Notes under the pieces: generated by a model
Told to the model about the DNA's origin: nothing
What the model saw: the letters and a program-made list of their open reading frames with translations, nothing else
The model's database searches: none
Position numbers and translations under genes: made by a program
Part shown: piece by piece, positions 1 through 64,000 of the stretch
How positions within the stretch are numbered: the first letter of the stretch is position 1
Layout: each line of letters starts with the position of its first letter
Source: Archivesica marissinica
Lineage: Eukaryota; Mollusca; Bivalvia; Venerida; Vesicomyidae
Assembly (NCBI GenBank): GCA_014843695.1
Contig: CM026386.1
Coordinates: forward strand, 10,729,814 to 10,793,813
Direction of reading: 5' to 3'
Length of the DNA stretch: 64,000 nucleotides

Positions 1-200
1 TCTTTCAGATGGGACTTTAAACCGAGGTCTCGTGTCGGTGCTTTACACCGTGCGCGTAAAAGACCCAGAGGAGTCTCTGGAATGGGTATCTATCTGTATC
101 ATGCACTATCCTCCAAAAATCTAAAATGACTAATCTCTTCAGGAGGCGTCGCTCATATGGGCAACCGGTAGCGATGATAAATAAACGTAAAACACACACT
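1..200 (+). mobile_element. SINE family A, 5' part cut by window edge
   Basis: Body and tail of the family seen complete at 3847-4128. It ends in the characteristic CATATGGGCAACCGGTAGC and AAACGTAAAACACACAC. The tRNA-like head is outside the window. Confidence 0.8.
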
Positions 201-745
201 TCATTGAGATGCAGTGTTTGGTACGGGTTACACTGTATTTGCTTAATGGTGATGCTGCCGGAAGTCGGATCTTAGTTTCGGTACCACTCTAATCTGTAAA
301 TGTCAAAGCACTAATTGATGTATCACTGGAAAATGTTCTTGCATTGACAGCCGACAACATAGGCCATATAGCGATTATCCAGCACAGTATTCTGTATAGG
401 TACATGCTTATTTATAAAGCAAAAATTATTTTGAATGTTCAGAAGTTTGAAAATGGGAAGTTTTTTTCACTGCATGTTCAGTTTTAAGGCAATGTAAATT
501 GTTGATTTTCACTGCAACTTTGGTGTTAAGGCACAATAGTTGTTACTGCAACTGCAAAATAGAGGAGGCAGACATTTGGGAGGTTTCACAGCAAGAAAGA
601 AACTAGGGTTACGGATTCTCTGTGAAAGTTAATCGTTTTTGTAATTATCTTCTTAATCTTCACAAAAAAATGTGCAAATGGGAAGATCAATTCATCACTT
701 CAACCGAGGAAACACAAACGAGACGGTTAATGAGAAATAGCTCAC
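201..745. other. Intron 14 remainder, no feature seen
   Basis: Unique AT-rich intron sequence between the donor of exon 14 and the SINE at the window edge. I see no exon, array or element. Confidence 0.6.
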
Positions 746-824
746 CTTCGTTAAATGAGACATCAGTTTCGGTGTAGAAGACAGCTTCTGCCTGATTGGC
801 ACGATTGTAACCATTCAAGGTGCT
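746..824 (-). CDS. CLASP: CLASP exon 14, linker before TOG4
   Basis: The acceptor is ATTTTCAG|AGCACC and the donor CGAAG|GTGAGC (phase 1). It encodes STLNGYNRANQAEAVFYTET, then DVSFNE. This aligns, more loosely, with human SISPFNKSALKEAMFDDDAD, the segment leading into the C-terminal TOG4/CLIP-interacting domain. Exons for that domain would lie to the left of the window. A 27-bp array begins about 17 bp upstream of the acceptor. Confidence 0.88.
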
Positions 825-841
825 CTGAAAATATTAATAAA

Positions 842-1005
842 TATAACCATCAATCTACAGTACATTTATATAACCATCAATCTACAGTACATTTATATAA
901 CCATCAATCTACAGTACATTTATATAACCATCAATCTACAGTACATTTATATAACCATCAATCTACAGTACATTTATATAACCATCAATCTACAGTACAT
1001 TTATA
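842..1005. repeat. 27-bp tandem array (about 6 copies) next to exon-14 acceptor
   Basis: Unit ACCATCAATCTACAG plus TACATTTATATA. In transcript sense each copy ends GATGGTTATATAAATG then TACTGTAG. It resembles the true acceptor region GATGGTTATATTTATT...TTTTCAG that follows directly. Confidence 0.9.
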
Positions 1006-1123
1006 TTGCAGATGCCCTCCAAATATCATGCACAAGCAGATACCAGGGTAGAACCATCAAGCTTCTAGGAGTCAGCTGGACAGGTTCCTCACATGAAAGA
1101 ATACTATATGCCTGGCGGGATTC

Positions 1124-1300
1124 AAAACAACAATGGCAAGGGGCAAGGTAAGTGATGGCAAGGACCGTAACCCCTCGGTTACAAGAAGAATTCTGTATAT
1201 TATATATATGTATGTATGTATGCAAAACAACAATGGCAAGGTAAGTGATGGCAAGGACCGTAACCCCTCGGTTCCAAGTAGAATTCTGTATATTATACAA
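1124..1300. repeat. Direct duplication, spacing about 93 bp
   Basis: Two copies of a block from AACAATGGCAAGGTAAGTG to AATTCTGTATATTATA. On the plus strand each copy contains CAAG|GTAAGT, a donor-like site antisense to the gene. Confidence 0.8.
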
Positions 1301-1445
1301 ATATATCTATGCATGTTACTTATCTCCTCTTTATAATGCGTGGTATTAGATTTCTATATTTCCCCCACTTCCAGTCTATCATACCACAAAAGAAATAGCA
1401 ACACACCGTTTACAGACCCTTGATATACGCATGAATGTCGCTTAC

Positions 1446-1695
1446 CTCGTCTGTGTAATGTGAGGGATTATACTGGGTTTTTCTGGTTTCTCCCGCGTCG
1501 GGGCTATCATTACGTAAATCCTGAATTCCACTGTCCTGCGATGTAAAGTCTTTACGCTTTTTAACATCGTCAAATTGATCAAGTTTACTATTAAAACTGA
1601 GATTTTGAATGTCTGCTGAAGTTTTCTTAATAGAATTATAAATGTCTTCAGGGTTCATGTTCTCTGTATCTGCTTCATCCCGTCCGTACGGTCCC
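1446..1695 (-). CDS. CLASP: CLASP exon 13, linker after TOG3 with ENMN-EDIY signature
   Basis: The acceptor is CTGTTCCAG|GGGACCG and the donor GACGAG|GTAAGC (phase 0). It encodes GPYGRDEADTENMNPEDIYN, a Ser/Lys/Asp-rich middle, and QYNPSHYTDE. Human CLASP1 has DYDTENMNSEDIYSSLRG, then a variable stretch and RDYNPYNYSD at the same places. AG|G phase joining to exon 12 gives Arg. At 250 bp it is the longest of the conserved exons. Confidence 0.96.
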
Positions 1696-1784
1696 CTGGA
1701 ACAGAAGAAATATAGATAATGCTTGTGCGCTTTGGAATCAAGTCGCACCAACAGCTGAATTTATCGCTTCCTTCGATAAGAAGT

Positions 1785-2365
1785 GGTGAGAAGGTCCACC
1801 CTCACAAAGCTACTAACTACTATAAACAGTGAGAAGGTCCACCCTCACAAAGCTACTAACTACTATAAACAGTGAGAAGGTCCACCCTACTAACTACAAT
1901 AAACAGCGAGAAGGTCCACTCTCACAAAGCTACTAACTACTATAAACAGTGAGAAGGTCCACCCTACTAACTACAATAAACAGTGAGAAGGTCCACTCTC
2001 ACAAAGCTACTAACTACTATAAACAGTGAGAAGGTCCACCCTCACAAAGCTACTAACTACTATAAACAGTGAGAAGGTCCACCCTCACAAAGCTACTAAC
2101 TACTATAAACAGTGAGAAGGTCCACCCTACTAACTACAATAAACAGCGAGAAGGTCCACTCTCACAAAGCTACTAACTACTATAAACAGTGAGAAGGTCC
2201 ACCCTACTAACTACAATAAACAGTGAGAAGGTCCACTCTCACAAAGCTACTAACTACTATAAACAGTGAGAAGGTCCACCCTCACAAAGCTACTAACTAC
2301 TATAAACAGTGAGAAGGTCCACCCTCACAAAGCTACGACTAACTACAATAAACAGAGAGAAGGTC
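1785..2365. repeat. 43/34-bp tandem array filling intron 12 (about 14 copies)
   Basis: Long unit GTGAGAAGGTCCACCCTCAC + AAAGCTACTAACTACTATAA + ACA; a shorter 34-bp variant lacks a 9-base piece. Long and short units alternate in a repeated order. The segment GTGAG...CTCAC can fold into a small hairpin. Confidence 0.95.
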
Positions 2366-2410
2366 ATTAAGCTTGTTCACTTTCCTTGTTTGTTGGTTTT
2401 GTTGCATCAT

Positions 2411-2585
2411 GACTTACCTTGACGAGGGTCTGCTACGGTTAATCAGGACTTACCTTGACGAGGGTCTGCTACGGTTAATCAGGACTTACCTTGATGAGGG
2501 TCTGCTACGGTTAATCAGGACTTACCTTGACGAGGGTCTGCTACGGTTAATCAGGACTTACCTTGACGAGGGTCTGCTACGGTTA
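2411..2585. repeat. 36-bp tandem array carrying five copies of the exon-12 donor
   Basis: Copies start at 2411, 2447, 2483, 2519 and 2555. In transcript sense each contains CGTAGCAGACCCTCGTCAAG|GT, then AAGTC. The copy touching the exon supplies the real donor at 2561/2560. The other four lie in the intron. Confidence 0.95.
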
Positions 2586-2680
2586 TGATGGGCCTGTGGT
2601 CCTGGCGTATTTCTAGGGGTCAACACATCGGGTTCATTGGCACTAATTAAATGCTGGTGTAGAATTTTGGTAGCTCCATC
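2562..2680 (-). CDS. CLASP: CLASP exon 12, end of TOG3 into linker; donor is tandemly repeated
   Basis: The acceptor is GTTTGTAG|GATGGAG and the chosen donor TCAAG|GTAAGT (phase 2). It encodes DGATKILHQHLISANEPDVL, TPRNTPGPQA and HHNRSRPSS. This aligns to human DGATKLLHNHLKNSSNTSVG and the following Ser/Arg/Pro linker. The donor and about 30 bases before it occur five times in tandem at a 36-bp period. Only the first donor keeps the frame open, because TCA-AGG is followed directly by TAA. I therefore ended the exon there. Confidence 0.95.
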
Positions 2681-2817
2681 CTACAAACATTATAAACTTG
2701 ATTAAGGTAAATGTTCAGCAACATGATGCAAAAATTGATCATTTTTAAACTTGTGGCATGCTATATTACTTCATATTCAATCCTACAATTCTCTCAGACA
2801 CAACATTATAAACATGA

Positions 2818-2960
2818 TTAACCCTTTGCATGTTAGCGGCAGATAAAATCACATTTGCGAACAGCATAGAGCCAGAATAGACAACACATAACGTGCAACA
2901 GAATGTGACGTCTGATCAGGCTCTATGCTGTTTGCTATTCGGTTAGTGGAGCTAAGGTAA
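2818..2960. mobile_element. TTAA-flanked MITE, family P3 (partial)
   Basis: Begins TTAACCCTTTGCATG and carries the family's inner palindrome ACAGCATAGAGCC ... GGCTCTATGCTGT. The right end is missing compared with copies at 9.3, 44.7 and 47.7 kb. Confidence 0.7.
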
Positions 2961-3147
2961 ATTTTCAGCAACAAGGTGCAAACATTTATCATTTTTAAAC
3001 TTGTGATTTCTACAATTCTCTCCAACAGTGGATCAGGACGTGAGCTGGAGGACGATCATTTGGGAATAAGAGACTTCCCCAATCTGCAATCTAATCATAG
3101 ATCACAGAAAACTATTTTTGCATACAGAATCAGAGGTGAAAGTGAAG

Positions 3148-3325
3148 TCATGACAGCGCAGTGGTAGCGCGTTCGCTTCAGGTGTGAAAGGCCCAGAGCT
3201 CGAGTCCCGCTGGAGCCGTTACGATTGTGCCCTTAGGCAGAATCTAAATTCCACATTGCCTCTTCTCTCTCCCTTGTGGCGATGGATTCCATCAGGAATC
3301 AGGTCTCGAGAGTGATTAATATTAT
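3148..3325 (+). mobile_element. SINE family B
   Basis: tRNA-like head with A box (GCGCAGTGGTAGCGCG) and B box (GAGCTCGAGTCCCGC). The family body follows: TGGCGATGGATTCCATCAGG and GAGAGTGATTAATATTA. Confidence 0.85.
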
Positions 3326-3426
3326 CGGCTCATCTGGATCTACACTTTTTGTATGCCAATAGAGGTCTGTGGTGTCGAAAGGGTTAAATATATGGTACTC
3401 TGTACCAAAAAATATCCAATATTCTG

Positions 3427-3710
3427 ATTTAAAACATTGTCGCGACATCATACCTTTGTACTTGCAGTCCATTATTATTAATATTGGACTGGTCTCAAAA
3501 GGCCAGAGTGTTATTTTAAATCCCACTAGTACATGTACGAAATTAACAATTTTAATTAGTAGGATCTTGTTATATAAGTGTGTGTTTTAAGTAAGATATA
3601 AGCCTCAAACCGATCCAATATGTAAAATATTGGTACTGTCTTCGGCACTACGCACATCACAGTCCAATATTTTACATATTGGATCGTTTTCGGCTTATAT
3701 CCTATACATA
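3427..3710. mobile_element. MITE family P6 with terminal inverted segment
   Basis: Contains the inverted pair ATCCAATATGTAAAATATTG ... TTTTACATATTGGAT. The same element, interrupted, lies at 29.05-29.48 kb. Ends are estimated from where the two copies stop matching. Confidence 0.65.
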
Positions 3711-3846
3711 ATGTCGCACTTCTAAGCATTCCGATTATCCAGCTAAGCTAGATCTCTCATTGGACAATAATACATTGTAGTCAATTAGGAATATTGTCTT
3801 CAGGTGTCATTAAGAGTCTGCAAAGAAAATAAACGGACAATAACAG

Positions 3847-4128
3847 ACGGATCTGTAGTCCAGTGGTAACACGCTGGACTGGTAACCCAGGCTCAATCCC
3901 CCGTCTGACCCTAATAAAATTAACAGTCATTCAGATGGGACTTTAAACTGAGGTCTCGTGTCGGTGCTTTACACCGTGCACATAAAAGAACCAGAGGAGA
4001 CTCTGGAATGGGTCTCTGTCTGTATTATTGCACTATCCTCCAAAAATCTAAAATGACTAATCTCTTCAGGAGGTGTCGCTCATATGGGCAACCGGTAGCG
4101 ATGATAAATAAACATTAAACACACACAA
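3847..4128 (+). mobile_element. SINE family A, full length
   Basis: tRNA-like head GGATCTGTAGTCCAGTGGTA with B box-like GGCTCAATCCC. The shared body (GAGGTCTCGTGTCGGTGCTT) and the A-rich/CA tail follow. It lies antisense to the gene in intron 11. Confidence 0.88.
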
Positions 4129-4225
4129 ACGGAAAATAAACCTGGGACAAAAAATAGCGTTACAACCCGCTATCTAGTGAGATTGAGTGGAACGTCATGC
4201 AGAATAAATATTGCTAACATCTTAC

Positions 4226-4312
4226 CTGGAATGTTTTAGGTAACCCAGCTAGCATCATAGACAATTCTGAGGGATTGAGGTTGAACAGAGCAAACAACAC
4301 GGACTGGGCGGA
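4226..4312 (-). CDS. CLASP: CLASP exon 11, end of TOG3; its acceptor founds a giant array
   Basis: The acceptor is TTATTACAG|TCCGCCC and the donor TTCCAG|GTAAGA; phase 0, 29 codons. It encodes SAQSVLFALFNLNPSELSMM, then LAGLPKTFQ, aligning to human AAQSVLISLFELNTPEFTML and LGALPKTFQ. The acceptor and the first six or so exon bases are the same sequence that recurs about 85 times in the adjoining intron. Array acceptors used two or more units away would bring an in-frame TAA before the exon. Confidence 0.96.
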
Positions 4313-7300
4313 CTGTAATAACAAGGGCAAATAAATATATATTACACTGCCACGCAGACTGTAATAACAAGGGCAAATAAATATATATTACACTGCCACG
4401 CAGACTGTAATAACAAGGGCAAATAAATATATATTACACTGCCACGCAGACTGTAATAACAAGGGCAAATAAATATATATTACACTGCCACGCAGACTGT
4501 AATAACAAGGGCAAATAAATATATATTACACTGCCACGCAGACTGTAATAACAAGGGCAAATAAATATATATTACACTGCCACGCAGACTGTAATAACAA
4601 GGGCAAATAAATATATATTACACTGCCACGCAGACTGTAATAACAAGGGCAAATAAATATATATTACACTGCCACGCAGACTGTAATAACAAGGGCAAAT
4701 AAATATATATTACACTGCCACGCAGACTGTAATAACAAGGGCAAATAAATATATATTACACTGCCACGCAGACTGTAATAACAAGGGCAAATAAATATAT
4801 ATTACACTGCCACGCAGACTGTAATAACAAGAAGAAATAAATATATATTACACTGCCACGCAGACTGTAATAACAAGGGCAAATAAATATATATTACACT
4901 GCCACGCGGACTGTAATAACAAGAAGAAATAAATATATATTACACTGCCACGCAGACTGTAATAACAAGAAGAAATAAATATATATTACACTGCCACGCA
5001 GACTGTAATAACAAGAAGAAATAAATATATATTACACTGCCACGCGGACTGTAATAACAAGAAGAAATAAATATATATTACACTGCCACGCAGACTGTAA
5101 TAACAAGAAATAAATATATATTACACTGCCACGCGGACTGTAATAACAAGAAGAAATAAATATATATTACACTGCCACGCGGACTGTAATAACAAGAAGA
5201 AATAAATATATATTACACTGCCACGCAGACTGTAATAACAAGAAATAAATATATATTACACTGCCACGCGGACTGTAATAACAAGAAGAAATAAATATAT
5301 ATTACACTGCCACGCGGACTGTAATAACAAGGGCAAATAAATATATATTACACTGCCACGCAGACTGTAATAACAAGAAATAAATATATATTACACTGCC
5401 ACGCAGACTGTAATAACAAGAAATAAATATATATTACACTGCCACGCGGACTGTAATAACAAGAAATAAATATATATTACACTGCCACGCGGACTGTAAT
5501 AACAAGAAATAAATATATATTACACTGCCACGCGGACTGTAATAACAAGAAATAAATATATATTACACTGCCGGGCGGACTGTAATAACAAGAAATAAAT
5601 ATATATTACACTGCCACGCAGACTGTAATAACAAGAAATAAATATATATTACACTGCCACGCAGACTGTAATAACAAGGGCAAATAAATATATATTACAC
5701 TGCCAAGCGGACTGTAATAACAAGGGCAAATAAATATATATTACACTGCCACGCGGACTGTAATAACAAGAAATAAATATATATTACACTGCCACGCGGA
5801 CTGTAATAACAAGAAATAAATATATATTACACTGCCGCGCGGACTGTAATAACAAGAAATAAATATATATTACACTGCCACGCAGACTGTAATAACAAGA
5901 AATAAATATATATTACACTGCCACGCGGACTGTAATAACAAGAAATAAATATATATTACACTGCCACGCGGACTGTAATAACAAGAAATAAATATATATT
6001 ACACTGCCACGCAGACTGTAATAACAAGAAATAAATATATATTACACTGCCACGCGGACTGTAATAACAAGAAGAAATAAATATATATTACACTGCCACG
6101 CGGACTGTAATAACAAGAAGAAATAAATATATATTACACTGCCACGCAGACTGTAATAACAAGAAATAAATATATATTACACTGCCACGCGGACTGTAAT
6201 AACAAGAAGAAATAAATATATATTACACTGCCACGCGGACTGTAATAACAAGGGCAAATAAATATATATTACACTGCCACGCAGACTGTAATAACAAGAA
6301 ATAAATATATATTACACTGCCACGCAGACTGTAATAACAAGAAATAAATATATATTACACTGCCACGCGGACTGTAATAACAAGAAATAAATATATATTA
6401 CACTGCCACGCGGACTGTAATAACAAGAAATAAATATATATTACACTGCCACGCGGACTGTAATAACAAGAAATAAATATATATTACACTGCCGGGCGGA
6501 CTGTAATAACAAGAAATAAATATATATTACACTGCCACGCAGACTGTAATAACAAGAAATAAATATATATTACACTGCCACGCAGACTGTAATAACAAGG
6601 GCAAATAAATATATATTACACTGCCAAGCGGACTGTAATAACAAGGGCAAATAAATATATATTACACTGCCACGCGGACTGTAATAACAAGAAATAAATA
6701 TATATTACACTGCCACGCGGACTGTAATAACAAGAAATAAATATATATTACACTGCCGGGCGGACTGTAATAACAAGAAATAAATATATATTACACTGCC
6801 ACGCAGACTGTAATAACAAGAAATAAATATATATTACACTGCCACGCAGACTGTAATAACAAGGGCAAATAAATATATATTACACTGCCAAGCGGACTGT
6901 AATAACAAGGGCAAATAAATATATATTACACTGCCACGCGGACTGTAATAACAAGAAATAAATATATATTACACTGCCACGCGGACTGTAATAACAAGAA
7001 ATAAATATATATTACACTGCCACGCGGACTGTAATAACAAGAAATAAATATATATTACACTGCCACGCGGACTGTAATAACAAGAAATAAATATATATTA
7101 CACTGCCACGCGGACTGTAATAACAAGAAATAAATATATATTACACTGCCGGGCGGACTGTAATAACAAGAAATAAATATATATTACACTGCCACGCAGA
7201 CTGTAATAACAAGAAATAAATATATATTACACTGCCACGCAGACTGTAATAACAAGGGCAAATAAATATATATTACACTGCCAAGCGGACTGTAATAACA

Positions 7301-8118
7301 AGGGCAAATAAATATATATTACACTGCCACGCGGACTGTAATAACAAGAAATAAATATATATTACACTGCCACGCGGACTGTAATAACAAGAAATAAATA
7401 TATATTACACTGCCACGCGGACTGTAATAACAAGGGCAAATAAATATATATTACACTGCCACGCGGACTGTAATAACAAGAAATAAATATATATTACACT
7501 GCCACGCGGACTGTAATAACAAGAAATAAATATATATTACACTGCCGGGCGGACTGTAATAACAAGAAATAAATATATATTACACTGCCATGCAGACTGT
7601 AATAACAAGGGCAAATAAATATATATTACACTGCCATGCAGACTGTAATAACAAGGGCAAATAAATATATATTACACTGCCACGCGGACTGTAATAACAA
7701 GAAATAAATATATATTACACTGCCAAGCGGACTGTAATAACAAGAAATAAATATATATTACACTGCCACGCGGACTGTAATAACAAGGGCAAATAAATAT
7801 ATATTACCCTGCCACGCGGATTGTAATAACAAGAAATAAATATATATTACACTGCCACGCAGACTGTAATAACAAGAAATAAATATATATTACACTGCCG
7901 GGCGGACTGTAATAACAAGAAATAAATATATATTACACTGCCACGCGGACTGTAATAACAAGAAATAAATATATATTACACTGCCACGCGGACTGTAATA
8001 ACAAGAAATAAATATATATTACACTGCCACGCAGACTGTAATAACAAGAAATAAATATATATTACACTGCCACGCGGACTGTAATAACAAGAAGAAATAA
8101 ATATATATTACACTGCCA
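4311..8118. repeat. 43/46-bp satellite, about 85 copies of the exon-11 3' splice site
   Basis: Unit GACTGTAATAACAAG + AAATAAATATATATTACACT + GCCACGCG; variants insert GGC or GAA after AACAAG (46 bp). In transcript sense every copy reads TTTCTTGTTATTACAG|TCCG, the exon-11 acceptor with its first bases. The array abuts the exon with no spacer. Some units read TCCGCCCGGC, even closer to the exon start TCCGCCCAG. Internal order repeats indicate block duplications. Confidence 0.97.
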
Positions 8119-8389
8119 CTTTGGTCACTATTGTAGCAGTTTCAATCCGGTGCACAGGAGGAGTTCCAATATTGATGTTTGTATTTAAATAAGGTACCGA
8201 ACGACTTGCATGTGTAATTGCACCATTAAAAGTTGTTTGAAGCCATGTTTCTAAAACAACACCTTGTACAAAGTGTCAAGATGCCCGAGGACGCGCGAGA
8301 TTGGGAACAGCTAGGTGGCCAGGTATTCGCGCTTAAACAAACATAAAAGGAGGTACGAGTCAGTGGACTTTATGGATTGAAATACAGTC

Positions 8390-8565
8390 AACTATATGTC
8401 AAATTCAGTCGGACCGAACAACATACTTCGACATAACCGAAGCTTGAAATAACGAAATTCGATATAAACGGAGCCAGTTATATGTAACATGATAGTGTCT
8501 GAAATGGGACTTTGATTCGACTTCGAGATAACCGGAGAATTCGACTTAATAGATGTAGAATGTAA
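8390..8565. mobile_element. MITE-like element P8
   Basis: Shares ATTCAGTCGGACCGAACAA, GATATAAACG and AGCCAGTTATATGTAA with 12.47-12.68 kb. Its ends are not clear by eye. Confidence 0.55.
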
Positions 8566-8577
8566 CTTGAAATTTTT

Positions 8578-8670
8578 TTTTTTTTGTATTCGAATACCGA
8601 AATATGATTCGAATACCGAAATAGGATTCGAATACCGAAATAGGATTCGAATATTCGGTCAGATATTCGG
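8578..8670. repeat. Short imperfect repeat of GATTCGAATACCGAAATA
   Basis: Three to four copies of an 18-19 bp unit after a T-rich tract, ending in ATTCGAATATTCGGTC. The sequence resembles the inside of the P9 element at 13.3 kb. Confidence 0.6.
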
Positions 8671-8711
8671 TCCAATCCCCATATAAATATATCACAATAG
8701 CAGCTACATAC

Positions 8712-8855
8712 CTTTCTTACTTCCACGCTCTTTGGTTCGTTTGTCCACGTTATAATACGCGAGATAACAAGCCTAGTATCCCCGGAGTTGGCGAAGTCGG
8801 CAGGATCCATGCACGTAACCAACGTGTTCAAGTAATTCAACATTGCCAGCTTTAC
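8712..8855 (-). CDS. CLASP: CLASP exon 10, TOG3
   Basis: The acceptor is GATTGCAG|GTAAAGC and the donor AGAAAG|GTATGT; phase 0 at both ends, 48 codons. It encodes VKLAMLNYLNTLVTCMDPAD, FANSGDTRLVISRIITWTNE and PKSVEVRK. The human counterpart is VKVAILKYIETLAKQMDPGD followed by SETRLAVSRVITWTTEPKSSDVRK in shorter blocks. This is clear TOG3 HEAT sequence. Confidence 0.97.
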
Positions 8856-8954
8856 CTGCAATCACGACATAGAAACATTCTTTACGAATACTTAAATGAG
8901 TCATTGTTTTCAGAAATTGTTGTTTGTTTACAGTTCAGATATCTACTATGGCCC

Positions 8955-9096
8955 AACGATAACGTGTTATTTACAAGCATTACTATAAATAGGTTTGGAA
9001 TATGCCAAATCAATACGTAAGGTGTAACGATAACGTGTTATTTACAAGCATTACTATAAATAGGTTTGGAATAAGCCAAATCAATACATAGGGTGT
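8955..9096. repeat. 71-bp direct duplication
   Basis: Two copies of AACGATAACGTGTTATTTAC ... AGGTTTGGAATA followed by CCAAATCAATAC. Confidence 0.8.
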
Positions 9097-9297
9097 AATA
9101 AATAATCCTGTGTGCCAAGTAATGCATACATAAATGATAATAAACTTCTTTTTACCCGTTATAATAATATTAGCTCGTGCTATCTTTTTCGCGGGAATCA
9201 CGTTATCGTTGGGGTATAGTATATTGTTCCCTCTCTATCCTGCTCTCACTGGCGTATCGATGACATTTTCTGAATCATTTTCTATCATTAACCCTTA

Positions 9298-9494
9298 CTG
9301 TGCTGGAGACGAGTATATTCGTTTAGCAAAGATCAGATGGCACAGAACGTGCTGTCTGATCAGGCTCTATGTTGCTTGCTACTCGGATAGTGGAGTTAAA
9401 ACACTTGGCTGAATAGCACATATAACGCCGCGGCTGATCTGGATCTATGTTGTTTGCAAATGTGATTTTATTTATTCAGCAGGCAAAGCGTTAA
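9298..9494. mobile_element. TTAA MITE family P3
   Basis: TTAACCCTTACTGTGC at the left and AGGCAAAGCGTTAA at the right. Inner palindromic CTGATCAGGCTCTATG-type sequence is shared with the 44.7 and 47.7 kb copies. Confidence 0.75.
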
Positions 9495-9581
9495 GTGAGT
9501 GCAACAATCTATTCTATTGAATGATGTAATATGCTGGAAAATGTGCATAGCAAAGGGAGGAAACCTGGATACAGCAAAACT

Positions 9582-9596
9582 GGGGGGGGGGGGGGC
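9582..9596 (+). repeat. Poly-G tract
   Basis: Uninterrupted run of about 14-15 G on the plus strand; it could form a G-quadruplex. Confidence 0.8.
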
Positions 9597-9634
9597 AAAG
9601 AAAATAACGAAATATGTTATTTATAAAATGCACT

Positions 9635-9879
9635 TTAACCCTTTCAGCACTACAGGCTTCTAAATAGACTTACAAAAAGTGTAGATCCAGATGAGCCGGC
9701 TCGTGACGAGCCGTCTCATCAGGATCTGCACTTTTTGCCAGTAATAATTATTACTATTTTTAGATAAAATTACCTATTTTGATAAATGAACTGGTCCAAA
9801 GGTAATTTTCTTAATAATTTATTGGTCTAAAAATATCATGCACCAGTCCATGTCAGTTACTTGGGGTTGAATGGGTTAA
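9635..9879. mobile_element. TTAA MITE family P1
   Basis: TTAACCCTTTCAGCACTACA ... GGGGTTGAATGGGTTAA, with central palindrome GAGCCGGCTCGTGACGAGCC. Full-length relatives lie at 32.0, 35.7, 42.4 and 48.1 kb. Confidence 0.85.
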
Positions 9880-10439
9880 GAAGAATACTCTAAATTCTGG
9901 CTATAAAAGTGCAAGCTAGCGCTGTGGCAGTGTACAAAATCACGACTACTGTAATCACTAGGTGGTATAACTGCTATTAATAGATGTGAAGGGTTCTCGC
10001 TGGTGGTCACCAACGGCACTAATGACGACAAAAACCAAAACACTGGTGCAAAATTTTGTGAATTGGCAAAAATATTTTGTTGGGTTTTTACGTGACTGAT
10101 GATGCACTATTTAGCAAACGGCAATGTCATTGGGGAAATGTCCTCGTAAAGTACCTCATGGTTTGTTATCCATCACTACCAATAATTGCGAATAACAATC
10201 CAACTATTATATCTGTCGTACCGACTATAAGTATTTATTATATGTACATAAACTGCTTAATTTCATTACAATTATATCGGTCATCTATCCAACATTAACA
10301 ACATTTACTACCAAATAATATAATGTGCATGCATAATGTGGTCACGCTGGGCGACGAGCAACATGATGGACAAGTAAGTGCAGAATGAACGACTGATACA
10401 ATAATGACAACAATGATAACATGTGAACTGTTTGCGGTG
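9880..10439. other. Intron 9 stretch without recognised feature
   Basis: AT-rich unique DNA with short open frames only. Nothing is conserved by eye. Confidence 0.5.
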
Positions 10440-10668
10440 AAAAAACCAGTGAAATACGTCACAATTGTAATGTAATTCCATGACCGTGAAATACGTCATA
10501 ATTCTAATGTAATTCCATGACCGTGAAATACATCACAATTCTAATGTAATTCCATGACAGTGAAATACGTCACAATTCTAATGTAATTCCATGACAGTGA
10601 AATACGTCACAATTCTAATGTAATTCCATAACAGTGAAATACGTCACAATTCTAATGTAATTCCATGA
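10440..10668. repeat. 37-bp tandem array (about 6 copies)
   Basis: Unit GACAGTGAAATACGTCACAA + TTCTAATGTAATTCCAT. The ACGTCA element recurs in most copies. Confidence 0.92.
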
Positions 10669-10925
10669 CGTAGTTATCAGTTACAAATACAAGGTCTACG
10701 ATACAACAAGGTCTACGATACAATCAGGTCAATAATTAAACCAAGTCTCCATTACAACCAGGTCTAAACTACAACCAGGTCTACGATGACAAGCACCTGT
10801 CATATTAATATTTATCTCTGATATAACAGAGTTTATAGCTCAAATAAGAACATGAAATCGCCGGTCTAAAATTACTTTATATTTCAATCACTTTCTTTGT
10901 TTGGGGTTTAAAGCCGCACCAACAG

Positions 10926-11930
10926 CTTCGGTCATATGGTGACTCTTCAGTTACAATTCGTGGAGAAGACCACAGATGCCCCTCCAAGCAAGCTTCGGTC
11001 ATATGGTGACTCTCCAGTTACAATTCGTGGAGAAGACCACAGATGCCCCTCCAAGCAAGCTTCAGTCATATGGTGACTCTCCAGTTACAATTCGTGGAGA
11101 AGACCACCGATGCCCCTCCAAGCAAGCTTCGGTCATATGGTGACTCTCCTAATACAATTCGTGGAGAAGACCACCGATGCCCCTCCAAGCAAGCTTCGGT
11201 CATATGGTGACTCTCCTAATACAATTCGTGGAGAAGACCACAGATGCCCCTCCAAGCAAGCTTCGGTCATATGGTGACTCTCCAGTTACAATTCGTGGAG
11301 AAGACCACAGATGCCCCTCCAAGCAAGCTTCGGTCATATGGTGACTCTCCAGTTACAATTCGTGGAGAAGACCACAGATGCCCCTCCAAGCAAGCTTCGG
11401 TCATATGGTGACTCTCCAGTTACAATTCGTGGAGAAGACCACAGATGCCCCTCCAAGCAAGCTTCGGTCATATGGTGACTCTCCAGTTACAATTCGTGGA
11501 GAAGACCACCGATGCCCCTCCAAGCAAGCTTCGGTCATATGGTGACTCTCCAGTTACAATTCGTGGAGAAGACCACAGATGCCCCTCCAAGCAAGCTTCA
11601 GTCATATGGTGACTCTCCAGTTACAATTCGTGGAGAAGACCACCGATGCCCCTCCAAGCAAGCTTCGGTCATATGGTGACTCTCCAGTTACAATTCGTGG
11701 AGAAGACCACCGATGCCCCTCCAAGCAAGCTTCGGTCATATGGTGACTCTCCAGTTACAATTCGTGGAGAAGACCACAGATGCCCCTCCAAGCAAGCTTC
11801 AGTCATATGGTGACTCTCCAGTTACAATTCGTGGAGAAGATCACAGATGCCCCTCCAAGCAAGCTTCAGTCATATGGTGACTCTCCAGTTACAATTCGTG
11901 GAGAAGACCACAGATGCCCCCCAAGTAGAA
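10926..11930. repeat. 67-bp tandem array (about 15 copies)
   Basis: Unit starts CTTCGGTCATATGGTGACTC and ends ATGCCCCTCCAAGCAAG. Homogeneous; variants are mainly CAGATG versus CGATG and CAGTTAC versus TAATAC. Confidence 0.95.
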
Positions 11931-12026
11931 CAACCGACCTACTGCATGCAGCTCCCTCACATGAATGAATTTGGCCTCAGCCTCAGTGGGATTTGAACAT
12001 TCAGTGCTGAGGGGCAAGAGGAAGCC

Positions 12027-12215
12027 GTGATAGCAGCAGTGGTAGCGCGTTCGCTTCAGGTGCGAAAGGCTCAGAGTTCGAGCCCCGTTGGAGCTGTTAC
12101 GAATTGTACCCTTAGGCAAGGCGATGGATTCCATCAGGAATGAGCTCTCGAGAGTGATTAATATTAGTTGTAAGAACTTGTTTCGCAATCAAGCAAACAT
12201 AAATTTGCATAAACA
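12027..12215 (+). mobile_element. SINE family B
   Basis: Head with GCAGTGGTAGCGCGTTCGC and B box GAGTTCGAGCCCCG. The family body is GGCGATGGATTCCATCAGGA. Confidence 0.85.
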
Positions 12216-12317
12216 ATAAACCAAGCCACATGAAATAGTTCTGTAAGTGTAGCTAATTATGATTAAATAATAATGCAGCACAAATAACAGAGGGAATAAT
12301 TGCAACAAAGTAAATGA

Positions 12318-12341
12318 TTAATATATATATATATATATATT
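12318..12341. repeat. (AT)n microsatellite
   Basis: About eleven AT dinucleotides. Confidence 0.9.
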
Positions 12342-12469
12342 AGTGCATACGCATAAATACTGATGCAACAAACGTACGCAGTAATCAAACTTTTGGTTAA
12401 CCATAACAACTTCAATGCATATGTACACATGCGTAATAACAAAAATAATAACGTACAATGTCAAATTAC

Positions 12470-12680
12470 ACACATACAGTCTACATTCGTTATGTTGAAT
12501 TCCGTCGGACCGAACAAAATATTTCGACATAACCAAAGTTTGACTTGAAATTCGATATAAACGTAGCCAGTTATATGTAAAATGATAGTGTCTGAAACGT
12601 GACTTTGATCCGACTTCCAGATAACCGAAGAATTCGATATAACCGACTTTGACATAACGGATGTAGACTGTATATATTTA
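12470..12680. mobile_element. MITE-like element P8, second copy
   Basis: Shares TCGGACCGAACAA, TTCGATATAAACG and AGCCAGTTATATGTAA with 8.39-8.56 kb, and ends CATAACGGATGTAGACTGTA. Confidence 0.6.
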
Positions 12681-12689
12681 TATATAAAG

Positions 12690-13255
12690 TGAACGTAACA
12701 CCTCCAAGAGTTGCAGATATGGAAATCCCACACAAGGGCTGAAGAGGCGGAGCCGAGTTCTTTGCACGCATGTTCAGTCCGTGGCTGGGATTTTCTTATC
12801 TGCAACTCTATGGAGGGGCTAAATTAATTTTCTCACTTTTCTTAGATTTTTGATGGACTTTACAAATTATGCGAGCCTATCTACACGCATCAATGGCGTA
12901 TGAATTTACTATAAAGTGATGAGGTCACTTAAACGTAAACACCATGTACAAGTTAAGTTCAACGGTTTAATTTCAGTTTGCCGTGTTATCCAATGAAATG
13001 GTTTAAACCTGGATGCGGAAATAAACGTAAACTACCGGGAACCAGCTAACTAAATTAGCATAAAGTAGTCTCCTTGTCTTAATCATTTAGACAGATTGAT
13101 CTCACACCACAAAACGGCACCAAAAGCCTTGTCTATAGGTGAGAAATCGCATCGGACTGTACAGCCACAGCAGACGGTGCTCATCTGCAGACTCAATGGG
13201 CGCTAACTCCATAGTCTGACAAGACTGACGGATGCCGAAGAGAAGGTGAGAACTG
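12690..13255. other. Intron 9 stretch without recognised feature
   Basis: Unique sequence. No exon with splice sites and CLASP-like coding potential is seen. Confidence 0.5.
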
Positions 13256-13257
13256 TA

Positions 13258-13648
13258 TATATTAGGGATGGCAACGAATAGCGATTATACTATTCGAATA
13301 TTTGGTCGGGAAGGTATTCGAATATTCGATAGAATTCTATCAAAAACTCAAAATCACTCAAACTTTTATAAAAATTGCCAAACTAACCTAATTTCTGTTT
13401 TACGCGTACGTAAACGTCATCTTCTTCAAATAATTATTCAGATTGATATTGTACCCGAATATGTTAAATCTTTGCATAGATTACACCTAGCAGTTTTCAT
13501 ATTCTCAGAGCGAGTCAAAAACGTGTGACTGAGTGGGTGGTATTTTTGAGGACAACATAATATATATAAAAAAAAATCCGAATACTTGAATAGTATTCGG
13601 ATATTCGGATTTCCAACGAATATTCGTTGCCATCCCTAATATATATAG
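13258..13648. mobile_element. MITE P9 with long terminal inverted repeats
   Basis: Left end TATATTAGGGATGGCAACGA, right end TCGTTGCCATCCCTAATATA. The inverted ends continue inward through CGAATAGC-like and ATTCGAATATT sequence. The GGATGGCAACGA terminus suggests a hAT or mariner-type non-autonomous element; the family is not decided. No transposase is present. Confidence 0.75.
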
Positions 13649-13960
13649 ATAGATATCCTAAACTTTTAGTAATTTGATTTATATCACTTACAAGAAATGC
13701 ATAAATATGATTGGTTATGCAAAATAATGTACATGTTCATATGAATCTTACAGGGCCCAATGAAAGTCCATGGTCCTAGAAAACATCCAAGATACATGCG
13801 AATTAAAACATGGATAATTAGATGACTGTTTCACCGGACATTCTCTGTATAACCAGTAGCACTTGAGTGACATTCTCTGTAACCAGTAGCACTTGAATGT
13901 AATAGCATAGCATAGCTAGATCCAACATTACATGTGGTTTGCATGCTATGCCGGCGCTAT

Positions 13961-14233
13961 GTTTGTTTGTTGGGGTTTTACGGCTGCATCAGCACTTTTG
14001 GGCTACCGGGTATATCGCCAGCTGGCAGTTTACCTAACCGAACAAACACCATTCCTGGGCAGGCTCCAGCGGTTAACCAGTACTTGGTGCACCAGCCTCC
14101 GTAAGAAACTGCAAACTTTTTCATATAAATGAGACATGGCCTCAGCTGGGGCTCGAACCCATGACCATCAGTAATGATAGGTTACAGTGGTGTACAGGTC
14201 AGAGACCGTAACCACTCGAGCACGGAGGGAGGC
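13961..14233 (-). mobile_element. SINE family C
   Basis: The tRNA-like head is at the right end on the minus strand (GGCTCGAACCC read as B box, TCGAGTGGTTACGG as A box). The body is GTTTACCTAACC and CCGTAAGAAACTGC. Confidence 0.8.
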
Positions 14234-14275
14234 GGACCACCGGTGCTAATAATGTTATGTTATATTTATTATGTT

Positions 14276-14520
14276 ATATTTCGGGTTTTACGCCTGCATC
14301 AGCACCATTTTGGGCTATATCGCCGGCGGGCAGTTTACTTAACAACACCTTTCCTGGGCAGGCTCCAACGGTTAACCAGTACTTGGGTGCACCAACCTCC
14401 GTAAGAAACTGCCAACTTTTTCATATAAATGAGACACGGCCTGAGCGGGGCTCGAACCCGTGACCATCAGTGATGATAGGTTACAGTGGTATACAAGTCA
14501 GCGACCTTAACCACTCGATA
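14276..14520 (-). mobile_element. SINE family C, second copy in same orientation
   Basis: ATTTCGGGTTTTACGCCTGC at the tail, GGGGCTCGAACCCGTGACC near the head. It lies 40 bp after the first copy. Confidence 0.85.
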
Positions 14521-14669
14521 ATAATGCTAATAATGAACTGTGATCATGAAATGGGTGACTGTGGAAAGCATGAGGGCGGTATGGGATGTTGTCCTGACAA
14601 CCTGATCGTTAGTAAACATCAACACTGCTGTATGTATGGTTGCATTATGCATCTCTCAACCTAGCTGTG

Positions 14670-14901
14670 GAAGTCGTGATAGCGCAGTGGATGCGCGTTC
14701 GCCTCAGGTGCGAAAGGTCTGGAGTTTGAGCCCCACTGGAGCCGTTACGATTGTGCCCTTAGGCAAGGCATTTAAATACCACGTTGCCTCTTCTCTCTCC
14801 CTCGTGGCGATGGATTCCATCAGGAATGAGGTCTCGAGAGTGATTAATATAAGTTGAAATAACTTGTTTCGCAATCGAGCTAAAATAAATTTGTATAAGC
14901 T
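14670..14901 (+). mobile_element. SINE family B, complete
   Basis: Head GTCGTGATAGCGCAGTGG, B box-like GGAGTTTGAGCCCCA, and tail TTTCGCAATCGAGC followed by TAAAATAAATTTG. Confidence 0.87.
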
Positions 14902-15299
14902 GTGCTAACAATAGCTCTGTGCTTTTTAAAAAATATCTACGTACCTCAATTTCCTGACCAATATTTTATTTTATCACATAACTTTGCATGTATTCAGTAT
15001 AATACAGCCATAACATATTTTCTTGGATGTACACACGTGTAATACAACCTGGAAGGATTCTGATTGGTCGCTGCATGACAGCTTGCCTTTGACATACATA
15101 GTTTGTGTCAGTCATGCTTTATTTGTTGAAAATCAAATGTTTTAATCAATAAAATGCTAAATATGCAACAGTATATTATAGAGATTAAAAGTATTGTGTC
15201 GATATTTGCATTGAGTTGTTTGATTATCAGGGACTATTTACTACGGCGTATGAATGTACCATACTGATTTCTTTGAGAGGTAATAAGGCTCAAGCGTGA

Positions 15300-15370
15300 A
15301 GCTGCGGCAGATCTGGATCTATGTTGTTTGCAAAAGCCTTTAAATGTATTCCGAATGAAATAGGTTAAGT
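15300..15370. mobile_element. MITE family P2, right-end fragment
   Basis: GATCTGGATCTATGTTGTTT to GAATGAAATAGGTTAA matches the end of the 46.4 kb copy. Confidence 0.65.
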
Positions 15371-15377
15371 TGTGAAA

Positions 15378-15472
15378 AGGAGGTCCATTTGACATGTCTG
15401 TGTAAGTTGTTACAGCCTACGTTAGCATAAGGAGGTCCATTTGACATGTCTGTGTAAGGTTACAGCCTACAT
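15378..15472. repeat. 51-bp direct duplication
   Basis: Two copies of AGGAGGTCCATTTGACATGT ... TTACAGCCTAC. Confidence 0.8.
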
Positions 15473-15868
15473 CGGCATATGGCTATCCACTTGAATTAAA
15501 TCTATTTAAATTCAGTATTTATAGTACATTACCCCCCAATTTAAGTATAGTATTAGAATAAACCATAACCACTGGTCATGTCTCAATGCCCATTGCCTAA
15601 CTACACAAATAACAATCTACAATTTTACAATAAACCAACCAAATTTCGACCTTAAAGCAATAGTTATTAGTCTTTGATCACTTAAAATTAAAATGAAGCC
15701 TTTGTACATATCAGATACATAATAACTTGAAACTAATCAAGCCTGGCATGGAAGTTTAGCATAAAAACGTCACTGCGATCTCAAAGATTAGTTAAATCTG
15801 AAATGTACTTGATGTTGAGAAATATTGAAGCCGAGTAACATATAAATAATAACAGTTTTATACACACC

Positions 15869-16478
15869 AGGCCTTGAAGTTATAAAACTCTTCTATCTCA
15901 AACTCAAGCTCAAATGATCTGATTGGTTGATTCTGAGTGTTACTGTCAGCTGAACCAATCGGACGATTGAGACTGAGTTTTGAGATTGGAGAAGTTTTAT
16001 AACCTCCAGGCCTGGCCTTGAAGTTATAAAACTCTTCTCCTATCTCAAACTCAGTCTCAAGCTTTTGATTGGTTCAGCTGGTATTAAAACTCAGAATCAA
16101 CCAATCAAATCATTTGAGCGTAAGCTTGAGATCTGAGAAGTATTATAACCTCGGGCACTGGACTATATACAAATGTACGTTTAATAATGTGTGAACCCCA
16201 AGGTTATAAAAACATGTCCTCAAACTCCAGTTCAAGCGATCTTATTGGTTGAATCTGATGTTTTGCACACAGCTTAGCCAATCAGAACGCCTGAGATTTG
16301 TGATGAGTTTATAACCATCAGGCCTGTGCTCCCCCCCCCTGGGAGGTTATAAACTTCTCAGATCTCAAACTCGAGCTCAAGAACTTTGATTGGTTGATTC
16401 TGAGTTTACACTCAGCTGAACCAATCAGTAACTTGATATCAAGTTTGAAATTGCAGATAAATTTTTATAACCTTCCGG
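15869..16478. mobile_element. Cluster of four P5 palindromic MITEs
   Basis: Copies at about 15869-16012, 16013-16156, 16197-16324 and 16343-16478. Each has inverted ends like GTTATAAAACTCTTCTC ... GAGAAGTTTTATAAC and inner GATTGGTTCAGCTGA / CCAATCAGATCA-type arms. The first two are nearly adjacent. Confidence 0.82.
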
Positions 16479-16790
16479 CCTGACCCCCTGGTATTGCAAC
16501 GGCTACCCAGGTACTGGTACCCTATTTCGACAAAAACATTTAAGTGATCAAAAGTCCAATATATCTACATCTACAGATTCCTTGCCAGCATTCATGTATC
16601 AACAATAAACATGCAGTGTGTTGCGTTTCAAGCAGGTCGACCAAGGAGAATAAATAAAGAATTACCTTTGGCTATAACGCATGCACAAAAAGAGCAATGA
16701 TAGCAAATTATTGACATGAAGCATTTGTTTATCTTTAAAGAGATGTGAATGACACGCTATCAGAATTGAGTCCTAGCCTACATGTACCGT

Positions 16791-16971
16791 CAAACCTGCG
16801 TTAAGCAGCCCGCCAAGGGAATCGCAGAAAATGGCTGCTAAGCCCAGGTGGCTGCTTAATAGAGGTCAACTGTATAATAAAACAATATATTGGGAATCCG
16901 GAAACTTGCTGCTTAATACAGGTTGGCTACTTAATGGAGGTGACCACTAACACAGGTTTGGCTGTATTTAA
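16791..16971. mobile_element. MITE-like element P7
   Basis: Inverted ends AAACCTGCGTTAAGCAGCC ... ACTAACACAGGTTT, with inner AGGTGGCTGCTTAATAGAGG. An inverted copy lies at 37.5 kb. Confidence 0.7.
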
Positions 16972-16972
16972 C

Positions 16973-17031
16973 AACACTATATGTTCTTTGCAAATACTGT
17001 TTGAATGGTATCCAGAATGAAATGGGTTACG
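16973..17031. mobile_element. MITE family P2, right-end fragment
   Basis: CTATATGTTCTTTGCAAATA to CCAGAATGAAATGGGTTA. Confidence 0.65.
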
Positions 17032-17137
17032 CTGTTGCATTCTGGATGATAAGGAAACACACTTCAAATTTCCGATGAATTTGGATTTTATTTCAAACAT
17101 ACAAATAGTACTCCGATGTGTTCCCCTCTGAATTGAA

Positions 17138-17340
17138 TGGTTTATTTAACTTTATTGATTATAACGATTGCGAAGCAAGTTATAACAACTTATATTAATC
17201 ACTTTCATTGGCGAGTATGAAAGCGTATATGTGGTCATTCGTGTGGGAGGAAACTGGAGTACCCGGAGAATACCCACCACCGTACCATCTCACATACTTC
17301 CCGGTCCGAGGATCGAACCCGGGTTGCATTGGTGAGAGGT
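17138..17340 (-). mobile_element. SINE family E
   Basis: Tail ATAACGATTGCGAAGCAAG at the left. The tRNA-like head at the right has GATCGAACCCGGGTTGCATT read on the minus strand. Confidence 0.8.
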
Positions 17341-17345
17341 GAAAT

Positions 17346-18630
17346 CTAGTTTATGATTTTGGAAGATACCATATATAAAATACAAGAAAGGTTTGTGTAA
17401 AATAACAGGCAATTCTGAGAGCGTGTCTGTATACCATACATGTATATATACACATTAAATAACACCTAACATATGAGCATAACAGGATATTCAAAACCAT
17501 AAATAAATGTTTTGTTCTGCGAAAAAAATTTTTTTTATCTCTTACTGGCTTTTGTTCTTGCGAGTCGCAATGCATCATACACAAGGATATATCTTGCTCA
17601 TTAGAACCTGGATTTCTAAGCAAGTTACCTCTATCGTTCACCCCTCAACTATTGACCATAATCAATGCTCATATAAGTTTAAACGCTTGATGACAATTTA
17701 TCAAGCAGAACTATTGTTTTTAACTATTATAGTAAATTGACCGACTGACTCCAAGATCCACAGGGATTCATTGACAATGACGTATCAGCAAGGTTTGAAC
17801 ACCGTGCTTGCTGGAGATCATGTGTAAAAGTTTGTCAGCTTACAAAACAAATCTACAATGTTCCAGTTCAAGAACCATTATAATTATGCCTATACATGTA
17901 CATACAAGCATTTAACCATTTCGTGTTGCCAAATGCACATTTTCAAAACTTGTGGGTATGTGGGAATCTTTGAACAAAGCTGCATAACAAAATGCATTTA
18001 ACATCATTCCATCATTCGCTTTAACAAGAGCAACTTCACCATTCCAATCATTCTGCTGTTACTATGGTTACTAACAAGGGAGTTCAAAACTCAGAAATGG
18101 ATGAAAGATGAGAATGTGTATGACTTTGGCAACCATGAAAGATTGTGTATATAATTCCTCCAGTCCCGATACCTCGCTCCCACATACCTCAAATTAGTGG
18201 CATTCAGTGGGCATCCAACATGGAGAATGTGTTTAGATGTGGCGACAATGAAGCATGTAGATAATTCCCCCAAATCCCCATACCTCGCTTCCACGTACCT
18301 CAAAATCAACGTTTAGTGGACATCCAAAGTGAAGTATGTGGGTATGAAAATTCAGTGTTAAAGAAGTTTTCCGGACAAACAGGATGTTAACCACGGCTTC
18401 TAGTTTATGCATTTGAGTTAATTGTTTTTCACAGCAATAACTTGGTCAAACATTCTCCTGCAGAAACTTTACTTTTCATAACATGTGCCCGAGGTTCATT
18501 GGGTTCTTTAAGGGCTTGGACTCCTTGATTTTGAACTAAACAGTCAGAGAGATGTCACTCTCAAGAGTGAAAACCATAGTGGCACAAGGATAATGCCTTT
18601 CTCTGCTTGAGGTCTCAGACTGCTAAACCT
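17346..18630. other. Intron 9 stretch, one imperfect 120-bp duplication
   Basis: Apart from two related blocks at about 18130-18310 (CCATACCTCGCT ... TACCTCAAA ... CATCCAA), I see no element or exon. Confidence 0.55.
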
Positions 18631-18635
18631 TGTTT

Positions 18636-18924
18636 GTGTATGTTTTACGTTTATTTATCATCGCTACCGGTTGCCCATATGAGCGACGCCTCCTGAAGAG
18701 ATTAGTCATTTTAGATTTTTGGAGGATAGTGCAATGATACAGACAGAGACCCATTCCAGAGACTCCTCTGGTTCTTTTACGTGCATGGCGTATAGCACCG
18801 ACACGAGACCTCGGTTTAACGTCCCATCTGAAAGACTGTTCATTTTATTAGGGTGAGACGGGGGATCGAACCTGCGATCCCTAGATTACCAGTCCAGCCT
18901 GTTACCACTGGACTACAGATCTGA
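18636..18924 (-). mobile_element. SINE family A, minus strand
   Basis: Tail TTTACGTTTATTTATCATCG at the left. tRNA-like head CCAGTCCAGCCTGTTACCAC at the right. Confidence 0.87.
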
Positions 18925-19073
18925 CTACTAAAGCTATGTGATCTTATAATTTCATGGTGAACATAAAATCCTCAATTGGTGCATATAAAATGAAATAAAC
19001 AATACTACGTTTATAATATAATCATTCAGTTTGCCAATAAAATAGTTCGCCCAAGAACTAAGCTTAACCCTTT

Positions 19074-19952
19074 CCTTCATAGAGATTTAGGTTAATATAC
19101 TATTATATCTCCATACAAACGACAGCCATTTAGCAATCATGCAGTGGATATGTAGTCGCCATATCTATCCCACCTCCATAGATATTACTGGGACTACATG
19201 AGATTCTGGCCTTTATTATGAATATTGGTTTGGCTACTACATTGTTAATGTATGTTGTATTGGTAATGGCTTCAAGAGGTGCTTCTATGAGGGAAAGGGT
19301 TTATGAACATTGGTTTGGCTACTACATTGTTAATGTATGTCACATTGGTAATGGCGTCAAGAGGAGCTTCTATGAGGGAAAGGGTTTATGAACATTGGTT
19401 TGCTACTACATTGTTAATGTATGTCGTATTGGTAATGGCGTCAAGAGGTGCTTCTATGAGGGAAAAGGTTTATGAACATTGGTTTGGCTACTACATTGTC
19501 AATGTATGTCATATTGGTAATGGCGTCAAGAGGAGCTTCCATGAGGGAAAGGGTTAATGTATGTCGTATTGGTAATGGCGTCAAGAGGAGCTTCTATGAG
19601 GGAAAGGGTTTATGAACATTGGTTTGGCTACTACATTGTTAATGTATGTCACATTGGTAATGGCGTCAAGAGGTGCTTCTATGAGGGAAAGGGTTTATGA
19701 ACATTGGTTTGGCTACTACATTGTTAATGTATGTCACATTGGTAATGGCGTCAAGAGGAGCTTCTATGAGGGAAAGTGTTTATGAACATTGGTTTGGCTA
19801 CTACATTGTTAATGTATGTCGTATTGGTAATGGTGTCAATAGGTGCTTCTATGAGGGAAAGGGTTTATGAACATTGGTTTGGCTACTACATTGTTAATGT
19901 ATGTCGTATTGGTAATGGTGTCAATAGGTGCTTCTATGAGGGAATGGGTTAA
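19074..19952. mobile_element. TTAA MITE family P4 whose right half is amplified (85 bp, about 9 copies)
   Basis: Begins TTAACCCTTTCCTTCATAGA and ends GAGGGAATGGGTTAA. The left half (GTAGTCGCCATATC, CATAGATATTACTGGG) is single. The right half, unit ATGAACATTGGTTTGGCTAC ... CTTCTATGAGGGAAAGGGTT, is tandemly repeated. One copy is truncated near 19557. Confidence 0.88.
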
Positions 19953-20396
19953 AAGAAACATAAATATTCATATTATTATCGATTATTGGTCAGAAGTTTA
20001 CTCTGAAATGGAAGATAATGAACATGAATGAGGCCCTACACCTGTGAATACCCAAAGGATAACAGCGATAAAACAAAGAGGGTAGAACCCCAGTATAGAA
20101 TGAATACCAACTTATACAACAAACTAATCCATAGCAGACAACTTAACATTAGTTATAAATTATTAATTCTTATTTCCGATAAACCATTTCTAAAAACACT
20201 TACTAAGTCTGCTAAATTAACCGAATAGATGTTTAATTGGTTTTAAGAATCTGAACCCAGACTGCCAACCCCTATGTATCCAAAGACAACAATTAGTCTA
20301 TACTTTGAAACATAGAAACCAAACTTGGTTTAAACATATTAATTCCAATATAAACAAACATTCACAAAACAACACATGTACATGTTTCTCTCCCTA

Positions 20397-20634
20397 TCCC
20401 ATTTCATTCTGGATACATTTAAAGGCTTTTGCAAACAACATAGATCCAGATCAGCCGCAGCGTGACGCTGCATGCTGATCAGGATCTATGTTGTTTGCTA
20501 CATAGCCAAGTGTCTTAGCAAGATCATGTGAATAGCAAACAGCATAGAGCCTGATCAGACTGAACGTTCCGTGGTGGCTGATCTGGCTCTATGTTCTTTG
20601 CAGTTTGAACAGTATCCAGAATGAAATGGGTTAA
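20397..20634. mobile_element. MITE family P2
   Basis: CCCATTTCATTCTGGATACA ... TATCCAGAATGAAATGGGTT then AA, with palindromic core GATCAGCCGCAGCGTGACGC. The left TTAA is degraded. Confidence 0.82.
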
Positions 20635-20640
20635 TCAAAC

Positions 20641-20705
20641 TTGGCAGTGACTATAAAATAAATATATCGTTCTCTGTTGCTAAAATAAATATATCGTTCT
20701 CTGTT
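20641..20705. repeat. Short direct duplication
   Basis: AAATAAATATATCGTTCTCT followed by GTTGC occurs twice. Confidence 0.75.
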
Positions 20706-20849
20706 GCATCAACTTTTTCAAAGCAAATATAAATGCTGATAATGTGTTGCCCATAAGAAGTCAGCTTGTTGGTGAAGTTGGTATAAATTCATCCACAATA
20801 TAACATGTTGCTGAGCAACCAAGGTGGCTGTAAGCATCATTACACCTAC

Positions 20850-20928
20850 CTTCATGCTGGGTGACTGTGTCTGTTCTGTTATAAACCGCGTTAATATATT
20901 AAACTGAAGATCACTGGGAAAGTTCTCT
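20850..20928 (-). CDS. CLASP: CLASP exon 9, TOG3
   Basis: The acceptor is ATATTTTAG|AGAGAAC and the donor ATGAAG|GTAGGT (phase 0). With the split Arg codon it encodes RENFPSDLQFNILTRFITEQ, then TQSPSMK. This matches human RESFPNDLQFNILMRF and DQTQTPSLK. The exon is 79 bp. The downstream intron to exon 10 is the largest here, at about 12 kb. Confidence 0.96.
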
Positions 20929-21112
20929 CTAAAATATTACAAAGTAAGTTATTAGACACCGATGTTCACAACCTACAAACACCCACACAAAATATGCCAT
21001 TCAGACATCTTGGACACTATTATCAACTATTTTTTCCATCTTCGCACAGTAATATTTAAAAGTAGTTCGATATTCGTATTTGTTAAAATAAATAAATAAA
21101 TAAAATTATGTT

Positions 21113-21376
21113 TTGTTTTACTTTTATTTATCGTCGCTACCGGCTACCCAAATGAGATACGCCTCCTGAAGAGACTAGCCATTTTAGATTTTTGGAGGAT
21201 AGTGCAATGATATAGACAGCGACCCATTCCAGAGTCTCTGGTTCTTTTACGCGCACGGAGTACATCACCGACACGAGATCTCGGTTTAAAGTCCCATCTG
21301 AAAGACTATTCATTTTATTACCTGCGACCCCTGGGATACCAGTCCAGCGTGTTACCACTGGACTACAGATCCGAGG
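21113..21376 (-). mobile_element. SINE family A, minus strand
   Basis: TTTATTTATCGTCGCTACCG at the left, TACCAGTCCAGCGTGTTACC at the right. Part of the region before the head is deleted. Confidence 0.83.
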
Positions 21377-21452
21377 ATCAACCAATGAGCATTTCTATGA
21401 AATTCCGTGATGATTGGACAAGTGGTTCAGAGGAGATGTCAGTTGAACCCGG

Positions 21453-21510
21453 GTCATTTTAGATTGTTGGAGGATAGTGCAATGATACAGACAGAGACCC
21501 ATTCCAGATA
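21453..21510 (-). mobile_element. SINE family A fragment
   Basis: TTTTAGATTGTTGGAGGATA and AGAGACCCATTCCAGA only. Confidence 0.65.
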
Positions 21511-21689
21511 ACTCTCGCTATACTTGTACGACTTGCCAACAAATAAAGTAGGTCACCTACTGACCTATCTTCCACTGAAATGCTACGAAGCTTACCTGTA
21601 AGCTTTGGGTTAGTGCACTCATTATACAAAGGGGGCGTTTATATTCTGGAAACTGAATGATCCATATAGTTTGGATCAATATAGTCGTG

Positions 21690-21892
21690 TGGCGTCCGTT
21701 GTCCAGTGGTAGAGCGTCGGATTTGGAATCGAACGGTGCCAGGTTCGCTACACGTATGTAGTGTCATTAAGCAAGGCACTTCACACACATTGCTTAGTAC
21801 TGGTTAACCACTCAGGTCAGCTAAGCCTGCCCAGTAAAACATGTCTCGGTTCCCAAAAGGGGTTTGACATTAATGGAACATACATACAGTCA
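21690..21892 (+). mobile_element. SINE family F
   Basis: Head GCGTCCGTTGTCCAGTGGTA with GAGCGTCGGATTTGGAATC, then AAGCAAGGCACTTCACACAC and TGACATTAATGGAACATACA. A related copy lies on the minus strand at 49.55 kb. Confidence 0.8.
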
Positions 21893-21981
21893 AGCCACTC
21901 AATGGCTGTGACAATTTTGGCCAGTTATGACCGGTGATCAGTTAATGCAGGTGTGGATCAAAATTTGAAAATGCAACAAAC

Positions 21982-22145
21982 CTTGTAGCATCCAATGTTC
22001 GTTGAACTTTAGCCTGTAGTGAGCCGAGGATATCGGCGCCTAACTTATTGAGTAACCGTGACAATAGTACATATAACCAGTCCGTCAAATCTCGACTGTG
22101 TAACTGCAGCAGATCTATCAACATTTCCAGAAATAAACTGAAAAC
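21982..22145 (-). CDS. CLASP: CLASP exon 8, TOG3 core
   Basis: The acceptor is TATTGCAG|GTTTTC and the donor ACAAG|GTTTGT (phase 2). It encodes VFSLFLEMLIDLLQLHSRDL, TDWLYVLLSRLLNKLGADIL and GSLQAKVQRTLDAT. This is the best conserved stretch in the window, aligning to human VFSMFLETLVDF and LQDWLFVLLTQLLKKMGADL. These are HEAT helices of the TOG3 domain. The donor GTTTGT is weaker than the others. The exon is 164 bp. Confidence 0.97.
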
Positions 22146-22293
22146 CTGCAATATATAAGAATGTCTAATGTTAGTAACAGTCACCTTGCCTCTTACATTC
22201 TGTCAAAATATGATGATCACTTGTTATTTGACTATCTTTCCATGTTTGGGCAGCAGATTGTGTTATTTTACCAGTCAAAAACTACAGACTTGT

Positions 22294-25200
22294 GCATGGC
22301 GAGGTATAAACATGGGAGGTATAAACATGGGAGGTATAAACATGGCGAGGTATAAACATGGCGAGGTATAAACATGGCGAGGTATAAACATGGCGAGGTA
22401 TAAACATGGCGAGGTATAAACATGGCGAGGTATAAACATGGCGAGGTATAAACATGGCGAGGTATAAACATGGCGAGGTATAAACATGGCGAGGTATAAA
22501 CATGGCGAGGTATAAACATGGCGAGGTATAAACATGGCGAGGTATAAACATGGCGCGGTATAAACATGGCGAGGTATAAACATGGCGAGGATAAACATGG
22601 CAGGTATAACATGGGGTATAAACATGGCGGGATAAAATGCCGGTATAAACAAAACACGTATAAACATGGCGAGGTATAAACATGGCGAGGTATGAACATG
22701 GCGAGGTATAAACATGGCACGGTATAAACATGGCGAAGTATAAACATGGCGACGAGGTATAAACATGGCGAGGTATGAACATGGCGAGGTATAAACATGG
22801 TGAGGTATAAACATGGCGCGGTATAAACATGGGGCGGTATAAACATGGCGAGGTATAAACATGGCGAGGTATAAACATGGCGCGGTATAAACATGGCGCG
22901 GTATAAACATGGCGAGGTATAAACATGGCGAGGTATAAACATGGCGAGGTATAAACATGGCGAGGTATAAACATGGCGAGGTATGAACATGGCGCGGTAT
23001 AAACATGGCGGGTAAACATGGGCGGTATAAACATGGGGCGGTATAAACATGGCACAGTATAAACATGGCGAGGTATAAACATGGCGAGGTATGAACATGG
23101 CGAGGTATAAACATGGCACGGTATAAACATGGCGAGTATAAACATGGCGACGAGGTATAAACATGGCGAGGTATGAACATGGCGAGGTATAAACATGGTG
23201 AGGTATAAACATGGCGCGGTATAAACATGGCGAGGTATAAACATGGTGAGGTATGAATATGGGGCGGTATAAACATGGCGTGGTATAAACATGGTGAGGT
23301 ATAAACATGGTGCGGAATAAACATGGCACGGTATACACATGGCGAGGTATAAACATGGCGCGGTATAAACATGGCACGGTATAAACATGACGAGGTATGA
23401 ACATGGCGAGGTATGAACATGGCGAGGTATAAACATGGCGAGGTATAAACATGGCGCGGAATAAACATGGCGAGGTATAAACATGGCACGGTATAAACAT
23501 GGCGAGGTATAAACATGACAAGGTATAAACATGGCACGGTATGAACATGGCGAGGTATAAACATGACACGGTATAAACATGGCACGGTATGAACATGGCG
23601 AGGTATAAACATGGCGAGGTATAAACATGGCACGGCATAAACATGGCGAGGTATAAACATGACAAGGTATAAACATGGCAAGGTATGAACATGGCGAGGT
23701 ATGAACATGGCAAGGTATGAACATGGCACGGTATAAACATGGCGAGGTATGAACATGGCGAGATATGAACATGGCGAGGTATGAACATGGCGAGGTATAA
23801 ACATGGAGAGGTATAAACATGGCGCGGTATAAACATGGCACGGTATGAACATGGCGAGGTATGAACATGGTGAGGTATGAACATGGCACGGTATAAACAT
23901 GGCGAGGTATAAACATGGCACGGTATAAACATGGCAAGGTATAAACATGGCGAGGTATAAACATGGTGAGGTATAAACATGGCGCGGCATAAACATGGGA
24001 GGTATAAACATGGGCGGTAAAACATGGCTCGTATAAACATGGCCGGTATAAACATGGCACGGTATGAACATGGCGAGGTATAAACATGGCGAGGTATAAA
24101 CATGGCGAGGTATGAACATGGCGAGGTATAAACATGGCGCGGTATAAACATGGCGCGGTATAAACATGGGGCGGTATAAACATGGCACAGTATAAACATG
24201 GCGAGGTATAAACATGGCGAGGTATGAACATGGCGAGGTATAAACATGGCACGGTATAAACATGGCGAAGTATAAACATGGCGACGAGGTATAAACATGG
24301 CGAGGTATGAACATGGCGAGGTATAAACATGGTGAGGTATAAACATGGCGCGGTATAAACATGGGGCGGTATAAACATGGCACGGTATAAACATGGCGAG
24401 GTATAAACATGGCGAGGTATGAACATGGCGAGGTATAAACATGGCACGGTATAAACATGGCGAGGTATAAACATGGCGACGAGGTATAAACATGGCGAGG
24501 TATAAATATGGCGAAGTATAAACATGGCACGGTATAAACATGGCGAGGTATAAACATGGCGAGGTATAAACATGGTGAGGTATGAATATGGGGCGGTATA
24601 AACATGGCGTGGTATAAACATGGTGAGGTATAAACATGGTGCGGAATAAACATGGCACGGTATACACATGGCGAGGTATAAACATGGCGCGGTATAAACA
24701 TGGCACGGTATAAACATGACGAGGTATGAACATGGCGAGGTATTAACATGGCGAGGTATAAACATGGCGAGGTATAAACATGGTGCGGAATAAACATGGC
24801 GAGGTATAAACATGGCACGGTATAAACATGGCGAGGTATAAACATGACAAGGTATAAACATGGCACGGTATGAACATGGCGAGGTATAAACATGACACGG
24901 TATAAACATGGCACGGTATGAACATGGCGAGGTATAAACATGGCGAGGTATAAACATGGCGAGGTATAAACATGGCACGGCATAAACATGGCGAGGTATA
25001 AACATGACAAGGTATAAACATGGCAAGGTATAAACATGGCGAGGTATGAACATGGCGAGGTATGAACATGGCAAGGTATGAACATGGCACGGTATAAACA
25101 TGGCGAGGTATGAACATGGCGAGATATGAACATGGCGAGGTATGAACATGGCGAGGTATAAACATGGAGAGGTATAAACATGGCGCGGTATAAACATGGC

Positions 25201-27105
25201 ACGGTATGAACATGGCGAGGTATGAACATGGTGAGGTATGAACATGGCGAGGTATAAACATGGCACGGTATAAACATGGCAAGGTATAAACATGGCGAGG
25301 TATAAACATGGCGAGGTATAAACATGGCGCGGCATAAACATGGAGGTATAAACATGGCGCGGCATAAACATGGCTCGGTATAAACATGGCACGGTATAAA
25401 CATGGCACGGTATGAACATGGCGAGGTATAAACATGGCGAGGTATAAACATGGCGAGGTATGAACATGGCGCGGTATAAACATGGCGCGGTATAAACATG
25501 GCGAGGTATAAACATGGCGAGGTATAAACATGGCGAGGTATAAACATGGCGAGGTATGAACATGGCGAGGTATAAACATGGCACGGTATAAACATGGCGA
25601 AGTATAAACATGGCGACGAGGTATAAACATGGCGAGGTATGAACATGGCGAGGTATAAACATGGTGAGGTATAAACATGGCGCGGTATAAACATGGGGCG
25701 GTATAAACATGGCACGGTATAAACATGGCGAGGTATAAACATGGCGAGGTATAAACATGGCACGGTATAAACATGGCGAGGTATAAACATGGCAAGGTAT
25801 AAACATGGCGAGGTATAAACATGGCGAGGTATAAATATGGCGAAGTATAAACATGGCACGGTATAAACATGGCGAGGTATAAACATGGCGAGGTATAAAC
25901 ATGGTGAGGTATGAATATGGGGCGGTATAAACATGGCGTGGTATAAACATGGTGAGGTATAAACATGGTGCGGAATAAACATGGCACGGTATACACATGG
26001 CGAGGTATAAACATGGCGCGGTATAAACATGGCACGGTATAAACATGACGAGGTATGAACATGGCGAGGTATTAACATGGCGAGGTATAAACATGGCGAG
26101 GTATAAACATGGTGCGGAATAAACATGGCGAGGTATAAACATGGCACGGTATAAACATGGCGAGGTATAAACATGACAAGGTATAAACATGGCACGGTAT
26201 GAACATGGCGAGGTATAAACATGACACGGTATAAACATGGCACGGTATGAACATGGCGAGGTATAAACATGGCGAGGTATAAACATGGCGAGGTATAAAC
26301 ATGGCACGGCATAAACATGGCGAGGTATAAACATGACAAGGTATAAACATGGCAAGGTATGAACATGGCGAGGTATGAACATGGCAAGGTATGAACATGG
26401 CACGGTATAAACATGGCGAGGTATGAACATGGCGAGGTATGAACATGGCGAGGTATGAACATGGCGAGGTATAAACATGGAGAGGTATAAACATGGCGCG
26501 GTATAAACATGGCACGGTATGAACATGGCGAGGTATGAACATGGTGAGGTATGAACATGGCACGGTATAAACATGGCGAGGTATAAACATGGCACGGTAT
26601 AAACATGGCAAGGTATAAACATGGCGAGGTATAAACATGGTGAGGTATAAACATGGCGCGGCATAAACATGGTGAGGTATAAACATGGCGCGGTATAAAC
26701 ATGGCGCGGTATAAACATGGCTCGGTATAAACATGGCACGGTATGAACATGGCGAAGTATAAACATGGCTCGGTATAAACATGGCGCGGTATAAACATGG
26801 CTCGGTATAAACATGGCACGGTATAAACATGGCACGGTATGAACATGGCGAAGTATAAACATGGCGAGGTATAAACATGGCGAGGTATAAACATGGCGCG
26901 GTATAAACATGGCGCGGTATAAACATGGCTCGTATAAACATGGCACGGTATAAACATGGCACGGTATGAACATGGCGCGGTATAAACATGGCGAGGTATG
27001 AACATGGTGAGGCATAAACATGGCGAGTTATAAACATGGCAAGGTATAAACATGGCGAGGTATAAACATGGCACGGTATGAACATGGCGAGGTATAAACA
27101 TGGCA
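22294..27105. repeat. 16-bp satellite, about 300 copies, filling intron 7
   Basis: Unit GGTATAAACATGGCGA with sparse variants (CGCGG, CACGG, TGAGG, TATGAAC). Because 16 is not a multiple of 3 and the minus strand lacks stops, all three minus frames stay open for kilobases. Marker blocks such as GGCACGGTATACACATGG recur at about 23.33, 24.66 and 25.98 kb, indicating a higher-order unit of about 1.33 kb present three times. Confidence 0.97.
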
Positions 27106-27179
27106 TACAGATTTGACATAACTTTAATTATGCATGCTCATTATTTGAAGCGTATTTGAATCCTGGAAAGAATACTTAC

Positions 27180-27243
27180 TTTACTATGTGGATCATGGAA
27201 CATTCTTGTAAAAATTTCGGTTGCTTTCTTCAATTCTATGCGC
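27180..27243 (-). CDS. CLASP: CLASP exon 7, TOG3
   Basis: The acceptor is CTTACAG|GCGCATAG and the donor AGTAAA|GTAAGT (phase 0). It encodes RIELKKATEIFTRMFHDPHS plus a final Lys, equivalent to human RVELKRLCEIFTRMFADPHG followed by K. The split Thr codon AC|G joins it to exon 6. At 64 bp it is the smallest exon found. It is squeezed between a 30-bp satellite upstream and a 4.8 kb 16-bp satellite downstream, and it is the only unique DNA between them. Confidence 0.96.
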
Positions 27244-27388
27244 CTGTAAGTAGAAAGTAGCGAGGGGTCAGTAACAGTATATGCGACAAGTTGCAAGAAT
27301 TAAATGATATCTGCTTGTATACTACACTCTGGTCGGATACCGTTAAGTACCCTAAATTATGACGAACCTTATACAAAACACTCCTAAA

Positions 27389-28253
27389 ATTCTGTGTCTA
27401 GTGCGAGATATCCCGAACAACCTGTGTTTGGAGCGAGATCTCCCGAACCACCTGTGTATGGAGCCAGATCTGCCGAACAACCGGTGTTTGGAGCGAGATC
27501 TCCTGAACAACCTGTGTATGGAGCGAGATCTGCCGAACAACCGGTGTTGGAGCGAGATCTCCCGAACAACTTGTGTCTGGAGCGAGATCTCCCGAACAAC
27601 CTGTGTCTGGAGCGAGATCTGCGGAACAACCTGTGTCTGGAGCAAGATCTGCCGAACAACCTGTGTCTGGAGCGAGATCTGCCGAACAACCTGTGTTTGG
27701 AGCGAGATCTCCCGAACAACCTGTGTCTGGAGCAAGATATGCCGAAACAACCTGTGTTTGGAGCGAGATCTCTCGAACAACCTGTGTCTGGAGTGAGATC
27801 TGATGAACAAGCTGTGTCTGGAGCGAGATCTCTCGAACAACCTGTGTCTGGAGCGAGATCTCTCGAACAACCTGTGTCTGGAGTGAGATCTCTCGAACAA
27901 CCTGTGTTTGGAGCGAGATCTCCCGAACAACCGGTGTTTGGAGCGAGATCTCTCGAACAACCGGTGTTTGGAGCGAGATCTCCCGAAAAACCTGTGTCTG
28001 GAGCGATATCTCCCGAATAACCTGTGTTTGGAGCAAGATCTCTCGAACAACCTGTGTCTGGAGCGAGATTTCCCGAACAACCTGTGTCTGGAGCGAGATC
28101 TCCCGAACAACCTGTGTCTGGAGCAAGAACTCCCGAACAACCTGTGTCTGGAGCGAGATCTCCCGAACAACCTGTGTCTGGAGCGAGATCTCCCGAATAA
28201 CCTGTGTTTGGAGCGAGATCTCTCGAACAACCTGTGTCTGGAGCGAGATTTCC
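27389..28253. repeat. 30-bp satellite, about 29 copies, filling intron 6
   Basis: Unit CGAACAACCTGTGTCTGGAG + CGAGATCTCC. Each copy contains a BglII-type AGATCT palindrome. Period 30 keeps several frames open, so long ORFs here are artefacts. Confidence 0.96.
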
Positions 28254-28287
28254 CGGATTTTTATCATTTTTGCAATGTCTTCTCTTT

Positions 28288-28330
28288 GTGATTCCCTTGG
28301 CTGGCTACTTAAGACAGGTTTGACTGTACA
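28288..28330. mobile_element. P7 end fragment
   Basis: GATTCCCTTGGCTGGCTACT followed by TAAGACAGGTTTGACTGTA matches the right end of the 37.5 kb copy. Confidence 0.6.
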
Positions 28331-28356
28331 TGTATATGCTTAATTCATGTACTTAC

Positions 28357-28460
28357 GTTAAAAATCTGTTTTGTCGAAGTAATTTCTGCAAACTAACAAC
28401 ACCTTCCTTTCTATCTTGATAGGAGCTACTCTGTAACAAGGCAAGAATTTCTCCCATATC
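28357..28460 (-). CDS. CLASP: CLASP exon 6, start of TOG3
   Basis: The acceptor is ACATTGCAG|GATATG and the donor TTTAAC|GTAAGT (phase 2). It encodes DMGEILALLQSSSYQDRKEG, then VVSLQKLLRQNRFL. This aligns with human DVAEVLNRCASSNWSERKEG and LLGLQNLLKNQRTL, the first HEAT repeat of TOG3. A perfect TTCTAAT branch-point consensus sits 25 nt upstream of the acceptor and is repeated five times in the intron. The exon is 104 bp. Confidence 0.96.
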
Positions 28461-28470
28461 CTGCAATGTA

Positions 28471-28620
28471 GAACGAATGCAACATTAGAATGTGGCTACC
28501 ATGCAACATTAGAACATGGATACCATGGCTACCATGCAACATTAGAACATGTCTACCATGCAACATTAGAACATGACTATCGTGGCTACCATGCAACATT
28601 AGAACGTGGCTACCATGGTT
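28471..28620. repeat. Array of five branch-point-like motifs upstream of exon 6
   Basis: ATGCAACATTAGAA occurs five times with variable spacers (ACATGGATACC, ACATGTCTACC and similar). In transcript sense each reads TTCTAATGTTGCAT, where TTCTAAT fits the branch-point consensus TNCTRAY. The nearest copy puts the branch A 25 nt from the exon-6 acceptor. Confidence 0.85.
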
Positions 28621-28972
28621 ACACATCACTGTAAAGTTTGTATACTGGTATATAACACATCGAAATCAAAATGTACACAAAATAATTAACACAGATTTCA
28701 TGCAAACTGGACAATAAGATGAATAATTTTCAGGGTGCATCGCAAAACTGTTGTAACTGTATATAGCTAAAGAAGGCGATACAACAGTTTCCCAGTGCAT
28801 CCTCCGCACGATTGCATTATATGACAGGGCAAATCATGGTGCGTTTGTAAGCACATATTTTCGTGATTCATAGCGAGCGTTTCGTTCATTCACCGAAGAT
28901 TATTTGCTGGTATTGGACTAACTAACATATGAAACCATGTCCTATGAGATCCCATTTTTACATTAACTACAG
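28621..28972. other. Intron 5 stretch without recognised feature
   Basis: Unique sequence. A short palindromic pair, CAAAACTGTTGTAACTGTAT / ATACAACAGTTTC, lies near 28.74-28.79 kb. Confidence 0.5.
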
Positions 28973-29552
28973 GCCCGGAGGTTATAAATCTTTTCTCCAA
29001 TCTCAAAACTCACGTCTCAAGCTTTCAATTGGTGCAGCCGAGTTTAAAACACTGTCGTGATGTCATACCTTTGTACTTGCAGTCTCATTATTATTAATAT
29101 TGGACTGGCCTGGAGGTTATAAAACGTTTCTCCAATCTTAAAACTCAGTCTCAATCGTCTGATTGGTTCACCTTACAGTAACACTCAGAATCAACCAATC
29201 AGATCACTTGAGCTTGAGATCTGAAATTTTATAACCTCGGGGCCAGGTGTCAAAAGGCCAGAGTATTATATTAAATACTAAGCGTAAATGTACGAAATTA
29301 ACAATTTTAATTATAAGGATCTTGTTATATAAGTGTGTGTTTTAAGTAAGATATAAGACTCAAACGGATCCAATATGTAAAATATTGGTACTGTCTTCGG
29401 TGCTATGCACCTCACCTCACCTCACACAGTCCAATATTATACATATTGGATGGTTTTCGGCTTATATCTTATACATAAATTACATAATCTACCAATCAAA
29501 TTACTTGAGCTCGAGTTTGGAATCGAGGAAAGTTTTATAACCTCGGGGCCTG
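28973..29552. mobile_element. Three-level nested MITEs: P5 containing P6 containing P5
   Basis: The left half of a P5 (28973-29046) is followed by P6 sequence (AACACTGTCGTGATGTCATA). This P6 is broken at ATATTGGACTGG by a complete P5 (about 29106-29250) and resumes at CAAAAGGCCAGAGT. The right half of the outer P5 (GAAAGTTTTATAACCTCGGG) ends near 29552. The uninterrupted P6 at 3.43 kb shows the join. Confidence 0.8.
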
Positions 29553-29684
29553 GTCTAGATTCTTAACTGTTTTGTTATTGCTCCTGAAGAAAACGAACAT
29601 GGACGAAACATTGAATTAAATTTATTGACTTAATATTGGAGTTTGTTCATCATTTCAAGATATAAAAAAAATTATTCGCCGTCG

Positions 29685-29885
29685 TGTTTCGCTTCAGGTG
29701 CGAAAGGACTGGAGACCCAGATGTAGCCCATTACGATTGTGCTCTTAGGCAATGAATTTAATTTCCACATTGCACCTTCTCTCTCCCTCGTGGCGATGCA
29801 TTCCATCAGGAATGAGGTCACGAGAGTGATTAATATTATGCGTTGAAGGAACTTGTTTCGCAATTGAGCTAAAATTTGCATAAAG
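29685..29885 (+). mobile_element. SINE family B, head truncated
   Basis: TTCGCTTCAGGTGCGAAAGG, then GGCGATGCATTCCATCAGGA and TTTCGCAATTGAGC. Confidence 0.8.
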
Positions 29886-29957
29886 TAAGATATATCGACA
29901 TTTTTCATAATTGTGCAGAATTCTGGCTTACTACTACAAATATAAATATAAAGCAAC

Positions 29958-30505
29958 ACCATTTTGCAGATACACCATTTTGCAGATACACCATTTTGCA
30001 CCATTTTGCAGATACATCATTTTGCAGATACATCATTTTGCAGATACACCATTTTGCAGATACACCATTTTGCAGATACATCATTTTGCAGATACATCAT
30101 TTTGCAGATACACCATTTTGCAGATACACCATTTTGCAGATACACCATTTTGCAGATACACCATTTTGCAGATACATCATTTTGCAGATACACCATTTTG
30201 CAGATACATCATGTTGCAGATACATCATTTTTGCAGATACATCATTTTGCAGATACACCATTTGCAGATACACCATTTTGCAGATACATCATTTTGCAGA
30301 TACATCATTTTGCAGATACACCATTTTGCAGATACACCATTTTGCAGATACACCATTTTGCAGATACACCATTTTGCAGATACATCATTTTGCAGATACC
30401 ATTTTGCAGATACATCATTTTACAGATACACCATTTTGCAGATACATCATTTTGCAGATACACCATTTTGCAGATACACCATTTTGCAGATACATCATTT
30501 TTGCA
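29958..30505. repeat. 16-bp tandem array (about 34 copies)
   Basis: Unit CATTTTGCAGATACAC, alternating ACAC/ACAT. All three plus frames are open for the same reason as in the 22-27 kb array. Each copy has TTTTGCAG, an acceptor-like string antisense to the gene. Confidence 0.95.
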
Positions 30506-30567
30506 CATTGTGATTTTTTTTATTTATTGATTTTTGTGTGTGATTTTGTAGCAACAATTCTCCTAAT

Positions 30568-31140
30568 AATGTAACAATAAAACAATGCACATTTTAGCAA
30601 GCTAGCACAGACGAGCAGCTTACAGCTTGCTGTAATACAACAATAAAACAATGCACATTTTAGCAAGCTAGCACAGACGAGCAGCTTACAGCTTGCTGTA
30701 ATACAACAATAAAACAATGCACATTTTAGCAAGCTAGCACAGACGAGCAGCTTACAGCTTGCTGTAATACAACAATAAAACAATGCACATTTTAGCAAGG
30801 TAGCACAGACGAGCAGCTTACAGCTTGCTGTAATACAACAATAAAACAATGCACATTTTAGCAAGCTAGCACAGACGAGCAGCTTACAGCTTGCTGTAAT
30901 ACAACAATAAAACAATGCACATTTTAGCAAGCTAGCACAGACGAGTAGCTTACAGCTTGCTGTAATACAACAATAAAACAATGCACATTTTAGCAAGCTA
31001 ACACAGACTGGCTGGCAGCTTACAGCTTGCTGTAATACAACAATAAAACAATGCACATTTTAGCAAGCTAGCACAGACGAGCAGCTTACAGCTTGCTGTA
31101 ATACAACAATAAAACAATGCACATTTTAGCAAGCTAGCAC
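30568..31140. repeat. 66-bp tandem array (about 8.7 copies) with a hairpin in each unit
   Basis: Unit contains TTTTAGCAAGCTAGCACAG and CAGCTTACAGCTTGCTGTAA. AGCAAGCT and AGCTTGCT are complementary arms about 20 bases apart. Period 66 gives a 22-residue repeat ORF on the minus strand that is not a gene. Confidence 0.94.
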
Positions 31141-31269
31141 ATTTCAAGTGGCAAGTAGATACAAGGTTTGAGAGTAGATGTTGTGCAAAGCTAGTGGTCG
31201 TCAGGTCCACCTGTTGGACTGCCCTAGTTTAAACAGTAGAATGCCAGTGGTAACAGGACAACACTGGTT

Positions 31270-31490
31270 CAGTATGTAGTGTGCATACAGTCAGTATGTA
31301 GTGTGCATACAGTCAGTATGTAGTGTGCATACAGTCAGTATGTGGTGTGCATACAGTCAGTATGTGGTGTGCATACAGTCAGTATGTGGTGTGCATACAG
31401 TCAGTATGTGGTGTGCATACAGTCAGTATGTAGTGTGCATACAGTCAGTATGTAGTGTGCATACAATCAGTATGTAGTGTGCATACAGTC
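31270..31490. repeat. 22-bp tandem array (10 copies)
   Basis: Unit CAGTCAGTATGTAGTGTGCA + TA, with TAG/TGG variants in a central block. Confidence 0.94.
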
Positions 31491-31775
31491 CACAGGCACC
31501 AGACACACAAAAAACCGACAAAATTGAAACATGCATGCAGAAACATCGACGAGAAACTAGGTAAAAACGACCAGATCACTGATATGCCCTCGTGGTCCCG
31601 ACCGGAAGACCTTATTCTATCAACAAATACTTTTTATTTCATGATGATCGGTCAAATAACACCAGAATGGCACATTGTTTCATCGTGAACAGCAGAACAT
31701 GCAATGTTGTCATTTTGGCTGGGCATTCGGTTTTTGACAATATCCGATGTGAATGAGTGCTGTTTTCTCATTAAC

Positions 31776-31917
31776 TTAAGGCAGGGTAATGTAGAACATA
31801 ATAACTAGCACATGGTAAGGTACCTGAACTTAGGACAGGGTAATGTAGAACCTAATAACTAACACATGGTAAGGTACCTGAACTTAGGACAGGGTAATGT
31901 AGAACATAATAATTAGC
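31776..31917. repeat. 54-bp array, about 2.5 copies
   Basis: GACAGGGTAATGTAGAACAT ... GGTAAGGTACCTGAACTTAG. Confidence 0.85.
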
Positions 31918-32030
31918 ACAAGTGTGCTCTAATCATAACATAGAACAAACAAATTAACATGCACAGCAAGTAACACACCTTCTCAACAAGAGCATTACCA
32001 ATAGCTTCCAGAGCTATAAACATATAACTG

Positions 32031-32274
32031 TTAACCCTTTCAACACGACAGACCTCTAAATTGGCTTACAAAAAAGTGTAGATCCAGATGAGCCGGCTCG
32101 TGATGAGCCGTCTCATCAGGATCTGCACTTTTTTCAAGTAATATAACTATTTTTAGAAAAAATATATACCCATTTTGATAAATGAACTGATCCAAATGTA
32201 ATTTTGTTATTAATTTATTGGTCTAAAAATATCATGGACCAGTCCACGTCAGTTATTGGTGTTGAATGGGTTAA
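32031..32274. mobile_element. TTAA MITE family P1
   Basis: TTAACCCTTTCAACACGACA ... GGTGTTGAATGGGTTAA, with central GAGCCGGCTCGTGATGAGCC. Confidence 0.87.
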
Positions 32275-32651
32275 AGTAAGACAATGATCAAATGTTGTGG
32301 GTTGATGTGGAGTAACAGTGATTTGTAGTTTATTAAGGATGGCAACGACACCTACGAGTATTCGAGTACTTGGAAGAACGATAACCCAGTTTTCGGAAAC
32401 AAAATTACCTGCAAAAACAGTTTGTACGTGTCACCAATGCCAATTGTCACCAATGCCAATTGTTCCTTTCAATTATCTTAATCCGAGACCATATCCGGGA
32501 GATAACTAATCCACACGATGAACCATAAGTGTGAAAATAACCCTTGTTTACAGGTATTCTTTCAATAACCAAGTCAACAGTTTGACATTATTGGCTGGTG
32601 GTTATGCCGCTTAATATATACTTTGTCGCTTAAGATGACGAAAAACCAAAT

Positions 32652-33590
32652 AAAATGACTTAAAATAACAATGAAATATAATGCATGAAATATCCGGTGA
32701 AATTAACAATGAAATATAATGCATGAAATATCGGGTGAAAATAACAATGAAATATGTTGCATGATATATCCGGTGAAATTAACAATGAAATATGTTGCAT
32801 GAAATATCCAGTGAAATTAACAATGAAATATGTTGCATGATATATCCGGTGAAATTAACAATGAAATATGATGCATGAAATATCCGGTGAAAATAACAAT
32901 GAAATATGTTGCATGAAATATCCGGTGAAAATAACAATGAAATATGTTGCATGAAATATCCGGTGAAAATAACAATGAAATATGTTGCATGAAATATCCG
33001 GTGAAATTAACAATGAAATATGTTGCATGAAATATCCGGTGAAATTAACAATGAAATATGTTGCATGAAATATCCGGTGAAATTAACAATGAAATATGTT
33101 GCATGAAATATCCGGTGAAAATAACAATGAAATATGTTGCATGAAATATCCGGTGAAAATAACAATGAAATATGTTGCATGAAATATCCGGTGAAATTAA
33201 CAATGAAATATGTTGCATGAAATATCCGGTGAAATTAACAATGAAATATGTTGCATGAAATATCCGGTGAAATTAACAATGAAATATGTTGCATGAAATA
33301 TCCGGTGAAAATAACAATGAAATATGTTGCATGAAATATCCGGTGAAAATAACAATGAAATATGTTGCATGAAATATCCGGTGAAATTAACAATGAAATA
33401 TGTTGCATGATATATCCGGTGAAAATAACAATGAAATATGTTGCATGAAATATCCGGTGAAATTAACAATGAAATATGTTGCATGAAATATCCAGTGAAA
33501 TTAACAATGAAATATCCAGTGAAATTAACAATGAAATATGTTGCATGAAATATCCGGTGAAAATAACAATGAAATATGTTGCATGATATA
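32652..33590. repeat. 38-bp tandem array (about 24 copies)
   Basis: Unit AACAATGAAATATGTTGCAT + GAAATATCCGGTGAAATT, with AAAT/AATT alternation in blocks. One unit near 33.52 kb is shortened. Confidence 0.95.
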
Positions 33591-34082
33591 TCAATACAAT
33601 TGTATCGCAACGACACAATTCTAATGAAATTCCACGACATATTACAAGAGGTTCTTTTTTCAAATAAGAAATTACAATTATTTGAGCTATTTATAGCCTT
33701 TATTTTACCCAGCATGCAGAGCTAATAAAAAAAACAGGTTACCTAACAGACAACCTAAATCAAGCTAAGCACTAGGCTAAAAAGTCTCTTTTTTAACTAA
33801 CAGTAGTAACTAACTATACCCCTGCAGCTTAAATCCCCGTGACACAATCTTGCAAGCTACTTTGTAGCCCCTAATCCTTCAACCAAAATCCATCCACCAG
33901 ACCCTATCACTCCACATTATGCACATAGCAAAGGAACAAAGAATTAACTCCCTACCTTTTTTCTCATCTAGGGGATTAAAACAAGCGAAATGATAATTAT
34001 ATAAACAATGACATCACTAAGTTCTAAATCAACAAAATAAGTAATATCTCGAAGCGGAAGAGATAATGTAGACTGGGATGAC
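33591..34082. other. Intron 5 stretch without recognised feature
   Basis: Unique AT-rich DNA left of the inverted TOG2 exon. I looked for other plus-strand TOG2 exons here and saw none. Confidence 0.5.
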
Positions 34083-34694
34083 TTCAGCAAGGGAGAATCG
34101 TTTCAATCCAAACACATGCTTTCAAGTCTGAATTGTTCGCGTTATTTTTTTGATTGGCATCGCATCAACATCTAATTTTGTAGACTGGGATGACTTTACA
34201 ATGAATTTATTTCTCATGCAATCTGCTCTCAAACTTCCATCTGTTATCCGGGGCCGAGTTTTCATGTCTTATGTTTATTTATAGATACTATTCACAGCGA
34301 CTGGGCTCCAAGTTTGACCACAGTGCCGAGACACTGCTACCAAACCTGATCAATCTTATTCCAAATAGTGCCAAAATAATGTCCACATCGGGCATGGTGT
34401 GCACCCGTTTCATCTTACAGGTAAGTACGGTCTCATATTTTATAAACAATACGTTCCCAGTGATTTGCAAGAATTTTACAACTGTGACTTGATAGCATGG
34501 CTGCTGAGTGTTTAACGCTTAAAATGCTGAATAAATTGAAAGGAATGTGCAAGCAACAGAGATCCAGATCAGACAGATCAGATTACAATGCCGTCCATCA
34601 GCAAGTGAGCGTCGCTTCAATCCTAACACATGCTTTCAAGTCTGAATTGTTCGCGTTATTTTTTTGATTAGCATCGAATCAACACCTAATTTTG
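34083..34694. repeat. Direct repeat of about 98 bp flanking the inverted TOG2 exon
   Basis: Copy 1 at about 34083-34180, copy 2 at about 34598-34694, same orientation, offset 515 bp. Shared landmarks are TCAGCAAG, ACACATGCTTTCAAGTCTGA and TTGTTCGCGTTATTTTTTTG. The exon lies between them. A smaller repeat, GTAGACTGGGATGACTT, occurs at about 34070 and 34180. Confidence 0.88.
34285..34420 (+). CDS. Orphan CLASP TOG2 exon in inverted orientation
   Basis: On the plus strand, inside intron 5 of the minus-strand CLASP, an acceptor TTTATTTATAG|ATAC and donor TTACAG|GTAAGTAC enclose one base plus 45 codons. The translation contains RLGSKFDHSAETLLPNLINL, IPNSAKIMSTSG and a final TRFILQ. This is the TOG2 segment of human CLASPs (LGNKFDHGAEAIVPTLFNL, VPNSAKVMATSG, RFIIR). 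The frame is intact and both splice signals are good. No neighbouring TOG2 exon is seen on either side, so alone it cannot make protein. It may be a duplicated or inverted gene fragment or the result of assembly error. Confidence 0.85.
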
Positions 34695-34956
34695 GTAAAA
34701 ATAATTTTCCAGCTTTAGAATCCCCTAGGTGCCCCACGGGGGCCTGTGCAAGTCATGTGCAGGCACCTGGGTAGAAACATCGACCTTCTACACGCCAGTT
34801 GGATAATATAGTTTCCTAAACTGTTGAAATTGCAACCCTGCCACCATCTGTGATATGACTTCATCACTGACGCACATTTCAATGTTATGAAGTTAATATG
34901 CAAAGAAATCAAATGCTCTTGTCAAATCATCGCAGTCTACAAATGTATAGTTACTA

Positions 34957-35153
34957 TTAACCCGTAACCTGCCGAACAACATAGATCCATTTCAGCCACA
35001 GCATAACATCACGTCTGATCATGATCTATGTTGTTTGCTATTCGGACAAGTGTTTTAGCTCCGCTATCCGAATAGTAAACAGCATTGAGCCTGATCAAGA
35101 CGGCACGTTCTAGGCTGTTTGCAAAAGCGACATTAATCGTGGTCGGCAGGTTG
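34957..35153. mobile_element. TTAA MITE family P3
   Basis: TTAACCCGTAACCTGCCGAA ... GTGGTCGGCAGGTTGAGG, with the inner ACATAGATCC and TGATCATGATCTATGTTGTT arms. Confidence 0.75.
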
Positions 35154-35155
35154 AG

Positions 35156-35466
35156 GAATTGTTGGGTTTAGAGCAGTGGTCGTCGGCATGTTTAGAGTTA
35201 ATTAGGAGTAAGTATTCTGGGAGGTATTCCAGGCCAGGCTCCAAGGGTATGAAACTTTTCACAAATATCAAACTCATTTTCCAGCTTTATGAAAAATTTC
35301 TTAGTACAAGTCATAACAGCAAACACTTACCACTCATGACCTATTATAACAATAGGCTACGGACGGACGTAAGAATTTGAAACAAGTTCCGCACAAAAGT
35401 GCACAATTAATTGAGTGAGTATTTGGCTTAACGGTGCATCAGCACAGTTCATAATTAATTATGTTA
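35156..35466. other. Intron 5 stretch without recognised feature
   Basis: A short plus-strand open frame is present, but it has no recognised similarity and no convincing splice sites. Confidence 0.5.
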
Positions 35467-35638
35467 TATTTCGGGTTTTACGCCTGCATCAGCACCATTT
35501 TGGGCTATATCGCCAACGGGCAGTTTACCTAACAACACCTTTCCTGGGCAGGCTCCAGCGGTTAACCAGTACTTGGGTGCACCAACCTCCGTAAGAAACT
35601 GCCAACTTTTTCATATAAATGAGACACGGTCTGAGTTC
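35467..35638 (-). mobile_element. SINE family C, head deleted
   Basis: ATTTCGGGTTTTACGCCTGC through ATATAAATGAGACACGGTCT; it stops before the tRNA-like head. Confidence 0.8.
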
Positions 35639-35686
35639 ATAATTAAATATTTTTGATTCTAATAAAAAAGAAAGAAAAATGTTTAA

Positions 35687-35733
35687 ACTATTTATTGTTA
35701 CAACGATTGCGAAGCAAGTTTTAACAACTTATA
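35687..35733 (-). mobile_element. SINE family E tail fragment
   Basis: ACAACGATTGCGAAGCAAGT only. It is directly followed by a P1 element. Confidence 0.65.
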
Positions 35734-35977
35734 TTAACCCTTTCAACCCCACAGGCCTCTAAATAGGCGTATGAAAAAGTGTAGATCCAGATGAGCCGGC
35801 TCGTGACGAGCCGTCTCATCAGGATCTGCACTTTTTGGCCAGTATTAATTATTAATTTTAGACAAAATTACCCATCTTGATAAATGAACTGGTCCGAATG
35901 TAATTTTCTTATTAATTTATTGGTCTAAGAATATGATGGACCAGTCCATGTGAGTTACTTGGGGTTGAATGGGTTAA
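35734..35977. mobile_element. TTAA MITE family P1, inserted in a SINE E tail
   Basis: TTAACCCTTTCAACCCCACA ... GGGGTTGAATGGGTTAA. The SINE sequence ATTAA just before it and TCACTCTCGTTGGCGCG just after it show that it landed in a family E element at TTAA. Confidence 0.85.
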
Positions 35978-36342
35978 TCACTCTCGTTGGCGCGTAGTCA
36001 TTGGTTCTAACAGGTGATGCACCACTCGATTCTCCTAAAATCCAACAATTTCAGAAAATAGTGCTATGTACATGAAGCACGAGTATTGTATATAACAGCC
36101 ATAAAATAATACAAATAGATAAAAGAATAACAATATGTAAATAAAGATGAGGTTACCGCTGTTCTCATACTCTCATGCTTCTTCCTGTCTTTTTTATATT
36201 TTCATTTTATTTCCGTATTTTCTGAACAAGATGACCAAAGAAATGTACACAAGGCCACCACCCCTAGCAATGCTATATATAAGTAAGTGGCTTTCTACGA
36301 TGCAATGTCACTTTAAATGCGAGGGTAGCGTATGGCTACGCT

Positions 36343-36434
36343 GGAACCTGCCCAGGAAAGGTGTTGTTAGGTAAAACTGATGCCGGCGATATAGCCCAAA
36401 ATGGTGCTGATGCAGGCGTAAAACCCGAAATATA
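36343..36434 (+). mobile_element. SINE family C fragment
   Basis: Reverse complement of the family tail: CCAGGAAAGGTGTTGTTAGG ... GCAGGCGTAAAACCCGAAAT. Confidence 0.75.
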
Positions 36435-36736
36435 AACATAACAGACTATTTTTGGCCATAATTCAAAAATGTTCAAAATGTTCACGTTCTCCAAGTTTGT
36501 AACTGTTAACAGGCTTTGAATTTTGAGAAATTACACCAAGTAACATTAGACAGAAGAGGATATGCCGTGTATAAACAACACGAACATCTCAAGTGGCACC
36601 ACAGTCTCATGAAATAGCATTCATGAAATACTAGCTAACAATAGCTAACAATAGCTAACAATAGCACGTGAATTTTGAGAAAACTTACATAAAGGAACAC
36701 GGCTTGATCACGAACATTGAAAGCCAAATCGTGCAG

Positions 36737-36970
36737 GCCCAACGGTTATAAAACTTTTCTCCGAAATTATTTTATGCATCATAAAAGCCATACGCTACCC
36801 TCACATTTAAAGTGTTGCTACCACAAATGATTCCGAAATAGGACAATTCTGTGGCAATTTACTTTATTCATCGATGCCAGTCTCTAACTCCGATTGGTTG
36901 AGCTGCGCAACAATCTCAGACACAACCAATCAAATCACTCGAGCTTTAGCAAACCTTTATAACCGCCAGG
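36737..36970. mobile_element. P5 MITE interrupted by other sequence
   Basis: Left arm GGTTATAAAACTTTTCTCCG at 36747. Right arm with CCAATCAAATCACTCGAGC and CTTTATAACC ends near 36965. About 90 bases of unrelated sequence lie inside. Confidence 0.65.
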
Positions 36971-37438
36971 ACTGAGGCACACCCTCAAACCTTGACCGGA
37001 AATCATAAATAAAAGATTTGAACGTTATGACAGTATGAGGTACATGCAGACTAAATAAATGTAAGCGTGAAGTGTGCGTATCTGTGAGGACAAGAGATAC
37101 AACACAGCATACCTTGCACGGTGTAGAAAGACGACGCGGCCACCTTTCTTTATCAGACACCTTTTTTTTTTGGGAAGCATTAACAAAGTACATTAACATT
37201 ACCGTAAAAACATGAAAATAAACCGTACATATTAACTTAAAACATGCAGCATGGGCATCAATCCTGCAACACAAGCTTGGCATTGTTAATTAAACCATAC
37301 ACACCCACTCAGAACGGCAACCATCCAAGCAAAGCTAAGCAGTTTTATACATTACACCAAAGCTTATATATCGGAGAAAGAAGCCAGATATTCCCATATT
37401 TTGAAATCATATTCCCCAGACATTACACATGAATCAGC
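36971..37438. other. Intron 5 stretch without recognised feature
   Basis: Unique sequence with a minus-strand open frame that is not conserved by eye. Confidence 0.5.
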
Positions 37439-37483
37439 CAGCATGCCATTAGGAATGAGGTCTTGAGAATGATTACGCTATAT
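37439..37483 (+). mobile_element. SINE family B short fragment
   Basis: CATTAGGAATGAGGTCTTGA then GAATGATTA resembles the end of the family body. Confidence 0.5.
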
Positions 37484-37499
37484 ACAGTGAATGAAAACT

Positions 37500-37672
37500 G
37501 TGTTAGTGATCCCCTCTATTAAGCAGCCAACCTATATTAAGCAGCCAGTTTCCAGATTCCCAATATGTTGTTTTGCTATACATTTGACCTCTATTAAGCA
37601 GCCACCTGTGCTAAGCAGCCACTTTCTGTGATTCCCTAGGCTGGCTGCTTAAGGCAGGTTTGACTGTATATA
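37500..37672. mobile_element. MITE-like element P7, opposite orientation to the 16.8 kb copy
   Basis: GTGATCCCCTCTATTAAGCA ... GCTGCTTAAGGCAGGTTTGA. The inner CCAATATGTTGTTTTGC is shared with the 16.8 kb copy in reverse complement. Confidence 0.7.
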
Positions 37673-37890
37673 CAAGAGTGTATATAGAAATTTGAATAAA
37701 ACTATCAAATATAACTGTGTTAATGTCACTTATAATGGTTTGTAAGCCAATTAGCCTTCCAACATATCTGGGATAGTGCATAAGAGTAGTTTCCCTTACA
37801 CGCCCGTACAGAGCAATGGAGTAGTTCCCTTTGGCAGCGAGGGCAAGACAATTTGAACACATACCATAGATCTACAATGATAGACCTGGA

Positions 37891-38380
37891 GGAGAACAGG
37901 TGTGTAGCTAACAGGAACAGGTGTGTAGCTAACCGGAACAGGTGTGTAGCTAACAGGAACAGGTGTGTAGCTAGCAGGAACAGGTGTGTAGCTAACAGGA
38001 ACAGGTGTGTAGCTAACAGGAACAGGTGTGTAGCTAACAGGAACAGGTGTGTAGCTAACCAGAACAGGTGTGTAGCTAACAGGAACAGGTGTGTAGCTAG
38101 CAGGAACAGGTGTGTAGCTAACAGGAACAGGTGTGTAGCTAACAGGAACAGGTGTGTAGCTAGCAGGAACAGGTGTGTAGCTAACAGTGTAGCTAGCAGG
38201 AACAGGTGTGTAGCTAACAGTGTAGCTAACAGGAACAGGTGTGTAGCTAACAGTGTAGCTAGCAGGAACAGGTGTGTAGCTAACAGGAACAGGTGTGTAG
38301 CTAACACTGTAGCTAACAGGAACAGGTGTGTAGCTAACAGTGTAGCTAACAGGAACAGGTGTGTAGCTAACAGGAACAGC
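37891..38380. repeat. 21-bp tandem array (about 23 copies)
   Basis: Unit GAACAGGTGTGTAGCTAACA + G. Later copies have a 12-bp truncated unit, GTGTAGCTAACA. Period 21 keeps frames open on both strands, giving false ORFs. Confidence 0.95.
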
Positions 38381-38707
38381 GGTCTCTATCTACTACAGTT
38401 AATTTTTCAATGCTGCCGACAATGAAGTAGTCGCAGCTTCACCAGCTATGCATGCACAGATAGGACAATGGCAAGTGAAGAAACTGCCACAAAGAATATA
38501 TTGCATTTCCCGATATATATATAGTATGCTAGAGCATGCATAGTTCTACACAAAACATGGTACGATGATAGAGGACCATAGTCTGCGATCATGCTACGGC
38601 TGATTGTTTCCCCTTTATTATCCAAGTTCCAGTTGCTTTCGGTGCTAGAGCAAGCGAGCCGTTCCGCACCTACAACGCCGAAAGCAATTTCCACGTTTGT
38701 CACTCAC

Positions 38708-38818
38708 CTCGGATGTTTTCCCGTATGAGCTGAAGGACCTCTCTGAACACACACTGGAAGTTTCACTGGCATTGTCATCCGAGTCATAACTCTCGTATCG
38801 TTTCCTGAGAGGTTGTCG
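38708..38818 (-). CDS. CLASP: CLASP exon 5, acidic/Ser segment before TOG3
   Basis: The acceptor is CTTTCAG|CGACAAC and the donor TCCGAG|GTGAGT; both ends are phase 0 and the exon is exactly 37 codons. It reads RQPLRKRYESYDSDDNAS, then ETSSVCSERSFSSYG. This matches human RRRYESYGMHSDDDANSDAS followed by SSACSERSYSSRNG, a diagnostic CLASP signature. The exon ends KTSE, and the following exon starts with Asp, matching the human QTE-DVAEVL junction. No further coding exon is therefore needed between exons 5 and 6, although the intron is 10.2 kb long. Confidence 0.96.
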
Positions 38819-38869
38819 CTGAAAGACAAGCAGAAAAATCTATTCTCAAAAATCACGTTGTAAAAGTAA

Positions 38870-39130
38870 AGTGTTTGTTTATTATAGTGTCACCCCTATT
38901 TAAAGGGCCAGCCATTTCTGACTTATGAGACACCTCTTTTTATGAACATCAGTACTTCCCGAATCCTATGCGTGTATGCCAGGCGCCAGGCTGGTAGGCA
39001 ATCGGTAACCATTATTTAACTAGCTGGCGGCTCACCAACCGGCCATATCAGAACGAACCCCTGACGAGATTCGAACCTTCGACCTCCCGCTCCGTAGGCG
39101 GACGCCTTAACCACTGGGCCACGGAGACGG
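38870..39130 (-). mobile_element. SINE family D
   Basis: tRNA-like head at the right (minus strand): CCGTGGCCCAGTGGTTAAGG as A box, AAGGTTCGAATCTCG as B box. The body has ATTATTTAACTAGCTGGCGG. A second copy lies at 55.36 kb. Confidence 0.83.
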
Positions 39131-39419
39131 TGTGTGTGTTTTACGTTTATTTATCGTCGCTACCGGTTGCCCATATGAGCGACGCCTCCTGAAGATATTA
39201 GTAATTTTAGATTTTTGGAGGATAGTGCATGATACAGACAGAGACCCATTCCAGAGTCTACTCTGGTTCTTTTACGTGCACGGTGTAAAGCACCGACACG
39301 AGACCTCGGTTTAACATCCCATCTGAAAGACTGTTAATTTTATTAGGGTCAGACGGGGGATCGAACCTGCGATCCCTGGATTACTAGTCCAGCGTGTTAC
39401 TACTGGACTACAGATCCGT
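39130..39419 (-). mobile_element. SINE family A, minus strand, joined to family D
   Basis: TTTACGTTTATTTATCGTCG at the left, AGTCCAGCGTGTTACTACTG at the right. It begins where the D element head ends. Confidence 0.87.
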
Positions 39420-39495
39420 CTATATCACATTGTATTGAGTTATTATGTTATTATATAACTGTGCCAGAACAGTATTGTGGAAGCTGGTGAACAAA

Positions 39496-39995
39496 GTCCT
39501 GGCCTGGAGGTTATAAAACTTTTCTCCAATTCCAAAATTCATTCTCAATCGTCCGATTGGTTCAGCTGACAGTAACACTCAGAATCAACCAATCAGATCA
39601 CTTGAGATCTGAGAAAAGTGTTATAACCTCGGGCACTTGCCTGGAGGTTATAAAACTTTTCTCCAATTCCAAAACTCAGTCTCAATCGTCCGATTGATTC
39701 AGCTGACAGTAACACTCAGAATCAACCAATCAGATCACTTGAGCTTGAGATCTGAGAAAAGTATAACCTCTGGACGTGGCACTGACACATTTTATGATTC
39801 TTATTATTCTACTTATTCTAAGTACAGTAGAATCTGTGCTACTAATCACATTCCCGTTAGCTTATAAAACTTTTATCCAATCTAAAAAAAAAATCGACTC
39901 GCGCTTCTGATTAGTTCAGCTCACTGTAAATACAAGTACATGTATCCACCAAAAAATCAATTGAGTTGGAGTTTGATGACATTTTATAACCTCGG
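39496..39995. mobile_element. Three P5 MITEs in a row
   Basis: About 39496-39633, 39641-39777 and 39858-39995. The first two share GGAGGTTATAAAACTTTTCT and AATCAACCAATCAGATCACT. The third is more diverged. Confidence 0.8.
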
Positions 39996-40142
39996 GACCT
40001 GCTAATAAAGAGAACCCAATAACAGCCTCCAAGAGACAATGACTCCAATCACCAATGGATATGAACAACTGCGTACGTAATGAGTGATGATGGAGGACAT
40101 GTCCGTTTAGCATTTTTCAGGTGTGGTCTTTGCATCTGTACA

Positions 40143-41247
40143 TTAACCCTTTCTCTCGCCCACATGGCTCGCCGGAGGTTAGCTCAATCATCATAGAAGC
40201 ACCTCTTGACGCCATTACCAATACGAGACATACATTGACAATGTAGTAGCTAAACCAATGTTCATAATAAAGGCCAGAATCTCATGTAGTCCCAGTAATA
40301 TCTATGGAGGTGGGATAGATATGGCGACTACTTATCCACTGCATGATAGCTAAATGGCTGTCGTTTGTATGGAGATATAATAGTATATTAACCTAAATCT
40401 CTATGTAGTCCCAGTAATATCTATGGGGGTGGGATAGATATGGCGACTACTTATCCACTGCATGATAGCTAAATGGCTTGTCGTTTGTATGGTGATATAA
40501 TAGTATATTAACCTAAATCTCATGTAGTCCCAGTAATATCTATGGAGGTGGGATAGATATGGCGACTACTTATCCACTGCATGATAGCTAAATGGCTGTC
40601 GTTTATATGGAGATATATTAGTATATTAACCTAAATCTCCATGTAGTCCCAGTAATATCTATGGAGGTGGGATAGATATGGCGACTACTTATCCACTGCA
40701 TGATAGCTAAATGACTTGTCGTTTATATGGAGATCTAATAGTATATTAACCTAAATCTCATGTAGTCCCAGTAATATCTATGGAGGTGGGATAGATATGG
40801 CGACTACTTATCCACTGCATGATAGCTAAATGGCTGTCGTTTATATGGAGATATATTAGTATATTAACCTAAATCTCCATGTAGTCCCAGTAATATCTAT
40901 GGAGGTGGGATAGATATGGCGACTACTTATCCACTGCATGATAGCTAAATGGCTGTCGTTTATATGGAGATATATTAGTATATTAACCTAAATCTCCATG
41001 TAGTCCCAGTAATATCTATGGAGGTGGGATAGATATGGCGACTACTTATCCACTGCATGATAGCTAAATGGCTGTCGTTTATATGGAGATATATTAGTAT
41101 ATTAACCTAAATCTCCATGTAGTCCCAGTAATATCTATGGAGGTGGGATAGATATGGCGACTACTTATCCACTGCATGATGGCTAAATGACTTATCGTTT
41201 ATATGGTGATATAATAGTATATTAACCTAAATGAAGGAAAGGGTTAA
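40143..41247. mobile_element. TTAA MITE family P4 whose other half is amplified (119 bp, 8 copies)
   Basis: TTAACCCTTTCTCTCGCCCA at the left, AAGGAAAGGGTTAA at the right; inverted relative to the 19 kb copy. Here the segment TATGGAGGTGGGATAGATAT ... TATTAACCTAAATCTCCATG is repeated eight times (40284-41235). The GAACATTGG-type half is single. Confidence 0.9.
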
Positions 41248-41383
41248 ATGGGAAGGACTTTAGGACATGTGCTGCTTTTCGCAAGGCTTGCTGCTACTCA
41301 ATAACACATGATTCTATTCAAACACATTTTTAGCCAGATTACAAAATGATTTTTCATTTGAAACAACGAAATCTGTGTAAAAA

Positions 41384-41614
41384 TGTTTAAACTTTATTTA
41401 CTTTACAACGATGGCGAAGCAAGTTCTAACAACTTATATTAATCACTCTCGTTGGCGCGGATGAAAGCGTATATGTGGTCATTCGTGTGGGAGGAAACCG
41501 GAGAAAACACACCTGTCCGATCTGGCGACCACCACATCTCACCCGGTCCGAGGTTCAAACCCGGGTTGCATTGGTGAGAAGCGAGCGCGCTAACCATTGC
41601 GCTAATCGGACAGT
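41384..41614 (-). mobile_element. SINE family E
   Basis: Tail TTTACAACGATGGCGAAGCA. Head at the right with GCGCTAACCATTGCGCTAAT and TTCAAACCCGGGTTGCATTG read on the minus strand. Confidence 0.85.
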
Positions 41615-41737
41615 GTAGACACTATTACAGCCAACGTAATTTATCAAGGTCAGAAAGGAGACAGCTATTAACATTTTGAAATTGGGGGGAGGGGTGTGAA
41701 TTTAATCATTGCCAACAGTTACAAAAATAATTTAGGT

Positions 41738-41955
41738 TGCTGTCTGATTAGCACAATGCAAGCTCGCTTCTCACCAATGCAACACGGATTTGATTCTCGG
41801 GAAGTCTGTAAGATGGTACGGTTGTTGCAAGATCGGACAGGTGAGTTTACTCCGGGTACTCCGGTTTCCTCACAAATGAATGACCACATTTATACGCTTT
41901 CATCCGCATCAAGAGAGTGATTATTTTAAGTTGTTTTAGCACGCAAAATAAAGTA
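41738..41955 (+). mobile_element. SINE family E, plus strand, facing the previous copy
   Basis: Head TGTCTGATTAGCACAATGCA, then TCACCAATGCAACACGG and ATCGGACAGGTGAGTTTACT; tail TTAAGTTGTTTTAGCACGC. It ends about 30 bases from exon 4. Confidence 0.82.
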
Positions 41956-41985
41956 TATACGTTACTTGACTTCATGAGAACCTAC

Positions 41986-42095
41986 CAATGATTCAGCCAA
42001 CAGTTCCTCCACATCTTGCCCTGGTTTCAATGTTCTCACGGTTGTCTTACCGGACGTCTTGCTGCCGCTGAGTCGGCGTTCCCGTCCTGGAAGTC
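41986..42095 (-). CDS. CLASP: CLASP exon 4, linker before TOG3
   Basis: The acceptor is TGTACAG|GACTTCC and the donor TCATTG|GTAGGT (phase 0). It encodes GLPGRERRLSGSK, then a short basic stretch and GQDVEELLAESL. The end aligns with the human segment DLEAAVADAL, which precedes the KKPVRRRYE sequence. The entry codon, split G|GA, is consistent with exon 3. The 110-bp exon lies immediately right of an E-family SINE pair in intron 4. Confidence 0.9.
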
Positions 42096-42209
42096 CTGTA
42101 CATAATGATAAATAAGGTAAATCGGTTGAAAGTGAAAACAAGAAAAATCGCTGAATTCGTATCAAACGCCGAATATGATCCTTTATTAATTAATGTCATT
42201 GACCTAATT

Positions 42210-42416
42210 CTGACGACGGATAAACGTGCACCTGCGTACTATGGCGATAGAAATTTATTTGGAGTTTCATGAAATTCCATGAAGCGGTTACTTAGATACG
42301 GCCAAATTATTGAATTTTTAATCAATTAAAGGGCAATAACTCTGGTTTCACTATTGCATTGTGTCAGACTTGCAGAACAACTTTAGCAACAGCACAATTG
42401 TGACCTAATTTTTGTT
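42210..42416. repeat. Dispersed repeat with AAAGGGCAATAACTC phrase
   Basis: Shares TTTTTAATCAATTAAAGGGC, ACGTGCACCTG and CATGAAATTCCA with 42658-42870. Similar phrases are, in my recollection, common in bivalve DNA. Confidence 0.55.
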
Positions 42417-42657
42417 TTAACCCATTCAACACCAAGTAACTCACATGGACTGGTCCATGATATTCATAAACCAATAAATGAATCAGAAAATCACATTTGG
42501 ACAAGTTCATTTATCAAAATGGGTAATTATGTCTAAAAATAGTCATATCACTGGCAAAAAGTGCAGATCCTGATGAGACGGCTCGTCACGAGCCGGCTCA
42601 TCCGGATCTACACTTTTTGTAAGCCTATTTAGAGGTCTGTGGTGTTGAAAGGGTTAA
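42417..42657. mobile_element. TTAA MITE family P1, clean ends
   Basis: TTAACCCATTCAACACCAAG ... TGGTGTTGAAAGGGTTAA, an 18-bp inverted pair with one mismatch plus TTAA. The central stem is GACGGCTCGTCACGAGCCG. Confidence 0.9.
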
Positions 42658-42870
42658 GTTTGATGACATTCCGTACATCTGTTACTTAGGTACAGTATTG
42701 CAAATTTATTGATTTTTTAATCAATTAAAGGGCCATAACTCCTAAACTTCATAGCTCTGAAGTTACTGACCTGATACGGACGGAAGTAATACGTGCACCT
42801 GTTAACTATGATGATACTCGTTTATTTGGAGCTGCATGAAATTCCACCATTTGGTTACAGAGATCGGACT
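42658..42870. repeat. Second dispersed repeat with AAAGGGCCATAACTC
   Basis: Related to 42210-42416; the P1 element lies between the two. Confidence 0.5.
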
Positions 42871-43130
42871 CCGGATGAAAAGACGGAAGGACATATGGAC
42901 AGACAACTCTAAACCTAAGTAATAGGATATTCAATTTGGTGCTTTAAATAATTACTGATTTAGTTTAATCATATTTTCTTGCTCGATTCGTTTTACATAT
43001 ACATGTGAATACAAAACATGACAAATTAAAGAAAGGCAAACGGGTCGGGCCACAAGTTCTAGCAACATTAGTTACGGCCCTTCCCGTTACTGGTTCGAGG
43101 CAGGGGTTGATACTTTTATTTTCTACTCAC

Positions 43131-43310
43131 CATAACCTGAAGATTTTACGGTGGATCGTGAAGGGCTCGTCTCTCTACTGGCCCCTCGACTTCTGGGATT
43201 TGATACGGAGATTGCTTTTCTGGGTCGACTAGGGGTCAAGGGAGCAGCATGACCTGTAGTGTGGGTCAGATAGCTAGCACGTGGGGTGGGAGAACTCGAC
43301 CGGCTATTAG
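43131..43310 (-). CDS. CLASP: CLASP exon 3, Ser/Arg-rich linker with GASRETSPSR block
   Basis: The acceptor is TTACAG|CTAATAG and the donor TTATG|GTGAGT (phase 1). It encodes NSRSSSPTPRA, then PLTPSRPRK and GASRETSPSRST. The last block is nearly identical to the GCSRETSPNR block of human CLASP2. In vertebrates the SxIP EB-binding motif (SKIPR) precedes that block. Here the equivalent stretch reads SVSNPRSRG, so the Ile of SxIP appears to be missing. Several S/T-P sites are present, as expected for a GSK3/CDK-regulated linker. The exon is 180 bp. Confidence 0.93.
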
Positions 43311-43534
43311 CTGTAAGGTGGCAAATCATGTTTTAAGTATAAAATGAAAGAAAGATAATACACACAAATATGCACAAAAAACAAGACAAAAATATATACT
43401 TGAAAGATCAAAGTAAACCTAAAGTCGAAAGTAAATCAACTCACAAAATTACTATTATAAAAAGATAAAACCTCCAAACAGTTTATTAAAATAAACATGA
43501 AACAAGATAAAGAATTTATAAAAAGAATTTATAA

Positions 43535-43613
43535 AATGATTGAACAAGAGGATTGATTGAATGATTGAACAAGAGGATTGATTGAATGATTGAACAAGAA
43601 GATTGATTGAATG
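43535..43613. repeat. 25-bp tandem array (3 copies)
   Basis: Unit GATTGAACAAGAGGATTGAT + TGAAT. Confidence 0.9.
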
Positions 43614-44094
43614 ATTGTAAGAAGACAGATAGTTCATCAATTTCGTTCCCACGACCTACACAAGTCTTCAAACTAAAACAGTAAGACATATATGTAGGAT
43701 AAACAGAGGTGTTATATTATAGGTCAGTAGTGAAAACGAGATTATGTTAGAAGTGCTGGTTACCAGGGAACAGATACTGTTAGAGACAATTACAACCACC
43801 CAAAGATTAGTTACGCATTTAACATATAATTGGTTCACTGAAGTCCTTTTAACCGTTACTTCAAACTATTTCATTTCACAAAATATTTTTCTTTCCTTAT
43901 CAAAATTTCAAATATATAAGATTGTATAACTGAAATTGTTTCTATTGAACAATACGGAGAACTACTAGCAGATAAAATGGATAAACAGAAGGCAACAACA
44001 CTTGATTGCAACATTGGACTTGTTTCAAGCACATACTAACGTCATACGGGAAGTCCAAGCCAACAGCGAAAAATACAAAAACCAGCTAGCAAGC

Positions 44095-44556
44095 AATTCA
44101 TTATTATTATATATATAGCTCAATCCTGACTTTAGCAAGCAATTCATTATCATTATATATCTCAATCCTGACTTTAGCAAGCAATTCATTATCATTGTAT
44201 AGCTCAATCCTGACTTTAGCAAGCAATTCATTATCATTATATATCTCAATCCTGACTTTAGCAAGCAATTCATTATCATTATATATATCTCAATCCTGAC
44301 TTTAGCAAGCAATTCATTATCATTATATAGCTCAATCCTGACTTTAGCAAGCAATTCATTATCATTATATAGCTCAATCCTGACTTTAGCAAGCAATTCA
44401 TTATCATTATATATCTCAATCCTGACTTTAGCAAGCAATTCATTATCATTATATATCTCAATCCTGACTTTAGCAAGCAATTCATTATCATTATATAGCT
44501 CAATCCTGACTTTAGCAAGCAATTCATTATCATTATATAGCTCAATCCTGACTTTA
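44095..44556. repeat. 42-bp tandem array (11 copies)
   Basis: Unit GCAAGCAATTCATTATCATT + ATATATCTCAATCCTGACTT + TA. The TATAG/TATATC and ATATATATC length variants shift the false reading frames. Confidence 0.95.
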
Positions 44557-44742
44557 ATTCAGTTTAAGTTGCTTTTCAGATGAATATCGTAATCTGCCAA
44601 GGGCAATAACTCCAATTGTTATTATTACTTCAGATTAATACAGGGGAAGTAACTACATAGAGCAAGTGGTTATCTACAACACAGTTTACAACCGGAAACT
44701 ATCATCTGCATTGTTCACTTCAATCGACGAGCAATGACTCTA

Positions 44743-44958
44743 TTAACCCTTAAGCTGCCAATCACTACTAAAGTCGCTTTTGCAAACAGCATAGAGCCAG
44801 ATCAGACAGCACATAATGTTCCGTCTGAGCAGGCTCTATCCTGCTTGCTATTCGGATAGTGAGCTAAAACACGTGTCGGAATAGCAAACAACAACGTCTG
44901 ATCTGGATCTATGTTGTTTGCGCATTCCGTCCAATTTATTCGACAGGTTAAGGGTTAA
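44743..44958. mobile_element. TTAA MITE family P3
   Basis: TTAACCCTTAAGCTGCCAAT ... ACAGGTTAAGGGTTAA. Inner CAGCATAGAGCCAGATCAGA and CTGATCTGGATCTATGTTGT. Confidence 0.82.
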
Positions 44959-45193
44959 GTAGGCAAACTACTATTTAGGGGGGGATCATTCTAACGGTGC
45001 ATGCAATGTATCTATATTAACAGAAGTAGAGACAGGCACACTAGCCGTAACCATTAGTGACAAAGCAACACCACTGCAATAGTCTCGTGCTTTCCACTTT
45101 CATAAAACTGTTCATAACAATTAAGATAGACTATTCGCTATTCGTGCACACTTAACAACTGTTTTTTTGCGGTGGCAAGGGGAGCATACTCAC

Positions 45194-45310
45194 GTTGAGA
45201 CTGGGAGGTCCCTAATCGTGTACGATTACGACCGTAATGGCTATGGCTATCTTGTGGTGAAATACGACTGGATGAATATGACGATGTTACAACATGAGAT
45301 TTCTGCCGTG
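45194..45310 (-). CDS. CLASP: CLASP exon 2, Ser/Arg-rich linker
   Basis: The acceptor is TTTTGCAG|CACGG and the donor CAAC|GTGAGT. The exon encodes 38 full codons beginning RQKSHVV, rich in Ser, and ending RTRLGTSQSQ. The split last codon joins the next exon to give SQSQP-NSRSSSP. This matches the SQSQPGSRSSSP segment of vertebrate CLASPs, which lies just after TOG2 in the disordered microtubule-binding linker. Phase 1 in and phase 1 out agree with both neighbours. The region is expected to be phosphorylated and basic; its role is electrostatic microtubule lattice binding. Confidence 0.85.
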
Positions 45311-45401
45311 CTGCAAAATATACCAAGTGACTCATGCATCTAGGAGGGGACTTTAGATTATACAGTGTATGTATGCATCGATTTATAAATAGCATGCACA
45401 A

Positions 45402-45585
45402 TGGTTTGTATTAATTTAATTAATTATGATATGTTAATTAATTATGAGATAATAATTAAAATATTAGAATAAGAACCTTCAGAATAATCGCATAACACAA
45501 TGGTTTGTATTAATTAATTATGATATGTTAATTAATTATGAGATAATAATTAAAATATTAGAATAAGAACCTTCAGAATAATCGT
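45402..45585. repeat. Direct duplication of about 88 bp
   Basis: CACAATGGTTTGTATTAATT ... AACCTTCAGAATAATCG twice. Confidence 0.85.
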
Positions 45586-45721
45586 ACAATATACATTTAA
45601 CAACAATATACGGTTTTATTTTATGCTTTCCATTTAAATATAGAAATTTATCAGTGAAATAACATGTGGTATTTCATTGGTTGAAAGCAGTTGAATAGCA
45701 CATATTATTTCTCACTGCTTT

Positions 45722-45786
45722 GCATGAGCGGTACCGAGCCGCACGGTACCTATCCGCGCTGTACCGAGCCGCGCTGTACCTAGCCG
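45722..45786. repeat. Short GC-rich repeat of GTACCGAGCCGC
   Basis: Four imperfect copies of a 13-18 bp unit containing GGTACC / TGTACC and CCGCGC, a GC island in AT-rich DNA. Confidence 0.7.
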
Positions 45787-45837
45787 CTGCATATTAAAAT
45801 GTTGTCAAAGCAAACATTTTCGGACTCGAGCTATCAG

Positions 45838-46163
45838 TGACCTCATTTATGATATCAATTATAACATCATTTATGATATCAATTATAATGCCATTTATGA
45901 TATCAATTATAACGTCATTTATGATATCAATTATAACATCATTTATGATATCAATTATAACATCATTTATGATATCAATTATAATGTCATTTATGATATC
46001 AATTATAACGTCATTTATGATATCAATTATAACATCATTTATGATATCAATTATAACATCATTTATGATATCAATTATAATGTCATTTATGATATCAATT
46101 ATAATGTCATTTATGATATCAATTATAATGTCATTTATGATATCAATTATAACATCATTTATG
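45838..46163. repeat. 24-bp tandem array (about 14 copies)
   Basis: Unit ACATCATTTATGATATCAAT + TATA with ACGTC/ATGTC variants. Period 24 gives a repeated 8-residue ORF that is not a gene. Confidence 0.95.
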
Positions 46164-46396
46164 GTCGCCTAAACACGACGTTCTAGCGCCATTTAGCACA
46201 TGGTTGCACCATTTTCATAAAAACACTGTTCGGTCTAAAATGAAAGACTTATTTGTTTGCTTATGTGAATGATGGAATGAATGATAGTTCACCCATGAAC
46301 ATAGAAATCTATAATGATAATGCTTTGAATGTTCATTCGGTGAAATATAATACGATCATACACTGAAACACCAAATATCCTCTTAGTATATATATA

Positions 46397-46643
46397 TTAA
46401 CCCATTTCATTCTGGATACATTTAAAGGCATTTGCAAACAACATAGATCCAGATCAGCCACAGCGTGACGCTGCGTGCTGATCAGCATCTATGTTGTTTG
46501 CTACATAGCCAAGTGTCTTAGCAAGATCATGTGAATAGCAAACAGCATAGAGCCTGATCAGATGGCACATTCTGTGGCCATTGATCTGGTTCTATGTTCT
46601 TTGCAAATACCGTTTGAACGTTATCCAGAATGAAATGGGTTAA
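46397..46643. mobile_element. TTAA MITE family P2, clean ends
   Basis: TTAACCCATTTCATTCTGGA and TCCAGAATGAAATGGGTTAA form a perfect inverted pair. Inner hairpin AACATAGATCC ... GCATCTATGTT. Confidence 0.9.
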
Positions 46644-46723
46644 TTAATGTCCTCTAACAAGGATGCACAGTTCTATATTATTGTATCTTTCTAGATTATT
46701 CAAAAGCTCTGTTGACTTATCTG

Positions 46724-47618
46724 TAGATGCATCAGTCATTGTGTTCTCAGTTCCATACAAGAGGTATGAAACTAAAACATTTAAACATCAGTCATTGTGT
46801 TCTCAGTTCCATACAAGAGGTATGAAACTAAAACATTTAAACATCAGTCATTGTGTTCTCAGTTCCATACAAGAGGTATGAAACTAAAACATTTAAACAT
46901 CAGTCATTGTGTTCTCAGTTCCATACAAGAGGTATGAAACTAAAACATTTAAACATCAGTCATTGTTGTTCTCAGTTCCATACAAGAGGTATGAAACTAA
47001 AACATTTAAACATCAGTCATTGTGTTCTCAGTTCCATACAAGAGGTATGAAACTAAAACATTTAAACATCAGTCATTGTTGTTCTCAGTTCCATACAAGG
47101 TATGAAACTAAAACATTTAAACATCAGTCATTGTTGTTCTCAGTTCCATACAAGGTATGAAACTAAAACATTTAAACATCAGTCATTGTTGTTCTCAGTT
47201 CCATACAAGGTATGAAACTAAAACATTTAAACATCAGTCATTGTTGTTCTCAGTTCCATACAAGGTATGAAACTAAAACATTTAAACATCAGTCATTGTT
47301 GTTCTCAGTTCCATACAAGGTATGAAACTAAAACATTTAAACATCAGTCATTGTTGTTCTCAGTTCCATACAAGGTATGAAACTAAAACATTTAAACATC
47401 AGTCATTGTTGTTCTCAGTTCCATACAAGGTATGAAACTAAAACATTTAAACATCAGTCATTGTGTTCTCAGTTCCATACAAGAGGTATGAAACTAAAAC
47501 ATTTAAACATCAGTCATTGTGTTCTCAGTTCCATACAAGGTATGAAACTAAAACATTTAAACATCAGTCATTGTTGTTCTCGGTTCCATACAAGGTATGA
47601 AACTAAAACATTTAAACA
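46724..47618. repeat. 56-bp tandem array (about 16 copies)
   Basis: Unit CATCAGTCATTGTGTTCTCA + GTTCCATACAAGAGGTATGA + AACTAAAACATTTAAA. A GAGG-to-GG deletion with TGTTG insertion marks a middle sub-block. Confidence 0.95.
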
Positions 47619-47670
47619 TAAATTAACAAATGGACTGACAAAAGTTATTTATTACAAAGTGTACCTTATC

Positions 47671-47946
47671 GTAACCCTTTGCACGATAGTGGCCAATAAA
47701 GTCACTATTGCAAACAGCATAGAGCCAGATCAGATGGCACACAACGTGCCATCTGATCAGGCTCTATGCTGTTTGCTATTCGGATAGTGGAGCTAGAACA
47801 CTTGTCTGAATAGCAAACAACATAGATCCTGATCAGCAGCAGCTGATCTGGATCTATGTTCTATCTATCTTCCTCTAATGTCGAACCACTAGCGGGGGAT
47901 GTTGTTTGCAAATGTGATTTTATTTACTCAGCAGGTAACGGGTTAA
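47671..47946. mobile_element. MITE family P3 with internal insertion
   Basis: TAACCCTTTGCACGATAGTG ... CAGCAGGTAACGGGTTAA. About 40 bases (CTATCTTCCTCTAATGTCG ...) interrupt the ATGTTGTTTGC arm near 47.86-47.90 kb. Confidence 0.8.
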
Positions 47947-48104
47947 TTATTTTTAATCTTGAATGCTATTCATGTAATAAGTTGAAAAAAGATATTTTCA
48001 TTACAACAAAAAAACCCACCAGAGAGCATAGCATAAAATAACATATATAAATGTTACAATATCACAAGAATTGCGTAAGCATTACTGAAGCACTATGTAG
48101 AATA

Positions 48105-48349
48105 TTAACCCATTCTACACCAAGTAACTGCCATGGACTGGTCCATGACATTTTTAGACCAATTAAATTAATAAGAAAATTACATTTGGATCAGTCCATT
48201 TATCAAAATGGGTAAATTATTTTCTAAAAATTGTAATATTACTTGCAAAAAGTGCAGATCCTGATGAGACGGCTCGTCACGAGCCGGCTCATCTGGATCT
48301 ACACTTTTTTGTAAGCCTATTTAGAGGTCTGTGGTGTTGAAAGGGTTAA
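48105..48349. mobile_element. TTAA MITE family P1
   Basis: TTAACCCATTCTACACCAAG ... GGTGTTGAAAGGGTTAA; same orientation as the 42.4 kb copy. Confidence 0.87.
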
Positions 48350-48905
48350 AAGCATGTTTTGATAGTAATACAGTGTATTTATTCACAGTAGACAACACAA
48401 CAATACAAACTATAACAATAGTATGTGCCGAGTGACCAGTAAAATAACGATGATACATACATAATATTATATATAAAATACGGTTGCACACAAGTAAAAC
48501 TTAACACAGCCCAACCATTTTACCTATACAAATTAGCTTGACACATTTCGAGGGTTTGCATATTCGTAATTTATACAGTTTTTGCACCATTAATATATTC
48601 ATTTAGTAAGTAAATTATTTGCCAAGTCTTTCATCTGTATGAAATTATGTCATTATTTTTTTCTTTACGATGAAATTTCACGCAACTATAGCTATAATAT
48701 TACAATGTAAATTTCTTTCGTGCAGGGTTCAAATAAGAGCAAGTTTAAAACATCTTATTTATTTGTGCGCTATATATCAAACTGTTTGTACATTAATTGA
48801 GAAACAGATGGCAACATACTGTCAAACATGTTTATAATTAATTTCATTTTAAAAACTGCCATGTTTGCGATGAATGTATTTTTGCAGAAGTTTTAACTCG
48901 GTTTA
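48350..48905. other. Intron 1 stretch without recognised feature
   Basis: AT-rich unique DNA; nothing recognised. Confidence 0.5.
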
Positions 48906-49028
48906 GTTTATACAAATTTATTTGAGCTCGATTGCAAAACAAGTTCTTACAACTTATACTAATCACTCTCGAGACCTCATTCCTGATGGAATCCAACGCC
49001 ACGTGATGGAATCCAAGGCCACGAGGGA
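48906..49028 (-). mobile_element. SINE family B, minus strand, truncated
   Basis: TACAAATTTATTTGAGCTCG then TCGAGACCTCATTCCTGATG. ATGGAATCCAACGCCACG is partly duplicated; there is no tRNA-like head. Confidence 0.75.
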
Positions 49029-49550
49029 GATAAGATACATTTTATTTTGAGTCAGCAAGATAGCAACAGTACAACATAAGCTCTGAGTGAGCTTTTGAAC
49101 CGACTATATAACATAAAATAACGATAACAGCTATAAAATTTGAATCCCTGATAATAGTATGCATATTTATTATTAATTTGTTTCTAAGATAAATGCTGAT
49201 AAATGTTAAAACATAACTGAGTTATGTAGGTAAGACAAATGTACTTGTTAGCCATAAAGAATATTAACCTAGTAAATCAATGACTTAATTGGTAAAACTT
49301 GTATAAGTATATATGGAATAAACAAACATATTTTACAGGAACGTCAATGATTTAAAACATATATAATATTCATCGCCCTGAGCGTGGGGGTATCATTAAA
49401 AAAGATATTTGCAGTTTCATTGGAACATGAACATAATTTACGTCATTTGTATTTGGGAGAGAGAAGAACTTGGTTGAAAAATCTCGCTTCTTTGTCTACA
49501 TCTACGTCTTCAATGCTGAGTATGACTGGGAGGTGTCAGGGACATTGCTA
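49029..49550. other. Intron 1 stretch without recognised feature
   Basis: No array, element or spliceable CLASP-like exon seen. Confidence 0.5.
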
Positions 49551-49552
49551 TG

Positions 49553-49752
49553 TCACTATGTATGTATGTATGTTCCATTAATGTCAAACACCTTGCGGGG
49601 ACGTAGACATGTTTTCCTGGGCAAGTTTAGCCGACCCAAGTGGTTAACCAGTACTAAGCAATGTGTGTGAGGTGCAATGACACTACATACGTGGCCTGGC
49701 CGAGTATCGAACCCGGGACGTTCTACCACTGAACCACGGATGCCACACACTA
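49553..49752 (-). mobile_element. SINE family F, minus strand
   Basis: ATGTTCCATTAATGTCAAAC at the left. Head at the right with TATCGAACCCGGGACG and CTACCACTGAACCACGGATG. Confidence 0.82.
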
Positions 49753-50077
49753 TAATACATATAGTGTATGTATTTATCTATCTGAAGAAAGGTGTTCTGG
49801 TTATAAAAGCTTATATCAGCTTCTGTGTGTGTTACCATCATCTCTTTCCCTTGCATTTCGTTTCGGCAAGTTATGATGATCGGTATACACTCATTAATAG
49901 CTGCATGGTTATGTCAGTTCTTATTACCATTATTGTACACCTGTATTACTTTGTATATGTATTATATATGTATGTTTATATGTGTCCATGTAAAAAGTCT
50001 ATATTATGTATGTTCAGTTGTGCTCTTCATGTATATGGAGGTAATAAAAGGATTATTTATCAATACATTTATTTATT

Positions 50078-50335
50078 TATATTTCGGGTTTTACGCCTGC
50101 ATCAGCACCATTTTGGGCTATATCGCCGGCGGGCAGTTTACCTAACAACACCTTTCCTGGGCAGGCTCCAGCGATTAACCAGTACTTGGGTGCACCAACC
50201 TCCGTAAGAAACTGCCAACTTTTTCATATAAATGAGACACGGTCTGAGCGGGGCTCGAACCTGTGACCATCAGTGATGATGGGTTACAGTGGTATACAAG
50301 TCAGCGACCGTAACCACTCGACCACGGAGGCGGAT
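50078..50335 (-). mobile_element. SINE family C, full length
   Basis: TATTTCGGGTTTTACGCCTG to GTAACCACTCGACCACGGAG. On the minus strand the head has CGTGGTCGAGTGGTTACGG and GGTTCGAGCCCCGC. The best preserved member here. Confidence 0.88.
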
Positions 50336-50577
50336 ATTTATCAATACAAGGAACACAAACACTTGTGTTAGGCTTGATTCCTGACGTTCTCTGTAACAGC
50401 TCTAGATTATGTGTAGAAGGGGAACAAAATGTTATGTAAAAGATCACATTTTTAGTATTGATTTTTTTTTTTTAATACTCAAAAATGTTGTTCATTTTAA
50501 GTTCAAATTCAAATTATTACAAAATAGAAATGAAAATATGATGAAAGGTTGATGCAAGAGTTCAAAAGGATATTTAC

Positions 50578-51397
50578 CATTTGTATTTGTATCGTTATTA
50601 TTATCAACATCATCATCGCACCACCAATCAAATTCATGTTCTATATCGGATACCCTTGGCACTTCAACCACATATGGAAATATTGCAAAATGAACAGATT
50701 TCGCTTTGGTTGTTGGCGTTATCACGGAATTGTCATTTTCATCCATTTTCCTGTGACAAACATTGTCAAGTTCTAATACAGATGGTCGAAGAGATCCATC
50801 ATTAATTGTTTTAGATATATTGCACAATTCGGAGGAGTCATTAATTAACTGTTTTCTATCTATACTAAGTTCATCAGTCACCAGATGATCACTTGCTTTC
50901 CAACGAGTGAGTGAATCAAAGTGAGATGTGAAGGCACAAGGTGAAAGTAATACTATATCTCCCTCAGAAGAAACGCTGAACTCTGAGTCACATGCACGAA
51001 CGCTGTCATTATTATTTAAAACCGATTGATAAGCTTCTTCAAAATCATCAAAAATATCATCAAGGTCTCCAAGCCCTTCGTCGTAATCATCATCTACCGC
51101 AGTTGTATCACTTTTCACATCTAACGCTCGTCTCTTTAATATCCCTACCAACTTCTTCTCCTCACTTGGGTCATGAACGTTATTATTCCCATCATTAAAC
51201 TTATCAGTTAAGTCTTCTATGTCATCAATTACGAGACGAGTTGCATTGTTCACATCCAATTCCTCACAGGAATACAGAACATCATCTATCAGATTGAGGT
51301 TTGCTTGTCCGCTGACAGTCTTATTTAAAGACGTTGATAAATCTGACACAGTTTTCCACGAGTTCACTCCTGCCAGGTTCATTTTCATTGTGCTCAT
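50578..51397 (-). CDS. Candidate first exon of a short CLASP isoform, acidic N-terminus with PP1-docking-like motif
   Basis: An open frame of 273 codons starts at MSTMKMNLAG and ends at a good donor, AATG|GTAAAT, leaving one base (phase 1). That phase fits the acceptor of the 45.3 kb exon exactly, giving a GCA codon. The protein is very acidic, with Asp/Glu runs at residues 103-121 and a DDDVDNNND stretch near 261-269. KSVHF at 233-237 fits the RVxF motif that docks protein phosphatase 1. It is followed by hydrophobic YVVEV, an Arg and WW at 258-259, resembling the RVxF-phi-phi-R-W layout of some PP1 partners. I recognise no homologue. It could be an alternative promoter exon of CLASP or the exon of another gene; the link to CLASP rests on strand, order and phase. 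Confidence 0.6.
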
Positions 51398-52324
51398 GAC
51401 AAAAATAAATCCAAACCGTACACAATTAGAAATCTCTGATCGTATTGTTTGTAGAATGCTGAACGAAAGATAACGAAGATAGACTCAATTATTTAAATCC
51501 TTTAAATGATGATAATTTCAATTAGAAATCTGTTCAGAAATGGCTCCAATCTTTAATTATTACCACTACAATGAAAGAATCTCTATTTAATTATAAATTT
51601 CCTCATAAACAAAGACAATTTCTAGGAACACAAGACTACATAAACATTCAAAACAATGAGTTGAATCCATCACACAAGGAACACACTAATAATGCAACTG
51701 AATGTGTCGAATCTGGTGACCAATGCCATGAAGTGAATTAGCCGTGTTAATCTGAATTCTTGATCATCACTGCACCGCACAAATCTATGCTAATATTGAA
51801 CAAATAAAGAAACTCTCCTAAAGAAGTCATTGTGAATTTTAGCCTCAAGATCAGATCAAAACCGACCAGTAATCACTAATAGCGATCTCTAGTCACAAAT
51901 CACATAAGAGATCAATCTGCGTTTAATCCCTGGATATTGCAATATCATCAAATTAACCATCCATTACAAAGCAAATTATATCACTGCACAATTTTCATTT
52001 TGTTGATGTGAACTCATTTTAACAATTTTTAATCTGCATAACATCTCATTATTTAGATTATATATCAGTATATAGTATTTAAGTTGAATTGATAATAAAT
52101 TCATTTCACTTGGTAGGGTTACACCCTGCTCATAATTGTAACAAGATACTGGAACACAGAGGCGAAATCGATTCAATCAGTAAAGCATACTATCAACATG
52201 ATATTTAATTTAATAACCTCCTGATTGCTTACTTACATCAACAGCTACAAATGAACGAATTCTAAAACTATGGACATTTAAACTATATTGCAAAGCTACA
52301 GGAATCGACCATGGAATGGAAAAC
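51398..52324. other. Upstream flank of the candidate first exon
   Basis: No coding exon seen. On the minus strand a TATA-like TTTAAATAA lies near 51.49 kb, roughly 95 bases before the ATG. This is only weak support for a promoter. Confidence 0.35.
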
Positions 52325-52420
52325 AAGGGTATAGATTTTGAATCGATGGTGGGAGTAGATTTTGAATCAATGGTGGGAGTAGATTTTGAATCGATGGTGG
52401 AAGTAGATTTTGAATAAACA
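52325..52420. repeat. 24-bp tandem array (4 copies)
   Basis: Unit GATTTTGAATCGATGGTGGG + AGTA; a fainter degenerate continuation follows to about 52510. Confidence 0.88.
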
Positions 52421-52798
52421 ATTGAATGAACAATAGATCTTTGAACCAATGATGGAGTTGATTTTGAAACAAGTACGGAATAGATACTGAATCAATTCTA
52501 GAATAGATTTTGTTTCAACAATTTTATTTTTATTTTAGAATTCTGCAGAATACATTACGAAACACCCGAGGCGAACTCATGTAAATTAACACCCTCCAGT
52601 GGCAATTTGCGCCATTGATATCCATAATTTCCTGGATTCCATATAACATGAAAACAGTCCAAATTGAGAACTGTGATAGCCGAACATTGTGTCTAAATAC
52701 ATGTACATTGACATTGTACCTTTCTTGACTTTATTCTGAACATTCACCAGTAACAGTAAAAAAAGTGATAAATTTTATCATTCCTTCGTTGGAAATAG

Positions 52799-53296
52799 GA
52801 GCATCACCCTTGGGTACTTGGGAGCATAACCCTTGGGTACTTGGGAGCATCACCCTTGGGGACTTAGGAGGATCACCCTTGGTTACTTGGGAGCATCACC
52901 CTTGGGTACTTGGGAGCATCACCCTTGGGTACTTGGGAGCATCACCCTTGGGTACTTGGGTACTTGGGAGCATCACCCTTGGGGACTTAGGAGCATCACC
53001 CTTGGGTACTTGGGAGCATCACCCTTGGGGACTTAGGAGCATCACCCTTGGAGACTTAGGAGCATCACCCTTGGGTACTTGGGAGCATCACCCTTGGAGA
53101 CTTAGGAGCATCACCCTTGGGTACTTAGGAGCATCACCCTTGGGGACTTAGGAGCATCACCCTTGGGGACTTGGGAGCATCACCCTTGGGGACTTGGGAG
53201 CATCACCCTTGGGGACTTAGGAGCATCACCCTTGGGGACTTGGGAGCATCACCCTTGGGGACTTAGGAGCATCACCCTTGGGGACTTGGGAGCATT
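52799..53296. repeat. 23-bp tandem array (about 21 copies)
   Basis: Unit GAGCATCACCCTTGGGTACT + TGG with GTAC/GGAC/AGAC and TTAGGA variants. One 8-base partial duplication lies near 52.96 kb. Confidence 0.95.
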
Positions 53297-53627
53297 ACCC
53301 TGGGGCACTCGGAAATGGTTCACAACACGAAAGTCTTTAATAAAAATATTTTCCAATGCTCCGAACATAACTTCTCACTGATATAAATATATCCACAGCA
53401 AATAAATATCCACCATAACAATGCCATGGGCAGAATTCCTATGTCTCTATAAACATGTCCACCTACTAAATGCTACTGTTTGTACAGCCTAATTATGAAC
53501 AGACATTTTAAGCGATTTAACAAATTCTATTGAGCCGTAAAACTCTATTGTATTGAATCTTACACAAGGATGAAGTACAGATTGTGGAGCAACTAGAATA
53601 TTCAGATACTTTTTAAAACGTGGCTTG

Positions 53628-53768
53628 GAGATTATACAACTTTTCACAACTCTCGAACTCAATCTCAGTGCTTCCGATTGGTTGAGGCCTGTCTAATTTC
53701 AAATTGAACCAATCAGATCGCTAGAGCTCGAGTTTAAGATAGAACAAGTAGATTGATAACCTCCAGAC
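53628..53768. mobile_element. P5 MITE
   Basis: GGAGATTATACAACTTTTCA ... TAGATTGATAACCTCC, inner GATTGGTTGAGG and AACCAATCAGATCG. A diverged copy. Confidence 0.7.
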
Positions 53769-53994
53769 AAGTCGTACATAGCACTATAGCAAATGTTAAA
53801 ATTTCTCCCGCAACATCAGACATTGATATCACCAATAGCTAATTGTTATGGCAAAACAACGTTAATTAACTGATTGCATTGAAACATACATGCTAAAATA
53901 AAGCATTATATTACCACTTTGACTACAGTAAAACAATTTCACACGACAGTATATTCAAGTTGCACCAAGTCACTTTCATTCCGATATGAACATA

Positions 53995-54350
53995 ATTTAC
54001 AGAGTCCTTTTAATTAAAGGAAAATGTCTATCCAGTATTAGGCTGCACACACTATATGCATAGTCCACTATTTCACACTACAGTACATTCAAGTTGCACA
54101 AAGTCAAATACTTCCATTCCGATATGAAAACAATTTACAGCAGAGTAATTTTAATTAAAGGAAAATGTATATCCAGTATTAGGCTGCACACACTATATGC
54201 ATAGTCCACTATTTCACACTACAGTACATTCAAGTTGCACCAAGTCAAATACTTCCATTCCGATATGAAAACAATTTACAGCAGAGTAATTTTAATTAAA
54301 GGAAATTGCCTATCCAGTATTAGGCTGCACACACTATATGCATAGTCCAC
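53995..54350. repeat. Tandem repeat of about 125 bp (nearly 3 copies)
   Basis: AATTTTAATTAAAGGAAAAT ... CACACTATATGCATAGTCCA ... CATTCCGATATGAAAAC, repeated with few changes. Confidence 0.9.
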
Positions 54351-54715
54351 GATATCCAAACATGCGTACATGTACATAGTGGCTTCATTAGCATTTATGG
54401 AGTATACAGGTTCATTATTGATGCGTATAATTACAGTCACTGATGAAGGACACAGAGACAAGATAATGAACATCTGTGCCACCTCCTGAGTTAAAGTCAC
54501 CCTAACTTAATCATTCTTCATTAGCTTTACCTTTCTATCTTGTGAATCAATGTTCAAATGTCTAATTAAATTCAAATGACATTAAAATGCCACCTGTGTC
54601 AAATGTTTGTTACAAGTATTTTGATGTGTTTAAAGCCCCATCATGCGCTTACTTAGAACGTGCTGCACACAGTGGTATTTTAAGGAGCGGATGATTAGAT
54701 ATTGTGATTATTAAC
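54351..54715. other. No recognised feature
   Basis: Unique upstream DNA. Confidence 0.5.
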
Positions 54716-54901
54716 AGTCTTTCAGATGGGTGTCGTGTCGGTGATGTACATCGTGCACATAAAAGAACCAGAGGAGACTCAGAGTGAGTCTCTGTCTGTA
54801 GCATTGCACTATCTTCCAATAATCTAAAATGACTAATCTCTTCAGGAGGCGGCGCTCATATGGGCAACCGGTAGCAACGATAAATAAATGTAAAACACAC
54901 G
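54716..54901 (+). mobile_element. SINE family A body, head missing
   Basis: GTCTTTCAGATGGGTGTCGT ... CATATGGGCAACCGGTAGCA and AAATGTAAAACACACG. Confidence 0.82.
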
Positions 54902-55360
54902 ATATTGTGATAATTGTCTTCACATTTTCATTTTTCAATCGTAAATTATTACTGTAAAACGTAAAATTTGGAAAATATCGCCACAAACGAACCTGATTTT
55001 AGTTTAAACTTTATTTATTGTTTATCTTTTGTACAAAGGGTATATATGCATCGAAATTATATAAACACACAGGTTGCAGGAAGATAACAAAGGATTGGAA
55101 AACAAGATAAATACAATCTTATATAAATTCCTCTCCTAAACCTGATTTTGTGAAATAACCATTTGTAAATTGCCTCCCTTGTTAACTTTCCAAATTTTAT
55201 TGATGGATGAAGATCCAAGGTAAATTACATGAGGTACAGACAGACAGACATCCAGGGTAGAGCTACCAACATTCAGTATATATACCTTTCCATATTTAAC
55301 TACCAAGGACCAGACGTCAGTCGGACATTTTGAAATGAGGAGCATATATTTTTCATAAAT
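54902..55360. other. No recognised feature
   Basis: Contains a SINE-tail-like TTTAAACTTTATTTATTG near 55.0 kb and otherwise unique DNA. Confidence 0.5.
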
Positions 55361-55362
55361 TC

Positions 55363-55549
55363 TACATACAGTACTTCCTGAATCTTATCTTTTCATGTCA
55401 GGCGATAGGCTGTTAGGCAATCTGTAACCATTATTTAACTAGCTGGTGGCTCAAAAACGGGCTATATCAGAATGAAACCCTGACAAGGATCGAGCCTCTG
55501 AACTCCTGCTCCATAGGCAGATGCCGTAACCACTATGCCACAGAGATGG
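55363..55549 (-). mobile_element. SINE family D
   Basis: ACAGTACTTCCTGAATCTTA at the left, GGATCGAGCCTCTGAACTCC and GTAACCACTATGCCACAGAG at the right (minus-strand head). More diverged than the 38.9 kb copy. Confidence 0.78.
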
Positions 55550-55785
55550 AATATTTAGAAGTCATATATGAACCCATTTTGTGCTTCTGGCATCTTAATT
55601 TGAAACAACAACCAGACACAAGGCCAACAGTAACTTAATGCGCATAAAATCTATCAAATTAATCAAGCTAATTGATACAATATATATCTCATGTAAAATC
55701 TACACCCATGGAGCCAAAACAGACACATGGAAAAATACCATAATACTCTGCAGAGCACGAATATATCCAGTACTAGTGATAGTGC

Positions 55786-58690
55786 ATTGTGTGAACGATA
55801 CACGCAGCATTGTGTGAATGATAAATGCAGCATTGTGTGAATGATAAACACAGTATTGTGTGAATGACAAATGCAGCATTGTGTGAATGATAAACACAGT
55901 ATTGTGTGAATGATAAACGCAAAATTGTGTGGATGATAAACGCAGTATTGTGTGATGATAAACGCAGCATTGTGTGAATGATAAACATAGCATTGTGTGA
56001 ATGATAAATGCAGCATTGTGTGAACGATAAACACAGCATTGTGTGAATGATAAACATAGCATTGTGTGAACGATAAACACAGCATTGTGTGAACGATAAA
56101 CGCAGCATTGTGTGAACGATAAATACAGTATTGTGTGAACGATACACGCAGCATTGTGTGAATGATAAATACAGTATTGTGTGAACGATACACGCAGCAT
56201 TGTGTGAATGATAAATACAGTATTGTGTGAACGATAAACGCAGCATTGTGTGAACGATAAATACAGCATTGTGTGAACGATAAACGCAGCATTGTGTGAA
56301 CGATACACGCAGCATTGTGTGAACGATAAACACAGCATTGTGTGAATGATAAACGCAGCATTGTGTGAACGATAAATGCAGCATTGTGTGAACGATAAAT
56401 GCAGCATTGTGTGAACGATAAATGCAGCATTGTGTGAATGATAAATGCAGCATTGTGTGAATGATAAACACAGTATTGTGTGAATGATAAACGCAGCATT
56501 GTGTGAATGATAAATGCAGTATTGTGTGAATGATAAATGCAGCATTGTGTGAACGATAAACACAGTATTGTGTGAATGATAAACACAGCATTGTGTGAAC
56601 GATAAACACAGCATTGTGTGAATGATAAACACAGCATTGTGTGAACGATAAACGCAGCATTGTGTGAATGATAAACACAGCATTGTGTGAATGATAAACA
56701 GCATTGTGTGAATGATAAACGCAGCATTGTGTGAACGATACATGCAGCATTGTGTGAATGATAAATGCAGCATTGTGTGAATGATAAATGCAGCATTGTG
56801 TGAATGATAAATGCAGCATTGTGTGAATGATGAATACAGTATTGTGTGAATGATAAACATAGCATTGTGTGAATGATAAACACAGCATTGTGTGAATGAT
56901 ACACGCAGCATTTTGTGAATGATAAATGCAGCATTGTGTGATGATAAATGCAGCATTGTGTGAATGATAAACACAGCATTGTGTGAACGATAAACGCAGC
57001 ATTGTGTGATGATACACAGCATTGTGTGATGATAAACGCAGCATTGTGTGAATGATAAACACAGCATTGTGTGAATGATAAACAGCATTGTGTGAATGAT
57101 AAACACAGCATTGTGTGAACGATAAACACAGCATTGTGTGGATGATAAACGCAGCATTGTGTGAACGATAAACGCAGCATTGTGTGAATGATAAACACAG
57201 CATTGTGTGAATGATAAACAGCATTGTGTGAATGATAAACACAGCATTGTGTGAACGATAAACACAGCATTGTGTGGATGATAAACGCAGCATTGTGTGA
57301 ACGATAAACGCAGCATTGTGTGAATGATAAACACAGCATTGTGTGAATGATAAACAGCATTGTGTGAATGATAAACACAGCATTGTGTGAACGATAAACA
57401 CAGCATTGTGTGGATGATAAACGCAGCATTGTGTGAACGATAAACGCAGCATTGTGTGAATGATAAACACAGCATTGTGTGAATGATAAACAGCATTGTG
57501 TGAATGATAAACACAGCATTGTGTGAACGATAAACACAGCATTGTGTGGATGATAAACGCAGCATTGTGTGAACGATAAACGCAGCATTGTGTGAATGAT
57601 AAACACAGCATTGTGTGAATGATAAACAGCATTGTGTGAATGATAAACGCAGCATTGTGTGAACGATACATGCAGCATTGTGTGAATGATAAATGCAGCA
57701 TTGTGTGAATGATAAATGCAGCATTGTGTGAATGATAAATGCAGCATTGTGTGAATGATGAATACAGTATTGTGTGAATGATAAACATAGCATTGTGTGA
57801 ATGATAAACACAGCATTGTGTGAATGATACACGCAGCATTTTGTGAATGATAAATGCAGCATTGTGTGAATGATAAACACAGCATTGTGTGAACGATAAA
57901 CGCAGCATTGTGTGATGATACACAGCATTGTGTGATGATAAACGCAGCATTGTGTGAATGATAAACATAGCATTGTGTGACCGATAAACACAGCATTGTG
58001 TGAATGATAAACGCAGCATTGTGTGAATGATAAATGCAGCATTGTGTGAATGATAAACAGAGCATTGTGTGAATGATAAACAGCATTGTGTGAATGATAA
58101 ACGCAGCATTGTGTGAACGATAAATGCAGCATTTAGTGAATGATGAACACAGCATTGTGTAAACGATAAACGCAGCATTGTGTAATGATAAACACAGCAT
58201 TGTGTGAATGATAAACGCAGCATTGTGTGAATGATACACGCAGCATTTTGTGAATGATAAATGCAGCATTGTGTGATGATAAATACAGTATTGTGTGAAT
58301 GATGATACATGCAGCATTGTGTGAATGATACATGCAGCATTGTGTGAACGATAAACACAGCATTGTGTGAATGATAAACACAGCATTGTGTGAATGATAC
58401 ACGCAGCATTTTGTGAATGATAAATGCAGCATTGTGTGATGATAAATGCAGCATTGTGTGAATGATAAACACAGCATTGTGTGATGATACACAGCATTGT
58501 GTGATGATAAACGCAGCATTGTGTGAATGATAAACGCAGCATTTTGTGAATGATAAATGCAGCATTGTGTGAATGATAAACGCAGCATTGTGTAACGATA
58601 AACACAGCATTGTGTGATGATAAACTCAGCATTGTGTGAATGATAAACGCAGCATTGTGTAATGATAAACACAGCATTGTGTGATGATAA
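55786..58690. repeat. 23-bp satellite, about 125 copies
   Basis: Unit GCAGCATTGTGTGAATGATA + AAC; recurrent variants are GAACGAT, GGATGAT, a 3-base shorter AACAGC form and TTTTGTG. Between 57.1 and 57.6 kb a six-unit block of about 136 bp marked by GTGTGGATGAT repeats four times. A larger block (about 56.70-56.92) recurs at 57.63-57.85. Minus-strand ORFs of up to 1000 codons are artefacts. Confidence 0.97.
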
Positions 58691-58985
58691 ACATCAAAGC
58701 ACACAGTTCTTACAATGCGTTCAAAGCATTTCCTTTTATAATATTGAGATAAAATAGTTAATAGTGTCTCTATAAGTTCGGACTGAAATTCCCTCGTGTC
58801 AGATGTTTATCATACGCCCATGCGATTAACAGTGTACAAGTATTATGAACGCTGAGTGAACATGTTATAATGTATTGGCAATTTACAGTAGAGGCTCGGC
58901 TAATCATGGATTTTAACTATAACATGATGTAAGACAAATGCAACAAACTTCTACATTTATAAATACTATCATCCACAATTTAAGT
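58691..58985. other. No recognised feature
   Basis: Unique DNA. Confidence 0.5.
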
Positions 58986-58986
58986 T

Positions 58987-59222
58987 TTAAACGTTATTTA
59001 TTTTACAACGATTGCGAAGCAAGTTTTAACAACTTATATTAACCACTCTCGTTGGCGCGGATGAAAGCATAAATATGGTCATTCATGTGGGAGGAAACCG
59101 GAGTACCCGGAGAAAACCCAACCTGTCCGATCTGGCGACCACCGTACCATCTCACATACTTCCCGGCCCGAGGATCGAACCCGGGTTGCATTGGTGAGAA
59201 GCGAGCGTGCTAATCGGACATC
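58987..59222 (-). mobile_element. SINE family E
   Basis: TTTTACAACGATTGCGAAGC tail. Head at the right with GATCGAACCCGGGTTGCATT and GCGAGCGTGCTAATCGGACA. Confidence 0.86.
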
Positions 59223-59264
59223 CACAATTTGCAACACTGCCAAACCCATCAAACAAAACCATTT

Positions 59265-59420
59265 AATCCATATCCTAATTAATAACACAAACAGCATTTA
59301 ATTTAAACCAGCCACTTAATCATTATTCACAAGGCCTAATTAATAACACAAACAGCATTTAATTTAAACCAGCCACTTAATCATTATTCACAAGGCCTAA
59401 TTAATAACACAAACAGCTTC
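59265..59420. repeat. 61-bp array, about 2.5 copies
   Basis: CCTAATTAATAACACAAACA ... ACCAGCCACTTAATCATTAT. Confidence 0.9.
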
Positions 59421-60104
59421 CTTGTAAACCAGAGATTTACCATTAATCAATTAGAACTTGCTTTTAAAATTCATCTAATTTCACTTATTTCAAGTATCTC
59501 CATAGATTTTTCAATTACATCACAATTATTACACCAGCTCTATAATCCACTAATTAGATAGTTTTGTAACTAGCTTCAATACCACACACCACTTTAATTG
59601 ATATCAAATAACCAGATATGGACTTTTCTATTTACACTACATAGAATAATGTCAATTGTAAACAGCTTTGATATACACTATCCTTAATTTGTATACAAAT
59701 TATACCGGAAAATATCCCTCCGTCACGAGGCGCGATAAGATCTGGGGGGGGGGTAAACCCGCAAACAAAAGCACCTGTCAAATTTTTCATTAAATTATCT
59801 GTATAACTGGTCAAATAAACTGTCCAAATTGATTCATATGAGATTTACCTCACCCAATGTATTGACCAATATTTCAATTTCTGTGCAAGTTAAACATGAT
59901 ACATAGTAAAGCAAGGACATGTATACACATGTACTATAAATAAATATCATTCAAAAACCCATAATATAAGCATTCATCTTTCTAAAATGTAAAGTACGAT
60001 TCAACAGTAAGTTAAAATATTGTAATATTTCTACAATGCAGTTTTTTTGGGAAAAAGTTATAAAAGTCGAAAAGCGTTCAACCAATCTATCCCACCTCAA
60101 TGGA
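59421..60104. other. No recognised feature
   Basis: AT-rich unique DNA with a run of 9 G near 59.75 kb. Confidence 0.5.
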
Positions 60105-60421
60105 TGAGACTTCATTGAGATTTAGGTTAATATACTATTATATCTCCATACAAACGACAGCCATTTAGCTATCATGCAGTGGATAAGTAGTCGCCATATC
60201 TATCCCACCTCCATAGATATTACTGGGACTACATAAGATTCTGGCCTTTATTATGAACATTGGTTTGGCTACTACATTGTCAATGTATGTCGTATTGGTA
60301 ATGGCGTCAAGGTGCTTCTATGAGGGAAAGGGTTTATGAACATTGGTTTGGCTACTACATTGTCAATGTATGTCGTATTGGTAATGGCATCAAGAGGTGT
60401 TTCTATGCAGGAAAGGGTTAA
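60105..60421. mobile_element. MITE family P4, nearly unexpanded
   Basis: TTCATTGAGATTTAGGTTAA at the left, GGAAAGGGTTAA at the right, with one left half and two copies of the ATGAACATTGGTTTGGCTAC half. Serves as the reference for the 19 and 40 kb copies. Confidence 0.85.
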
Positions 60422-60955
60422 AGACAAAATGTGATGAAGGCAACTTTAAATTCTATGTAACAAGTTAAGGTTAACACTCAATACTTCAATAAGATAACTA
60501 TAAAGCAACTGTTACTGCTTATCACCTCTTTTTGGTATTGCCCCCTCAATGCTATTAAGTAAGTACTTACCGTACTTACTCGCGTATAAGACAGGATTTT
60601 CATCACCAGATTATTGTCTCAAAGTGGAATCCCGTCTTATAAGCGAATGGTAAATTATTTTAAAAAATGGGTTTTTAAAAAGTCAGTTTGTTCCTACTCA
60701 ATAATTGAACTTATTAATAAGGTTTCAGCAAATCAAATTTAAAGTTGTGCATCAATGCATTGTATTATGATTTGACATAATTTACAGTGCTTTTACAGTA
60801 CAATTTGTTTGATCTTTACTTCTGAGTGGTTTTCGGTATTTCGGTATAAATACGGTATTCATACTGTTTCAAAAATAATCTTTCCCCACCCTCTCCCGAA
60901 GAGAATTGAGCAATTAATTCCGACTGGCCCAATCAGTGTACCGTCCCGTCCATAC
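60422..60955. other. No recognised feature
   Basis: Unique AT-rich DNA. Confidence 0.5.
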
Positions 60956-61010
60956 TATAAGCGAGTAGCAACTGGTAGCGAAGATAAATAAACGTAAAAC
61001 ACACACTCTG
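60956..61010 (+). mobile_element. SINE family A tail fragment
   Basis: TAAGCGAGTAGCAACTGGTA then AAACGTAAAACACACACTC. Confidence 0.7.
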
Positions 61011-61537
61011 TCAAAGATCACTAGAATTCCAACCAAACATTCCTCAGGAGGTTCAACCACATTTCTAAAAGTGTGCCCACTACTGTTTTCATCTTGACCT
61101 ACATGTTGTATATCTCTACCTTTTCTGAAAACTTTGGCCTGGACTAGATAGACCGCAAGTCTAAAATCCATGGACTATTAATGATAAAACACTTTGTTGG
61201 TTTACATTTATTTATCTTTTTCTTTTCCATTCACCGGAGTCAAGGTAAATATTTGCTGCTACAAATATAGACGATCGTAATTATTTTATTTGCGTTGGCA
61301 TTAATATTTTTTGTTGGAGTGGGAAGTGAAGATTGGCTTAATTCTTCCTCACGGTTGAAGAGCGTCTCTATGGCAGGTGGTAGGTAGTGTGTGGGTGGGT
61401 GGGGAGGGATGAACACTCCTCCCCATTCTCTCTCATTCAATCACAGTGGAGAAACATGTACATTACAATTCATACCACCGGATACAGTTTCAATAATGTC
61501 TGCTGTTATGGAGTTCATGGTTTGTTTGAGTGGTTTA
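61011..61537. other. No recognised feature
   Basis: Unique DNA. GGTGGGTGGGGAGGG-type G-rich segment at about 61.39 kb. Confidence 0.5.
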
Positions 61538-61588
61538 CGGTTATTTATCGTCGCTACCGGTTGTCCATATGGGCGACAAAGATATTCT
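61538..61588 (-). mobile_element. SINE family A fragment
   Basis: TTATTTATCGTCGCTACCGG then TTGTCCATATGGGCGAC. Confidence 0.7.
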
Positions 61589-62008
61589 TCAGAGTATTTC
61601 CCTATGTATTTCAACTAAGATATTCAACAAGTATAAGCTAGCTACATGTACACAAAATATTGCAAACAGGACTCATTCTCGGTCAGAAGTTTTGGGATAA
61701 GTGAGAAAGCGTGTGATCTTAATAACTTAATATTTTATGGTGTTATTTAATAAATGTCCACAAAATATGGTTAAAATACACAGTATGACCATTAAATACA
61801 ACATTTGAATAGAAGGAGTGCTTTATAATGGACCAGTGTATCTTACTGGAAAACATTTTGTACGAAACAAATATATTCGACCAAATCGCCCTCTAGAATG
61901 AACCCTGATTCAGTTCATTTAAATCTTATAACATTTTTAGCAAAGGTCTTGCATGTATGTGAAAACAGTCGAGTAGAATTGGCTTAAATGTAGTTGTTAT
62001 GCTTGTAA
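61589..62008. other. No recognised feature
   Basis: Unique DNA. Confidence 0.5.
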
Positions 62009-62156
62009 TAGAGGCAAGGCACTTAAATACCATGTTGCCTCTTCTCTCTCCCTTATGGCGATGATAGATTCCATCAGGAATGAGGTCTCAAGAGTGGTAA
62101 ACTAATGTAAAAATGTGTTTCGCAATCGAGTTAAAATAAATTTGTATAAACTACTG
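62009..62156 (+). mobile_element. SINE family B, head missing
   Basis: GAGGCAAGGCACTTAAATAC, ATTCCATCAGGAATGAGGTC and TTCGCAATCGAGTTAAAATA. Confidence 0.8.
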
Positions 62157-62158
62157 TA

Positions 62159-62384
62159 TTAACCCTTTCAACACTACAGGCCTCTAAATAGACATACAAA
62201 AAGTGTAGATCGAGATAAACTGACTCGTCACTCATCACGATTTGTACTTTTTGCCAGTAATAATTATTACTATTTTTAGATAAAATTACCCATTTTGATA
62301 ACTGGCCCAAAGGTAATTTTCTTATTAATTTATTGGTCTAAAAATATCATGTACCAGTCCATGTCAGTTACTTGGGGTTGAATG
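62159..62384. mobile_element. MITE family P1, founder of the adjoining array
   Basis: TTAACCCTTTCAACACTACA at the left, then the family body with a damaged central palindrome. It runs straight into the array at its right terminus. Confidence 0.85.
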
Positions 62385-63676
62385 GATGCCCCAGTCCATG
62401 TCAGTTACTTGGGGTTGAATGGGTGCACCAGTCCATGTCAGTTACTTGGGGTTGAATTGGTTAATATCATGTACCAGTCCATGTCAGTTACTTGGGGTTG
62501 AATGGGTTAAATATCATGCACCAGTCCATGTCAGTTACTTGGGGTTGAATGGGTTAATATCATGCACCAGTCCATGTCAGTTACTTGGTGTTGAATGGGT
62601 TAAATATCATGTACCAGTCCATGTCAGTTACTTGGTGTTGAATGGGTTAAATATCATGTACCAGTCCATGTCAGTTACTTGGTGTTGAATGGGTTAAATA
62701 TCATGCACCAGTCCATGTCAGTTACTTGGTGTTGAATGGGTTAAATATCATGCACCAGTCCATGTCAGTTACTTGGTGTTGAATGGGTTAAATATCATGC
62801 ACCAGTCCATGTCAGTTACTTGGTGTTGAATGGGTTAAATATCATGTACCAGTCCATGTCAGTTACTTGGTGTTGAATGGGTTAAATATCATGTACCAGT
62901 CCATGTCAGTTACTTGGTTTTGAATGGGTTAAATATCATGCACCAGTCCATGTCAGTTACTTGGTGTTGAATGGGTTAAATATCATGTACCAGTCCATGT
63001 CAGTTACTTGGTGTTGAATGGGTTAATATCATGTACCAGTCCATGTCAGTTACTTGGTTTTGAATGGGTTAAATATCATGTACCAGTCCATGTCAGTTAC
63101 TTGGTGTTGAATGGATTAAATATCATGTACCAGTCCATGTCAGTTACTTGGTGTTGAATGGGTTAAATATCATGTACCAGTCCATGTCAGTTACTTGGTG
63201 TTGAATGGGTTAAATATCATGTACCAGTCCATGTCAGTTACTTGGTGTTGAATGGATTAATATCATGTACCAGTCCATGTCAGTTACTTGGTTTTGAATG
63301 GGTTAAATATCATGTACCAGTCCATGTCAGTTACTTGGTGTTGAATGGGTTAAATATCATGTACCAGTCCATGTCAGTTACTTGGGGTTGAATGGGTTAA
63401 TATCATGTACCAGTCCATGTCAGTTACTTGGGGTTGAATGGGTTAATATCATGTACCAGTCCATGTCAGTTACTTGGGGTTGAATGGGTTAATATCATGT
63501 ACCAGTCCATGTCAGTTACTTGGGGTTGAATGGGTTAATATCATGTACCAGTCCATGTCAGTTACTTGGTGTTGAATGGGTTAATATCATGTACCAGTCC
63601 ATGTCAGTTACTTGGTGTTGAATGGGTTAATATCATGTACCAGTCCATGTCAGTTACTTGGGGTTGAATGGATTAA
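62385..63676. repeat. 46/47-bp satellite made of the P1 right terminus (about 28 copies)
   Basis: Unit CATGTACCAGTCCATGTCAG + TTACTTGGTGTTGAATGGGT + TAAATAT. This is the last 45 or so bases of P1 including the inverted end and TTAA. GGGGTT and GGTGTT variants sit in blocks; the first two copies are shorter. Confidence 0.95.
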
Positions 63677-64000
63677 ATGGGTGGATTACTAGACTGTAAC
63701 TTTTAACAAATATTTTATTATATTAGTCGATTCTTAAGCAATCATGTATAGTTTAAGAATTAGTTAAACAGTCTATCAAGTTTTGACTTATATCGAGGGC
63801 AACATTTATGTGTACTTGCAGTATTGTATTATTGGATAAAACAGTCAATCAGGCTTTGTCTATATCAAGGGTAATGTCTAAGATTTCAGAAGATCTGTCT
63901 GGTAGATCTGATAAGCCATCCATGTGTATACGAGAGGCCCTATATCTCTATCAGAGTTGACATGCATTGTCAATGAGATCTGATTAGAGCAATAAACTAT
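63677..64000. other. No recognised feature
   Basis: Unique AT-rich DNA at the right edge. Confidence 0.5.

Follow-up and report, generated by a model that had tools for sequence, protein, structure and literature searches.

A tandem array of 86 splice-junction units in front of a conserved CLASP exon of the bivalve Archivesica marissinica

Introduction

When the 3′ splice site of a gene is repeated in tandem right up to the exon it serves, where did the copies come from, and which of them is used? This question is raised by a 64,000-nucleotide stretch of the Archivesica marissinica genome (contig CM026386.1, positions 10,729,814 to 10,793,813; hereafter the window), for which a preliminary description, made from the sequence alone, had reported a satellite composed of copies of a CLASP acceptor. 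Here we describe the array, weigh the explanations of its origin, consider how the genuine acceptor might be chosen, and compare the locus with known systems.

Results

The CLASP gene in the window

The exons of the gene were placed by homology, and the features needed below are as follows (a slash outside parentheses marks a splice junction).

45311 to 746, minus strand: the 13 CLASP exons placed in the window
8712..8855, minus strand: upstream CLASP exon (exon 10 of the preliminary description), donor AAG/GTATGT
4313..8711, minus strand: intron 10-11, 4399 nt
4226..4312, minus strand: CLASP exon (exon 11 of the preliminary description), 87 nt, phase 0 on both sides, placed by homology
2562..2680, minus strand: next CLASP exon (exon 12 of the preliminary description), 119 nt

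Seven joined CLASP exons found their best match in Mactra antiquata CLASP, which aligned over 100% of the 300 residues at 88% identity. Among the best 120 of 1698 hits the next matches were to Mya arenaria (84%) and Potamilus (76%), and lancelet (Branchiostoma) CLASP reached 53-54%. The exon at 4312-4226, which translates as SAQSVLFALFNLNPSELSMMLAGLPKTFQ, matched both CLASP2 (PDB 3woz, E 0.0013) and Mactra CLASP. It is the tenth of the 13 placed exons, further upstream exons lying outside the window; the AG of its genuine acceptor is at 4313-4314, the introns flanking it measure 4399 and 1545 nt, and skipping of its 87 nt would keep the frame.

An intact-looking CLASP TOG-domain exon (YYSQRLGSKFDHSAETLL...RFILQ) was also observed at 34285-34420 on the plus strand, inverted within a CLASP intron and provided with an acceptor and a GTAAGT donor. 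When the window was searched with Mactra CLASP by tblastn no minus-strand copy of this exon was found, and it may represent either an inverted duplication or an assembly inversion. Outside the CLASP matches, a 301-aa open frame with acidic stretches lies at 50492-51397 (minus strand). At 3850-4120 a tRNA-like head is followed by a tail, which by eye we take to be a SINE.

The acceptor array

4308..8119, minus strand: acceptor array, 86 whole units, each with a 3′ splice site (TRF and cutting at the junction)
4313..4818, minus strand: the 11 exon-proximal units, all identical and 46 bp long when cut after AG

TRF reported a single array at 4308-8119 with 86.0 copies and 95% matches, and when the minus strand was cut at the junction exactly 86 whole units were obtained (48 measuring 43 bp, 38 measuring 46 bp), which fall into 15 sequence types in mixed order. 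Read in transcript sense (8119-4308), the unit has the form GTGG...TTATTACAG/TC(C/T)GC and consists of an AU-rich stretch, a pyrimidine-rich stretch, TTATTACAG (replaced by TTATTACAA in one unit) and five exonic bases, TC(C/T)GC. A few single-base variants aside, the full unit is GTGGCAGTGTAATATATATTTATTT(GCC or CTT or nothing)CTTGTTATTACAG/TC(C/T)GC, the 46-bp form being made up of 41 intronic and 5 exonic nt. Mean pairwise identity of the units was 0.972 with gaps excluded, and variation was confined to positions 1, 2, 8, 26-28, 41 and 44. Of the 14-mer TTGTTATTACAGTC, 85 occurrences were counted on the transcript strand and none on the opposite one; base composition predicts 0.00048 for one strand.

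The last unit of the array is the genuine acceptor, in the 46-bp form TTTGCCCTTGTTATTACAG, together with the first 5 nt of the conserved CLASP exon, and array and exon thus overlap at 4308-4312. Both edges are clean, with GTGG at the start and TCCGC at the end; unique intron lacking TCYGC lies upstream of the first unit and unique exon downstream of the last. Within the intron (8711-4313) the array accounts for 3807 of 4399 nt, or 86.5%. These data bear out the preliminary description, which had claimed about 85 copies of the acceptor, an intron that was about 87% array, and an array touching the exon. Its account of the unit as an acceptor joined to the first exon bases was likewise correct, but the sequence it gave for the genuine site, TTTCTTGTTATTACAG, was not.

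A block of 16 units is present twice, at units 33 and 54 (21 units apart), and ten identical 46-bp units stand in succession directly before the last unit. The internal block duplication suggests turnover of the array, and from the arrangement of unit types the latest expansion was probably at the exon edge.

The decoy acceptors

Upstream of the genuine site the array presents 85 decoy acceptors. The near-identity claimed for them earlier was confirmed, but their number as acceptors required correction, AG being kept in 84 of the 85. From -20 to +3 eight decoys match the true acceptor exactly, and 17 are one base off. Since eight decoys are identical to the true site over this interval, site strength alone cannot explain which acceptor is chosen.

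When the extension produced by each decoy was read in frame, all 85 led to a premature stop, at codon 20 of the extension for 48 decoys and at codon 21 for 36. From the nearest decoy the stop is met at codon 41, inside the exon at 4312-4226, and from decoys at least two units upstream it precedes the exon. That such acceptors would bring a stop ahead of the exon, and that both unit lengths (43 and 46 bp) are 1 mod 3, had been stated in the preliminary description and agrees with our reading. The nearest decoys would give exons of 133, 179 and 225 nt. Across the last acceptor the protein homology with Mactra CLASP is unbroken.

A second junction array and the array landscape

2406..2585, minus strand: donor array, five copies of 36 bp (TRF and junction reading)

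The same gene carries a second array at a splice junction. Each copy consists of the last 24 nt of exon 12 and the first 12 nt of the following intron, and the donor TCAAG/GTAAGT is present in 5/5 copies. Mactra homology (SRPPSR/GPYG) marks the first donor, at 2562, as the real one, and reading past it meets TAA at once. In the acceptor and the donor array alike, the copy that lies closest across the exon is the conserved one.

The window as a whole contains 43 arrays, merged by hand from TRF rows. Tandem arrays make up 38.6% of its length, and their share of the 12 introns between placed exons ranges from 0 to 96%. An array of a 16-bp unit at 22295-27104 (about 301 copies) contains long open frames and occupies 96% of the CLASP intron 22146-27179. 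A unit of 83-85 bp (TTATGAACATTGGTTTGG...) is very similar in the arrays at 19216-19950 and 60251-60419, 40 kb apart, and some of the satellites in the window are therefore dispersed.

In a rotation test, arrays contained 2 of 26 CLASP junctions, where rotations gave a mean of 10.2 (P(<=2) 0.003), and 4 of 26 lay at most 20 bp from an array, where the mean was 10.8 (P(<=4) 0.030). The null is naive in that exons are under coding constraint, and some of the junction positions entered were wrong by 1-2 nt, namely the two ends of the 45-kb exon and the donors of the 42-kb and 28-kb exons. The idea that arrays are drawn to junctions was rejected, the opposite having been seen. Given that arrays contain fewer junctions than the rotations predict, the acceptor and donor arrays stand out as exceptions within a minisatellite-rich region.

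Two further arrays stop short of an acceptor whose sequence they do not clearly repeat: the one at 28465-28622 by 5 bp (acceptor at 28460) and the one at 841-1006 by 17 bp (acceptor at 824). The first contains TTCTAATGTTGCA, the true site being TTCTACATTGCAG, and is perhaps a decayed boundary array.

Discussion

Origin of the array

With a probability of roughly three in four, we read the acceptor array as a minisatellite of the mirage type (see below) that was formed from the gene's own junction and is carried as a tolerated passenger, exon definition ensuring that the last acceptor is mostly used. A 46-bp stretch, comprising 41 nt from the end of the CLASP intron and 5 nt from the start of the exon that follows, would have been tandemly duplicated, and slippage together with unequal exchange would have amplified it to 86 units. 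That the unit arose when the gene's own junction was tandemly duplicated is most likely in view of the whole units, the array edge at the exon and the residues SAQ common with Mactra, and the origin from the true splice site proposed in the preliminary description is the best reading of them.

The five exonic bases of the array encode S-A, and Mactra CLASP at the exon start is VRKSAQSVLFALFNLN, in which S-A is shared and no residue has been gained or lost; because Mactra has the same residues there, an origin from the gene's own junction is indicated. Exon-start residues could be read by pattern in 106 of 120 listed CLASP relatives (14 were unmatched), giving AAQ in 94, SAQ in 5, GAQ in 4 and AAS in 3, so that A is the second residue in 106/106. 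The five relatives with SAQ are Mactra, Nucella lapillus and three others, and the first residue is A in Mya and Potamilus. Because the exon-start residues agree with those of relatives, the exon start is in register with theirs and likely older than the array.

It is unlikely that the array is an artefact produced when the assembler inflated or rearranged a real but shorter one. Such an error could account for the identical 16-unit block found twice and for the ten identical units in a row, and extracts of PMC3087553 say of one amphioxus mirage that in the draft genome it 'appears to be aberrantly assembled'. Against this stand the 15 unit types in mixed order, the clean single edges on both sides and the other long arrays within the same window, and the junction array itself would survive even if it had been inflated.

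We consider it quite improbable that an unrelated intronic minisatellite reached the exon and that its last unit replaced the original acceptor. Since tandem arrays take up 38.6% of the window, and as much as 96% of a single CLASP intron, some are to be expected near exons, and S at the exon start is uncommon (5 of the 106 readable relatives). Such a capture, however, would need to coincide in codon, phase and residues alike, given that the exonic 5 nt of the repeat encode the S-A of Mactra with no residue gained or lost. Nor is there a long copy of the 46-bp unit elsewhere in the 64-kb window, where the longest exact match outside the array was 12 bp and no aligned copy exceeded 13 bp; over this stretch nothing points to a dispersed element such as an introner or a transposon-derived splice site. 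On this evidence the unit is more likely a duplicate of the gene's own junction than a foreign satellite that was captured, the state of the intron before the array being one that we infer.

As to what set off the first duplication, an inverted repeat is a weak candidate. The 7-bp inverted-repeat arms of the unit were reached by 20/500 shuffles of the 46-bp form and by 13/500 of the 43-bp form, and the arms in the donor array are only 3 bp.

Choice of the acceptor

Extracts of PMC9225289 place the limit of intron definition at 200-250 nt, and both introns flanking the exon (4399 and 1545 nt) are longer, so that exon definition is the mode we would expect here. The same extracts report that where introns are longer the site with the shortest distance across the exon has the advantage, and that minigenes offering two identical strong donors were spliced only at the upstream one. 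The direct support given there for exon definition concerns donors, the upstream bias for acceptors in long introns being only 'significantly reduced' and not clearly reversed; when donors were weakened, larger exons were skipped.

With the exon recognised by the spliceosome as a unit, the last acceptor would be used in most transcripts, as it is nearest to the exon's donor and is the sole copy with real exon sequence behind it. Exon definition, on which the preliminary description would have the choice of this site depend, is here the presumed selector. The last acceptor is expected to be dominant with some leakage to the nearest decoys, and since every other choice within the array gives a premature stop, this leakage would feed nonsense-mediated decay. 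The array would then be mostly a tolerated passenger, its copy number under weak selection.

A functional role for the decoys, either in lowering CLASP expression through unproductive splicing or with each decoy hidden in a hairpin formed with the next unit, might be argued from the premature stops that follow from 85/85 decoys and from the predicted folding of the boundary. For the hairpin TATTACA-GT-CTGC-GTG-GCAG-TGTAATA the computed folding energy is -7.3 kcal/mol (-6.9 in the TCCGC forms), compared with -0.3 kcal/mol for the true site followed by its exon. In real context, however, accessibility does not single out the true acceptor. When the region from exon 10 to exon 12 was analyzed by RNAplfold with window sizes of 80, 120 and 200, the true site ranked 86, 24 and 18 of 86 over -3..+1 and 82, 23 and 17 of 86 over -6..+2, and at all three sizes the nearest decoys were more open than the true acceptor. 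The 7-bp inverted repeat is, by the shuffles given above (20 and 13 of 500), mildly unusual. Hairpin occlusion as the selector was rejected, the true site never being the most accessible, and a functional decoy array is highly improbable. Unlikely, too, is the larger proposition that adds, to the choice of the last among 86 near-identical acceptors, a tuning by hypervariable copy number of the CLASP mRNA lost to unproductive splicing and a recurrence of boundary-derived minisatellites in this genome, of which the two junctions in one gene would be a sign.

Significance

The locus suggests that boundary-spanning minisatellites occur outside the lancelets too and, even where they adjoin an exon of a conserved cytoskeletal gene, can reach 86 units. 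As eight decoys are identical to the true site, context is here separated from strength, context meaning exon definition, exon sequence and order of synthesis. The CLASP array is thus a natural test of splice-site choice among near-identical sites, and length variants between individuals would form a natural dose series.

Comparison with known systems

Two of the systems with which the array might be compared differ from it in the junction itself. Intron gain by duplication of a proto-splice site also involves a tandem duplication that copies splice signals, but there AG/GY is duplicated and an intron is gained, whereas the CLASP acceptor array has CAG/TC at the junction and no intron was gained; this class was rejected for that reason. 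The ordinary intronic minisatellites of the genome resemble the array in unit length and can fill an intron almost completely (96% by the 16-bp array), but only 2/26 placed CLASP junctions lie inside an array. In C. elegans an intronic minisatellite has been linked to splicing, though not to junctions, as far as extracts of PMC4039745 go.

The closest likeness is to the "mirages" of amphioxus genes, described in extracts of PMC3087553 and PMC3902484 as tandem repeats across exon-intron boundaries. As in those genes, the CLASP arrays span junctions with units that contain a splice signal (AG in 84/85 decoys, GTAAGT in 5/5 donors), both 5′ and 3′ junctions are affected, and in the acceptor array the inner units are homogenised and the boundary unit is different. 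Among the examples in the extracts of PMC3087553, the amphioxus globin BflGb6 is a 3′ junction mirage like the CLASP acceptor array, and Adh3 data together with globin RT-PCR suggested that regular splicing is undisturbed; those of PMC3902484 extend the list by PGBD5, with imperfect repeats, and name TnC. Mirages are further marked by length instability between haplotypes or cells, and in the single CLASP sequence the internal block duplication suggests turnover. The two sets differ in scale and in setting. The CLASP array has 86 copies of 43/46 bp, compared with 6 and 3 copies in the BflGb6 haplotypes and units of 150-160 bp in BflGb6 and 10-72 bp in Adh3, by the figures in these extracts. 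It includes only 5 exonic nt per unit, and it occurs in a mollusc and not in a lancelet, its gene having bivalve sequences as closest homologues among the best 120 of 1698 hits.

No boundary-spanning minisatellite of a mollusc was found among the titles and abstract openings listed from the open-licence literature. The preliminary description knew of no acceptor-derived satellite of this size; with respect to kind this does not hold, as amphioxus mirages are of the same kind, but with respect to size it does, the array exceeding the copy numbers compared here. The CLASP array is a very large mirage, of a kind already known from amphioxus, and its distinguishing marks are its size of 86 units, the phylum in which it occurs and the presence of a second junction array in the same gene.
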